DNA of 64,000 bases from Ananas comosus (Eukaryota > Streptophyta > Magnoliopsida > Poales > Bromeliaceae): the NCBI RefSeq assembly GCF_001540865.1, contig NC_033628.1, forward strand, positions 4,326,831-4,390,830, given 5' to 3'. The notes under the pieces are model-generated. The model made no database searches, was not told the origin of the DNA, and saw only the letters and a list, made by a program, of their open reading frames with translations. Position numbers and translations under genes: made by a program. This document shows, in pieces, positions 1 through 64,000 of this stretch. Position 1 is the first letter of the stretch. The number at the start of each line of letters is the position of its first letter.

Positions 1-179
1 CCGCGTACGGCGACGCAACGGACAGCGCGTGGACCGGAAGGAGACGGGATTTGTGGTGTCCTAACACCGACAGCACCCGAACTGTTACCGCAAAAAAGCA
101 AACGTCACTCCCACGCAAACTCTCGGAAGACAGCAACCCCAATTCCTCTCCCTACTCCTGGGCCGCAGAGGGGGGAGTA
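1..179 (+). other. SDP6 upstream / 5' leader
   Basis: Immediately upstream of the SDP6 start. It contains a C/T-rich stretch just before the ATG. No TATA box is visible in the 179 bases available, so the promoter probably lies partly outside the window. Confidence 0.5.
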
Positions 180-537
180 ATGCCCGCAGCCTCTCGGCTG
201 CAGCGGGTCGGCGCAGCCTTGGCCTTGGCGGCGTCCGCCTCCGCGGCCTCGTGGGCGGCGGGCAGGGGCGGCGGCGGCGCTTCTCCTCCGGGGCTGGAGG
301 CGGCGCGGAGGAGGGTCGCCGACCCGGCGGCCGCGGTGCCGCCGAGGGGCGCGCAGGAGGCGGCGCTGGCGGGGGCCGCGCGGGCGGCGCCCCTCGACCT
401 GCTGGTGGTGGGCGGCGGCGCCACCGGCTGCGGGGTCGCCCTCGACGCCGCCGCGCGCGGCCTCCGCGTCGGCCTCGTCGAGCGGGACGACTTCTCCGCC
501 GGGACCTCCTCGAGGTCGACAAAGATGCTACATGGAG
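180..537 (+). CDS. SDP6: SDP6 exon 1: presequence and FAD dinucleotide fold
   Basis: Encodes the transit peptide and the first beta-alpha-beta FAD-binding unit. It ends after one base of a Gly codon with donor GTGAGAG at 538. The exon is very GC-rich, as is common for first exons of grass-like monocots, in sharp contrast to the AT-rich intron that follows. Confidence 0.95.
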
Positions 538-737
538 GTGAGAGTAATCTGCACTCCTTAATTATGCCATGCATGATAATATATAAATATAATCGCGTCA
601 TGAACCAAGTATCATCTGCTGCGGATTCACGTGAATTAAGAATAGTTTATTCCCAGTAAGATACTTGACTAACATTCTAACTTAATTAATTAAGATGGCC
701 TGAACATCACGTGTGAGCTTTGCGAGACCCCAAGTAG

Positions 738-802
<65 letters not shown>

Positions 803-1341
803 TCTGGCTACTATACTATTATGAGTACGATCGCCCTTGTACTCATAAGTTGTTTTCGATGATAGAGCTTCCGAATCGACGATCCACACCGTTAAACGTT
901 ATATAGAGCATTTGAAACATCTAGAAATCAAATTTTTAATTTTTCGATATCATTTAACTTACGATCAAAAGCTCACAAAATTGACAATTTTTAATGGCCG
1001 GTATGGAATACTTGCTAGTTTAACGGTGCAAAAGAATCCGAATAGGTTGAATTTTTGATAGAAAATTCTATTCACTACCTAGATAAAGATCAATAACTCC
1101 GATCTTAAATTGAAGGATCCGATCATCCATTTTAAGATATCGTTCGATTTTGACCGTTCATTTTATGCCCGCTTGATGGACTTTATTATGATTTTGAAAA
1201 TTATGAAATTTATTTTCTAGAAGTTTCAAATACTCTAGATCATATTTAACGGAGCGGATCGTCGATTTGGAAGCTCCATCATCGAAAACAACTTATGAGT
1301 ACGAAGGGCCCAATACTCATAATAGTATAGTAGCCCTACTC

Positions 1342-1378
<37 letters not shown>

Positions 1379-4300
1379 ATAGGGTTAAACTTTTAATCCG
1401 ATTTAAACATTTTGAGCGGTGGTTAGGCCCAAAAGATAAAGAGAGTTAAGTATGTTAGGACGGGAGTAGTTCTAGGATGGATGAACCCCTCGGAAGTTAG
1501 GGCGTCACAAGCTTCTCCACCCAACCAAAAGTGAACTTCTTAATTAATAACCTCGGTCTATGCTGACGTTGGTGAACCAACTTTATGGGTTAATTATTTT
1601 GATTCAATTCAAGTTCAAAAGAAAGCACAATTTAGACTTAAATTGCACAGAAATTTATCCTACGTTTTGCAGTAAGAAAACAAAGAAAATGTCAGCTCAA
1701 ATATCCTGTTGAACACTGACCTTGTCCGTTGCCTCTTCTATCACTGTACATAACATATCCACCATCACAATGCACGTGAGGGGGTGTTAAGACTATTTTT
1801 GTTGTTTCTTATTAGTTTGATCCTTTGGGTAACATTACATATGGGGTAATCTAGTATGGAGATAAACATAGCGTTTCATAATGCCAAGTAGGTGTTTGAA
1901 ATGTGCCCTTACACTTTAGGAAAGATTGCACGCATATTAGATTAGAAACCAAAATTTTGATGTCAAATATCTTTAGCTATGTTTGAAGAAATAAAGAGAA
2001 GATTTATACCCGAATTTGTGTCCCTAACATTGTATTCGAGATCCTTCTTCTTTACTCTTTACTTTTTCAGTCTGTTCTTTCATTTACTTCCCATGTTTTG
2101 CGAAACTTGTTTTCTTGTGAAGAGTGACTTTAGTACTTTAGTACTTGGGATTTGTTGAGGGGAATGAAAGCAGTAAAAAGATGGGACTTTAGGCGAGATG
2201 GAACTATAATTGTGAAGTTCTGACCTTTCTGAATTGGTCAGTTTTTGTTTATGTTCTTTCAAATTTTTGTTGCCGGTTGTCGATTGGAGTGAATAGATTA
2301 GGTTGTTCATGGTACCTGGTTGATGAGGTTTCTCACTATAAATTTTGAATTTAGGTCGAGTCTAGGTTAGCTTGTTGAACCAATCAGCATATAATGCAAT
2401 TTAACTTCTGAATAAACTGAAATAAATATTATCGAAAGGCGACTGCATCAATTCATGGCTATCCAGCTTTTATAAGCTATTTTGGGTTTGCTGAGCCTTG
2501 CCGGGCATATTTTTTTGTTAATGTTTGTAACATTGACTATTATTTTTGTGCATTGTTAAGTCTAGATAACTCCTGACTCTAAAACCTGTACCAACTTGTG
2601 CTATTCTTTGATTTCACAAATGTCTCTCAATGTGACTACTTTGTTGCTGTACTTAGATTCAATAAAGACATCTTGTTCAAAGTTTTGCTGGTTATATGGG
2701 AAAACTCATTGGTTGAGAATTTTGTTGGCTCTGAAGCTTTGGTATACAATATTAATCTTTGAAACTTACTGCCGCATCCATTGTGGTGGAATGTGGATTC
2801 AAATAGATTGCTCTGTAGTCATTGTTATTGATAAAAGTAGATCATAACTTATCCTGTTACTAGCTCATAGTTGGATATAATATAGATACATAGCATGAAA
2901 ACATCGAGGAGTTCACTGAAATTATTGTTTTCTGGATATCACCTGGCTCTCTTAATTAAAAGAAGTGGAGATGAATCAAGCGGGATCTCATTTTCGTCCT
3001 TGCTTTCTGCAGCTTGATGTGTTCATGTGACAAAAATTTTGAGATGGAAATTACACTTGACTCTTTAAAATTTAATGAATTAAACTAACAGTTTGATGAC
3101 TAACAGCAAAGGATTGGTTTGTTACAACTATCTGAACGATAATGTCATTTGAACTAGATAATGTATCCTGTGGCTTAATGCAAAAGTTAAGAGTGATAGT
3201 GGAGATAGATGGTGATAGTTGAAATGAAGGAAACAAGAATTACCCAAATAGCATAATATGATAAGAACATTGGCTCAGAAAGCACTACAGGCTAGGTATT
3301 CTGATACCAACTATGTTGAATGTCCTTTAAGGCAATACTGAAGGATCAAATGGCAACTAAGAGGGGGGGGGTGAATTAGTTGATAACTAAAAACTCAAGT
3401 AAAATTAAATCAAGATAAAAATTGCACAACTAAATAAAAGAAGAAAATCAAACTCAGATAACACAGATGATTTATCCTGGTTCGGCCCTTCTGCTTACTC
3501 CAGTCCGGTTCTTCTTCTCCTCGAGGTACCGATTTCACTATCACTTGGCCTTTTGAACAGGGCAAGACCAAAGCCGCTTACAATCACGCAAAACTTCTTT
3601 TACAATCTCTCAAGAAGCTCACAATTACAAATCAATAAACAATTAGGACTTAGAGAATTTTTCTAAAGTTGTGTCACAAACAACATCCAAGCCCCCCTTT
3701 AAATACACTAGCCATCATTTCAAAAATGGAACAAAAGCATAATTAAATTATAATTGATTTCAATTTGAATTTTAACCATATTTGCAAATGCATTTGAATT
3801 AATTCCAAAATAAATTCGAATTCATACCACATTTGCAAAACATTTGAAATATTACTATATTGAAAAGCTCATTTGAAATTATACTAAATTTATAAAATTC
3901 TTTTAAATTAATACTACAAATGAAAAACTTTTTGAATTCATTCCACATTTGTAAAAGCTTTTAATACAACACTTATAAAACTCATTTATATCATATTTCA
4001 TATTTTTTAAATTCATACTATATTAAAATCAAATTTGAATTTATACCATACATAAAATCACTTTCATACCATATTAAAATAATGGCTAATTTGACATTAA
4101 GCTCAAATCAAACCCAAAGGTGAATTGGTCAACTTGACTAGGTTGACCGGCTCAAATCCGATAAATTGTAAAGAAGTCCTCCAAATTTTTGTTGTGGCAC
4201 TTGTATCCAATTTGGTACAATTTGATGTTGTCCGGGCCAATTTGAATAATTTGATTGAATGGTTACCTTTGATCAATTCCGGTTCAGCTTGAGCCACTTT

Positions 4301-7300
4301 AAATTCAACTATAACCTGAAATTGCTAAATGACAAATTAAATCCAATATTTGTTTGTTATCATCAAAATTTATTATTGGATAAAATCCAACAAATACATG
4401 CTGAGGGTAGCTTCTAATCCAGTTCAGCATTGTGTTTGAATTATATTACTCAAAGCTTGACGGTAGCTTTTGTGATAGGACACCAGGACTTGAAGAAATT
4501 TGAGTGTGCTCGATAATTAAAATTGAGCTAGATTTTACAACTACTTATTTGCCACTTGTTGATGCAAAATAAGTAAAAGCAAAGTACAAAGATTGAAAAT
4601 AGCTTCAAAGCATGTTGCAATGCCACTCAAGACTTTATTCGTCCATGCCATTTACTTTAATTGGTGTACGCTGGGTCAACAGCCAGTTTCTTAGACCTTA
4701 ACTGCATTGGCCCACACGAAGCCAGGCCTTCGAGCACTCTTTGAATTTGGAAGATATCGGCTGGAAAGGGAATAAATATAAAGAGAAGGAAAAGGAGGCG
4801 ATGAGAAAATAGTCTTCAATTTGTTGACTTGGGTTGCAGTGACAGCACTATACATAAAAGCCACCTAACTTTGATACGAAGTGACATTTTATCAGGTTGT
4901 GTCCCTTCAAATGTTTCCGTTGACTTAGGGTGTAACTATCAATTAGTTACTACTTTGTCAATGGGTGCCTTCACAATAATTTCTTTATTTTCAAGAAAAA
5001 AATCTGCTGAAGAGAAAAGAAAACCTAGAGAAGTCCATATAGATATTGGTGATATAGTTACATACCTTAGTAGATTTTTCTTCCACCTGTTATATTAATG
5101 TCTTTTATCATCTTTTTATCCAGTTAATCCAATTCAGAGGTTAGCCAATGAGCTTATTCACCTACAGAATCCCGACGAAATTCTTTTTGTGTGACACCCC
5201 TTAATTTCTTTATTGTAGACTTCCAAGGGTTATTGTAGAAATATTTATCCATGGTTGTGTCATGCTATAATTTTTTTCCCCCTCCAATCGCGACTTTAAT
5301 TTCATCTTCATGTATATACTTTTAAAAGTGCATGTGTCAGTTGTTAAGATGTTTATGATTCTGTTTTTTCTGAACTTTGTAAAATATTAACACTTGAACC
5401 ATTTTTAAAGGAATTACAGACATTAGAACCACCCAAAGAAACTATTTTTTCATGAAAAATGATAAGCAAATTTGGGTCAATCTATGCCAGTGTATCCATT
5501 GCTAATTATATAAGAGGAGACTGGTAGGTGAACCAAGTCAGACATTACTTCTGTTCCTTGCTTAGTGCAGCTTGGTTGAACAAAAGCTGTGAACTGCTGA
5601 ATTTGCAGTCTAACCTTTTAATCTTAAAAAGTAAACTGATTTTTAATGATTGGCAACTAAGGATTAGTTTAGTGTCCCTGTTGTGTCCTTGTTCTAATTT
5701 TTTTCGAAGTTGATGAGTTGCTATTTTCTACTCATATAGTGTTGCATGCCCTGCATCTATCTGTGTTACCTAAGTATCTTATCAATTTGTTGACATTTAT
5801 TACTTGGGTATTCGTCATTTGTTCGTGTATATGGTCTGCTGGCTTTTGGGCTAAATTTAGAATTTTATTCTATGTATTGGCGTCATTTCCTATAAATGAG
5901 CTACTGAATCCATAATGCTGCATTGTACATTCAGGGGTCCGATACTTGGAGAAGGCAGTTTTTAATCTTGATTATGGGCAACTGAAACTCGTTTTCAATG
6001 CACTTATAGAGCGGAAACAAGCAATTGAGAATGCTCCACACCTGTGCCATCCTTTACCATGTATGACCCCCTGCTTTGATTGGCTCGAGGTTGTGTACTA
6101 TTGGATGGGCTTGAAATTGTATGATCTTATTGCTGGTCGAAGGATGCTACATTTGTCACGTTATTACTCTGCAAATGAGTCGTTTGAACTGTTTCCAACA
6201 CTAGCAAGAGATGGCCGAAATAGAAGCCTCAAAGGAACCGTGGTTTATTATGATGGGCAAACAAATGACTCTCGGCTGAATGTGGGATTAGCTTGTACTG
6301 CTGCTTTGGTGGGTGCAGCAGTGCTTAACCATGCAGAAGTTATATCCTTGATTAAAGATGAGGTTGGCGAGAGGATTATTGGTGCGCGCATACGTGATAC
6401 GCTATCAGGTAGAAGAAAGCTGGTCTTTCCTCTTCTCTGAATTTAGGTAAATTACCTATGACAACTTATGTAGAAAACAGCCAAGTCGTGTTTTCATATT
6501 CAATTAGAATATTTCGTTATATTTTTTTTACTCCATTTGGAATATTTTTGAATAAATGTATTTATTTTTCGTAAATTCTCCTCTGTCATATGACTTATAT
6601 TTCTCAGTAAGGTTTTAGGACATGTTGATGAACATTTTTCACAGAGCTTTTGCTAGGATTTTTTATGACTTGTTTATATGAACAGATGTTAGATTGTAGT
6701 TAGATTTGTAGTAGTTTATCTAAATCAAGTCAAATTCTAATTAAATTAGGATAGGAGGAGATTTAGAGAATAAGTTGAGTTTAATTAAGAGTCCAATTCG
6801 ACTATGAATTCTAATTAGGCTCTACATTGGGGAGCCATGCATTATATAATGCATACTACATCCACATTAAATTAATTAAGTCGTGGTGTAGCGTGCTCTG
6901 GAGAAAGGCTGAGTTGTGGTCTATACACGTCGGAGAGATATGAGCAAATGGGATGAGAGGCCGAGCCATGTGAGTCTCGTATGGATGTGATTTTGGGCCA
7001 TATGCGATAAAGCACATTGGCTGTATTTGGGACTTAGGTCTTTTGAGAGAGAGAAACTTTTATACTCCACCTTCGAATAATAAAAGTTTCCCCTTCGATA
7101 ATAAGTTTCCCCTTCGTCTTCACCCGTGGACGTAAGTTAGTGGCTGAATCATGCAAATATTTGTATATTTTATTTTTCTTCTCTCTTTCCTGATTCACTT
7201 TTGGTATTTTTGCGGCCAACGAATTTGGAATAGTTTCATACAAGGTTTAAAGTGCCGTGGCACGGGGGCGTGCCGTTGTTTGCCTGACACGGTACTACAC

Positions 7301-10300
7301 CGGCATGCTTCCGTGCCGACACATGGTATGTTTGCGTGCCGATGGATACGTACGACATCCTACTGGCACGCTTTGGCACGGATTTATTTCAGTTTTTTGG
7401 GTTTCAATAAACTTTTATAATGTTATTTTGAAAGATTTAATTAAATAATTATGAATATTTACTATGTATAACTTATCAATTTACATATTTGTAAGCTTTT
7501 TTGTATGTGAAGTACAACTACACCTGATACAAAATAAAAATTTTTACATGTTAGAATTTTAAAAGTGCAAAGACATTTCTTTCTTTCTTTTGATCATATT
7601 ACAGTTTTTCTTCTATAAAATACAAAAAAATAATTTTTAAAATAATTTGAAAATATTATTTTTAAAAGTATTTGAAAAAAAATATTTTTTAATTAATTTT
7701 TTCAAAAAAATTAGATCTATCAAAAAAATTAAGCAATAAATTTTATGACAAATAAATTAAATAAATTTATGTATCAATTGATTTAATTTAGCTTCAGTAT
7801 TTTTAATCTTCTAACGCAAAAATAAATTTTTATATTTGATGTGCCTCAAAATTTGTTTATTGAGTTCGATTTTGTTCTCTTAGTTTGCCAAAAATTTCAT
7901 GGTGCAACAAATTTTGATAAAATAATTTATGAAAAAAAATGGATGTCTATGGTGGAAGCAGAGGACTCAAGCCGATAAGGGTGGTGCGGGGGGTTTCGCC
8001 CTCTGCCTTATGGATCGGATATGTAAATTAAAAATTTGCCCGTATATTGATAAACAAAAAAATCAAATTATAATTTTTTTAACTTATCTAACAAGTAAAT
8101 CTTTGATTTGCAATATCCTTGGGGGGTGTGGGATACTTCGTGGTATCCCAAAGAACAAAACAAAAAGAAAAAAAAGCAAAAAGCAAAAAAAAAAAAGTAT
8201 GCCAGCACGGCACAGTGCCGTGGCCCGGACTTGCGTATTGCTCTGTCTCGCGCGATACGCAGGTTCGTGCCACAACGGAGAGGGGGCTCCGAGACCCCCC
8301 TGTACCGTGCACCTAGAAAGTGGCACGGTATGTGCCGCACTTTAAACCTTAGTTTTATATATAAAATATAATAGGGCTAAAATCTTTAACTCGACTATAG
8401 TATTTTGGGCGGTAGCTACGCCTAAGAGGTTGAAAGGGTTAAACGTGTTAGGGTTAGAGTAATTCTAGGATGAGTGACCTCCTAGGAAGTGGGACATCAC
8501 AGTTCGTATCAGAATTAATCACCAGTCAGAAATGTGAGACGAGTCTTGGCTGAGCTAGGATCATACAGTGGGCAAAAGGCCACCCTCGAGTTGACAATCG
8601 TTGTGGGTGGAGTGTAGCTCTCCACAAGGTCGGCTAAGGCTAGCGAGACGAGTTTCACATCGCCTAGTGCTTGTGAGTGTGTTTGAGCCTGACAAGGACG
8701 TCAGGACTTAAATGGGGGAGAAATGTGACACTCCTAGAATTTGAAATAGTCATATATATAAGGAATAATAGACCTAAAACCTCTTAACTCGGTTATAGCA
8801 TTTTGGGCGATGGCTACGCCTAAGAGGTTAAAAAACTTAATCATGCTAGGACTAGAGCGGTTCTAGGGTGGGTGATCCTCTGGAAAGTGGGGTATCACAC
8901 TGGTATCAGAGCCAGATTGTTCATTTGGGTGTCCAAAATGTCTACAAAACTTGAGAGATCAAGAAATTTGATCACCCAATAATTTCCTAAAAGGCGCTGT
9001 TGGGAAGGAAACAATGTTTGGCGCTTTAACGGAAAAGTAGAAGAGGGATATGGATGCCAAAGCCCTTAAGGCCATTCATAACGAAGTTCTACGTGAGTTC
9101 TTAACAAGAAGACTGCCGCGGCTCTATGGTTGAAGTTTGAGTCTCTTTATATGATGAAATCTTTCACAAATAAATTATATCTAAAGCATTGGTTACTTAT
9201 GCTACGCATATCGGAAGGTATGTCTATTAAATCTCATCTTAATGCATTTAATTATATTATTGCATATTTACAATCAATAGATGTAAAGATCGAGAAAAAA
9301 AGGAAGCCCTTTTATTTTTATGTTCTTTACCTCCGTTATATAAGCTTTTCAGAGAAACCTTCCTCTTTGATAGAGATATCTTATCTATTGAAGATGTCAA
9401 GTCGTTTATGCATTTTAAGGAACAAATTGATCGGCAGATCAATGGTAATTTGAGTGAAAGTACTGCAGAGGGCTTTGCTATGAGAGGGAGGCTCAAGAAA
9501 AGGGTTCTAGCACTAGCAGACAGAAATCAAGATCAAAGTCACAACATAGGAATTTGATTTGTAATTATTGTAAGAAGAAAGATCGTATCAAATCTAAATG
9601 CTTCAAGCTAAAGAAAAACAAATGCAAAACAACAAGAGTATAAAACAAGGAGAAACGAGCAGAAGTTACTCTTGCTGATGGCAGTTCTGATAGTTTGGAT
9701 TATGTTCTCTCTGTGTCTGACGAAATAAAACTTATGAATAATTGGATAATGGATTCGGCTTGTTCCTTTCACGTATGTCCTAATCGGGATTGGTTTTCCA
9801 CACATGAATCTATCAAAGATAGAGTTGTTTTGATGGGTAATTATTCTCTATGCAAAACTATTGGGATAGGAGTAGTGCGAATTAAAATACATGACAACAA
9901 AGTGAGCACTCTTTCTAATGTTCGGCATTTTTTGAATTTGAAGAAAAAATTTCTCTCTTTAGGTCTCCTTGATGCTAATGGATACAAGTACACCACTGAA
10001 GGTGAAGTTATGACAATTAGCAGAGGTGCTCTTGTTCTAATGAAAGTGAAAATGGATGAAAATTTATATATACTACAAGGATCTACTGTTACCGGTTCTG
10101 TAGCTACTTTCTTGTTTTTCGATTCGGATTCCAACATTATGAAATTATGGCACATGCATTTCGTGCACATGAGCGACCATGGGATAACTAAATTAAGTAA
10201 GAGATGCCTCTTATGTGGTGAGTATAGAAAAATTAGAGTTTTGTTAACATTGTGTATTTGGCAAGGCAAAAAGGGATAAATTTCAGTATTACAATTCACA

Positions 10301-13300
10301 AGACTAAAGATACTTTAGATTATATTCATTAGACATGGCAAACAAGCGAGTTGGGTAAACCACACGTGGTTTATTATACCCGCAGGTCATATAGGTGTGG
10401 GTAAAATTTACCTACAAATATTTTGCTAGTCTATATCTTTACCCCCGGGAGGGTGGGTATGCTGGTTCCCCGCAAGATTTCTTTTGTTTTGCCCTATACT
10501 GTCCAAATGCAAAATTAATACATAATTTTTAAAAGAACATAATATAACTTGTTTGAATTATCGCAACATACAATAAATAATATAAAGTCCTAAAATGCAT
10601 AAATTATATGTAAAAGTATTTTACTCGTAGGTCGGGCCGTCGGATGATGGTAGAGTGTTGCGGTAGGAGAGGTGGCGTGGTAGAAGACGTGGTCACTGTG
10701 AAAATAAGACACGAGGAGAAATTAGGTTTAGGGTTTTTAGGAATAGATAGACAATGAATATATTTTAATTAAACAAATATACGCAGGTACTCGCGGATAC
10801 CCACGAGTTACCCAAAATGCCCACAATTTAACAAGTACCCATCTGTTTTGCCTATAATTTTTGGCAAAAAGTTAGTACCATATTGGCAAATTTACGGGTA
10901 ATCCACGGGTACCCTTAGGAAAGGATTTAAGTGCCAATCGGCACAGGTCGTATCCACCATGCCATATCGTGCCAGCAAGATATCGACACGATATAGCTCT
11001 CATGTCGATGACACAGCTCAAAGCCTTATATTCTTTAAATTAGTAAGTAATTTATCAATAAAGTTCAAAATATTTGATAAAAATACATAATAAATAGTTG
11101 GAGTATTTTGTTGCTAAAGAAAATAAATAGTTCATGCTATTATGTGTTGACACACTTGTATTTTTTGTGACTGGCACGCATCGGCACGGTTCGGTACGCA
11201 CCGTGCTGTACTGTGCCAGCAAGTTGATGCAGCAAATAAATCTCGTTTTATTTTCGAATGCAATTTTCTTTTATTTTGTAGGTTCATGTTTGATTCGGAC
11301 TTAAATCATTAGTTTAGTTGATTTGGCTAACCCAAACCCTTTTCTCCCATAAACAAAAAAAAAATCCCAAAAAGACCATTGGAATTCCCAAAAAAAATAA
11401 AAGAAAGACCTTTGAAATTCTCAAAATTGCTTCGTTTTCTATTCATGACTCTTGGGTGACCGTGTTATGTTGAAAACGAAAAGACAATTAATTTATTATA
11501 GGAGGGCTCTCAATACTATAAATACATGGTTCTTGAAGCCTTAAAGGAGATATATTTGGATGAATAGAAAACTCTACTCTCACTCTTTATCCTTGGTCTT
11601 CTACTTCCCGGTGAGATCATCGACGCTTCTTCCTCGCGTCGAGATCGTCTTCTTCCTCAACTTGATTGTTGTCACTTCTTCCTCATGACAAGATCGATTT
11701 CTACTTCTATCCCTCCTCTTCTTCCGAGTCACTACCTCATCTTCTTCTTCCCCGTTGCCGAAGTTCTACCCGTGGTGTACCGCCCCCCTCGTCGATCGTG
11801 GATTCCCCGCAATCGTGTGAACGGTGCACTTTTTGTATCTCTCATCTCCTGATATCCTATTATCCCTTTTTAATCTAGCCTTCCACCATTACCAACCATA
11901 TTTGCCAAACCACCAAACCTAAAGCTTTAAGTCCGATAAAGCTGAATTTACCTTTTGAAACTATTATATGTATTTTCAGTTGGTTGTTATTATCTCATAT
12001 ATTGAAGGTTTATCATCATCTTAGTATTACTTCAATTTGATTTTAATTTTTTGTCTTGCTGAAATTTTTGCTTCCTTGTTTAAAGTTTATCGGAATTGAT
12101 AAATTGAACCTAGTTTTACCTTTAAACAAAAGCAAACTTGAAAATTCAATTTTAGCAACCTCTCGGTTTGCATCACAAGTTTCCGGCACGACCCCGTGCT
12201 ATGGCACTTAAATCCTTGCCCGTAGGTACAGGTAGAGATTGCCAAATCTAATATTCATTCTGATCTTTGAGGACCCTTACGTGTTTCATTTAAAAGTAGC
12301 GCTCGATATATGCTTTCTTTTATCAACTATTATTCTAGAAAATTTTGGGTATTTATGTTGAAGTATAAAAGTGAGGTGTGCAAACACTTCAAGCAGTAGA
12401 AAGCTATGATGAAAATTGGACGAAAGAAAATCAAGCGACTCAGAGCAGAGAATGGTTTGAAATTCTGCTCATCTAAGTTTGACGAATTTTGTAAAAATAA
12501 AGGCATCGTTCGGCACAAATAGTCAGACATACTCCATAGCAGAATGGAGTAGTAGAGCTTACGAATAGGATCCCTTTGGAGAGAGCGCGTTGGATGCTCT
12601 TGAATGTTGGTTTATTGAAGGACTTCTGGGCAGAGGTACTTTCTATCGCTTTTTATTTGGTTAATCGTTTTAAGTATACAACTATTGAGTGTAAAACTCT
12701 GAAGGGGGTATGGTCTGGTAAACCTGCTAATTATCTACTTTACGAGTATTTGGATGCCTTGCATATGCTTAAGTTAATAATGGTAAATTAGAACTTAGAA
12801 CTCTAAAATATATATATTTTTTTGTTATGTATCTAAGGTGAAGGGCTATTGATTAATCAGATGAAGGGCTATTGATTATGATACCGTGATCCCAAATATC
12901 TAAATTTCTTGTAAGTAGGGATGTTACTTTTGATGAATCTGCCAGTTTCAGCTGAAAAAGTAGTTTTTTGTTGACACTGCTTCAAAGAAGGTAGAGGATG
13001 TTAAGAAGCAAATGATGTTCGAGACAAATGATTCAATATTTCTGCAGAAAGGTCTCTCTTCTCAGCCTGATCCAATGCAGGTACTTGATAGCTCCGAAAC
13101 AGAACAAATTCGACACAATACAACATTTCTATAGGTCAACAGAGAAGACAGATAAAGCCGCAATAGTGATATATAGATATAGTAGCGTCTTCTTTATCTC
13201 TAGTTGACGAGAATTGATGCTTGTTGTAATGGAATAAAGAATTTGAAAAGATGACCTCTTTCCTCTCTTGGAGGTGTCAGTGATTTATATTATAATAATA

Positions 13301-16300
13301 CATTGGTTTGAGATTATAACAGAATCAATTTAAATTTCTTAAATACGTAAGTTGTACAACAACTTGCTAAGGAAATACTTGACAGCGAGGATGACATGGA
13401 GTTGTTACAACAAATCTTCTCAATACGCCCCCGTAAGCTCAACTCAATAGGGATGGCGTTGAGCATGGACCGAATCATTGAGAACCGCACCCTGGAAAGA
13501 GATCTCGTGACTTACTTTCGTCAATGCATTAGCAAGCTGATCTTTGGTGGATAAGTAACGGGTTAATTACACCATTGGTCCCCAACCTTTGCACTTTTCT
13601 TTCACTTTGGTCCCTTTTTTTTTGGCAATCAAGTCCCCAACCTTTTGATTTCATACAATTAAATCCCAGCCATCAGAACGGGCGTTAAAATTGACGGAAA
13701 ATGCCACGTTAGCACCATGTCATCGCCATGGTGGCGTTGTGTCAGCGCAAGCTAATTATACAATTTTAATTTAAATTTTACATTATAAATTTAAATTTAA
13801 AATTAAAATTATATTTTGAATTAAATTATAAATTCGAAGCAAAATTTTTATTTAAGATTTAAATTTTAAATTTAAATTTTGATATTGGATTCAAATTTAA
13901 ATTCAAATTCAAATTCCGATTTTGTATTTAATTTTAAATTCAAATTCACATTTTGAAATCTAATTCTAATTTAATTTCAAACTTTGATTTGGAATTTCAA
14001 ATTCAAAATGTGAATTTGAATTAGAAATTTAAATTCAAATTTTGAATTGAAAACAAATCTCAAATTCAAATTTAAATTTTGAATAAAAATTTAAAATTTA
14101 AAATCAAAAATTTGAATTTCATTTTAAATTCAAGTTCAGATTTTAATTTTAAATTTTAATTTTAAAATTTTGATTTTAAATGCAAATTCAAATATCAAAA
14201 TCAAAATAAAAAATTGAAGTTTGAATTCAAAATTTAGATTCAATTAAAAATTCAAATTTAAAATTTGAATTTATATTCAAAATTTTAATTCAGCATTAAA
14301 TCAAAATTGTAACTTTAAATTGAAATTCAAAATACTAATTTCTAATTAGTTTTAAATTTTAATTTTAATATTAATTTCAAATTTAAATTCAAAAATTTCA
14401 ATTTTTACTTTTGGGGAGTAAAGTGAAAAACGTGCAAAGTTTAGGGACCAAAATTGATATGAAAAAGAAAGCCACTTAGGCGCTGACATGGCGATTCCGT
14501 TAATTTTAACCTTTTTTTAACGGTTGGGATGTAATTGCAATAAAATCAAGAGATTGAGGACTTGATTGCAAAAAAAAAGAAGGTTGGGGACTCGAGTGAC
14601 AATTTGTGCAAAGGTTGGGACCAATGATGTAATTAACCTGATAAGTAAGAGACGTGCAATGATTTAGAAGCAACACGTTCATGAATAAGTGATAGTCAAT
14701 TTTGACATGCTCTGTGCGGGCGTGAAAAATAGGATAGGCCACCAAGTAAGTCGCACCAATATTGTCATACCAGAGGCATGGAGGAGAGGGCACAACAATT
14801 CCTAGTTCGTGCAGTAGCAATTGGATCCAGATTAACTTGGCGGTCGCATTCGCAAGAGCCTTGTTTTTTGCCTTAGTACTGGAGCGGCCTACCGTGGCTT
14901 GTTTCTTTGTACTCTAGGACACCAAATTGCAGCCAATGTAGATGACATATCCGCTAGTAGAGCATTGATCGAGAGAGCATCCAGCCCAATCGGCATCGCT
15001 AAAAGCATGAAGTTGACGATTGGAGGCATGATGTAGCAAAAGACCATGGCTCAATGTGCCTTTGAAAGAGCGCAAGATTCGCTTGACAAGAGCCCGATGC
15101 TTTTCAGTTAGAGTCTGCATGAATTGGCAGACGCAATATACAACATAGGGTGCATTTGGTCTTGTTAGGGTGACATATTGAAAAGCGCTAACTATTCTTC
15201 CGAACTGCGTTGGATCATCCAGAGGATGAGAAGAATTGGAAAGCATCACATCAACCGCCATAGGGGTGTATACAGGTTTGGCATTTTCTATATGTGCTCA
15301 ACGAAGCATGTCCAACACATATTTGTGTTAGGAGAGAAAGCATCTATTGGGATGGAGGTGAGCTCAACACCAAGAAAGAAATGGGTTGGGCCCATATCCC
15401 GAAGAGCAAACTTAACCATGAGAGAATTGATTAAAGTGTCGATACTAATCGTCAGACCTGTGATTAGAATATCTTCAACGTAAATGAGAATATAGATAGT
15501 TGAGGAAGATGTGACCTTGTAGAAGAGTAAAGTGTCGGTCATGGACCTGGTAAAGCCGAGGGTGATTCTCAGCCGATGGAACCATGCTTGAGGAGCCTGA
15601 CGAAGACCATACAAGGATCAGCGCAGCTGATCGACATGATGCGGGTATTGTCAAAGTCGGGCAATTGCTCTATAAAAATAGGCTTTTTGAGGTTGCCATG
15701 AAGAAAGGCATTCGAAACATCGAGTTGGCGAACAGGTCAATTGGAGGAAACGACAACGGAGAAAAGGAGACGCACATGGTGATTTTAATCACTGGGTTGA
15801 AAGTCTCGGTGAAGTCCACCCATGCTATTGTCTGAAGCCCTTGGCAACAAGGCGCTCTTTATGTCGCTCACTAGACCCATCGGAGCGTTGTTCGGTCTTA
15901 AAGACCTATGTACAACCGACTATATTCATGTTCATTCGGCGTGGAACAAGCTGTCAGGTACCATTCTAGATCAGGGCGTCGAATTCTGTCACCATGGCCG
16001 TACGTCACTCTAGATAACAAACTGCTTGTTAATAACAAGTGGGCACAGGAGGCATTGTGAGGGCGACAGGAAGAGCCTCAGGCAGAGCGTGCACTGTGGA
16101 AAAAGCACACGTGGGCAACATATCCCATCCTTGGATCGGGTGACAATCGAATAATGAGAAGTTGATGGAGGTGGAGCATGTATTGTAGAGGAGGCAGGCA
16201 GATCTGCTGCAGTTGTGGGTAATGGTTCGTCAGCTCTCGCAGGTTCTGGCTCGAGGGCGGCACGGTTATCGGGCACAGCGGGAGTCGAAGTAGGGTTCGA

Positions 16301-19300
16301 ATACGTGCCAGGATGGCGCTGTTCTTCTAAACAAGGCACGGTTATTGACAGGCCATCTGATGATGAGGGAAAAACACTGATAGGGAAAGTGGGAAGCTGA
16401 GCAGTTGCTTTAGTAGTCTCTTGAGATGACGTTAGGGAAGAAGGAACCTTTTGTGCAAAATAAAATTTGTATTCATCAAAGATAACATGCCGAGCAGTAA
16501 AAAACAAGCCAGTGGGAAGATGCAAGCAGTTATATCCCTGATGAGTACTGCAATAGCCTGTAAAAACACATAAATTTGATCGAGAATTGAGCTTGTTATT
16601 CAAATAGGGACGCAAGTAAGGAAAGCGGGCACACTCAAAAATGCAAAGAAATGCACAGTCGGGTGATCGAGCATACAACTTTCCATAGGGGGAAACATTG
16701 TTTAGTAAAGTAGTTGGAAGGCGGTCTATAAGATATGTCGCGTGAGGACAGCTTAGGCCAAAATGACCAGGGAACATTGGCAATGGTCATAAGAGCGAGA
16801 GTTGTCTCAATTAAGTGACGATGCTTTTGTTCGGCTGCTCCGTTTTGTTCAGGGGTGTAGGGGCAAGAGAGACGGTGTGCGATGCCAAAAGAATCAAGAT
16901 ACTGGGTAAGGACCCATAGTTGCCACCCCAATCAGAATGAAAGATTTTAATTTTTTGATTGAAGGGACGCTCAATGTGCCTTCGGAATTGTAAGGTGTCA
17001 TAAACGTCAAACTTAGGTCGAAGAGGAAATAGCCAGAAGAATTTACTAAACTCACGTAGAAAACTAACATAATATTGATAGCCATCAATAGAGGTCACTG
17101 AGGAAGGCCCCTACACATTAGAAAATAGAATGTCAATAGGATGAGAAGATAAAGGACTCTATTAAGATGCAAAGGATGAGATTTCACCTGTTGACGTGCG
17201 GGTACAAAGTGATAACATTCTATTTGAAGAAACAATAAGTGAATGCTTGGAGAGAATATTAGAAAGTAGAAACTATGCGCATGGTAGGATGCCCAAGTCG
17301 ATTGTGCTAAATAGAAGGTGATGCCCGTTCTCCAACCATAGTGCGCGGTTGGTCTAGCTTATTAGTAGATTGTAATTGATAAAGTCCATCTTTAAGACGA
17401 CCTCGCAGCAAGGGCATCCCGGAGAGGAGATCCGTCACAAGAAAAAAGGATGGATGAAACTCGACAATAACGTTATTGTCACGAGTAAATTGTTGGACAG
17501 AGAGAAGGTTACGTGTGATTTGCGGAACATGTAAAACATGGCAAAGAGAAAGAGGATGGGAAGAGGAAAAAAGGGTGGCAGCCCCAATATAAGATATAGA
17601 CAAACCTGCACCGTCACCACCTTGAACCTTGCCATTCCTATGATAGGGCGTCGGGTGCTGTAGCTGATTGTAATTGGGCGTGATGTGATGCGTCGCACCT
17701 GAGTCGGGGAACCACGTAGCATCTGAAAGTGGGCGGTTAAAAGTAGGGACAATGGGCACCATCTGTGCTTGATGAACAGTTGGCGTTGGAAGAATAGGAG
17801 CATTGGTCGGGGTAGCATTATAAGTGAAGTTTGGATCAAACCAGTGGACACATTGAGACATAATGACCTGGCTTGTCCACGAAAGTTGACAGTAGGGACC
17901 ATTGCGCTGCTATGATCGACCGTGCCCCCGGCTACAATTGGGACGTGCGGTGGGATAATATTCCGAGGAGGATTGTGGAGCAGCATTCTGTTGTTGATGC
18001 ATGTTGGGAGTTGTAGACAAAGAGGTACACACTGCCTCGTGCGCTGACGGGAAGGGGACCTTTGAGGTGAGGGTTGCCTAATGCTGCATAAAATGTTCAT
18101 TGGCAAGGAGAAGCCCATGGACGTCATCGTGAGAGTAGTTTACCAAGGCCCGCAAGAACTTGGAGAATGAGCTTAATCTTGGGTATGGACTGACCAATGG
18201 ACTTCATATGCTGTCGGCGAGCTGTTTTACCTCCTGAATGTATTCAGTGATTGTAGAGGAGCCTTTCTTCATTGAAAGAAAGCAGGATCGCAAGTGAAGA
18301 GCGCGTGCACCCGAGGTGGACTTGAAGGCATGAGAGAGAGCTTCACAGACGTCCCGAGATGTATTAATAAGACCTGCTACAAGAGTTAGCAAAGAGTCAT
18401 GAAGAGAGTTTGCCAACCAAGCAAGGACCTGTTGGTCTCTTTTTATCCAGTTTAGATACGTTGGGTTGAGAGTTGGTGGAGTGGGAGGATCATTGGCAAC
18501 TGAGAGGGCAGCAGGTACGAACTTGGAAGGACATGGTTCCGTACCATCCACAATGCTTATTAGCTCAAGGCTCTGTTGGATAGGAAGGCACTTTGTCTTC
18601 CGGTTGATATAATTGTCTTGACGGAGCTGGGTGAGAGGGACATTCATAATATGCATGGGGTTGGAGGAAGGGGAGGCGATGGCCATCTAAATAAGAGGTT
18701 GTGAAACAAAGGCTTTGATCCCATGTAATAGAATAAATAATTTGAAAAGATGACCTCTATCCTCTCTTGGAGGTGTTAGTGATTTATATTAGAATACATT
18801 GGTTGAGATTACAACAGAATCACTTTAAATTTCATAAATACTTAAGTTGTTGCAACACCTTGCTAAAGAAATACTTGACAGTTAGGATGATGTGGAGTGG
18901 TTACAATAAATCTTCTCAATACTGTTGAGTCTTCCCCTTACACAGAAGCTATTTCTAACGCTAAGCAAAACAAATTGTTATAAATAAAGAGATAAGAGTC
19001 TCTCCGCAAAAACCACACGTGGGAGTTGGTGAAGCCACTGAAGGAAAGAAAATTGTCAGTTGGAAATGAATCTTCAAGAAAAAAGAAGGTACCCCAAGTG
19101 TTGAAAATACTATATACAAAGCAAGATTGGTTACAAAGGGCTCTAGTTAGATAGAGGGTGTTGATTCTAATGATATTTTTTTCCACTTCTTGTCAAACAT
19201 AGCTCTTCGTATTTTGCTCTCTTTAGTCGCTACTCATAATATGGAGTTGGAGCAGCTTGATTTGGAAACAACATTTTTGCATGGCGAGCTTAAAGAACAA

Positions 19301-22300
19301 ACTAATATGCATCAGCCTGATGGTTTTTTTGTTCAAGGAAAGAAGATCATGTCTGCTTGTTAAAGAAATTATTATATGGTTTGAAATAGTCTCCTTGGCA
19401 GTGGTATAAGCGATTTAACTCATTTATGATTGGTTGTGGCTACTCAAGGAGGAGTGAGTTGTGTTTATTTTAGGAAGCTTGATGATGGCATTTTTCATTT
19501 ATTTGTTGCTTTATGTTGACAATATGCGTCACGCTCCAAACCCGAGGCATAACAGACGCTGCATACTTACTAAATTAGTAAATATGCAAGGCTACAGAAC
19601 CAAACAGAAAACATGCAAAATGGTGATCACAGAATTTTTCATTAAATCCAAAGAGTCAAAAGATGAGACTAACAATTGAATTTCAACTAGAATCAAAATG
19701 AATTCTAACATATATAAAACTAAACTGCGGAATACAAAAGAAAATTCGGTCCACTGAATACCATAATTAACAAAATGTGGGTACACAAAAATAACGAAAT
19801 AGAAGCAGATAAACAAATGATCGTTTATGAAGTCCAAAAAATATTCACATCTAAATATACTAGACATAAAAACACAAGAAACTAAAATCAAACACTAACT
19901 ACATCTAACGTTCACTCAGTCCCGGCCCCGCTCGACAAATTAGTCTCTGTACCTGGGTAAGCAACCATACACCACATTAATCAAATTAAGCATTCAAATA
20001 AATATATAATAAATGCTCTGAAGTAAATTTTCATACAAAAAATTAATTTAAGTGACTGGTTTTGAATTTGCAAAATTTCAAAAAACAAAGATTATCGAAA
20101 TTTAAAATTCAGATCAAATAGGAACTAGAAATTACAAAGTATTTCCTCTTTTAGCAAATCAACAAAATAAAAAATTTTAAGTCTCCGATAACTAACTATA
20201 TAGTATGATCCGTTGACGAGATCCAGAGGCACCTGAAGGCGCAAAATAGAACAGAGGCACTCGGGGGTGCATATATAGAACAGAGGCGTTCGAAAGTGCA
20301 AATACAGAATAGAGGTACGGATAGGCGCAAGCACCTGAAGGTGCAATATAGAGACGAAGTTAGCTTCTGTAACAGAATACATGTCGACATGGCTAATATT
20401 TGTATAGCAGAATACCAAGAGACATAAACACTTATCCAGTCACTAATTACAGAACAGATTATTAAATCTCAAAATTCTTTTGCTAAAAGAACCTGTCACT
20501 CAAAACTGATTTAAAAAATATGTGATAATACACTTAACCCTTAATTTTGAAATCTACAAAATAGAAATTTCTATACAATCAGAATATTTTTCTATATTTT
20601 ACAAAAAACTAACGAGTGTCCGGTTGCGTACCTTAAAGCAGCTTCAAAGCTAAGAAGCTATCCAGTCGTAAATTGCACAGAAAATCAATCACCGGAAACC
20701 TAAAATAGAGCAATATGATTCTCTATAAGCTACTCAAAATAAAATTACAAAGAGGACATATGTATTTAGAAGAGAAGAAAATTTTATACAAAAATTTAAA
20801 TTCGGATTGGCTTACATGGGTTGACAATGTCGATTACAAATGCATGCAAAAAGGTCGAGACGGACCACGAAAGAGAATTAGAATGATAAGCCCAAAGAAA
20901 TTCAACTAGCAATCACTAAGATGAAGAGTTTCAAAGATTGAACTATTCAAAGAAGCAAGATAATATGAACGAAATTTTAATTAATAAACGAAGGTCTTAA
21001 TGTTCGATAATTTTACAATCTACAATAAGTTAGGATCAAAATTGGAAACAAAAACGAAATTCGCCCTCTATTAGGCATTTTATCGAATATGTAGAGGGCA
21101 TTCCTAAAAGTATGTAGAATGTGCAAAATTTATATAACTAAATCACATGGCGAATACAGGATAAAAAAATTAATAATATGGTCAATCTAAATCTAGATCG
21201 ATAGAAATCAGAATTGAATGATTTTAACACTAATCATCAAAAGAAGAACACTTAGAAATAATCACATAAACATGGATAAAAAATTAGGTGCTCTCAAGAA
21301 TAGGTGTAGGGACAAAAATGAAAAAGAAGGAACCATCTTAAAGATAGAAACGACGACGACGACGACGACGAGATGTCGTTGACGGCGAACCGAAAATTTC
21401 GATAGATGAGGATTGGTACAGCAGCAGCTATGGATGACGGTGACGATAGTGATTCGTCGGCGTTGCGCGCATGTGCTTGAGCGTGCGGGTGAAAGGCGTA
21501 CGGATGCAAGGTGGAGAGAGAGTCGTGCGAGGGAGAGAGGTGGTTGCTGTGATGAATAGGAAAAGAGAACAAAGGTAGTTAGGGATTAATTACACAATAT
21601 GTTGCCAAGCCCCTATACTTTTAATATTTACGTGAAGGTCCAAAATTAAAAGAATAGTGGTCAAAACAGGAGGTACAAAAATATGGAGTGTTACATCCTC
21701 CCCTCCTAATAAGAAGTTTAGTCCTCTAAACTTAGCATACCTTAGCTCTCGAAATGCTGAGGGTACTTCGCCCTCATTTACAATATGCTTATTGCTTCCA
21801 AAGACTTGTTTGAAATTAACAAGTTAAAAAAGTAGGTTTAATCACGAATTTGAGATGAAGGACTTAGGAGCAGCTAAGAAGATTCTCGATATGGAGATTC
21901 TTAGAGATCAGAAGTAAGGAAGATTATATTTGAATAAGAAGAAACACAATGAGAAAGTTTTCGAGTGTTTTGGAATGAAAAATGCTAAGTCTGTGAGTAT
22001 CCCGTTTGCTGCTCATTGTAGGCTTTCGGCTACTTTGTCACCAGAGTCGGTTGAGAATGAGAGGTACTTGTCACATATTCCTTACTCTAGTGCAATTGGA
22101 AGTCTTATGTGTGTAACGCTCCAATAGTCTCACATCGGATAGGAAAGGGGTTTTGATTAGGAATATATAAGGTCTTGCTCCCTAAGCTCCCTAATAATAA
22201 TAACTAAGCCTAAGTATCTTGGACCGGTGGTTTGGATCCAACGAGTTATTATTACTAGTTGGTCGGGTTGTTACAATTGGTATCAGAGACGAATACCAAT

Positions 22301-25300
22301 CGGAAATGTACGAGCTAAGTACTATGCGGGGCAAAGTGCTACACCATGGATTTGGTGAGAGCCAGCTCTTGAACCTGTAGGAGCCATCTCTAGAATCTTA
22401 CATCGCCTGGTAATTCTGATCTATATGTTTGTGATCTGGTTTGGACTTAACGAGGAAGGTAGGGTCTAAAGGGGAGAGTGTGTAACGCCTCAATAGTTCC
22501 ACGCCGAATGGGAAAGGGGTTCTGATTAGGAATATATGAGGTCATGCACCTTAGTAATAATAACTGAGCTTAAGCATTTTGAGCCGGTGGTTTGGGCCCA
22601 ACGAGATATTATTGCTAGTTGGTCGGGTTGTTACCATGCGTGCAATGATCTACACCTGTCTTGATATTTCATACATTGTCAATTTTGTGAGTAGATATAT
22701 GGCTGATCGCGACACACATTAGCAAGCTGTGAAATGGATTCTTAGATACTTAGAGAAACTTTTGATGTATGTTTGGACTTTGGGAGATCTGATGACTTTT
22801 TAGTCGGTATTGTTAATTTAAATTTTACAAACGATTTGGATAGTTGAAGATCACTTACCGGATACATTTTCTTGCTTGGTGGTTGCTCTATTAGTTGGAA
22901 AGCTACTTTCCAGTCTATTATTGCTTTATTATTGCTTTATCTACCACTTAGACAGAGTACAGTTGGTTTGAGAGGCTTATACGAAGAGCTTACTTCTAGT
23001 CAGGGGACGGCTGTCATCCACTATGACAACGAAAGTGCTATACATATTTTTAAAGATCAAATGCTTTATAAGAGAACGAAACATGTTGATGTCAAGTAAC
23101 ACTTCTTTCGTAATGTGCTAACACATGGTGATGTTGTCGTAAGGAAGGTAGGCATTGTAAACAATCTAGCGGATATGTTGACTAAGATTTTCCTATTGAC
23201 TTAGTTCAAGCATTGCATGAATCTCGTCGGTGTCTACAGTAGCACTTGATGACCCCTTTGTGGTTTTGGTGGAGAAGGTGGAAAATTCAAGTCAAGGTGG
23301 AGTTTTCTATGGTGGGCCCAGCGCAATGGTTGAGAACTACAAATCAAACTAAGGTGGAGATTGTTAGATTGTAGTTAGATTTGTAGTTTATCTAAATCGG
23401 TCAAATTGTAATTAAATTAAAATAGGATGAGATTTAGATTTATTAAGAATAAGTAGAGTTTAATTAAGATTCCAATTGAACTATGAATTCTGATTAGACT
23501 CTACATTGGGGGCATGCATTATATAATGCATACTACGGCCACATCAAACTAATTAAAGCATGATTCATTGTGCTCTGGAGGAAAGGCTGAGAGTTGTGGT
23601 CCTTACATATCGGAAAGATAGAGCCAAGCCAAGCCGAGCAGAGCAAGTGGTGTGAGAAGCCGAGCCATGAGAGTCTTCTACGGACGTGATTTTCGGCTGT
23701 ACACGATAAAGCACATCAAGTGATTTTCGGCTGTACACGATAAAGCACATCAAGTGTGAGAAGCCGAGCCTTGGGTCTTTAGAGAGAGATAATTTGTATC
23801 CCGGCTTCGCTAGTAATAAAAGTTTTCATCTTCAGCCATGGACATAGGCCAGTGGCGAAACAACGTTAATATTTGTGTGGTTTATTTTTCTTCTCTCTTT
23901 CTTGTTTCTCTTTTGATATTTTCATGCCCACCAAACTAGATCTCTTTTCACTTTTGTTGTAACAAACAGATAATCTTGCCTTGCTACTAATGATGATTAT
24001 TAATAGATACTACATTTTCTACTTTCCTATTTTGACATATGAGGAAGGTGAAACTTTTTTGAGCGCCTGAAAATAACAAATCACACTTGGATCTTCTATG
24101 AGTTACATGTTTGCATTTTTTATAGTTTGTAAGTGGCATAAATATTTAGTCCTAGAACACTTACGTAATACTTTTACAAACTCTTAATTGTTTAAAGCTA
24201 AATTGAGAGATTGATAGATGTAAGAGACTGATAAATGATTTAAATTTTATTCTGTTTTGGACATATTTCTGCTCATAATCGAGGTTCAATAAAATTAACT
24301 AATATGGTTAAATGAATTCTAGGAAAATAATGAATGAATTAATGAATTTCATTTTCGTTATTATGTAATATAAATATCACATCAGCTGTTGCTTTTCATG
24401 TTTTATCAATCTATTCTTTAATTGGTACCTGGGACCCTTTTTTTCTTTCTTTTGGTTCATACGCAACATACGCGATATGCATTTAATTAAACTTAATTGC
24501 ATGTAATGAAATTTATACTCAAATTTCGCATCAGTATAATATTGATGGAACTTAGTATATCATTTTCATTTTAGCTTACGCCGAACTGTAGGCGCCATTA
24601 TAGCTTCTAGTTCTCTACTAACTTGATTGTCCTTATTTTCCCTCCCTTAGGGAAGAATCATCTTTCCTATATTACCCTATCAACTTTATGGTTGTGGAGT
24701 TGGATTGCTTTGGCTAGATTTTACACATATTTGCATAGTGCATAGTTGATAGTTGTCTTTATGTGTGTTGGCTGGTGCTGATGGTGTATAGTTATTGCAG
24801 CATAGTGCTGATAGTATATAGTCATTACAACAAACGCTTTTGAATGATGCAGTGAGTTAGATTTTGCAGAGGAGGAGCTGGATATTAATGTAATATACAG
24901 TGAAGACTTTATCTGTCTTGGCTTCCAGATGTTTTTGTCTGTTTCAATGGAGCTTATAATGCTATGTGGAGGATTAAGTGTTTAGTCCATCATGCATAGA
25001 CACATATTTAATTTGTTTGATAGCAACAACATAAAATTTTTCTATTGTTTGATGATGATCAACAAATGCATTATCACTATTAATATAGATACCTACATGC
25101 CTACATTCTGCATATATGATAAGCAAATCATTTTAATTGTCAAGTACCTTAATACCTGTTAATCCAAGGACCTTAACACCTGTTAATCTCTATCAGGCAA
25201 AGAGTTTGATACATTTGCGAGGGTTATTGTCAATGCAGCTGGGCCATTTTGTGACTCTGTAAGGAAAATGGCTGACAAGGATGCACCACTTATGATATGT

Positions 25301-28300
25301 CCGAGTAGTGGCGTGCATATAGTTCTTCCTGATTATTATTCTCCTGAAGGGATGGGACTTATTGTTCCCAAGACTAAGGATGGTCGCATCGCATTCTTGT
25401 TGCCCTGGTTGGGAAAGACAGTTGCTGGTACAACCGATTCTAGCACTACAATAACAATGCTTCCAGAACCTCGTGAAGATGAGATACAATTTATATTGGA
25501 TGCTATCTCTGATTATCTTAAAATTCAGGTTTGTGCATTGGCTACACTATATTTTTTCCTTTAGAAAATCAATTGGTTTGTACTTAAAAATATTAATGTA
25601 CTTGTAAGTATCTAGTTCACATTGGATGATCAGCCGAATGGGTGATGCTGGCTTGGTGCAGCAAAGAGTAGCATTTCACTCCAGAGCATTCGTGGGTGAA
25701 AACTTGTCAACCATGATAATCAATCTTGTGATATTGATTGATCATTTTGACTTGCAATAAAAAACCTTGCAACATTATGGCCGAAACTATTCTCTATTTA
25801 TATCTTCTGTTTTGGTGGTGTTTTTTTTACTTCATTTTTTGTTGGTTTTGAGATGGGTGTGGGCTGAGATAGTTGGAAGAGTCGTTTTAGTAAGTTACTA
25901 CCGAATGCTTCCCCTTTCAACCATAACAGTTTGACGGCAAATTACTTTAGTTTGCATATGAATTCTAGTAAGAATAATCCAAAGCATCTGTCCTTTTTGG
26001 AAGAGTCCAAGGCAAGGATTAAGCTACTGAACAACACTTTGCGTGCCAAAATGTTATTGATGCAAAATAACCATTGTGCCGATTGCATGGCCAAAAGCTC
26101 TTCTTTCTTTTATATTCTTTCCGAACTACGAAAGCATAGAATTTTTTTCAAACCCTTGTTGTATTATTTGGATGTTTTGAAGTTGTCTATTGAAATTGGG
26201 AGGAAATTAGATTTCCACATTTTGTAACCCTTGTTCTTCTCAGACTCATATAATTTGTTGCATTGATGAAATTAGAAATACATGTGTGGGCTGATAGTTC
26301 TTGAACTTTTTTTTTTTGGGGAGCACACTTCAGGTAAGGCGGTCAGATATTCTTTCTGCATGGAGCGGTATACGCCCGTTGGTTACAGATCCCTCTGCAA
26401 AAGATACTGGAAGTATTTCTAGAGATCATGTTGTATTGGAAGATTATCTTGGTCTTGTCACAATTACAGGTGGAAAATGGACAACATATAGAAGGTAAGA
26501 AGGTCACTAATAATTTATTTTGTTTCATATTATTTTTGTGGGAAATCTCTTCCTTGGAGTTCTTGTAATGGTCTTGTTGTAAAATGAGGATGAAATGTAT
26601 TGATGGCATTTTCATAAACGCTTGTTGGTGAGCAATTTCACAACGCACTCTCTATAAGCATCTAATTGAGAATCAATCACAAGAGCAATAACAAAATAAA
26701 CAAAATCACAAGAACACAAGGATTTACGTGGTTCGGCTAAGCCTACATCCACGAAAGAACAATGCAAAAGAAGCTTCCACTATAAACTTGAAGATTATAA
26801 GAAAGATTTAAATGGGAGAAATATCACCTTTAACTCTAAGGTATAAAAAGGAGCTCCAACAATATCTAGCTCTATCCAAATGGTGTAAACCACACTTCAC
26901 AAGGAAGATCTCATCTCCTTGATAGAACTAAGATCAAAACTAAGCTCTAGGGTCCTCTCTTTTCTCATATTTCTTTTCTCACTCTTTAGTTCTCTCTCTT
27001 CTTTTCTCTCTAATATTCTAATATCCCACTTTAGCTCCGAAGCTATCAATATGGGCCTTTTGATCGAAAGAATCATGATCCAAAGCCTTACAAATAGGGG
27101 GCCCACATACATAATAAAAAAATATAGAAAGAGAAGATTTTGACTTCACCAAATTACATAGCCCAAATAATAAGGCCCAAATAACAAATAGGCCCAATAT
27201 AATTAGCTCAACAGGTCTATTATCTCCTTCGTTGTTTGTAAAATTATAGATTCTATCACATTTCCTTGCATCACTGGAAGCATTCAAGATTTGTGGGTGA
27301 TATATCACATAGCAGATAAACAGAAATGAGTAAATTTGTAAAAGCAGAGAGACTTCAAGGCTATTCAAGGATTGTTGCTAGAACATGACAATGTAAATTA
27401 TTTCAAGGCAACTATTTTCTAAGTTGGAGTAATTAAATTGGTGAAATACAAACCACATTTCCTATGTAACACCCAATAGCTTCATATCGGATGAAAAAAT
27501 GATTCTGATTGGATTATATGAGGCCTCCACCCTAGTAATAATAATTTGGCTTAAGCATTTTGGGCCAATGATTTTGGCCCAACGAGTCATTATTGCTAGT
27601 GGGTCGGATAGTTGTAATTGGTATTAGAGCCGAATACCAGCCGGAAGTGTGAGATAGGAAAATAATTCTGATTGGATTATAAGACCTCTACCATAATAAT
27701 AATAACTGAGCTTAAGAATTTTGGGCTAGTGGTTTGGGTCTAACGAGTTATTATTACTTGTGGGTCGGTCGTCACAATTGGTATCAAAGCCGAATACTAG
27801 CCGGAAGTGTGAAAGCTAAATGCTATACGGGGCAAACTACTACAGCAATGGGCTTGGTGCGAGCCACCTCTTGAACCTGTAGGAGCCACCTCCAGAATCT
27901 CACATCGCCTAGTAATTCTGGTCTGCATGTCGGTGATCTAGGTATGGACCTGACTAGGACGTCAGTATCTAAACAGGGGGAGTTTGTAACGCGCCAATAG
28001 TCCCACATCAGATGAGAAAATAATTTTGATGGGAATATATGATGCCTTCATTCTAGTAATAATAACTGTGTTTAAGTATTTTGGGCTGATTTGTTTGGGT
28101 TCAACGAGTTATTATTGCTAGCGAGTCGGATCGTTACAATTGGTATCAGAGCCGGATACTAGCCGAAAGTGTGAAAGCTAAGTGCTATGTGGGACAAAGT
28201 GTTGCACCAACGGATTTGATGGGAGTCACCTCTAGAATCTCACATCGCCTGGTGATTCTGTTCTATATCTGTGATCTGATTTGAACCTGATGAGGACGTC

Positions 28301-31300
28301 AAGGTCTAAACGGGGGAATCTTTAACACCCCAATAGTCCCACATCAGATGAGAAAATGATTCTGATTGGATTATATGAGGTCTCCACCCTAGTAATAATA
28401 ACTTGGCTTAAGCATTTTGGGCTAGTGGTTTGGGCCCATTGAGTTATTATTGCTAGCGGGTCGGGTAGTTGCAATTGGTATCGGAGCCGAATACCAGCCA
28501 GCAGTGTGAGAGCTAAATGCTATTCTAGTATATATGTCGGCCCACATCAGATAAAAAAGTAATTCCGATTGGATTATAAGAGACCTCTATCCTAATAATA
28601 ATAACTAGGCTTAAACATTTTGGGCCGGTGGGTTAGGTCCAATGAGTTATTATTGCTAGCAGGTCGGTTCTTTACAATTGGTATCATAGCCGAATATCAA
28701 CCGAAAGTGTGAGAGCTAAGTGCTATGCGGGACAAAATGCTACACCAACGGATTTAGTGGGAGCCACCTCTTGAACCCGTAGGAGCCATATCTAGAGTCT
28801 CACATCACTTGGTAATTCTGGCCTACATCCCTAACGAGGACGTCAGGATCTAAAAAGAGGGGGTCTGTAATACCCCAATAGTCCAACATCGGATAAGCTG
28901 AGTGGATTATGTGAGGCCTTCACCCTAGTAATAATAATTTAAGCATTTTAGGCCAGTGATTTGGGCCCAACGAGTTATTATTGCTAGCGGGTCGAGTAGT
29001 TGCAATTGGTATTAGAGCCGAATACCAACTGAAAATGTGAGAGCTAAGTGCTATTTTGGTCTATATGTTGTCCCATATCGGATGAAAAAATAATTTTGAT
29101 TGGATTATAAGAGACTTCTGCTATAATAATAATAACTGGGCTTAAACATTTTGAACCGGTGGTTTGGGTCTAACGAGTTATTATTGCTAGCATTTCGGGT
29201 CGTTACAATTGGTATCAAGTATCATAGCCAAATACCAGCCAGAAGTGTGAGTGCTAAGTGCTATGCCGGGCAAAGTGCTACACCAACGGGTTTGGTGGGA
29301 GCTATCTCTAGAGCCCGTAGGAGCCACCTCTAGAATCTGACACCGGGTATGGACCTGACGAGAACGTCAGGGTCTAAACAGGAGGAGTTTGTAATGCCCC
29401 AATATACCAAATAGGATGAGAAAATGATTCTGATGGGACTATATGAGGCCTCAATTCTAATAATAATAATTGGGCTTAAGCATTTTGAGCCGATGTTTTA
29501 GGCTCAACGAGTTATTATTTCTAGCTAGTAGGGTCGTTACAATTGGTATCAAGGTCGGATACCAGCCGAAAGTGTGAGAGCTAAATGCTATGCGGGACAA
29601 AGTGCTACACCCACGGATTTGGTGAGAGTCACCTCTTGAACCCGTAGGAGCCACCTCTAGAATCTCACATCGTCTGGTAATTCTATTATGCATTTGTGGT
29701 CTGATTTGGACCTGACGAGAACGTTAGTGTCTAAATGGGAGGAGTCTATAACATCCAATAGTCCTACATCAGATGAAAAAATGATTCTGATTGGATTATA
29801 TGACGCCTCCACCCTAGCAATAATAACTTGGATTAAGCATTTTGAGCTAGTGGTTTGGGCCTAACGAGTTATTATTGCTAGCGGGTCGGGTAGTTGCAAT
29901 TGGTGTCAAAGCCGAATACCGGCCGGAAGTGTGAGAGCAAGTGCTATTTTGGTCTATATGTCGTCCCACATCGGATAGAAAAATAATTATGATTGGATTA
30001 TAAGAGACTTCTACTCAAAGAATAATAACTGGGCTTAAGCATTTTGGGTCGGTGGTTTGGGTCTTACGAGTTATTATTGCTAGCAGGTCGGGTCATTACA
30101 ATTGGTATCATAGCCGAATACCGGCCGAAAGTTTGAGAGTTAAGTGCTATGCGGGGCAAAGTGCTACACCAACGGGTTTGGTGGGAGCCACCTCTTAAAC
30201 CTGCAGGAGCCACCACTAGTAGCCCACATCGTCTGGTAATTCTGTTTTGTATGTCTTTGATCTGGTTATGGACCTGACGAGGGCATCAGGATTTAAACAC
30301 CTGACGAGGGCATCAGGATTTAAACATGGGGAGTTTGTAACGCCCCAATAGTCCCACATCGAATAGAAAAATAAATTTTGTTGGAATATATAGGGCCTCC
30401 ATTATAGTAATAATAACTGGGCTTAAGCATTTTGGACTGATCTTTTGGGCTCAATGAGTTATTATGCTGGCAGGTCGGGTCGTTACATCCTACCAAGATA
30501 AAATGTGCGAGCAGCATAGCAAAGTTGAACATTGGCTAAAAGGTCCTTCAAAGAAAGAACATTATGTCATATTTCTTAATGTATTCCATATTTACTTAAT
30601 ATCAGCCTAGGAGGGTGGATAGCATAAGTGAGCCACAAGCATAATCTGTCCATTAAACTAGATTCTGGACTTCGTTGCATGAATATGCTATTTTCCTTTT
30701 CCCCTGTAATGTTGTTTCTCTGAAGATCAGAAAAAGTAGAAGCGTGTGTGCGTTGTGGGTTGGATTCAATTATATGCAATCATTCGACAGTTTCAACTCA
30801 GACCAAGCCATATTTAGTCTTGACTATTGTAGCATTGAGGAAATTTATTGTAGACAATATTAGCTTTCATTGTACTAGTTTGGGATAAGTTATTTTTAGT
30901 TCTTGATGTTTAGATTGGTTAAATTTGGGGCTAATCTTGTTCTTTAGAAGCTGCAATTAGTAGGTTTGAAGTTTTATAAATGTATAAATTACGTCATCCA
31001 TCACTGACAATGTGACAAAACATTGAACTACAAGCCACCTCTAATGACAGCTAGCTGATTTTGGTACTCATAATGGCCGGCTACAAATTATGGAGACGAG
31101 CATGCTTCTGATGTTTCTTAGTAAGTTCTCTCTTGATATTATCAGAGATGGCTCACTTCATACTTTGTCCTTCCAAACAAAATTATTATGTCACAAACTA
31201 TGGTTTGAATGTTCTAACATAACATCTTCTGCCGCAGTACGAATTTTCTTGAATGGTTTGTTATGCAAAAGATTGCTTTCGATCGGTTATCTTACTATGC

Positions 31301-32759
31301 ATTAAATTAAGGCCTTGTCCCTTTACATATTGTTGTTGTTCCCAAATATTGTAGTGACAAATTCAATAATATGATTCTGCACTATGTTCTTACACAGCAT
31401 GGCTGAAGATGCAGTTGATGCAGCCATAAAATCAGGCAGGCTAAAGCCCACTAATGGCTGTGTGACTGAACACCTTCGTATTGTAGGTGGAGATGGATGG
31501 GATCCAGCATTGTTTGCTATTCTTTCACAACATTATATATGCATGAAGAAGGCACGCAATGGAAAAGTTATCCCTGCAGTGATGGATACTGCTGTTTCGA
31601 AGCATTTGTCTCATTCTTATGGGACCTTGGCTGAACGAGTGGCTACAATTGCACAGGTTGAAAATTTTTTCCAGATAGCGCTTGTCCAAAAAATGCACAT
31701 GTATATTAGCAGCTCGTATCATCCTTTTCTTTCCCTTGTAAAATTCTGCATAATAGTATAATCTTTTTTACCTGGAGAAATTAATTATCCTACATGTTTT
31801 GAAAATTACCAACTTATCCCTCTGAAGTTGATATTATCATAATATGTATTTTCTAAATTTACAATTTACAATTTACAATTACATTTGATTTCTCAAATTT
31901 TATTAATGTTAGTCGACCATTAAAATTTGACTGTTCATTTCTTAAATGACTATTATGCCCTTCAAAAAAAGTCCCTTTAAATACTTTGAAGTCGAGTATT
32001 GCAGAATTGCTCAGGATTTATGGTTCTGTTGCAGCTGTGTAGAGAGGAAAGAGGAGTGACAAATATGATTATTTTGAAAATAAGTTTAGTTACGTCAAAT
32101 TAGCGTGATAAATTGCAAATATAAGATGACAAGCATAGTGAGACTCGGTAAGCTATCTAGAATTTAATATGAAAAGAAGCAACAAGCAACTTGCATGGAA
32201 AAGATCTTTGCATGGAAAGATCTTTACAAACCTTACTGTTTTGTAGTCTTCTTTGCTTCTTCGATTAATTATGTAATTGAAGGCAAATTGGTTAATTGAT
32301 TTGAGTATTTTCTGAGGGTTTTTTGTATTTTAGCCTTTTTCTAATGTTGTCTTACTAACTCTTCTGTTCTTGTAGAATGAGAATCTAGGAAAGCGGCTCG
32401 CTCATGGATACCCATATCTAGAGGCCGAGGTCGCATATTGTGCTCATAACGAGTACTGCGAAACTGCAGTGGATTTCATTGCTCGGAGATCTCGGCTCGC
32501 TTTCCTTGACACTGATGCAGCACGACAGGCACTTCCCCGCATAATTCAAATCTTAGCTTCCGAGCACAAGTGGGATAAGGCTCGACAGAATCTAGAACTT
32601 GAAAAAGCTAAAGAATTTTTAGAAACTTTTAAATCATACAAAAATGCACAGTTAACAGACGGAAAACATGCTGGTAAGCAATATTTCCTTCTTCAATGTA
32701 TTATTGCTTCAAAAATTGTGTGCTAATATTGTTATTTTGGTGTTTTTTCAGGGAAGTGA
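180..32759 (+). CDS. SDP6: FAD-dependent glycerol-3-phosphate dehydrogenase, mitochondrial (7 exons)
   Basis: Coding exons are 180-537, 5935-6408, 25197-25528, 26334-26494, 31398-31656, 32376-32673 and 32752-32759. All junctions are GT-AG, phases agree, and the total is 1890 bp, 629 residues plus stop, which matches the usual plant SDP6 length. The enzyme oxidises glycerol 3-phosphate to dihydroxyacetone phosphate at the inner mitochondrial membrane and passes electrons to ubiquinone; in plants it is needed to use glycerol from seed oil. Residues 1-70 are Ala/Arg-rich like a mitochondrial presequence. The FAD-binding GGGATGCG lies at residues 78-85 and the [13 protein letters not shown] segment follows; later blocks include [24 protein letters not shown] and [16 protein letters not shown]. 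The start at 180 is chosen because the upstream in-frame ATG (51) would precede the presequence with non-conserved residues. The gene is stretched by introns of 5.4, 18.8 and 4.9 kb filled with transposons, yet no coding lesion is seen. Confidence 0.96.
741..799. repeat. (TA)n microsatellite
   Basis: About 29 TA dinucleotides in SDP6 intron 1, directly abutting the left end of a long-TIR MITE. Confidence 0.95.
801..1341. mobile_element. MITE with ~150-bp terminal inverted repeats
   Basis: The left end (tctggctactatactatta) and the reverse complement of the right end (tagggctactatactatta) match, and the similarity continues for about 150 bp with scattered changes. Each arm also holds a small internal palindrome built on ttatgagtac / gtactcataa. 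There is no coding capacity. TA microsatellites on both sides suggest TA target preference (Tc1/mariner or PIF type), but an exact TSD cannot be defined inside a TA tract. A partial relative is at 58880-58970. Confidence 0.85.
1342..1378. repeat. (TA)n microsatellite
   Basis: Interrupted TA repeat at the right edge of the MITE, leading into a Cassandra-type LTR fragment. Confidence 0.85.
1379..1509 (+). mobile_element. Cassandra-type TRIM LTR fragment carrying a 5S-like promoter
   Basis: Aligns with the LTRs at 8360-8501 and 8724-8899. It contains a 5S-rRNA-like stretch (ttctaggatggatgaacc, about 1470-1490) followed by ggaagt, and ends gcgtcaca as these LTRs do. The 5' part of the LTR is lost in the TA tract. 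LTRs with an embedded 5S polymerase III promoter are the hallmark of Cassandra elements. Confidence 0.8.
1510..3333. other. Intron 1 sequence, no recognised feature
   Basis: AT-rich intronic DNA. Short open frames (for example 2596-2847) have no recognisable similarity and look random. Confidence 0.6.
3339..4392 (-). mobile_element. Solo LTR, Copia/SIRE-like
   Basis: Begins tg and ends ca, 1054 bp, flanked by the perfect 5-bp duplication aatac (3334-3338 and 4393-4397). On the - strand it starts TGTTGGATTTTATCC and ends near a C-rich run (caccccccccct), as SIRE/Maximus-type Copia LTRs do. No internal region is present, so this is a solo LTR left by LTR-LTR recombination in intron 1. Confidence 0.85.
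4398..5934. other. Remainder of intron 1
   Basis: AT-rich with no convincing element or gene. The frame at 4829-5098 has no recognised similarity. A pyrimidine tract and TTCAG acceptor close the intron. Confidence 0.55.
5935..6408 (+). CDS. SDP6: SDP6 exon 2: substrate/FAD domain
   Basis: Starts after TTCAG at 5934 and encodes [19 protein letters not shown] through ARIRDTLSG, highly conserved in plant SDP6. It ends TCAG before GTAGAAG, phase 1. Reading on past the donor gives a short unrelated tail and a stop. Confidence 0.95.
6687..7210 (+). repeat. Copia A 5' LTR (right end lost)
   Basis: Aligns along its length with 23362-23964, sharing the tgcattatataatgcatact block. Its last ~50 bp appear replaced by the Cassandra-type insertion, so the exact right edge is uncertain. 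Confidence 0.85.
7211..8899 (+). mobile_element. Cassandra-type TRIM with 5S-like LTRs, split by a hAT element
   Basis: LTR1 is 7211-7240 plus 8360-8501; LTR2 is 8724-8899; they share the sequence around cattttgggcg and ctacgcctaagagg. Each LTR carries a 5S-rRNA-like internal promoter (ctaggatgagtgacctcc in LTR1; 8841-8891 in LTR2). A primer-binding-like sequence (gtatcagaatt) follows LTR1, and tggtatcagagcc, complementary to initiator Met-tRNA, follows LTR2. The internal region is only about 220 bp and non-coding, as in TRIMs. A hAT element (7241-8351) sits inside LTR1. The left edge is approximate. Confidence 0.8.
7241..8351. mobile_element. Non-autonomous hAT element, GGCAC-rich family, copy 1
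   Basis: Terminal inverted repeats caaggtttaaagtgc / gcactttaaacctta, flanked by gtttcata (7233-7240) and gttttata (8352-8359), an 8-bp duplication with one mismatch. Subterminal regions are full of GGCAC/GTGCC repeats and the core is AT-rich. No transposase. Same family as 10920-12218 and 48871-49767. Excising it restores the Cassandra LTR. Confidence 0.88.
9000..9640 (+). pseudogene. Copia A gag remnant
   Basis: The frames around 9060-9640 match the Copia gag (UBN2) region, including [20 protein letters not shown] (from about 9226). A degenerate zinc knuckle ([18 protein letters not shown], about 9560-9615) has lost the usual Gly-His. There are several frame changes and stops. Confidence 0.8.
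9695..10310 (+). pseudogene. Copia A protease and pre-integrase remnant
   Basis: Encodes [18 protein letters not shown], the Copia aspartic-protease active-site region (D-S-A), then [20 protein letters not shown] and the pre-integrase segment. The sequence is cut at DTLDYIH by the hAT element at 10330 and resumes at 12251. Confidence 0.85.
10330..12250. mobile_element. hAT-type element inserted in Copia A integrase, itself carrying a hAT
   Basis: Starts tagacatggcaa, ends ttgccaaatcta, and is flanked by a perfect 8-bp duplication atattcat (10322-10329 and 12251-12258). Removing it rejoins the Copia frame DTLDYIH-SDL. It has no transposase; short direct gggtac-type motifs lie near both ends. 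The 10920-12218 element is nested within it. Confidence 0.88.
10920..12218. mobile_element. Non-autonomous hAT element, GGCAC-rich family, copy 2
   Basis: Ends aaaggatttaagtgcc and ggcacttaaatccttg form inverted repeats; flanks cccttagg (10912-10919) and cccgtagg (12219-12226) are an 8-bp duplication with one mismatch. Related to 7241-8351 and 48871-49767. The frame 11666-11878 is Ser/Pro-rich and not a recognised protein. Confidence 0.86.
12251..13224 (+). pseudogene. Copia A integrase remnant
   Basis: Continues the integrase domain: [20 protein letters not shown], then a damaged ILHSRME segment and the GCS/LVYW region, then [14 protein letters not shown] (about 12690-12735), the C-terminal GKxPSY-like region. 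There are many stops. It is interrupted at 13224 by Copia B. Confidence 0.8.
13559..14639. mobile_element. Mutator-like MITE with AT-palindromic core
   Basis: Left end gggttaattacaccattggt matches the inverted right end around accaatgatgtaattaacc; flanks carry a perfect 9-bp duplication gataagtaa (13550-13558 and 14640-14648), the size made by Mutator superfamily transposases. The core (about 13750-14410) is a 650-bp run of degenerate aaatttaaattcaaa-type words with strong self-complementarity. No coding capacity. Confidence 0.87.
14649..15614 (-). pseudogene. Copia B reverse transcriptase/RNase H remnant
   Basis: [15 protein letters not shown], then YVEDILITG (canonical YVDD; a catalytic Asp is changed to Glu), [20 protein letters not shown], and the RNase H region with YRALAKT-like and [12 protein letters not shown]. 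Two frames and several stops. Confidence 0.85.
16010..17098 (-). pseudogene. Copia B integrase remnant
   Basis: Contains [29 protein letters not shown] (core Asp), [20 protein letters not shown] (core Glu region) and the C-terminal [16 protein letters not shown] segment with [15 protein letters not shown] frameshift lies near 16830 and stops occur near 16010. Confidence 0.85.
17307..17861 (-). pseudogene. Copia B protease region
   Basis: [15 protein letters not shown] is the Copia aspartic protease site (DSG intact); it is followed by [14 protein letters not shown] and [20 protein letters not shown]. An overlapping frame (17435-18127) is only a shadow. Confidence 0.85.
18204..18686 (-). pseudogene. 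Copia B gag (N-terminal part)
   Basis: ATG at 18686 lies about 35 bp inside the LTR/primer-binding site. Encodes [18 protein letters not shown] (Copia gag-N) and [21 protein letters not shown], then [11 protein letters not shown] of UBN2. It ends at a stop near 18204, after which the frame changes. Confidence 0.85.
18922..19526 (+). pseudogene. Copia A reverse transcriptase, N-terminal part
   Basis: Resumes right of Copia B with [12 protein letters not shown] and [16 protein letters not shown], then [15 protein letters not shown] and ends at LLLYVDNM. The catalytic YVDD reads YVDN. Several stops. The gypsy fragment at 19527 cuts the gene exactly after this motif. Confidence 0.85.
19527..21779 (-). 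mobile_element. Gypsy (chromovirus-like) 3' LTR plus internal end, nested in Copia A
   Basis: On the - strand an internal tail (TCGAGAGCTAAGG) leads to a polypurine tract aggaggggagga (21696-21707) and then an LTR starting TGTAACACTCC at 21695 and running about 2.17 kb to 19527. The rest of the element is absent. It is bracketed by the 8-bp repeat acaatatg (19519-19526 and 21780-21787), odd for an LTR element (normally 5 bp). The LTR has imperfect repeats around gaggc/gtgca (20215-20355) and a (CGA)n run near 21353-21372. Confidence 0.8.
21780..22111 (+). pseudogene. Copia A reverse transcriptase, C-terminal part
   Basis: [15 protein letters not shown] continues directly from YVDNM once the gypsy fragment is removed, then [20 protein letters not shown] and SSAIGSLMC. 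Interrupted by the TRIM at 22112 within the GSLMYAM-type motif. Confidence 0.85.
22112..22635 (+). mobile_element. TRIM element (single complete copy)
   Basis: LTRs 22112-22275 and 22481-22635 begin tgtaacgc and share tttggrcccaacgag-type sequence; ggtatcagagac follows the first LTR as primer-binding site. The internal region is about 205 bp and non-coding. Flanks atgtg (22107-22111) and atgcg (22636-22640) differ at one base. Same family as the array at 27465-30487. Removing it rejoins the Copia frame. Confidence 0.87.
22641..23230 (+). pseudogene. Copia A RNase H and pol end
   Basis: [20 protein letters not shown], then the RNase H region with [17 protein letters not shown] and a KHVDVK segment, and ADMLTK at the end. 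A purine-rich stretch (aaggtggagat) directly precedes the 3' LTR at 23362. Confidence 0.85.
23362..23964 (+). repeat. Copia A 3' LTR
   Basis: 603 bp, starts tgttagattg and ends gttgtaaca, followed by the TSD aacaga. It contains the palindrome tgcattatataatgca and a short internal tandem duplication of gattttcggctgtacacgat (near 23690 and 23721). Confidence 0.9.
23971..25196. other. Intron 2 end, no recognised feature
   Basis: AT-rich intron DNA between Copia A and exon 3. No gene or element recognised. Confidence 0.55.
25197..25528 (+). CDS. SDP6: SDP6 exon 3
   Basis: Begins after CTATCAG with GC AAA GAG TTT and encodes [20 protein letters not shown] through [11 protein letters not shown]. 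It is separated from exon 2 by 18.8 kb of nested transposons, but phase and conserved sequence continue exactly. Confidence 0.95.
26334..26494 (+). CDS. SDP6: SDP6 exon 4: SAWSGIRPL and GGKWTTYR block
   Basis: Starts after CTTCAG and encodes [20 protein letters not shown] to TGGKWTTYR, the C-terminal part of the FAD domain. It ends AG before GTAAGAAG, phase 2. Confidence 0.95.
26630..27213 (-). mobile_element. LTR-like fragment in SDP6 intron 4
   Basis: On the - strand it starts TGTTGAGCTAATTATATTGG and contains the aaccacgtaaatcc-type segment common in plant LTRs. No TSD could be defined and no coding region is present. Possibly a solo Copia LTR; the left edge is approximate. Confidence 0.5.
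27465..30487 (+). mobile_element. Tandem TRIM array, about 11 LTR units
   Basis: LTR-like units (about 140-155 bp) lie at about 27465-27616, 27653-27776 (5' cut), 27985-28138, 28321-28473, 28538-28676, 28866-29004, 29067-29207, 29390-29541, 29747-29898, 29961-30100 and 30336-30487. Each ends near tattattgctagcgggtcgg and is mostly followed by ggtatcagagcc, the primer-binding site. Spacers alternate between long (about 180-235 bp) and short (about 35-65 bp) forms, giving a higher-order pattern. The whole array, not each unit, is bracketed by the 5-bp duplication tccta (27460-27464 and 30488-30492). Non-coding. Confidence 0.9.
30493..31397. other. Intron 4 end, no recognised feature
   Basis: No element or gene recognised; ends in the exon 5 acceptor. 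Confidence 0.55.
31398..31656 (+). CDS. SDP6: SDP6 exon 5: start of C-terminal helical domain
   Basis: Starts after ACACAG with C ATG GCT, giving [18 protein letters not shown]. It runs to [15 protein letters not shown] and ends before GTTGAAAA. This is the alpha-glycerophosphate oxidase C-terminal domain. Confidence 0.94.
32376..32673 (+). CDS. SDP6: SDP6 exon 6: C-terminal domain
   Basis: Starts after TTGTAG with [20 protein letters not shown] and encodes the [19 protein letters not shown] block typical of this family, then a [16 protein letters not shown] tail. It ends CTG before GTAAGC. Confidence 0.95.
32752..32759 (+). CDS. SDP6: SDP6 exon 7: eight coding bases plus 3' UTR
   Basis: After a 78-bp intron and the acceptor TTTTTTCAG, the bases GG AAG TGA complete a Gly codon, add Lys and stop. 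The ending DGKHAGK fits the plant family. The acceptor is strong; a retained intron would add about 17 residues instead. Confidence 0.8.
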
Positions 32760-33070
32760 TCTAAATAACTTCTCAACAAATAAAAATAATTAGAAGCTCC
32801 GCAACTTGGATTCAATTCTATTTAAAGAGGCAGCTTTGAAGATATTCAATTCATTTTGATGGCGAAAAAACATCTTCTTTTTGTACATTTGCTGGCCAAT
32901 TGATACAAATAGAGAGGTTAGTAATAAAATCACGGTGAAATTTAAGAGATTGTACTTGTTCCTGGGTTTTACTCCAAAAACAGCTTTTAACAGGTTGGTC
33001 TTTAAATTCTTTATAAAGTATGCAAAATATATTTTTCCGTCCTCACTTATTGAATAGCATGATTTGGTGT

Positions 33071-33655
33071 TGTTGACGCCAAATTTCGGCAATCAGATTG
33101 AAGGAGCGATGGATGATCTCAGCCGCTTGGCATTTGATAAGAGATAGCCATCCCAGAGTTTTAGGGTTTGGCCGAAATTATTGGGATTCATTTTCTAAAT
33201 GAGATGCAGGCGATTTTGAGTCGGATTGGAGAGGTTGTAAATACATCAAGTTAGGTGAGCAGAAAGGACCCTTTTTTCAAACATTCAAAAATAAAATTCA
33301 CTTTCTTGAGAAACAGTAGAGTGGTAGAAGTAGCCTTCGGCAGCTTCAATCGTTAGTCGTTTGGGAGTTTCTAATAGTAGTCTTTATTGATGCAGTAGTT
33401 TAGTCGGGAGTTTCGGTAGTTTTTCAGCTTTCAGCTGAAAGTCCTAGGTTTCTAGGGCTCTCCAATTCGACTGAGAGATCACCCTCTCCAGCAGTTTTAA
33501 GTTCGGCCCGAGTCTAGCGGCTGAATGTGGCATTCTTTAGGAAGCCAAGTCCCAGCGGAGAACTCAGTATGAATCGCTTTAGGCTCCTTCATTGTAATTC
33601 TTTTAACTTCGGCAATGGAGTTCAATTTATTTTATTTTGCAAATATATTTCTGGC
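33071..33655 (+). repeat. LTR-like arm, left of an inverted pair
   Basis: Starts tgttgacgccaaatttcggc. Its sequence (for example tctttaggaagccaagtccc, near 33534) matches the reverse complement of 35195-35839 at roughly 75-80% by eye. Lies about 310 bp downstream of the SDP6 stop codon. Confidence 0.75.
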
Positions 33656-34525
33656 ACACACAATAGGACACGTAGAAAGGGGCACAGATCTTGACCTCGA
33701 CAGCCGTAGTGAATATAAGGAGTTGAAAGAATACTGACAATAGCGCCTCGAAAAACATACAACAGACAAACAAACAATTTTGAGGGGGCCTCTGATGCCA
33801 CGGTGTCGCCGAGGCCTCCCACAGCTCCGCCTGCTTCGGATGCATTAGCCTTTGGCGACTTTGCGGCTATGAGGGCATCCTTGCTGGACATCCAGGCCTG
33901 AATGGAGGTCATCACTCAGGACATACAATAGTAAGGTCGGGTGGTCATGGACATAATGATCGCCAAGTAGAGAATGGTCGAGAGGCTTACAGAGCTGAGG
34001 CCTTACCGCAGCAGAAGCTGCCGAACAACAATCATCCTCTAGTACAGTAGCAACAAATGGTGAAACAAGCCGAAAAGAACGTGAACCAGCACAATGTGAT
34101 TGTCGAGAATCACACCGGCAGGTTCGGCCACCAACCGAACAATCAAGCTGAAAACTTTCCGGACAAAAACTTCCAAGCCAACAACCCTCCATATATTAGG
34201 GGTTACAGGCATTGGAGCCTATAGCGGAACGACTTTGTCCCGCGCTCGACCAGGCCGAGAGATCTGGAGATCCACAACGGCCAAAGAAATAATGTGGATT
34301 ATATTTGGGCCGGAATGATCAGCGGATCCCTCCACAGTACTAGCCTACCGAGGCCAAACTGGAATTAAATTGGAGGATTGAAGAACCCCTTCGAACCTAA
34401 TTTGGCCTAAACAACAGGTGCTATGAGCGGCCCATGCACAGGCCACCATAACCCACAGAGATCGATAGAAAAATTTTGTTTGCAAACTATAATGAGTCGA
34501 ACTCCTTATTGTGGAAGTTAAAGAA
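33656..34525. mobile_element. Internal remnant between inverted LTR-like arms
   Basis: Contains gag-like low-complexity coding fragments (Ala/Pro/Asn/Gln-rich) without an intact frame or recognisable domain. Probably a non-autonomous gypsy-type element. Its last 160 bp (34365-34525) recur at 35068-35231. Confidence 0.5.
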
Positions 34526-35066
34526 TATTGTTCGTCATAAGTTTGGGCCTGTTTGGTTCAGCTCTTTGATCCAATCTTAAATTAGAACCCCAGATTGGAA
34601 ATTGAATCAGTAAGAAATAAAAAATTATTCCACACACATTCCAATTTATATTTAGAATACAAGTTTGAAATTAAATTTCCAGCTTCAAATTTTCACTGAC
34701 GTCGCTATATGATCCATGATCTTTATTGCACAATGCCATTAAACAACAAAGACATTATAATCGTTCGTTGATATAAAGGGCTGTCGCATTGTGCCTGAAC
34801 TAAGAAAGATATAATTCCTATAACTTTGATCTAACTTTCTCAATGAGTTCCCTCCTTAGGATTTTCCCCGAAACTGATTTCGGCACGCTGTTAACGAAGG
34901 TAACTCTTCTCAATCTCTTAAAAGGAGCAACCTGTAATCGTGGAACAAAATTAAGGTAATAAAACGCAGCTTTGAATAAAGCATAACTCTTACAGAAAAA
35001 TTCGCATACATACATACAGGGATAAGATGTTCAGAATGGTATATCTCACTATTGTTGTGTGAAATC
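34526..35066 (-). repeat. Second copy of the ligase gene 3' end
   Basis: 541 bp nearly identical (roughly 2-3% differences) to 42325-42870, covering the 3' flank, last coding exon and part of the last intron of the ligase gene. It stops at a single N (35067). Confidence 0.93.
34818..34931 (-). pseudogene. Duplicate terminal exon of the 4CL-like gene
   Basis: Encodes the same 37 residues, [20 protein letters not shown] onward to RSKL and stop, as 42618-42731, with a conserved acceptor. No other ligase exons accompany it, so it cannot be expressed as a ligase. Likely an unmerged allele or a misassembly rather than a true gene fragment. Confidence 0.9.
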
Positions 35067-35231
35067 NTTAAATTGGAGGATTGAAGAACCCCTTCGAACC
35101 TAATTTGGCCTAAACAACAGGTGCTATGAGCGGCCCATGCACAGGCCACCATAACCCACAGAAGAGATCGATAGAAAAATTTTGTTTGCAAACTATAATG
35201 AGTCGAACTCCTTATTGTGGAAGTTAAAAGA
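35067..35231. other. Single N and repeated 160-bp contig edge
   Basis: One N at 35067 is followed by a direct repeat of 34365-34525 (ggaggattgaagaacccctt onward). This is the signature of two overlapping contig ends joined without merging. Confidence 0.85.
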
Positions 35232-35839
35232 ATTACACTGAAAGGAGCCGCAAGCGATTGTACCTGGGTTCTCTGCTGGGACTTGACCTCCTAAAGAATG
35301 CTACATTTGGCCGCTTGGCTTGGACCAAACTTTGAAACTACTGAAAATGGTCACCTCTCGGTCGAATTTGAGTGCCTAGGAAACCTAGAACTTGGGCCGG
35401 AAGGTGAAAAACTGTCAGAACCTCCCTGACTAAACTACTGCAGAAACAACGACCACTACTACTACTGGAAACTTCGAACTAAACTACCGAAAGCTAGAAC
35501 TACCGAAGGGTACTTCTATTACTCTTCTTCTGTCTCTCAAGAAAATAAATTAGATTTTTGAATGTTTGGAAAAAAAAAAAAGGCCTTTCTACTCATCTGA
35601 CCTGACTTGAGGTATTCATAGCCTCTGCCTCTTCCAATCTGACTCCGAGTCCACGAGAATCTTGGCCAAATCCTGAAATCTCCGGGCATGGTTATCTCTT
35701 TCCTTACGCCGGACGGCCGATGTCACCCATTCACTTCAAATCCAAGACCTCTCTTTCCTGATTCAAGCTAATCTCCTCATCAAAACACCAACAACTCAGA
35801 TTATTTATCACCCTAGACGAGCCAAATTTAGCATCAACA
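35195..35839 (-). repeat. LTR-like arm, right of an inverted pair
   Basis: On the - strand starts TGTTGATGCTAAATTTGGC; inverted relative of 33071-33655. The two arms point towards each other, unlike the direct LTRs of a normal retrotransposon. Confidence 0.75.
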
Positions 35840-36354
35840 ATTGCTCCTCGGCCAAAAACAGAGTTCATCTCGATGTTTCATCTGATGATATTTGAACAGT
35901 CCTTCCACACGAGCGTTTTGTTGCTTCGATTTGGGCTCTATGGACATGTGGCACCTCTTGATTGGTCTGGTCGAAATATTTAACAGCTCCCTCACTTTCC
36001 CTTTCAAATTTCTTCTTTCGTCGATCTTAGAGCTTCTATGTCTAGAAACCCTGCAGAAATCGCCTCCGCCGCAGATTCCGTTGGCAAAAATCGCCTTTCC
36101 AGCTATCTCCGATGCGGATCCCTTTGTTAGAAATCTTCTCGGCTTCCGTTCACAACTTCCTCAAGACCGATGGTCTCCAACCTATAATAAACGAAGCCTC
36201 CGGTTCGGCCAGGGAAAACCTAAAAGTCAAGTTGTCATTAACTGATCTAAATCAAACAAATTGAAAGGTTGAACAGTAAAATCAAAATTTTAAAAGGTTG
36301 GGTAACCGAATCACATAGTCCATGGTTTTGGAAAGTTTTATATATTTTTTATAT
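35840..36354. other. Unassigned stretch with an unrecognised frame
   Basis: An open frame at 35892-36245 has no similarity I recognise. There is no splice or codon evidence for a gene. Confidence 0.4.
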
Positions 36355-36841
36355 GGGATAATTGCCTATATACTGCTCATATGTTTGAAAATATTCGATT
36401 TACCTCTATTTTTTTTTTCTTTCTAAAATACTTTTTTATATGTTCCACCATTATTGCAAAATACCCATCTTCTGTTAAGTTAACTTGGGTTAAACGTGAG
36501 TTAAACATCTACCACAGTTAAAAAAAAATTAAAATACCAATTTTGCCCTTAACTTAAGGGCAAATAAGAAATGTTGGTGAGGATAGAGGGGTATATTGGA
36601 AAAGACCAAAAGTCAAAATACTTTTTGTGCCCCTAACTTTAAGAGCAAATAAGAAAGTCAGTGATGATGGAAGGATATATTTTGAAAGGGCAAAATAGTA
36701 ATTTTACAGCAATAAGATTTTAACTCTAGGGGTATATTAGAAATAGGTTTGAACGTAGAAAGTGTATTTTCAATATTAGCCTTCTAAAGTGGGTAAATCG
36801 GAAAGTCGGAAACTTTTCAGGAATATATAAGCAATTGCCCC
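36355..36841. mobile_element. Possible small TIR element (MITE)
   Basis: Left end gggataattgcctatata and right end tatataagcaattgcccc are inverted repeats of each other with a few mismatches. The interior contains repeated gggcaaataagaaa-type words. Flanking duplication is not clear, so the superfamily is open. Confidence 0.55.
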
Positions 36842-37587
36842 TTATACTTTTTATATTTTAGTAAATAAATAAAGCCTACCCTTTGCTCCTTCATTGCATA
36901 TTTTTCAATGTTATAAACTTGAATCCTAAGTAAAAAAAAAAATACCATTAAAATATTTTAAAATATATTTTTTATTTTGTTTGAAAATAATAGTAGTTTG
37001 AATGACAGAGAAAATCCTAATCTAATGATATCATTATGCATCGTTTCGAAAATATAAAAATACATTGAAAAAATTATAATTTAAAATGATACATATTGTT
37101 TCATGCAACATTTCTTAAAAATTGTATTTATTACTCTTCAGTATTTGCTTTTATATATTTTATATTTGATCCTTGTAAAAAAATTTTACTGGACTATTTA
37201 GTTTGATGTTTGCTGTAAATACACTGTAATTACGGATTTATGTATTTGGAGATGTTATACTTATATTTGCATCTAACCTATTCGGCCGTATATGATTGAG
37301 AGTGATACAACTAGAAAAAGAGATTTTTTTTTTGGCTGGTTGCTGGTAACTGAGAGTTGCATTTGTGAATTTCATTATCTTATATATGGTACTGTGAGAT
37401 CTTAAAAAAAAAAAGAAAAAAAAATCCTCCTTTACTCAATATTTTGCAAATTATTTGATTATGGTTCTAAAAATTACTGAAATACTCTTTAACTGAACCT
37501 GAAAGGAACCAAAAAATCAAAAAACAAACAAACACTACAGCTGTGCCGCGATAGCTCCCGCAGTATACATAGTATATAGAATATTGT

Positions 37588-37699
37588 TTTTTTTTTGAGA
37601 AAAAGGTAGCATGCTACCCGCTTCATTCAATTAGACGATGAACTAAGCTACATGGGTGAGGTAGCAGGGCCTCGAGAAGGGCGAATAAGCAGAAAAAAA
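37588..37699 (-). mobile_element. LINE/SINE 3' tail
   Basis: On the - strand the sequence ends gaatgaagcgggtagcatgc, tacctttttctc and then a poly(A). The same tail type ends the SINE at 61640-61788. The body upstream is cut by an N gap. Confidence 0.65.
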
Positions 37700-37722
37700 N
37701 NNNNNNNNNNNNNNNNNNNNNN
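37700..37722. other. Assembly gap (23 N)
   Basis: Run of 23 N directly followed by a TA microsatellite (37723 to about 37779). Confidence 0.99.

Positions 37723-37779
<57 letters not shown>
37723..37779. repeat. (TA)n microsatellite
   Basis: About 28 TA units between the N gap and the LINE 3' end. Possibly the LINE tail. Confidence 0.95.
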
Positions 37780-37783
<4 letters not shown>

Positions 37784-37795
37784 TCTTTTGAAGGG

Positions 37796-40700
37796 TTATC
37801 CAGTATCATTATGTCTATCTACTGGAAGGAGATGCTCCCACAAGCTCTTCAGTTGATTAATCTTGTAAATTCCAATGAAAGGGTCTGGATTGGTCATTCT
37901 GAAGATCACATCATTTCTGACCTCCCAAATGACCCACCAGCATGCTATTAAGCCAATTAGCCCGGGCCTCGAATTTGACGAACCCTTCCTTTTTATCCAC
38001 CTGTCCCAGACCAAAATCACATCGTCACCCAAGTCTCTTGTCCGGACGCTGTCCAATGTCTTCACCAATAGGAACTTGGAGAACACGCACCGAGTAAATA
38101 AATGATTAACCGTTTCCTCTCCCATCCCACATAACACGCAGCATGTGTTGCCAACCCATCCTCTTTTAAGTAGGTTCACTGTAGTAGGGATCCTTTTCCT
38201 GAGGACGAGCCAGCAAAACACTTTTACTTTTAGGGGGATACGAAGTTTCCAAATTTTACTAGTGTGAATGTTCCTTATACCCCCATCACACAACATAGAA
38301 TAGGTTGATTTGACCGTAAAACCCCCGTCAGTAGTCCATCGCCAGTGCACACTGTCTGGACCTTCTACAGTTCTGATGTTGGGTACCACGGCCATAAGTG
38401 CTGATATGCTAGGGTTTAACCCATAATCGGTATTGATGTCACACCCTAGTATCATGCTCCAATTCCATCCATTGCTCATCCAGCATTCACTGATTTTCAG
38501 ATTTTTGTGAATGGCTAACTGGAACAGCTCTGGAAATGACGATTGCAAAATAGTTTCCCCACACCATCGATCTGACCAAAACTCGATATTCCTACCGTTG
38601 CCTACCTTACATAGTACTCCTAATTTGAAGATCTCTTTTAGGCCAAGAATGCTTTTCCACCAGAATGAGGGAGGTTTGAAAGACCTTCCTTCCTTCAATG
38701 GTCTTCTTCTAAGATAGAACAATGCGTGGATAATCTTGTTCCATTGCACCTGAGGTGCTGTATGAAACTTCCACCACCACTTAACTAGAAGGGCTTGGTT
38801 CATCGTGGCGATATCCAGTATTCCAAGTCCTCCTTCTTTCTTACTCCTACAAACGTTCTTCCATGCGATTAGACACCCCTTACCCGGAGAGTTGAGTCCT
38901 CCATTCCAAAAAAAGTCTCTACGTAATGCCTCGATTCGCTTGATTACCCATTTCAGAGCCTTGAAGATTGACAGAAAGTAAATGGGTAGATTTGTCAGAA
39001 CAGCGTTCACTAAGGTTAGTCTTCCCCCTCTCGACAAGAGTTTCGCTTGCCATCCATCGATTTTGCTTTGTAATTTACGGATAAGCCCTCTCCACTCCTC
39101 TTTAGGAGGTGTTCTAGTAGACAGAGGCAGACCTAGATATCGGGCGGGTAGTATGTCAACTCTACATCCAAGTAAGTTTGCTAGCCTTGCCGCTTTCCCC
39201 TCATTCTTTCCAATATAAAATAGCTCCGACTTTTCCTTGTTGACCCTCATCCCAGACGCCCATTCAAAGAGCTGCCGCATAAATTTTAGGCTTTTCATGT
39301 ATCTTCTCTTGGCCTCCGAAAAGAAAAAGGTATCATCCGCGAATTGGATAAGGGGAATTCTGGCTTCGTCAGACGGGCCAAGGCCTATAAAGAAATTGTT
39401 TGAAATTGCCTCATTCGTCATACGGGCAAGGCACTCTACAACCAACAGAAAAAGAAAAGGGGATAGCGGATCTCCCTGCCTTACCCCCCTTCTTGTCTTA
39501 ATCTACTTTGTCGGTTCACCATTGATCAGAACAGCCACCTTAGCATTACAAATGCAAAGTCTCATCCACTCACACCACTTGTCATCAAAGCCCCACTATT
39601 CTAAGATACGGAATAAAAACGGCCAGTATATTCTGTCATACGCCTTTTCGAAATCCACTTTGACCCCAACTCCCTCAGCAGCCTGCCTACTACCCCATCC
39701 AATCAACTCTTGTACAGCTACGAAGGCATCAGTGATGTTCCTCCCCTTCAAAAATGTCGATTGGGAGGGGGAAATCAGCTCGCTCATAATACACTCAAGT
39801 CGATTGGCTAACACTTTAGAAAGGATCTTTTGTACCCCATTCAGTAAGCTTATGGGCCGAAAGTCATCCGCTCTCTTAGCTCCTTCCTTTTTCGGAATTA
39901 AGCAAATATATGCGTAGTCAATAGGGCTAGTATTCAGTCTGCCTTCATACATCTCCTGAAAAAGATGTAAGATATCCTCTTTGATGGTGTTCCAAAATAT
40001 TTGATAGAAGCTTAGCGGGAACCCGTCGGGTCCCGGTGCCTTGTCGCTACCTAATTGGAAGACCGCCTTTCTAACTTCATCGAGGCAAAAGGGTCTGGAG
40101 AGGAATGCTACGTTGGTTGGACTAACCCTACTCGATCGAAAGAGGCCACTCCATTCCCCAAAGGACGATCGGGCAGAGTCGTCCGGTGAGAATAAGTCCT
40201 TAAACTTGTGGTAGAAATATAATTTTTTGTCTTCATCTGATCTGATCACTGCATCTCCCTCTTCTATTATATCAATCCTATTAATTTTTCTTCGACCGTT
40301 AGCAGTAGCATGGAAGAATTTGGTATTGTCATCTCCTTCCCTAAGCCAGTGTTGTTTCGCTCTAGTTTTCCATAAGATTTCTTCGTCTTTCAGTATCCTA
40401 TTTAGCGTACCTTTTATCTCCTCCCTTTTCTTAAGTCTCTCCTGAGATAGCTCACTCTTTTCCTCCTCCTTGTCAATCTCCTGAATTTCTTCCATTAGTT
40501 TTTTCTTTATAGTTATGATACTATAATACTCGTTCTTGCACCATTCTTTAATTCTCCTTCGACAGTGTCTCAGTTTTGCCGTGAACGTAAGAACGGCCGA
40601 ATTTTCCCGATTCCCCTCTTGCCACCAGCCTGGTAATTTGGATAAGAACTCCTTGTGTTTTAGCCAAATGTTCTCGAATCGAAAGATTTTCTTCCTCCTT

Positions 40701-41440
40701 GCAAGGTTTCTCTCTGCCGATAAGAGAATAGGGCAATGATCTGACGTTATTCTGGGCAAGCTTTCAACCTTGGTTAAGGGAAAATCAAGATCCCATTCTG
40801 TCGAAACGAGAAACCGATCAAGCCTTGCAAGGGTCGGAGTCCTCTGCATATTGGACCAAGTATAAGATTGGTTAATCATAGGTAGGTCAAGTAGTTCCAA
40901 ATCCTTAATCATAGCATTAAATAGGTCCATCGCCCTCTGACTCCAAGTCCTCCCTGTCCGCTCCTCTTGACATCTAGTACTGTTAAAGTCTCCACACATA
41001 ATCCACTTTCCCTTACATATATCCTTCAAAGAAAGCAGTTCCGCATAAAAATCCTCTTTACCATCCCAGGTAGCCGGCCCATACACATTAGTGATGTAGA
41101 ATCTTGTTCCGTCGATGCCTAGGGTGAAAAGAACAGTTACGGAAAACCGTCTCACAATGACTTCGTGGCAAGTAAAGACGTGCGAGCTCCAGCAGGTAAT
41201 TAGACCCCCGGAAGCTCCTTCCGATTCAACAAAGACCCGTTTATCCAGATAAGAGCCACCAAAAGAACGTAAAAATGATCCCGACACATGGCTAACTTTC
41301 GATTCTTGAAGGCACACAACTACATTACGTAGTACTGAGATGACATTCCTAACAGCAAGACGCTTAGAGGGGTCGTTTAGCCCCCGTACATTCCAACTAC
41401 ACACCCTAATCATAAAGCACTCATAAACACCAATCGCCAA
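37796..41440 (-). pseudogene. LINE ORF2: endonuclease-reverse transcriptase, two in-frame TAG stops
   Basis: One continuous 1215-codon frame with only two lesions, TAG at 39596-39598 and TAG at 39503-39505, and no frameshift. The N-terminus (MIRVCSWNVRGLNDPSKRLA) starts an AP endonuclease with CGDFNSTR and SDHCPILLS. The RT domain has FRPISLLNGVQKILSKVLAN, GVRQGDPLSPFLF (the stops lie just before it) and the catalytic FADD (QFADDTFFF). The C-terminus carries a zf-RVT-like domain (CWLVLRKRIPTTVNLLKRG, CCVLCGMGEETVNHLFTRC). Plant L1-type LINEs have this layout. Confidence 0.92.
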
Positions 41441-41478
41441 AAAGTGCCAATTAGGCCTAGCCCAATCCCCACCGATTC

Positions 41479-42320
41479 TTAATTGCTCACGAAATCGGCG
41501 AATTTCTTCGCCTCGGCCCCGTCCAAAATCACCCTGCAGCGTCGACTCTTTTGAATGATCTTATGTAAGATGGGCTCGGTCACTGGTCTATCCCCTCCTT
41601 CACGCTGACGTATCTTCCTAGAGACCGCCTTGCTTAGTGACGAAGTCCTCCCAATGTTCGCTAATCGCATGCTAGCTCGGGACTGGGGTTGGTTTCGTCG
41701 CCGCCACCGGCTCTGTAAAAATCTCAACAGGTGAATCCTGAGTCCCCATCCCATCCCTCAACATTGCTTCCACTCCCTCGTTATGAGCAGTAAGAGCGAC
41801 CGATCCGGGCAGGGGATCCGGCTGTGGCTCGCCAAGACCAGTACCCGAGTCGCTCCCACTTTCGTCGGCTTGAGGGATCGATTCGTTGCCCTCGTACAGA
41901 TCTGCCCACTCCCCTCCTTGCGCCGGAAGCGCTGTTCTAGGCCCCTGTACGAAATCCAGAGTATTCAGCCCACACGGCCCACATCCCGCCAGCTTTCGGT
42001 CCGCTACTTGGCCAATGGAACCACGTAAAACTCCCCAAGGCCAACTCCAACAACTGGCCCTCACACGTGGCCCAATTATGTAAAGGAAAAGTCCTCCACT
42101 CCCTACAATCACCACGTGATCCTCCCTGTAGCTCATTAAAAGCTCCCCAGGCTTTAACTCCATCGGCATTACAACCCCCAAGAGTTGACCGACCCCTCCA
42201 GAGCTCTTTGGGTTCACAGTTATCGAGTTGCGAAGACCCTCCTCCCAAGGCAACACCCCTTGCAAGAAAGAGGGATGGGTTCTATTTAGCAGGGAAAGGG
42301 TAAAGCCGCTTGCCGTTGTT
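41479..42320 (-). pseudogene. LINE ORF1 remnant
   Basis: Two overlapping frames (42436-41672 and 41754-41479) hold an acidic/Ser-rich region and a basic C-terminus (SRKIRQREGGDRPV) directly upstream of ORF2, the position of a LINE ORF1. The N-terminal nucleic-acid-binding part is missing and a frameshift separates the pieces. Confidence 0.65.
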
Positions 42321-42617
42321 TCCTTATTGTTCGTCATAAGTTTGGGCCTGTTTGGTTCAGCTCTTTGATCCAATCTTAGATTAGAACACCAGATTGGAAA
42401 TTGAATCAGTATGAAATAAAGAATTATCCCACACACATTCCAATTTATATTTAGAATACAAGTTTGAAATTAAATTTCCAGCTTCAAATTTTCACTGACA
42501 TCGCTATATGATCAATGATCTTTATTGCACAATGCCATTAAACAACAAAGACATTATAATCGTTTCGTTGATATAAAAGGCTGTCGCATTGTGCCTGAAA
42601 TAAGAAAGATATAATTC

Positions 42618-42731
42618 CTATAACTTTGATCTAACTTTCTCAATGAGTTCTCTCCTTAGGATTTTCCCCGAAACTGATTTCGGCACGCTGTTAACGAAGG
42701 TAACTCTTCTCAATCTCTTAAAAGGAGCAAC
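42618..42731 (-). CDS. 4CLL: 4CL-like exon 6 with SKL ending
   Basis: 37 codons plus TAG. Carries the catalytic Lys of [11 protein letters not shown] and the PTS1 tripeptide SKL. A second copy of this exon is at 34818-34931; this one is taken as the real exon because it lies next to exon 5. Confidence 0.93.
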
Positions 42732-45700
42732 CTGTAATCGTGGAACAAAATTAAGGTAATAAAACGCAGCTTTGAATAAAGCATAACTCTTACAGAAAAA
42801 TTCGCATACATACATACATACAAGGATAAGATGTTCAGAATGGTATATCTCACTATTGTTGCGTGAAATCAGAAAAACGAAACTAGATTGCAATGCAGAG
42901 TGGTTTCTTCTCAAAACCCGAAAAGCAAAAAATACTGGAACATAACTCAGCATAATTTCACCTAGAATCTAAATCTCGAAAAGACATGTATAGATGTCCA
43001 TTGTGTTGCCAAAGTTTTTCAACATTTCTGTAGTTTATATCTCAAAAGTAGATATACAGATCGTCCCTGTGCTATCACAATATTGCAACTTAATTGCTAT
43101 ATGTTTCACTTGTACACTGTAGGCCCTGGACTTCATGCACTTTTGTTCTTAACCACCAAAAATACTCTTAATTCTCTTTTAATTTACCATTTTGACCATT
43201 CTGTTGTAAGTGACTCGCATGATTTCGTTCATTTCAAACAGAATTAACAGGTCATTTTACAACAAAAGCCAGATTATTTACCTGTGACTGCGAGGGACTA
43301 AAGTACTTTTTATGTGAGGTTCACGGCTAAAGCATATTGCTGCAGCGTTTTGCTGAACAGTACAGAGACAACATTGCAATATCTGGGTAGTACAGGAACT
43401 ACCTATATAGCTTTTTCTCTTAAAAATATTGTTCGGGTTATTTGAAAGAATCGCTACTCTTGTTTGCTAGCTATTACTGATGCTCTGTAGGTTTTTTGCC
43501 TTGCTAAACAATCAAATCAGTTCCTATGCAGGCTTTCCATTTTGAGGTCGCCCATCGGCAGGCATTTATAAACAGGCAAGCCTTACATGAAATATATCTG
43601 TCAATACATGTGATGGTCCCAGAATTTACGAAACCCGCCAATACCTTTCAATGTCTGTTCCCCAAATTAAAGCAAACAACTAATTTCCTCATCATCGTCA
43701 GAAACTGAGCAGCCTAGTATCTAACATTTTCATTTTTTCTATTTCTATCTTATCCCTTTGTCATAGAAGATAACACCCCACGGAAATTATGGAAACATTT
43801 GTTACAAAGCGATGCAAGGATAACATCCCATGCAAATATGATTTTGTGACACACGTCTTGTGTGCGTGCATATATGAAAAACGAGGTCAAGAGTAGGTAG
43901 ATAATTCTTCTAGGAGATGTATGTTTGTTCTATCGTATGGTATAACAAAAACATTTTAAATATGAGGTTGATTCATAAATTGAAGTTTTAATCATGTATT
44001 ACCTGCTTTGCAATAAATTTCTGTACATCCTCCTCAGTCAGCGAACTGTTAGGAGACCGGACAACATAAGCAATAGGAACCTCACCTGCTTCAGCATCAG
44101 GAAACCTGAATATGGCAGAGAATGTTCTGCATTAGATATTGCAAAAAAGACTAGAAAAGAAGAAAAATTAATGCCACCAATATTTAAAGTAAGATTCATC
44201 CAACTTACGGAATGACAACCGCATCAAGTATCTCAGGATGAGAAAGAAGTAAACTTTCAAGCTCCGCAGGCGCAACCTACCAATGTCGGAATAGATGCTT
44301 AAACTTCAACATATCATGTAAATTCTTTCAGGACGAGGGTAAACAAAAAGCGGGGNGGTGGCGGTGGGGTTGTGCTAAGGTTGAATTTGATGTAAGCAAT
44401 TCATTTGACTTGCACATTGGTGCATAAACCTATAGTTACAAAACCCTGTGGACAATAATGCTTCAAAAATTAATTTAGACAAGCAACACAGGTAGGAGAC
44501 CATGCAGAGAGTAAAAATGGACACTATTGGATCCTCATCAGCAAGCATAGCTGTAGTACCTATTTGTAGCCATCCTAAGACAACCCTCTCATTGACAAAT
44601 TATTAGGTCTTTAATTATCACAGTGAGGATGCACGAATAGACAATTTTAAATTTTGAATTTTGTCATAGAATTCTTCCAGCTAGTAAGATAGTTTTTGAT
44701 CTAGGTATTAAGTGTCCGTTCACACCAATACATCCATTCTATTATATTCTGGCTAAAAAAGATAGCTTCCCAAAATAGTCTCCTAAAATTAATACTGCAT
44801 GCATTTCCAGCAGTTTTATCTATGCCAATATCCTCACAGCATGGTACAAAATTACAGCAAAAATAAAACAGTTACAAGTTATTCATAGGTTACCTGGAAA
44901 CCTTTATACTTGATGAGCTCTTTGAGTCTATCAACAACAAAAAGTTGTCCCCAGTCATCAAAATAGCCGAGATCACCAGTATGCAACCAACCATGTTTCA
45001 AAGTCAAGGCGGTAGCTTGAGGATTGTTGAAATAACCTGATATACATAATATACTATAAGCCAAGATGATTTTATGCATCCATATAATGACATAAACATT
45101 GGTCTAGAAGTATATGCACCCATGTGCATGCAAAAATATAAGATAGCAGAATTCGCAGCTGGAAGCGTATCCTAATAAATAACTAGTTTCACTGAAACAT
45201 CTCTTCATCAAAATATTTTGACCTTATACAGAGTGCGTTTGATTTGAATTAAATGGATTAGTTATATAGTCAGTGGTACTTCAATATGCAAACAAAGATT
45301 GAGTGGGAGAAAGGGAAAACATAGTACTGCATATGGTTAGCATTTCAATTTCCATCAGTACTCTGAAGCTTCATTTTATAGAACATTTTTGGGCGAATTT
45401 GGCTACTTTCTGAGCTTTGGGATAATAATCAGTTCGTCCTTTGAAAAAAAGCCAGCAAAAATAAGAGGAAACTCGTAGGTCAGAGATTTGAAGAGATAAT
45501 ACAAGATTCTGAGGGTGCAGAAATTTAATTTAAACGATGATAATATAACTTTCAAGTGCAGACTAAAATTGATGTAACATCTTAATTATTATCACATCAT
45601 CAATCACAATACTTTCACATCACTTCGACATCAGCAAGTTGTCAACATTTAGCCAATTAAAATTGATTGTGGGACTTGATTGCAACAATTCAGAAAGTTC

Positions 45701-48700
45701 AAGCCAGAAATTGTAACAAATTAGGGGGCCAAGGTATCATGCGCCTCATAGTTTGAGGACCAAAAGTGTATTTTAATTAGCAATTGCAAAGAACTGAGTA
45801 GCATCTAAGAATGATAAATTTTTTAATCATAAGTACTAGATATCTGAAAACTTAACATAGCAAACACTAATAATCACTAACAATAGTATGACGAAGTTGT
45901 CGACCATATATTTTTATTAAATAGATCAGAAAAATACTGATGATCATCACAAATTGATGAGAAGAGACAAAAGGATGAGGACAGCTGAGAGAGTATTCCC
46001 ACACGTCCAAACAGATGTTTGAAAATTTATTGCGTACAAACCTTTCATCAAACCCAATTTCCAAACCCAGCTAGACCTTTGAGGAATTACTTACCTAAAG
46101 TGTTTCATCTTCCTCTTAAAGAAATCAAATAGACATGTATATTAACCTCCAAAGATTTTATTCCTGTGATACTTTTTCATCTTCTTAAAAGCCAAGTACA
46201 GTAACCCAAGAACTGAATTCTCTACATTATATCACATAAGATCTGTCCATTTTGCAGAATTACAAATGCTTGGAGGAGGTACATGGCAACAACAGCAATA
46301 GAACTTGTTCTGAACTTCAGCTTCACAAAATATTAGAGACTACAAATTATATATTATAGGTTACAGATCATAGATTAATGAACTACAGATTTTGTTAAAA
46401 GTTGCAAGCGCATTCTCTAATTTGGGTTGTCCTATAACAAGTAAACATTCTATAAGGTTTAAATAATGATGACTATTGATGCATAAAGCATTTTACAGGC
46501 ATATAGTGTCGTTTTAAAATACATGCCCAGGGCAATAAATATTAAAAGTTCACTTAAGTGTTTTGATTGACTGGTTAAGATATATAAGCAGCAAAGAATT
46601 AAAATAAGAACACAAATAAAAAATTTGAGAACTGAGAATAGGGACTAAACAGACCAAAATGAGGACTAATATGTACCAGGTCATGTCACTTTTACTCATA
46701 CTGAAGCCCTAGCTATTAATGATTTGCAAATGTGCCTTCGCAACTGTAAGATAGTGAGATTGATTTATTTTCCTATTTAACCTAAGCATTAACTACACAG
46801 TGCTGGTACATAAATATGGTAACCATAAACAAAAATTCAAATACCAAACTCTACCTTGCATTATGTTTGGTCCTCGAACACATATTTCTCCTAATTTATT
46901 GGGTGGAAGAGGCTTCAATGTGTCCACATCAACAATCTTAGCTTCAACTCCTGAGGCAAGTGTTCCAGTTGAACCATATTGGCGAGCTTCCCCCTTGATG
47001 GGGTACTCTACTGATATTATCCCGCAAGTCTCGGTCATACCATAGCCCTGATTAGAATGTTATCACAGGTCAAACAATGGACAATTTCTTTATTTTGCAG
47101 CAATAATTAGTAGTTTATAAAGACAATGTACATTAGCATAAAGCAATTGTGAGTTCATCAACAAAGTTTGCACCTGAAAGGTTATTTGGATGGTATGATT
47201 AATAGAAAATTTAAACAAGCATCCACAAGAAATTAAATTATACATATATTGAAAAGATTTGCAACTGTTCCAGTAACTCCAAACCGAATGCGACTAAAAT
47301 CATACCATTTAAATAAACAACAAGGCCACGACCCCGATTGATGGCACAGAGGTCTTAAAATATCTATTCAAGGATTTAAGAATCTAGAATTATTATACCC
47401 CAAAAGAAATAGTTTTGTCAATTAAAAGAAGGGAACAGAAAAATTCAAAGAAATATATTTTCTCAAAGAAAACTAGATTTTTATGTGACCGTCTTTCCTA
47501 AGAGGGCGAACTCACTGAAATGCTCTCTTTTGATTCTTCTCAATGAGGTAGGTCTTGTGATTTGCCGCTTTTTTGGCTTACACATTGGCTCATGTCTCGA
47601 GTAAAGATTTCATTCAGCTAAACATCCATGTTGAATCAAAACCTCAAGTAATGATTTTTCTTGACACCGAGAATTCTGACCTTTAGCCTAGGAAAGATTT
47701 ACTTTTCTAGTACAATCTGTAATTAAACGTAACTACCTGCAGCATATTTGTCACAAATTCTTGTAAATAATTATGCTGGTTCTAGCCCCAGGTCCAAGGA
47801 ATAGTGGTTTCACAGGTTGCAATACAAATGGCTAATGTCACCATTATTCTTTCTATCAGGGTTTTGATTTGTCAATGCTATACAAGCTGTGGCAGCCATT
47901 TAAAGATATCATCAGCATCAGCAGTAAAATGGGAGATCAGATTTTGGGAAACACCAACACACAACTTTCACAAATATGGACAATCCATTATCTTGTTATC
48001 TCTGATAGACATTCACTGTTTGATTGCCAATGTAATACATGACATCAATACACATCAAAAATAAACCTGTTGATCAATATCTACATACACTGGTATATGA
48101 TGGAACTTCACTACCAGATTTGCTCAAATACAATAGTACGTTGAAGGTCAAGAAGAATCCATCTAAATGTTTTAGGTTGCGAGGCTTAAATTATCTCCTC
48201 TCTCCTTTTGCTACCTTGCGCTACCTTGCCTCCGTCCTTGATGTGGAACCAATGCTACGTAAGTTTAGCTTAAACCTTCTATTATTCTTCCCTAATCATC
48301 AAAATGGTTCTACTAGCATATAAATTCTGAGATTCTGCTGCTTCCCTAGAGATCCATTGAAGCTTAAGAAGATTAACCAAAAACTGAAATTGGAAGGCCT
48401 GCAAGAGTAGCCAAGACTGCAAACTACTCACTATGAACAAGGCAACAATCTACTTAATTAGTTTCAACCTATGTTGCATTGATACGGATACGACATAATA
48501 CGGATACGGTAATACGGTAATTCCTAAAAACTCTATGATACGATAAGCGGAAAATATTTAAATAAAATATTATTTTAAATATTTAAACTATGTTGACTCT
48601 ATGTAAATGATATATTGAGGACAATCAGTATATCAAGATTATGCTAAGAAATATATACTAATATACATTAGTTTGTACAATTACTTTAGAATTGTTTATC

Positions 48701-48793
48701 AAAAAAGATAATCAATCGTATGAAATAATAATTCAAAGACTATCAACCAACTATCATCCAACTTGATCAAATGATATCAACCAACTATCATTC

Positions 48794-48841
<48 letters not shown>

Positions 48842-51800
48842 TATGTTTTCAAATAGTATTAGGTTCTATTCAAGGATTAAAGTGTTGCTCTGTGCCATAT
48901 GGCACGGGGCGGCACGTACCGTGTCCCCAATAAAGGACCCCCTAGTGTTGCGATACCCACTGATCCAGCAGACATCGAGGCACAGTATGATGTCGGCTAT
49001 TTTTTTCATCTGTTGTGGGTTTTTTCAAATCCGATCCGATCTATACCACGGGGCCCCCCAAGCCCTCAGCCCATCCCCAAGCCCTCTGCTTCTACTACTG
49101 ACATCTACTTTTTCTTCACAAATTATTTTTAAAAAATTTATCGCACCGCGAAGCTTTTGGCAAATCATGGCATAAAATTGAACTCGATAACCAAATTTCG
49201 AGACACATCTAACATAAAATTCTATTTTTAGAGCTAGAAGATTGAAAACACTAATAAATTTAAAAGCAAAATTAAATTAATTGATATTTAAATTTATTTA
49301 ATTTATTTGTCATATAATTTATTGCTAAATTTGTTTGGATATGTCTAATAAATGTTTATGATCCACTGCGACGATCTATGCGGAATTAAACAATCATCTC
49401 TCTGTAAAGAAGTAAATTTATATAATTATTGTACTTATGAATTTTATTATTGTATTTTAATTTTTATCCTATATAAGGTATAGTTGTACTTTACAGATAA
49501 AAAAGCTTATCAGTATGTTAATTGTGAGTATACTAAGCTAACATAGTCAATATTTATAATTATTTGATTAAATCTTTCAAAATTATATTATAAGAGTTTA
49601 TTGGAATAAAAAAAACTAAAATAAGTGCGTGCCAAAACATGCCATTAGGAGGTCGTGCGTATCAATCGGCATGCTTGCGTGCCAAGTATTGGCATGGAAG
49701 CATGCATGTGCTGTACCGTGCTAGGCAAACAACGGTACGCCTCCGTACCACTATACTTTAATCCTTGGTTCTATTATACAAATATTAACAATAGAAAATA
49801 TGCTAACACTTTAATAAAAGTAGGAGAAAAAAAAAAAGCCATCCTCTATGGCCCTTGTTGGTTAGTACTTGGGTGGCAAATTAGATAAAAAGGAGAAGCT
49901 AAACCAGAAAAGTCTAAACCATAAATTAATGAGGAATGCTTCAATACACCAGATAAAATAAATCTAACCGTTCATATTTTAAGGGCGAGATTGACTTTTG
50001 CGTAGTGGTTACCTGCTCAACAGGTTACCATTCGTAAGGATAATATGGAAAAAAATATACAAACTAATTACCAAATTTGATCAACCTTATACAAATATTT
50101 GTTTCCTTGTTTAATTTTGTTATTTACCAAATTAGATAGTGCTAATTTGATAAGTAATAAACGTTTATAAATTGAATTTAAAATTCAATTTGAGCTTAAA
50201 CTTTATAATTGTGTACATTAAATTCAAATTTAATTTTAATTTTTATTTTCAGAATGAAAAAATTTATGTTTAAATGAATAGTATATTTCAATTCAAATTG
50301 TTACTTTAATATATTAAAATGACACGAAATTTCAAATATATTAATTTAATTTAAATTATAAATTATGCTGTATTTATAAACATAACTTTTATTTTTTATT
50401 TAAATTAAAGGCTTTTATTTTTAAAATTAAATTAAAATTGCTCATTCGATAGTAAAAACAACATTAAAGTTTAAAAATATTGATTAAAATTAAATTTTAA
50501 ATTTAGATTTAATTTATATTATAGTTAAAAAAATAAAATTTGTTAACTATTTAAACTAAATGATTCTAAAGCAAAAAAGGAAAAGAGGTGCGGCAAGGAA
50601 GAAAAAATCGCGGCCTACGTGTAGGAAAATATCGCGGTCCACGAGGCTACACTCAGCCTCGTGGACTGTGTGGAGTGAGAGGTCCATGGTGGACATCTCG
50701 CTCCACTCCCCCTTTTTGTGTGTGTGTGTGTTGTGTGTGTGTGTATATATATATATATATCCAATTTTATTTTTATATTTTATAAGAATTATAATTATTT
50801 ATGCATGATAATAGCATAAACCTAAAAAAAATTTAATTAAATAAACGAATTTTTATTCCGAATTTTTAAATGATAAACGTAAAATTTTCGTATAAATCGC
50901 GTATACGAATTATTGGCGAATCTAATTTTTAAACCGTATTTTTCAACGAACTTAAAAATTAAGATACGAATTTTATTCGTATTTTATCCGTATCGAATTT
51001 TTATCGTATTCGAATTAACTAACTATGGTTTAAAGACATGAGGTTTAATTTAGGAAAGGTAATAATACAAAGATGGAATATTGGAGGATAAGAATGAAGG
51101 AAGGTGGAATATTCTAAATTTACAAAAATGGCATGTTATTAGGATGAAAATTTACCAAAATGCCCTCATTGCAAACTCCATGTAATAAAAAAAAATTTTG
51201 CCCTTATTAAAGTGGTGACCGGTACCTATACCCCCAAGTGCCGGTCACCCTCTATTAATAGGTCTATCGTTACCGTCCATTTAAAGAATTTTAATGGTTG
51301 AGATTTGTTCGGTGCATAGGAGCATTGCTCTAAATTAATACTATGTAGAGATAGAGTGAGAGAAAGCGCCTTCCACCATCCAAGAAAGTAAATTTTTTTT
51401 AAATATATAACGAATTGAAGAGAGATTAGCATTCCCCCTGCTCTTTTTTTTTTAATTTCTAGTGGGTTAGGATGTGTGCTTTTCAAAAAATTTTAAGTTT
51501 CGATCATTTTAGACTAAAAAAGAAACTGCCAGCATCCCTCTGTATCCCGCCCCATATCCTCCCCTACAACCCCGTATATGAGTTGTATCGGATTTTTTTT
51601 TATTTTAAAAATTTTGGATATTCCAATCTTATATAGGACACTTATCCGGCGCACATTCGTGTCCAATACATATCCAACTACATAAGTATTGAAGTATCCG
51701 TGTTTCATAGGTTTCAACTGGTTGACCGAACTTACCCGACACAAGTAGAGAGAGCAAAATGAAATCCATTGGACCCCCCCTTTTGTGTACAAATTATAAT

Positions 51801-53222
51801 CAAGAAAAGAGTACAATAAGGTAAACAAAAAGGCCTGATACTTTCTTTCTTAATCATACCTTGACCCGGTCAGTTCCAGCATTAATAGTACAATTAAACA
51901 TAGGGACCCTAAAGTCCAATCCAACGCCACGCTAACATCGACCATATCACAATTGTTGACGTGCAAGTATTCATCACTTCAATAACTTAAAAAACTGATG
52001 CAATGCAATAAAGCCTCTTAAAATAAAAATGCCTCTTCAGAATTGAGAAGAACAGCACAACAAACAAACAAACAAACAAACAATTGAGGCACAATCAATG
52101 GCAAGAAGCAAATTAGTTCATCATATATGATGATTGAGGAAGAGAAGAGATTATTAAAATTAAAATCCAGCGGCGAAATATGATTAGTACCTGAACGACG
52201 TCGGCGTCGGGGAACTTCTTGGAGACCTCGCCCATGACCTCCTTGCCGAGCGGCGCGGCGCCGGAGCCGATGAATTTGAGCGAGCTGAGGTCGTACTTCC
52301 CGGCCCGGCCGAGCTTGGCGAGGGCGATCATGACGGGGGGCACGCAGAAGAGGTGCGTCACGCGGAAGCGCTCCACGGCGCGCATGACGGCGTCCATGTC
52401 GAAGCGCGCCATGGCGACGACGGTGTTCCCCCGCGCGAGCTGCGCCAAGGTGATGATGGAGAGGCCGAAGATGTGGAACATGGGGAGGAAGCAGAGGAAG
52501 GCGTTGGGGCCCTCGCCCCTGGCGTCCTGGTCGGCGGCGGCCATGACGGCGGCGGAGATGAAGTTGCGGTGGGTGAGCACGACGCCCTTGCTGGCCCCGG
52601 TGGTGCCGGACGAGTAGAGGAGCGCCGCCGTGTCCGACTGCTTGATCGGGGGCGGGGAGAAGTCCGACTCGGAGAAGCCGGCGACCAGGTCGGAGTAGTA
52701 GTAGCAGACGGCCGGGGCGTCCTTTTCGGGGGGCGGCCGGAGACGGGAGGGGGAGGGGGAGTCGAGGAGGACGGTGGGGAGGCGGAGCGGGGCGACCTTG
52801 GGCCAGAGGTCGGGGACGGTGATGGCGAGGCGGCAGCGGGAGTCGAGGGCCTGCTTGGAGATCTCGGGGAGGGTGTAGAGGGGGTTGACGGTGGTGGGGA
52901 CGGCGCCGAGGGAGACGAGGGCGAGGAAGGAGACGGGGAAGAGGAGGGAGTTGGGGGCGAGGAGGAGGACGACGTCGCCCTTCGACACGCCCAGCCGGGA
53001 GGACAGGGCGGCGGCGGCGGAGCAGACGGCGGAGCGGAGGGCGCCGAAGGTGAGCGAGTCACCCGAGGAGGCGTCGGCCAGGGCCACCCGCTCCGGGAAG
53101 GCGGCCGGCCGGCGGAACAGGAAGCCGAACATCGAGAGGTCCGGATCCGATGGGAAGGCCGCCGCCGGCCGTAGCGACCTGTACACGCCGTCGGCGCCAG
53201 AGTAGCCGGACGGATCCGCCAT
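42618..53222 (-). CDS. 4CLL: 4-coumarate:CoA ligase-like acyl-CoA synthetase, peroxisomal (6 exons)
   Basis: Exons (in transcription order) 53222-52191, 47047-46855, 45036-44894, 44276-44209, 44105-44003 and 42731-42618 are all GT-AG, in phase, 1653 bp, 550 residues. ANL superfamily enzyme: it adenylates a carboxylic acid and transfers it to CoA. AMP-binding box [21 protein letters not shown] is at residues 201-220; [11 protein letters not shown] follows; GYGMTETCG opens exon 2; HTGDLGYFD and [20 protein letters not shown] are in exons 3-4; the catalytic Lys region [13 protein letters not shown] is in exon 6. The C-terminal SKL is a peroxisomal targeting signal, so an OPC-8:0/fatty-acyl or aromatic acid ligase of the 4CL-like group is more likely than cytosolic lignin 4CL. 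The substrate cannot be read from sequence. Confidence 0.95.
42732..44002 (-). other. Ligase intron 5
   Basis: No element recognised; 42732-42870 is part of the segment duplicated at 34932-35066. Confidence 0.55.
44003..44105 (-). CDS. 4CLL: 4CL-like exon 5
   Basis: [20 protein letters not shown] then [14 protein letters not shown], part of the mobile C-terminal domain. Acceptor ATTCAG, donor GTAATA. Confidence 0.93.
44209..44276 (-). CDS. 4CLL: 4CL-like exon 4
   Basis: 68 bp encoding [20 protein letters not shown] and VIP; acceptor TGGTAG, donor GTAAGT. Confidence 0.93.
44894..45036 (-). CDS. 4CLL: 4CL-like exon 3
   Basis: [43 protein letters not shown]: end of the large domain and hinge. 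Acceptor TATCAG, donor GTAACC. Confidence 0.94.
45037..46854 (-). other. Ligase intron 2
   Basis: AT-rich, nothing recognised. A single N at 44356 lies in the next intron downstream. Confidence 0.55.
46855..47047 (-). CDS. 4CLL: 4CL-like exon 2
   Basis: [20 protein letters not shown] to the [12 protein letters not shown] motif (4CL box II). Acceptor AATCAG, donor GTAGAG, phase 1 at the end. Confidence 0.94.
48798..48838. repeat. (TA)n microsatellite
   Basis: About 20 TA units inside the hAT-type element. Confidence 0.95.
48871..49767. mobile_element. Non-autonomous hAT element, GGCAC-rich family, copy 3
   Basis: 897 bp; ends caaggattaaagtg and ctttaatccttg; perfect 8-bp duplication gttctatt (48863-48870 and 49768-49775). 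GGCAC/GTGCC words cluster at both ends and the core is AT-rich. Best-preserved flanks of the three copies. Confidence 0.92.
49931..51331. mobile_element. hAT-type MITE in ligase intron 1
   Basis: Left arm gaggaatgcttcaatacacc and inverted right arm agagcaatgctcctatgcac are related over about 50 bp; flanked by a perfect 8-bp duplication aaattaat (49923-49930 and 51332-51339). It holds (TG)n(TA)n near 50716-50760 and, at 50825-51028, a fragment related to the element at 60268-61268. Confidence 0.78.
50716..50760. repeat. (TG)n/(TA)n microsatellite
   Basis: TG run followed by TA run. Confidence 0.9.
52191..53222 (-). CDS. 4CLL: 4CL-like exon 1
   Basis: 344 codons, very GC-rich, ending DVVQ with donor GTACTAATC. 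Holds the N-terminal domain and AMP-binding P-loop. Large overlapping frames on both strands here are by-products of the GC-rich composition. Confidence 0.95.
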
Positions 53223-53920
53223 TTCCCCTGCTTATCTTAATAAAATTGTGGTGACTTCGGCTCCGCGTGTGGAGTATTTATAGTTGTAGTAGTAGTAGTA
53301 GTGGGATCTCCGAAAACACGGAAACTATCGGCTACACATGATGGTGTTACAAGGGCATCTCACCACCACGAGAAATAAGTCAGTGGTATTATTAGACTTT
53401 CGACTTTGATGAAAGAATGCGTAGTTAGAATAATGATAGTGTTTTAAGTATATGGTTGGTTAAATAGTATTACGAATGAAAATAATCAAAAAAGTAAATA
53501 TAATGATGAAAAACTTAATAGCACTAGTTGTTTAGTATTATTAGAAGCACCACAGCAGGACTATATATATTTCGGCTTTGGTACTTTTAAAAGCACATTT
53601 AAAATCATCAAGTACTCAGTTGTTGTAAGTTTTACACTGTTATATATATATATATTTTATCAATTTTATTTTTTAGATCATTCCATTCCACCAATCACTT
53701 ACTAAATCTTTAAAGGGACCACTATTATCCAAACACTTTAAATTTTTATCCAAAGTTGGAAAAATTCATTAGCACCAATAAAATGTTAATTTTAAAGTAT
53801 AGCAACTAAGTTCTATGTATAGAATCCGGCGATGCTGCTTTTATAAGCACTATACAGGATTCTATATATTTATAGAGAGAGAGAGAGAGGTCCCTCAATT
53901 TCTAATTTTTAAAAACTAGN
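53223..53920. other. Upstream of the ligase gene to the rDNA seam
   Basis: Promoter region and AT-rich DNA, ending in a (GA)n run (about 53875-53890) and a single N at 53920 that marks the edge of the reversed rDNA block. Confidence 0.6.
53275..53282 (-). promoter_or_regulatory. TATA box of the 4CL-like gene
   Basis: TATAAATA on the - strand, about 53 bp upstream of the ATG at 53222, in good sequence context (CTATAAATACTCC). An AGT trinucleotide run sits just upstream. Confidence 0.65.
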
Positions 53921-54435
53921 CCGCGCCGGGCGTTGCCAGGCGCGGGGCTCGGCTCGCCGCCTGGCCGAGCGCGGCAAGGCGTAGGCCGGCCCCGCGTAGC
54001 GGCCGGGGGTAGGCGAAGGGAGGGCCGTTAAAGTTCGTGAGAAACTGAGAGAAAAGTTTCAGGAAAAGTAGAAAGGGAGCGCCATGAACAAGCGATAGCC
54101 AGAGAGCGGGCATAAATCGGAACCTGCCTCAAATGGCGGGCTAACCCCGACGTAAGGGTTTGTTGGGCTGAGCGGCTGTCGCGGAGCACCACGCCGTCCC
54201 AGGCCCGGCCTGCCCCGAGAGTGGGAGGGGCCGCGGGGAAAGGTCCCCTGAACCCGGGCCAGGCGGCGACTCCTGCGAAGAGGTCTGATGTTAAGCCTGC
54301 CGCGCCGGCGGGCTAAGAGTTCGACCCGACAAGGGCCAAGCGAGCGGCAATGATCCCCTTAGGAGCATTCAAAGAAGAGGAGGCGAATAACTATACGAAT
54401 TTGAGTCGCCCACCGGGGCGGACTGGACCCCAGCG
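53921..54435. rRNA. 25S rRNA 5' part, written in reverse (not complemented)
   Basis: Read from 54435 leftwards it gives GCGACCCCAGGTCAGG, CCCGCTGAGTTTAAGC and, later, CGAGAGACCGATAGCGAACA, AAGTACCGCGAGGGAAAG: the canonical 25S 5' end. Neither the + strand nor its complement read 5' to 3' gives this. About 515 nt; the sequence continues at 57675. Confidence 0.95.
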
Positions 54436-54699
54436 CCAGGCTACGCCGGGCGGGAAAAGAAAATGTAGCATTTCCCCCTCCGCGCGCGAGCCCCACCCCC
54501 AGGAGAGCCCCCGGCAAGCGGCGACCCCGGCCTCCGTGCCGCGAGCCGAGCGCCAGCGCAGGTGGTGAGCGGCACGGGCCGGGCGCGCCCGCCGGGCGAG
54601 AAGCCGGGCGGCGCGGCCTCCGCGCCCCCCGGTCAGAGGCGCAGGCGCCGCGGGCGAGGCGGCAAGCCCGCCCGCCCCGCGCCTCGCAGCGCTACGCAC
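54436..54699. other. ITS2, reversed
   Basis: 264 bp of GC-rich spacer between the reversed 5.8S and 25S segments; placed by its neighbours. Confidence 0.88.
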
Positions 54700-54855
54700 T
54701 GCGGGTCCGTCCGCACGGGAGCCGGCCTGCCGGAGCCCGCGTTGAACGCAAGTTTCTGATCTACCAAGCGCCCTAAGACGTTAAGTGTGGTCCATAGCGT
54801 AAAGCGATGCAAGAAGTAGCTACGCTCTCGGCTCTATAGGCAACGGCTCTCAGCA
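54700..54855. rRNA. 5.8S rRNA, reversed (not complemented)
   Basis: Right to left: ACGACTCTCGGCAACGGATA, ATCTCGGCTCTCGCATCGAT, GAATTGCAGAATCCCGCGAA, TTTGAACGCAAGTTGC. One oddity: the normally invariant CATCGAGTCTTTG reads CATCTAGTCTTTG. Confidence 0.95.
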
Positions 54856-55120
54856 ATCCACAATGGAAAATGCCAGCCGGCGCCCCGCCGGGCGGCGCGC
54901 TGCGCGCGCCGGCGGGGCGAAGGAAGCAAGCACAACGAACTGCGCTTTTCGGCGCGGCCCCAAAAGCAGGCAGGAGGAGGCGGCGGCCTGCCGCCCCCCC
55001 CTCCCCCGCCCCGCGGGCGGGGGGAGGCCGCCGGCTCCTCTCCAGGAGCCGGGGGCTCTCCTCCCCCGCGCGGGCTGCCAAGCCAGTGCCCACGCGCCCA
55101 GCAGGAAGCGCCCCAGAGCT
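54856..55120. other. ITS1, reversed
   Basis: 265-bp GC-rich spacer between reversed 18S and 5.8S. Confidence 0.88.
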
Positions 55121-56929
55121 GTTACTAGGAAGGCGTCCAAGTGGATGCCTTTGGAACAATGCTGAAGAGGAAGGAGATTTACTATTCCAAGTCACCTGAA
55201 GAGCGCTGCAGCGCTCGCCGCTTGGCGGGCGCAGCGGCGCTAGGCTTGTGAAGTGGCCTGGTAAGTTAGCCATCCTCGCTGCCCGCCACACATGTTTCCC
55301 GTCCCTGCATCAGTTGCGCTCGACTACTGAGCGCGAATGATCCGTAAGGAGCAACTTCTGGTTGTTAACGTTACTAGATAGGGGTAGTGCTACTTTAAAG
55401 GGTTCTAATGGGCCCGGACAGCCGGTTCCGATATCTGAGCAACTTATGTAGTCACATCGCGCGCACGCCGGGTCTTGTAGATTCCCGTAGTGTCTGGACA
55501 ATAACGGAGTTTGAAGGCACCGGACTCGCCGGTATCAGGGAGATTCTTCGAGCGGCGCCTCCCTACGGAGGCGCATCGATCAATCGTCCGACTCCAGAGC
55601 AAGCAATTGCCTTAATTGGTCTGTTTAGCGAGGTGGTTGATTCTTGCCGGTACGTGGTGGTGGGTATCTTAGTTCTTTCTCGAGAGTCAGACAGTTAGGA
55701 ACGATACAGGCCTGGACCATTCAAAGGGGCACAACTCAGTTTAATTCGGCGTCCGAGGTGCGGACCACCACGGGAAGGCAGTTAAGGAAATTCAAAGTCG
55801 GAACGCTGGTATGAGGGGGGCCTTGGGTTTCTGAAACTAAAGAGTATTCCACGGCCGCCTCAGGACTTTCGTTGTAGGCGGCTAGGGATCAGCCGTAGCA
55901 AATACCAACTCTGATCCTGCCATAGACTAGCAGAAGCTCGGGGGTTGAAAGCAAGAACTAATTACTTTTGTAGGAACCGTTTACGAAAGCGTCACCAAGC
56001 AGAAAGTATTTAGGTTCTTAAAGTGGAGACTGATACTTTATGCTTACGGGGGCTGACAGGGACAATTAGTAATGAGGCTAGGGCTTCCGGTTGTGTTATC
56101 CTGGCCTTAGGATACTACAATAGGGTACGATTACATATGTCTCGCACCCGAACGAAACTCGTGAGATTAAAGAAGTTTCATTGCCGCGGCCTCCGTGCTG
56201 GGCCGGTCAATTCCGGCCCTCGCGTAGCGGCCGTCTTCCCAGCCCCGGCAGCCACGTGTGGGCCCCCGCCTGGCCGCCTGGGCCGGGTTCCAGGTTGATG
56301 CTCGAAAAATTGACGTTGTTGAATTTATATGCGATAACCTCGACCTTAATGGCGCCGACGACCGTGGTCTGAACGGGAGGTTACCTAGGAGCAATTCCCT
56401 AAATCTAACATGAGTAAGGTTAATGGTCTGGGCTTCCCGGGCCATAACAATAAATAACAGTGATGGAGGGGCACAGTCCTAACCCATTAAACGCGCGGAC
56501 GACGGAAGGAACCTACACCATCGGCAAAGAGTCCGAGGGAGAGGCCTTAGCTTGGGATTAAGAGGCAGTGGGCAGTGGTGGTACCATCCGGGGATAGGAT
56601 GGTAGCTTTCAACTATCCCGTCTTTAAACTTACTACGCAGCGGCCGTGCTTCCGGCACGCTAGGCAGCTCAATAGTACTTAGTAGCCAAGCGCCCCGCTC
56701 GGGCGCAGCCGGAAAATAGATTATTTACGCAGGGAAGGCCTTCAGCCCCAAACAACGTGCATAATCGAGATCTTAATGATGCCAATAGGCTCATCGTCCA
56801 TGGTAGTTTGTTTGATATTGACTAAATTACTCGGTAAGCGTCAAAGTGTCAGACTTAATCAAGTATGAATGTGTACGTACCGAATTAGAAACTCTGTTCG
56901 TATACTGATGACCGTCCTAGTTGGTCCAT
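55121..56929. rRNA. 18S rRNA, complete, reversed (not complemented)
   Basis: Read from 56929 to 55121 it begins TACCTGGTTGATCCTGCCAG, contains GACGATCAGATACCGTCCTA and ends GAACCTGCGGAAGGATCATTG (last 20 quoted bases at 55121-55141). Length 1809, normal for plants. On the + strand as given the order of bases is backwards, and the - strand gives the complement of a backwards gene, so neither strand encodes rRNA. Confidence 0.96.
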
Positions 56930-57674
56930 CGCGCAGGAGGCGCTGCGGCCGCGGCGGCGGCCCCGCCGCCCGGCCGGCAGCAGAGCTGCTCCCGCCGAAT
57001 GCTTCTGGCTGGCTCCAGGCCCGGCCCCCGGCTTCAGGGGCCTCGGGCGTCGTAGGCGGCGTAGGCTCTCGCGAGCGCCCTGCAGCCTTCGGCCCGGCCG
57101 TGCCCCCGGGCTCAACGTCCCGGCGCGGCAGGCCCCCGCGGGCTGCGAGCCGGCGGGCTCGCCCGCCTGACCGCGCACGCAGCGCAGCCGAAGGGCGTCC
57201 TGGCCCATCTACCGTGTCCGTTGCGCGCGGCGAGCTTCCGGGCTTTCCGCGCTTGCTCGCTTCCCTGACTCCCCTGCCGGCGGGGCCGCCAGCCGACGCG
57301 CCTCCGTCCCTCGGGCGCCCCGCGTGCTTAGGCTCTGACGAGTGCACGGCTGTGCCGGCGCAGGCCCAGCGGCGGGCGTGCGGGCGGGCGCGGCGCGGCC
57401 TGGCCCTCCGGGTCTGTGCTCCGAAAGCCCCCCAGCTACGCCCTGCCGTTGGTCGCCTCCAGGCGGCTCGTGCTTTCCCATGCTCCCTCCTGCCAAGCCC
57501 TGAACCCGCTCCCCTCGCGGCGGCAGCCCGCGTCGGCGTGCCGCGACCCGCTCGCCCCGCGCGCGGACGTTCCGGGTCACGCGCGCGCGCGTGACGGTGG
57601 CGCGGTCCGCGTCCCCGCGCCGCGAGACGTCGCGTCGGGCCCGCGGCGCGCCCCGGCCCCGCGAGACGCCCGCG
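56930..57674. other. External transcribed spacer, probably reversed
   Basis: GC-rich 745 bp next to the 18S 5' end. Its polarity cannot be proved by conserved sequence; it is inferred from the perfect 25S rejoining when 53921-57674 is turned round. Long open frames here come from composition. Confidence 0.65.
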
Positions 57675-57890
57675 GGCGGCCTAAGCCCGGGCGGTCGATC
57701 CCGCCTCGGAGACCGCCGCCGGCGCGGCCGGGGAAGCGGCGCGCGCCGCCACGGCGCGCCCCCTCCGGGGGGCGCCAGCGCGCCCAGGCACCGGCCCGCG
57801 GGCTCCCCATCCGACCCGTCTTGAAACACGGACCAAGGAATCTGACATGCGTGCGAGTCGACGGGCGCGAAAACCCGGGAGGTGCAAAAC
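57675..57890 (+). rRNA. 25S rRNA continuation, normal orientation
   Basis: Reads forward ggcggcctaagcccggg and later gggctccccatccgacccgt, cttgaaacacggaccaagga, gtgcgagtcgacggg: the 25S sequence directly following what is at 53921. Similarity fades after about 57885, so the 25S is cut there. Confidence 0.93.
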
Positions 57891-58879
57891 CAGAGGTAGT
57901 CTTAATCAAACTAATAAAAAAAAATTGAGGCTCGTTGACGGAGGCCCATGCATTTCTACCGATGTTATAATAAAGATCTAATTTAGCTCATTGGATGTAT
58001 TCAATAATATTCAATACTCAGATCATAAATATTATAAATTTTTAATAGTTATTTTACAAAAAAACAGAACAAAGTATATTGGTTCGATTTGCAATAGTGA
58101 TTTATACGATCATTTGATACTAAGTTTATAATTTCAGAAATATATAGCTTTTTTTACTGAATATTATAGTTCCTATTTTAATAATATTATATTCACAAAT
58201 AAATTTTATAATATTTTACAAATTAGTATAGACGGTGATATTTAATTGGTAGAGAAATATAAATTACGAGAAGATAAACATGTTTTATTATAATTTGAAA
58301 GTTGAAATTCAACAATTAGATTATACAGTTTGTAGAATATTATGAGAGTTATTTATAAGCAAAGCATTTTCTTTATATTATTTTTTTTTTTTCTATTTTG
58401 ACTATCAAATGTAAGCTGCGGTGTATGAAGTGTCCATATACACCGGGTGCACTATCAGTAGCTGCGAACCAGAGTGGTGGGACGGACGAGGGGATAACTA
58501 GAAGATAAGGGAGTATCTGCGACGAAGTGGGAAATGAGTGCAACTGTAAGCTGGACCCGGTGCATCCTTAGAACCCTCCGTAGGTCCACCAATCGGTGGG
58601 CCGATACCGCCAACTATCGTAACTTACACAACCGGTCTCCCAACTTTTGGCTAAATTTTGCTTGATAGCGGTGAATGGGTACGAATATACAAAATTTTAT
58701 TCAAATATATATCTAAACGAATCAGATGTATTTGATATTAAATAAATATAATTTCAGATACAAATATAGAAAATAAAAATTCAATAGATTTGAATTTAGA
58801 TATGAAATTTATCCTTACTTGATCCGAATCCGAACGTAATCCAAACCCGAATTGATTTTACATTATATATATATATATA
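57891..58879. other. AT-rich flank, no recognised feature
   Basis: Right flank of the rDNA fragment. No gene recognised. Confidence 0.5.
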
Positions 58880-58970
58880 GAGTCTGGCTACTATACTCTT
58901 ATGAGTATAGCAACTCTTGTACTCATAAGTTTTTGGCCGTTAAATCTACTCTTTAATCATTTTCACCCGT
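58880..58970 (+). mobile_element. MITE end, relative of 801-1341
   Basis: agtctggctactatactctt and gtactcataagt match the left end of the intron 1 MITE, again directly after a TA microsatellite. The matching right end was not found. Confidence 0.7.
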
Positions 58971-60259
58971 TAGATTATACTATTCAACCAACCACCCACT
59001 CAACCTTAGGGGGCCCACTATCAATTTAACCATAACTACTCTCATCCTAGCCGCATACTTTTTCTATATATATATATAATGTTTGACATTATATTTGAAT
59101 TTGTATTTTAAAAAATAGATTTAATGTAATATATTTTGAAATATGGTAACGAGAAAAAATTATTTTCGATTTGGGTTTTCATGTTCGAATTCGGGTTTCA
59201 AATATTTGGTCCGGTTTGAATTTGGATATGGACTTTTAAAATTCGTCGGATTCTGATTTTGGATTTGATAGTTAGGTTTGGGTTCGAATTTTTAAAAATT
59301 TGCTTCGAATCCAACCCGTTGACATCCCAATGCTTGATCCTTTAAAAAAGTGTGAAAGAAATAGTAATTTTAGATCGCTTGGAAGTAATTATTTAATTTA
59401 TAAAAATTTTAAGTTTAGGCCTCATATAATATAGCGTTTGACTTTTATTTTGTAATAAAATTTTATGTATCCAAAGGTGTAGCAGTAGACAAGTGAATTG
59501 CTAGCAATACTTTAATCCAAAGTTTTTATTTTGCAACAAAGAATAAAAATCTAAAAATAGTTTTTTTCCTAATTATTGTTTAATAAGTTGTCATTTAATT
59601 ATTTTAAAAGTTAACCAAATATAACAATGAAAGAAAATTTCTTTTAATACATTAAATTATATGAATTTGTGTTTAAAAAATTAAAACCGAGGCCTTACAA
59701 TTTAACTTCTTAATTTGTTTGATTTGATTTACTTTATGACTCTTAAAAATTTTCTGTATCCATAGTGCATCTACACAATCCTACACTGTACCTTAATATA
59801 TGTTTTGACTTATCTAATTATCAACCACCAATATTTAATTAATTACTAGTTTAGGAACTCGCGCGGTGCAGCGGATAGGCATTATTACAGCCTATTATTA
59901 TAATTTTTTTATCATACTTTTAATAGGATTAACAAATATATTTATTTGATATCCAATAGTTTTGAAATAAACTCAAAAGTTAACTTTATCTGTTTATTCA
60001 TCTATCAATGTGCATACATGTACATACATACTTTTTAACACATAAAAAAATAAACGAAGCACAATAGTTAACATGTATAAAATAAATAAGTATCTAATGA
60101 CGTAGCTAATGCATTAGTCTGGTCCACGACCAATTAAATATTACATAAATCAAACAATGCTATTATCTATACAAAACACTATAAACACTGTGTTCTGCAA
60201 GTGATATATAGAAGAAAAATCAAGAACTATCAACGCTTTCAAAGAGTAGGAAAAATCAA
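58971..60259. other. AT-rich stretch, no recognised feature
   Basis: No gene or well-bounded element recognised. Confidence 0.5.
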
Positions 60260-60267
60260 GAACTATC

Positions 60268-60665
60268 CATAGTTAGTTAATTCAGATTCGGCAAAAATCC
60301 GGCACGGGTATAATTCGAATAAAATTCGTTTTCTAATTTTTAAATTCGTTGAAAAATACGGCTAAAAAACGGATTCGCCAATTATTCAGATACGTGATTT
60401 ATATGGATATTATACGTTCACCAATTAAAAATTCGAAATAAAAAATTCGGTTATTAAATTAAAATTTTTTTCTCTCAAGATTTATACTATTAGCACAACT
60501 ACTCATATTTCTTAAGAATATAAGAATAAAGAGCTACAAAATTAAGCTAATTAAGTAAAAAAATAGCAAACTATATTGTGCCTTAAAATAAATAAATAAA
60601 GTGATTAAGATAGTTCATAAGAGACTAAATTTTTTTGATCAAGTGATTTTTTTTTGGGTGGTTCG

Positions 60666-60721
<56 letters not shown>

Positions 60722-61268
60722 GACTATTGGGTTCTTTGATTTATCCCAAGTACAATAACCAAATAACAAACTCTCGACATCCCAGAGCTAAAAAGTTAAT
60801 AGTAAATACTATTCATCTACTATCTATAGTACAGTAGTTTCAGTTCAGAATAACAATTCTAATACTTTTTTCTTTGTCGCTAATATTTATGTTTTACTTG
60901 AAGGCGAAGCGCTGCGGGCTCACGTCCACTCTAGAAGCTGGTAGGAAATAGAACCGGCAGGTCTCGTCTTGTAGTTTAGGGCATGTTTGGTAAACTGAAA
61001 GTAGAAGATGAAAATGTGGAGCTCAAGGAAGTGGGAAATTGCCTGAGTTTTGAAAAAGNGGGGGGGGCGAGCACGAGCGCAAGCGCGAATGCAAGTGCGA
61101 GCGGCGAGATGCGAGCCGAATTTTTGGCCGAATAATTCGGCCATCGCGAATTATTCGCGAATAAGTATTTTTGACTAAAAAAACGTATTTTTTTACGAAT
61201 TTTTTGGAAAAATACGAATTCGACCGTTTAATTTGTTTTTTTAAAAATTCGCGAATTAACTAACATAG
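60268..61268. mobile_element. Non-autonomous hAT element, CATAGTTAGTTAATTC family
   Basis: Ends catagttagttaattc and gaattaactaacatag are inverted repeats; perfect 8-bp duplication gaactatc (60260-60267 and 61269-61276). 1001 bp, contains a poly(T) run of about 50 bases (about 60669-60718) and a single N at 61059. A truncated relative is at 50825-51028. Confidence 0.9.
60669..60718. repeat. Poly(T) tract
   Basis: About 50 consecutive T inside the hAT element. Confidence 0.9.
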
Positions 61269-61639
61269 GAACTATCAACGCTTTCAATGAATGAGAAAAA
61301 GGACCTGTATAAGAAAAAATGGACAAAGCTATTAAATTCTAGTACAGTAAAATTATATCACAGTCAAGAATAGTATGCCAAATGATTTAATATATGTATT
61401 TTAATGAGTTTTCCATAATATAATGAATCAATTGAAAACACACTATAAAATTGCAAATGAGTTGTCGTGTAAAGATTGAATACACCTACCATTCTTGACT
61501 TGGCTAATCAAATTATAATCTATGAATGCTATGTTGCCCTCTTTTGAGATGTTTACATCAGAATAATTATATGACTATTGGCCTATAACAACAATGACCA
61601 TTCACCATGAGATAATTTAACAAATCAAGCTCAATCAAG

Positions 61640-61788
61640 TGGCAAAGGGCTTGGTGGTTGGTATCCGAGATCCAAGTTCGAATCCTAGTTGATTAACATT
61701 TCCAGTTAAGTTTATTTCTGAATGAAATATGAAGCAGATAGCGTGCTACCTATCTCTCCAAAAAAAAAAAAAAGAAAAAGAAAAAGAA
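61640..61788 (+). mobile_element. tRNA-derived SINE
   Basis: Body starts tggcaaagggcttggtgg (A-box-like) and has gttcgaatc (B box), then a unique part ending agcgtgctacctatctctcc and a poly(A)/(AAAAAG)n tail. Flanked by a perfect 18-bp duplication aaatcaagctcaatcaag (61622-61639 and 61789-61806). The 3' end resembles the tail at 37588-37699, as expected if a LINE of that family moves it. Confidence 0.9.
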
Positions 61789-61806
61789 AAATCAAGCTCA
61801 ATCAAG

Positions 61807-62478
61807 CTTTCAGGATTTGAATGCAGCAAAGTCATTTTTAGGCTAAAGATAGTAATTGAGTAAAAAGTATCAATTATATGTTGTTTCATTGCACAATCAA
61901 ATGAAAATAAACATGATACCAATATCTAAATGTGACAAATGAGAAAAATATTGCGTTTCAAAATTTATTTAGAAAATTATAAAATACCATAAAAGGTAAC
62001 CTCCACCAACCTCCAGAATATTATTTATGAGTCACATCTAGCTTTATATTTGACACATTATGAGTAACTAATGTCTTGTTTGCTATTGCTCATATTTTTT
62101 CTCCTTATAAACTTAAACTTAAACTTAAAATTTATGTTATTAAATGGATTGACGGGTGATGGATTGTGTTTGTACTCTATACAACTGGATTTTGTTTATC
62201 AGCTAGCTTTGTAATCTATACAATTGCAAACTTACATATCTAAAAAAAAAAACTATTAGATGATAATGTTATATTTGCGAGAAAATAGTATGCAAGTGAA
62301 CGGTCGCTGCGATAGTTTTACGAGGAACAATTAGATCGAAATGTAATTGCGGTAGGAAGTCTTAAATGATTGTTATCAACTTCTTAAGACAATAAAAATC
62401 TGCAAACTATTGGCTTCAAAGCCACTACTGCTTTTCCAATTTGCATTGCTGTGAAAAACTTGAGAATATCTTGTGCAA
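61807..62478. other. AT-rich stretch, no recognised feature
   Basis: No gene or element recognised between the SINE and the next hAT element. Confidence 0.5.
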
Positions 62479-62486
62479 GATCCTGC

Positions 62487-63571
62487 TAGGGGTGGAAACG
62501 AGCCGAGCTCGAGCGAGCTTACCTCAGCTCAAATTCGGCTTGAAATTAATTTCGAGCCTAAATTTAAGCTCAAGCTTGGATTGAAATTAATTCGAGCCGA
62601 GCTCGAGCGAGCCTAATTTCGAGTCGAGCGAGCTCGAGCCCTAAACGAGCCGCTTGAAATTCTCAACATCATACGATCAATAGTTTAATTTGTATAGAAC
62701 ATTATCTATAATTTGATACAAAAATATGTCTAATAGTTAAAAATACAAAATAACTATATGAAATATAATATTATAATATGAAAAAAAATAATCTATGAGT
62801 TGAATATCTAATCTTTTCCGCCTCACATGTCTATTCTTCCGCCTTCAATTTTCATATTATTCATTTTCATTTATGCAATCAAAAATAAATAAATTATATA
62901 GATAAATATTGGATTAAACTATCCAATCATATATAACTAAAATTAAAATTTTATATGAATAATAATTTTTTATTTTAAAAACATTCTGTATATTTTCTCA
63001 AGCATACAATTAATAGTAAGGTAGGCAACAGCGGGTATATGCTGTTACTTGATAATTTGGAGGGCTTCCGACTTGGCCACTTAAGATCAGAGACAGAAAA
63101 AGAGAAAAAGGAAAATATATTGAAAATTTAGAACTCTGTAAAAGAAAAAAAGAAAGAAAAAATGTATAAATTTAGTGAAATTTTGTTCTTTTATTTTGTC
63201 TATTGGGTTTGTTTTTATGGGCCAACAATATTGGCCCAATTTTAACTAAACTCAAATTATTCACTCAGCACTCAGCCTATATATAATTAAAATATAATAT
63301 ATTTATATATTTTTTAATAAATANAATCTGGGATACAACCGTCAACCGGCTTTTTTTATAAAATGACCATTCAAAAATTTTAAATTGGTAAAATAATTCT
63401 ATCAAAATTTTATTTAAAAAATTAATCCTTCTTTCGCCACGTTGAATTTTTGCTATAAAAACGGTGAATAATTTACCGTCTTATTTATATTTAACTTTAA
63501 GACTTAGACAAATTTGGATAAATTTAAGATATTTTATACTAAAGACGGTGAATTATTTACCTCTCTTCTAT

Positions 63572-63615
<44 letters not shown>

Positions 63616-63805
63616 TTCGAGCTTTTCGAGCTTTTCGAGCTTAATTCGAACGAGCCGAGTAATACTCAAGCTTGGCTTGAAATGAATTTCGAGCCCTTTT
63701 TTTGTTCAAGCTCGGCTCATTTAATTTCGAGTCGAGCTCGAGCGAGTCAAATATCGAGTCGAACGCGAGTCGAACACGAGCCGGCTCGCTCATTTGCCAG
63801 CCCTA
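62487..63805. mobile_element. Non-autonomous hAT element, CTCGAG-rich ends
   Basis: Starts taggggtggaaacgagccga and ends ggctcgctcatttgccagcc, cta; perfect 8-bp duplication gatcctgc (62479-62486 and 63806-63813). About 160 bp at each end is dense in gagctcgagcgagc-type palindromes. Contains a (TA)n tract (about 63573-63617) and a single N (63324). No transposase. Confidence 0.9.
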
Positions 63806-63813
63806 GATCCTGC

Positions 63814-64000
63814 ATGAAAATACATTTTTAAAAAAATTGGCGAAATTATTCACTACAGGAAACAAGTTTCAGTATTATAAACCAACAAATAAAAGGAGAT
63901 TGGAATACAATTGATTTAATGATAATGTAGTATGGACTCCACATTCGAGTTTTTGCATATCAAAAAGCTATTCCAACATGTAATTTATGAAAAATATAAT
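63814..64000. other. Window end, no feature
   Basis: AT-rich sequence only. Confidence 0.6.

Follow-up and report, generated by a model that had tools for sequence, protein, structure and literature searches.

A string-reversed 45S rDNA block beside a gap in the pineapple reference assembly, with string-reversed cloning vector on other contigs

A block of 3,754 bases in the pineapple (Ananas comosus) reference assembly, at positions 53921-57674 of the 64,000-nucleotide stretch analysed here (the window), is 45S rDNA printed with its letters in reverse order and uncomplemented, the true order running from 57674 down to 53921. The block is very probably a data-processing artefact of genome assembly. 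The assembly comprises 381,958,007 bases in 3,128 contigs; the window occupies C8:4326831-4390830 and the block is present with identical letters at G000:C8:4380751-4384504, assembly and window agreeing at 9,000/9,000 bases of a piece that spans it. The reversal is a recurrent assembly error, found again on cloning vector on other contigs, and is not a biological feature; the block holds no biological novelty.

Identity and edges of the block

Read from right to left, the block begins with the 5′ external transcribed spacer (ETS; 56930-57674), which lies upstream of the 18S and of which the segment 57172-57265 recurs on contig C18. It continues with a complete 18S rRNA gene (55122-56929; 96.9% identity over 1,753 bp to reference locus L001), with ITS1 (54856-55121, between the 18S end and the 5.8S start) and with the 5.8S rRNA (54730-54855, taken from the 5.8S start through the conserved GAACGCAAGTTGCGCCCGAGGCC motif). 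The remainder of the 5.8S and ITS2 follow at 54435-54729, placed between mapped motifs and with an approximate inner limit, and the 5′ part of the 25S rRNA (53921-54434) starts near 54434 and is cut in the D2 region at 53921. The region right of 53920 is GC-rich. A first-pass annotation had described a complete 18S, ITS1, 5.8S, ITS2 and the start of 25S as readable only backwards, and all of these are present once the string is reversed; the roughly 745 bp of 5′ ETS in the block and the forward 25S beside it were absent from that account.

The block was compared with nine rRNA-bearing loci (L001-L009) using Blast on both strands. As printed it is matched by 0/9 and as a reversed string by 8/9, which bears out the claim that it is written backwards without complementation. 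The pieces of the eight matching loci fall in rDNA order on one strand (order judged by eye), so that uncomplemented reversal followed by an rRNA search, the check that had been proposed, returns a collinear rDNA match; the ninth locus, L006, matches nothing but the forward 25S (57811-57839). Under dust filtering the reversed block gives 42 matching pieces, whereas 0/40 control strings, made by taking 20 random segments of the window in each polarity, are matched. Of the small-subunit columns that do not vary among five references, the reversed block departs at 0/328. An inversion in the genome was considered and rejected, as the reverse complement has no homologue match either: both strands fail (Blast 0/9, Rfam nothing).

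The block also escapes ordinary rRNA detection, as had been predicted. Rfam searches of the whole window on both strands found nothing; for the GC-rich stretch, lax settings returned only two weak microRNA-family matches, far below gathering scores. Among 72,556 plasmid records the printed block has no match, while the reversed 18S part matches 450, the best being a record of 1,764 bases (96.8% identity, 97% of the query covered); these matches presumably arise via rRNA genes. The number of false open frames had been put at about a dozen; the count is instead 21 open reading frames of at least 60 amino acids overlapping 53900-57700. A reversed-18S open reading frame has no match among 5.8 billion proteins, which is not proof that such blocks are lacking elsewhere, and pattern scans gave 0 matches in viral contigs and 0 in genome contigs (first scan).

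The reference loci carry unexpected labels. L001 (NZ_CP050525.1, 1-1764) is filed as an Acinetobacter baumannii plasmid and is a eukaryotic 18S rRNA gene (Rfam SSU_rRNA_eukarya, 1,657 bits; 96.9% identical to the pineapple 18S). L002-L009 are contigs filed under bacterial genomes or metagenome-assembled genomes, yet carry a eukaryotic LSU motif; in L008, Rfam detects eukaryotic SSU (5′ cut), 5.8S and LSU (3′ cut).

On the left, the block starts directly after a single N at 53920, a gap mark that adjoins position 53921. Beyond this N, the left flank has normal polarity and contains the N-terminal part of a 4-coumarate–CoA ligase-like gene (52113-53222, minus strand; AMP-binding domain, PF00501), whose reading frame is 100% identical over 93% to the Ananas comosus protein P0121. 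On the right, the edge lies at 57674|57675, and 25S of normal polarity follows on the plus strand from D2 to a point shortly beyond the conserved GACCCGTCTTGAAACACGGACC segment (57675-57890, with the limit near 57890 set by eye). Each of the eight loci that carry the LSU motif (L002-L009) matches the printed sequence within 57807-57876. Seven of the eight, L006 being the exception, have a further match in the reversed block, and on the same restored strand.

With the block turned in place, the antisense strand carries an open frame that crosses the 25S join 53921/57675. Of 7,956 candidates scored against its translation, 1,846 proteins match at E ≤ 0.001, and the best of them has 87% identity and extends over 98% of the query. 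Among the 120 matches listed, those with a name are for the most part hypothetical proteins of plants or 'Protein TAR1', which in our own reading are open frames on rDNA. An alignment of seven sequences is gap-free at the join, and alignment with P0001, a plant-type rDNA protein, gives 86-87% identity with one gap, located away from the join. On either side of the join, removal of 1, 2 or 4 bases breaks the P0001 alignment into two, whereas removal of 3 bases leaves a single alignment with two gaps (313 and 315 bits, against 319 with none removed); the right edge is therefore fixed except for a latitude of 3 bases. Both edges originally given for the block thus stand. Since the block turned in place continues the 25S at the join, the operation is an in-place reversal. 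An in-place complement was considered as an alternative operation and rejected, as it would set antisense ETS against sense 25S.

Two further comparisons of the 25S were made. The joined 25S matches 427 records of the plasmid collection, none covering 80% of it, and none of the 10 listed reaches the join. Against seven distant references, the forward 25S piece departs at 9/54 invariant columns and the block at 11/180, figures that include a D2 region of unreliable alignment.

Reversed sequence elsewhere in the assembly

A genome search with the printed block returns the block itself and one other place, on C18, where 57172-57265 (94 bp of ETS, 100% identity) recurs at G000:C18:10054267-10054360 in the same printed polarity, that is, string-reversed. 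The stretch that begins there (L033:1501-2000, equal to G000:C18:10054267-10054766) is composed of the string-reversed ETS piece, a 27-base poly-C and a cloning-vector arm, followed by an N run. The ETS piece starts abruptly after AT-rich sequence and gives way to the poly-C and other sequence, and the stretch meets the long N run 500 bp past the ETS start (after L033:2000). Turned in place, its AT-rich end would adjoin the AT-rich contig and its ETS would adjoin the gap.

The turned C18 stretch contains what we take to be the SP6/lacZ arm of a HindIII-cut BAC or pGEM-type vector. A string-reversed 57-mer from it matches 8 of the 72,556 plasmid records (E up to 10), five of them over at least 80% of its length (best E 1e-13) and four at 91-94% over at least 88% of its length (E 1e-12 to 1e-13); the stretch as printed, 500 bp long, has no match in the same collection.

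In the genome, the printed 500 bp of C18 find 21 places: the stretch itself, the main block, contigs C2893 and C1015, and 17 vector-part matches spread over 15 contigs. Eight of the 17 were read and confirmed; the other nine are matches of 36 to 40 bp at 93-95%. In all, 12 loci were read (L034-L045), including the C18 site and the main block (L035). A 19-base vector core occurs in nine of the 12, the C18 site included, twice as the plain reversal and seven times as the plain complement, which is the plain reversal viewed from the other strand; its normal polarity occurs in 0/12. The same nine loci match L046, an 850-base piece with the vector arm, only when string-reversed (94-100%, E 2e-34 to 8e-14), and as printed 0/12 match. 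The main block, L036 and L042 have no L046 vector match, and no cloning vector was seen in the main block. Because these loci were found with a reversed query, their polarity was thereby selected and the amount of normal-polarity vector is not inferable from them; their mere existence counts nonetheless, because none should exist. String-reversed vector arms are thus present on eight further contigs (L037, L038, L039, L040, L041, L043, L044 and L045), some beside Ns: Ns lie near the vector in L038, L039, L041 and L045, and L037, L040 and L043 contain none.

The sequence around the vector was assessed with a k-mer polarity score that compares every 6-mer with its own plain reversal as a log ratio. 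Training was strand-symmetric and used 264 kb of C8 from which the block had been left out. The score is statistical, and the firm evidence is the vector. It is negative in 7.6% of the reference 300-bp windows, which belonged to the training set and are flattered by it, and in a left-out control 72/1,041 windows of 500 bp are negative, including some inside the block; the score does not set the rDNA block itself apart. Left of the vector, L037, L040 and L043 are each negative in 5/5 windows of 300 bp, and right of it they are positive in 5/5, 4/5 and 4/5, respectively. L044 is negative in 4/5 windows on the left and positive in 5/5 on the right. L039 and L045 each have a negative window immediately left of the vector and a single N, at 1022 and 1160, respectively, as expected if a block spans from the N to the vector; a further negative window of L039 lies to the right. 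The N of L038 directly adjoins the vector, and the one negative window of L041 is located at the vector and its N run. Reversed blocks elsewhere thus seem to take in ordinary-looking genomic sequence, which in three of them would amount to 1.5 kb or more.

Two parts of the C18 stretch outside the vector match C2893 (L036; 73% over approximately 197 bp) and C1015 (L042; 84% over 58 bp) in the printed polarity. Either these places are reversed too, or else part of the C18 stretch has normal polarity. L042, with a negative score in 6/10 windows, may carry another reversed block.

Origin of the reversal

That the block reflects an assembly, gap-filling or file-handling error, as the first-pass annotation had supposed, is upheld by three observations: the block abuts an N, the 25S is continuous when the block is turned, and vector is likewise reversed elsewhere. 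As cloning vector shows the same reversal, no cellular process accounts for it. The cause is probably an extension of gap edges with clone-derived sequence that was inserted back to front; BAC clones were reportedly employed in the F153 pineapple genome project. A scaffolding or gap-extension step would have lengthened contig edges with sequence of another source, probably BAC clones, the extension string being kept in the order of an outward walk from the contig edge and then pasted in without being turned round. Pasting in walk order would place the contig-nearest base furthest from the contig, beside the N, and would print the outermost end (vector or ETS), which was due to face the gap, against the contig. 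We infer this step from geometry: the main block has the gap on one side (N at 53920) and the expected contig continuation on the other (25S at 57675), and at the other reversed places at most the gap side is visible.

We consider it likely that the error is systematic and so far unremarked, with extensions at contig edges, up to several kilobases long and in some cases with BAC vector, letter-reversed at many gaps on many chromosomes, and with the genes and repeats they contain invisible to homology search until reversed. A phrase search of open papers found no report of uncomplemented reversal as a systematic assembly error.

Three other explanations were weighed. Complementing upper-case letters only is a common scripting error, and a script with this fault that flipped a contig carrying soft-masked rDNA would leave the masked part reversed and uncomplemented, yielding a plain reversal of a repeat block such as the one seen. 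The original contig would then have read antisense 25S followed by sense ETS, and the 25S would not be continuous. In-frame 25S is what results when the block is turned in place, so that the continuity lies in the unflipped frame; moreover, the reversal extends to the vector, and the sequence around the vector also scores as reversed. The predicted continuity being wrong, this explanation fails, and we regard it as very unlikely. Less probable again is a reversal confined to this window and absent from the assembly, for example a planted test item. A clean, exact reversal is what such an item would be expected to look like, but the assembly is identical across the block (9,000/9,000 bases), string-reversed vector is present on other contigs, and the block edge coincides with the commonest type of gap. 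A real rearrangement of the pineapple genome has nothing in its favour beyond the printed sequence and a probability close to nil, as antiparallel DNA cannot be rejoined into a plain reversal, cloning vector in the same assembly shows the same reversal, and 18S conservation is intact (0/328 departures), unlike that of an old, unused insertion.

The block can be set beside three known situations. Once reversed, it has the sequence and the order (ETS-18S-ITS1-5.8S-ITS2-25S) of the nuclear 45S rRNA gene unit of flowering plants; it differs from that unit in its reversed, uncomplemented letter order, in being cut in the 25S D2 region, and in standing as one piece, with a gap on one side and a truncated forward 25S on the other. 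It resembles misassemblies at scaffold gaps, with their chimeric high-copy repeats and vector contamination, in lying at a gap N and consisting of high-copy DNA, with vector in its sister blocks. In contrast to the usual gap misassembly, the inserted string is reversed, not misplaced or reverse-complemented, and is therefore unseen by homology searches. Reversed, uncomplemented database entries are a known kind of submission mistake, although the phrase search of open papers turned up none, and the block shows the same kind of letter error, but inside a chromosome-scale assembly and with recurrence at several places.

The importance is practical and concerns users of this reference; it is a matter of data, not of biology. 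Reversed blocks hide real sequence from homology searches, produce false open reading frames (21 of at least 60 amino acids here), place cloning vector in chromosomes where vector screens do not see it, and distort repeat statistics. Screening assemblies with string-reversed rDNA, plastid and vector sequences provides a simple general check, and with 17 further string-reversed vector matches on 15 contigs (8 confirmed) this reference merits a full screen.

Other gaps and neighbouring sequence

The window contains six N runs: single Ns at 35067, 44356, 53920, 61059 and 63324, and 23 Ns at 37700-37722. In the 264 kb of C8 surveyed, the single N is the commonest type of gap (13/18 N runs). Reversal has been shown at only 1/13 of these single Ns, that at 53920, and not every gap is therefore affected. 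Near the other Ns of the window the k-mer score gives no clear reversal, although short blocks are possible and the score right of 63324 is indecisive. A reversed self-comparison of the window found no second reversed block, its sole row being a 29-bp stretch that matches itself; a second such comparison gave no row. In a table of PMC8824783, the F153 pineapple assembly is listed at 377 Mb with a contig N50 of 0.02 Mb.

A stretch of low polarity right of the single N at C8:4176006 was considered as a further reversal and rejected, as it is a tandem repeat whose relatives match the printed polarity. The array, with a unit of approximately 256 bp, extends from L016:9177 (G000:C8:4176007) onward. 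About 2.4 kb past its start, plastid-like sequence, which we take to be ycf2-like, runs up to the next single N.

Within the window, the single N at 35067 splits a repeat. To its right, 35068-35233 is a copy of 34365-34526 (97.6%), and the sequence there therefore has normal polarity; to its left, 34526-35066 is a copy of 42325-42870 (96.9%). The remains of a LINE-type retrotransposon, with endonuclease, reverse transcriptase and zf-RVT domains spread over two frames, occupy 37796-41440 on the minus strand.
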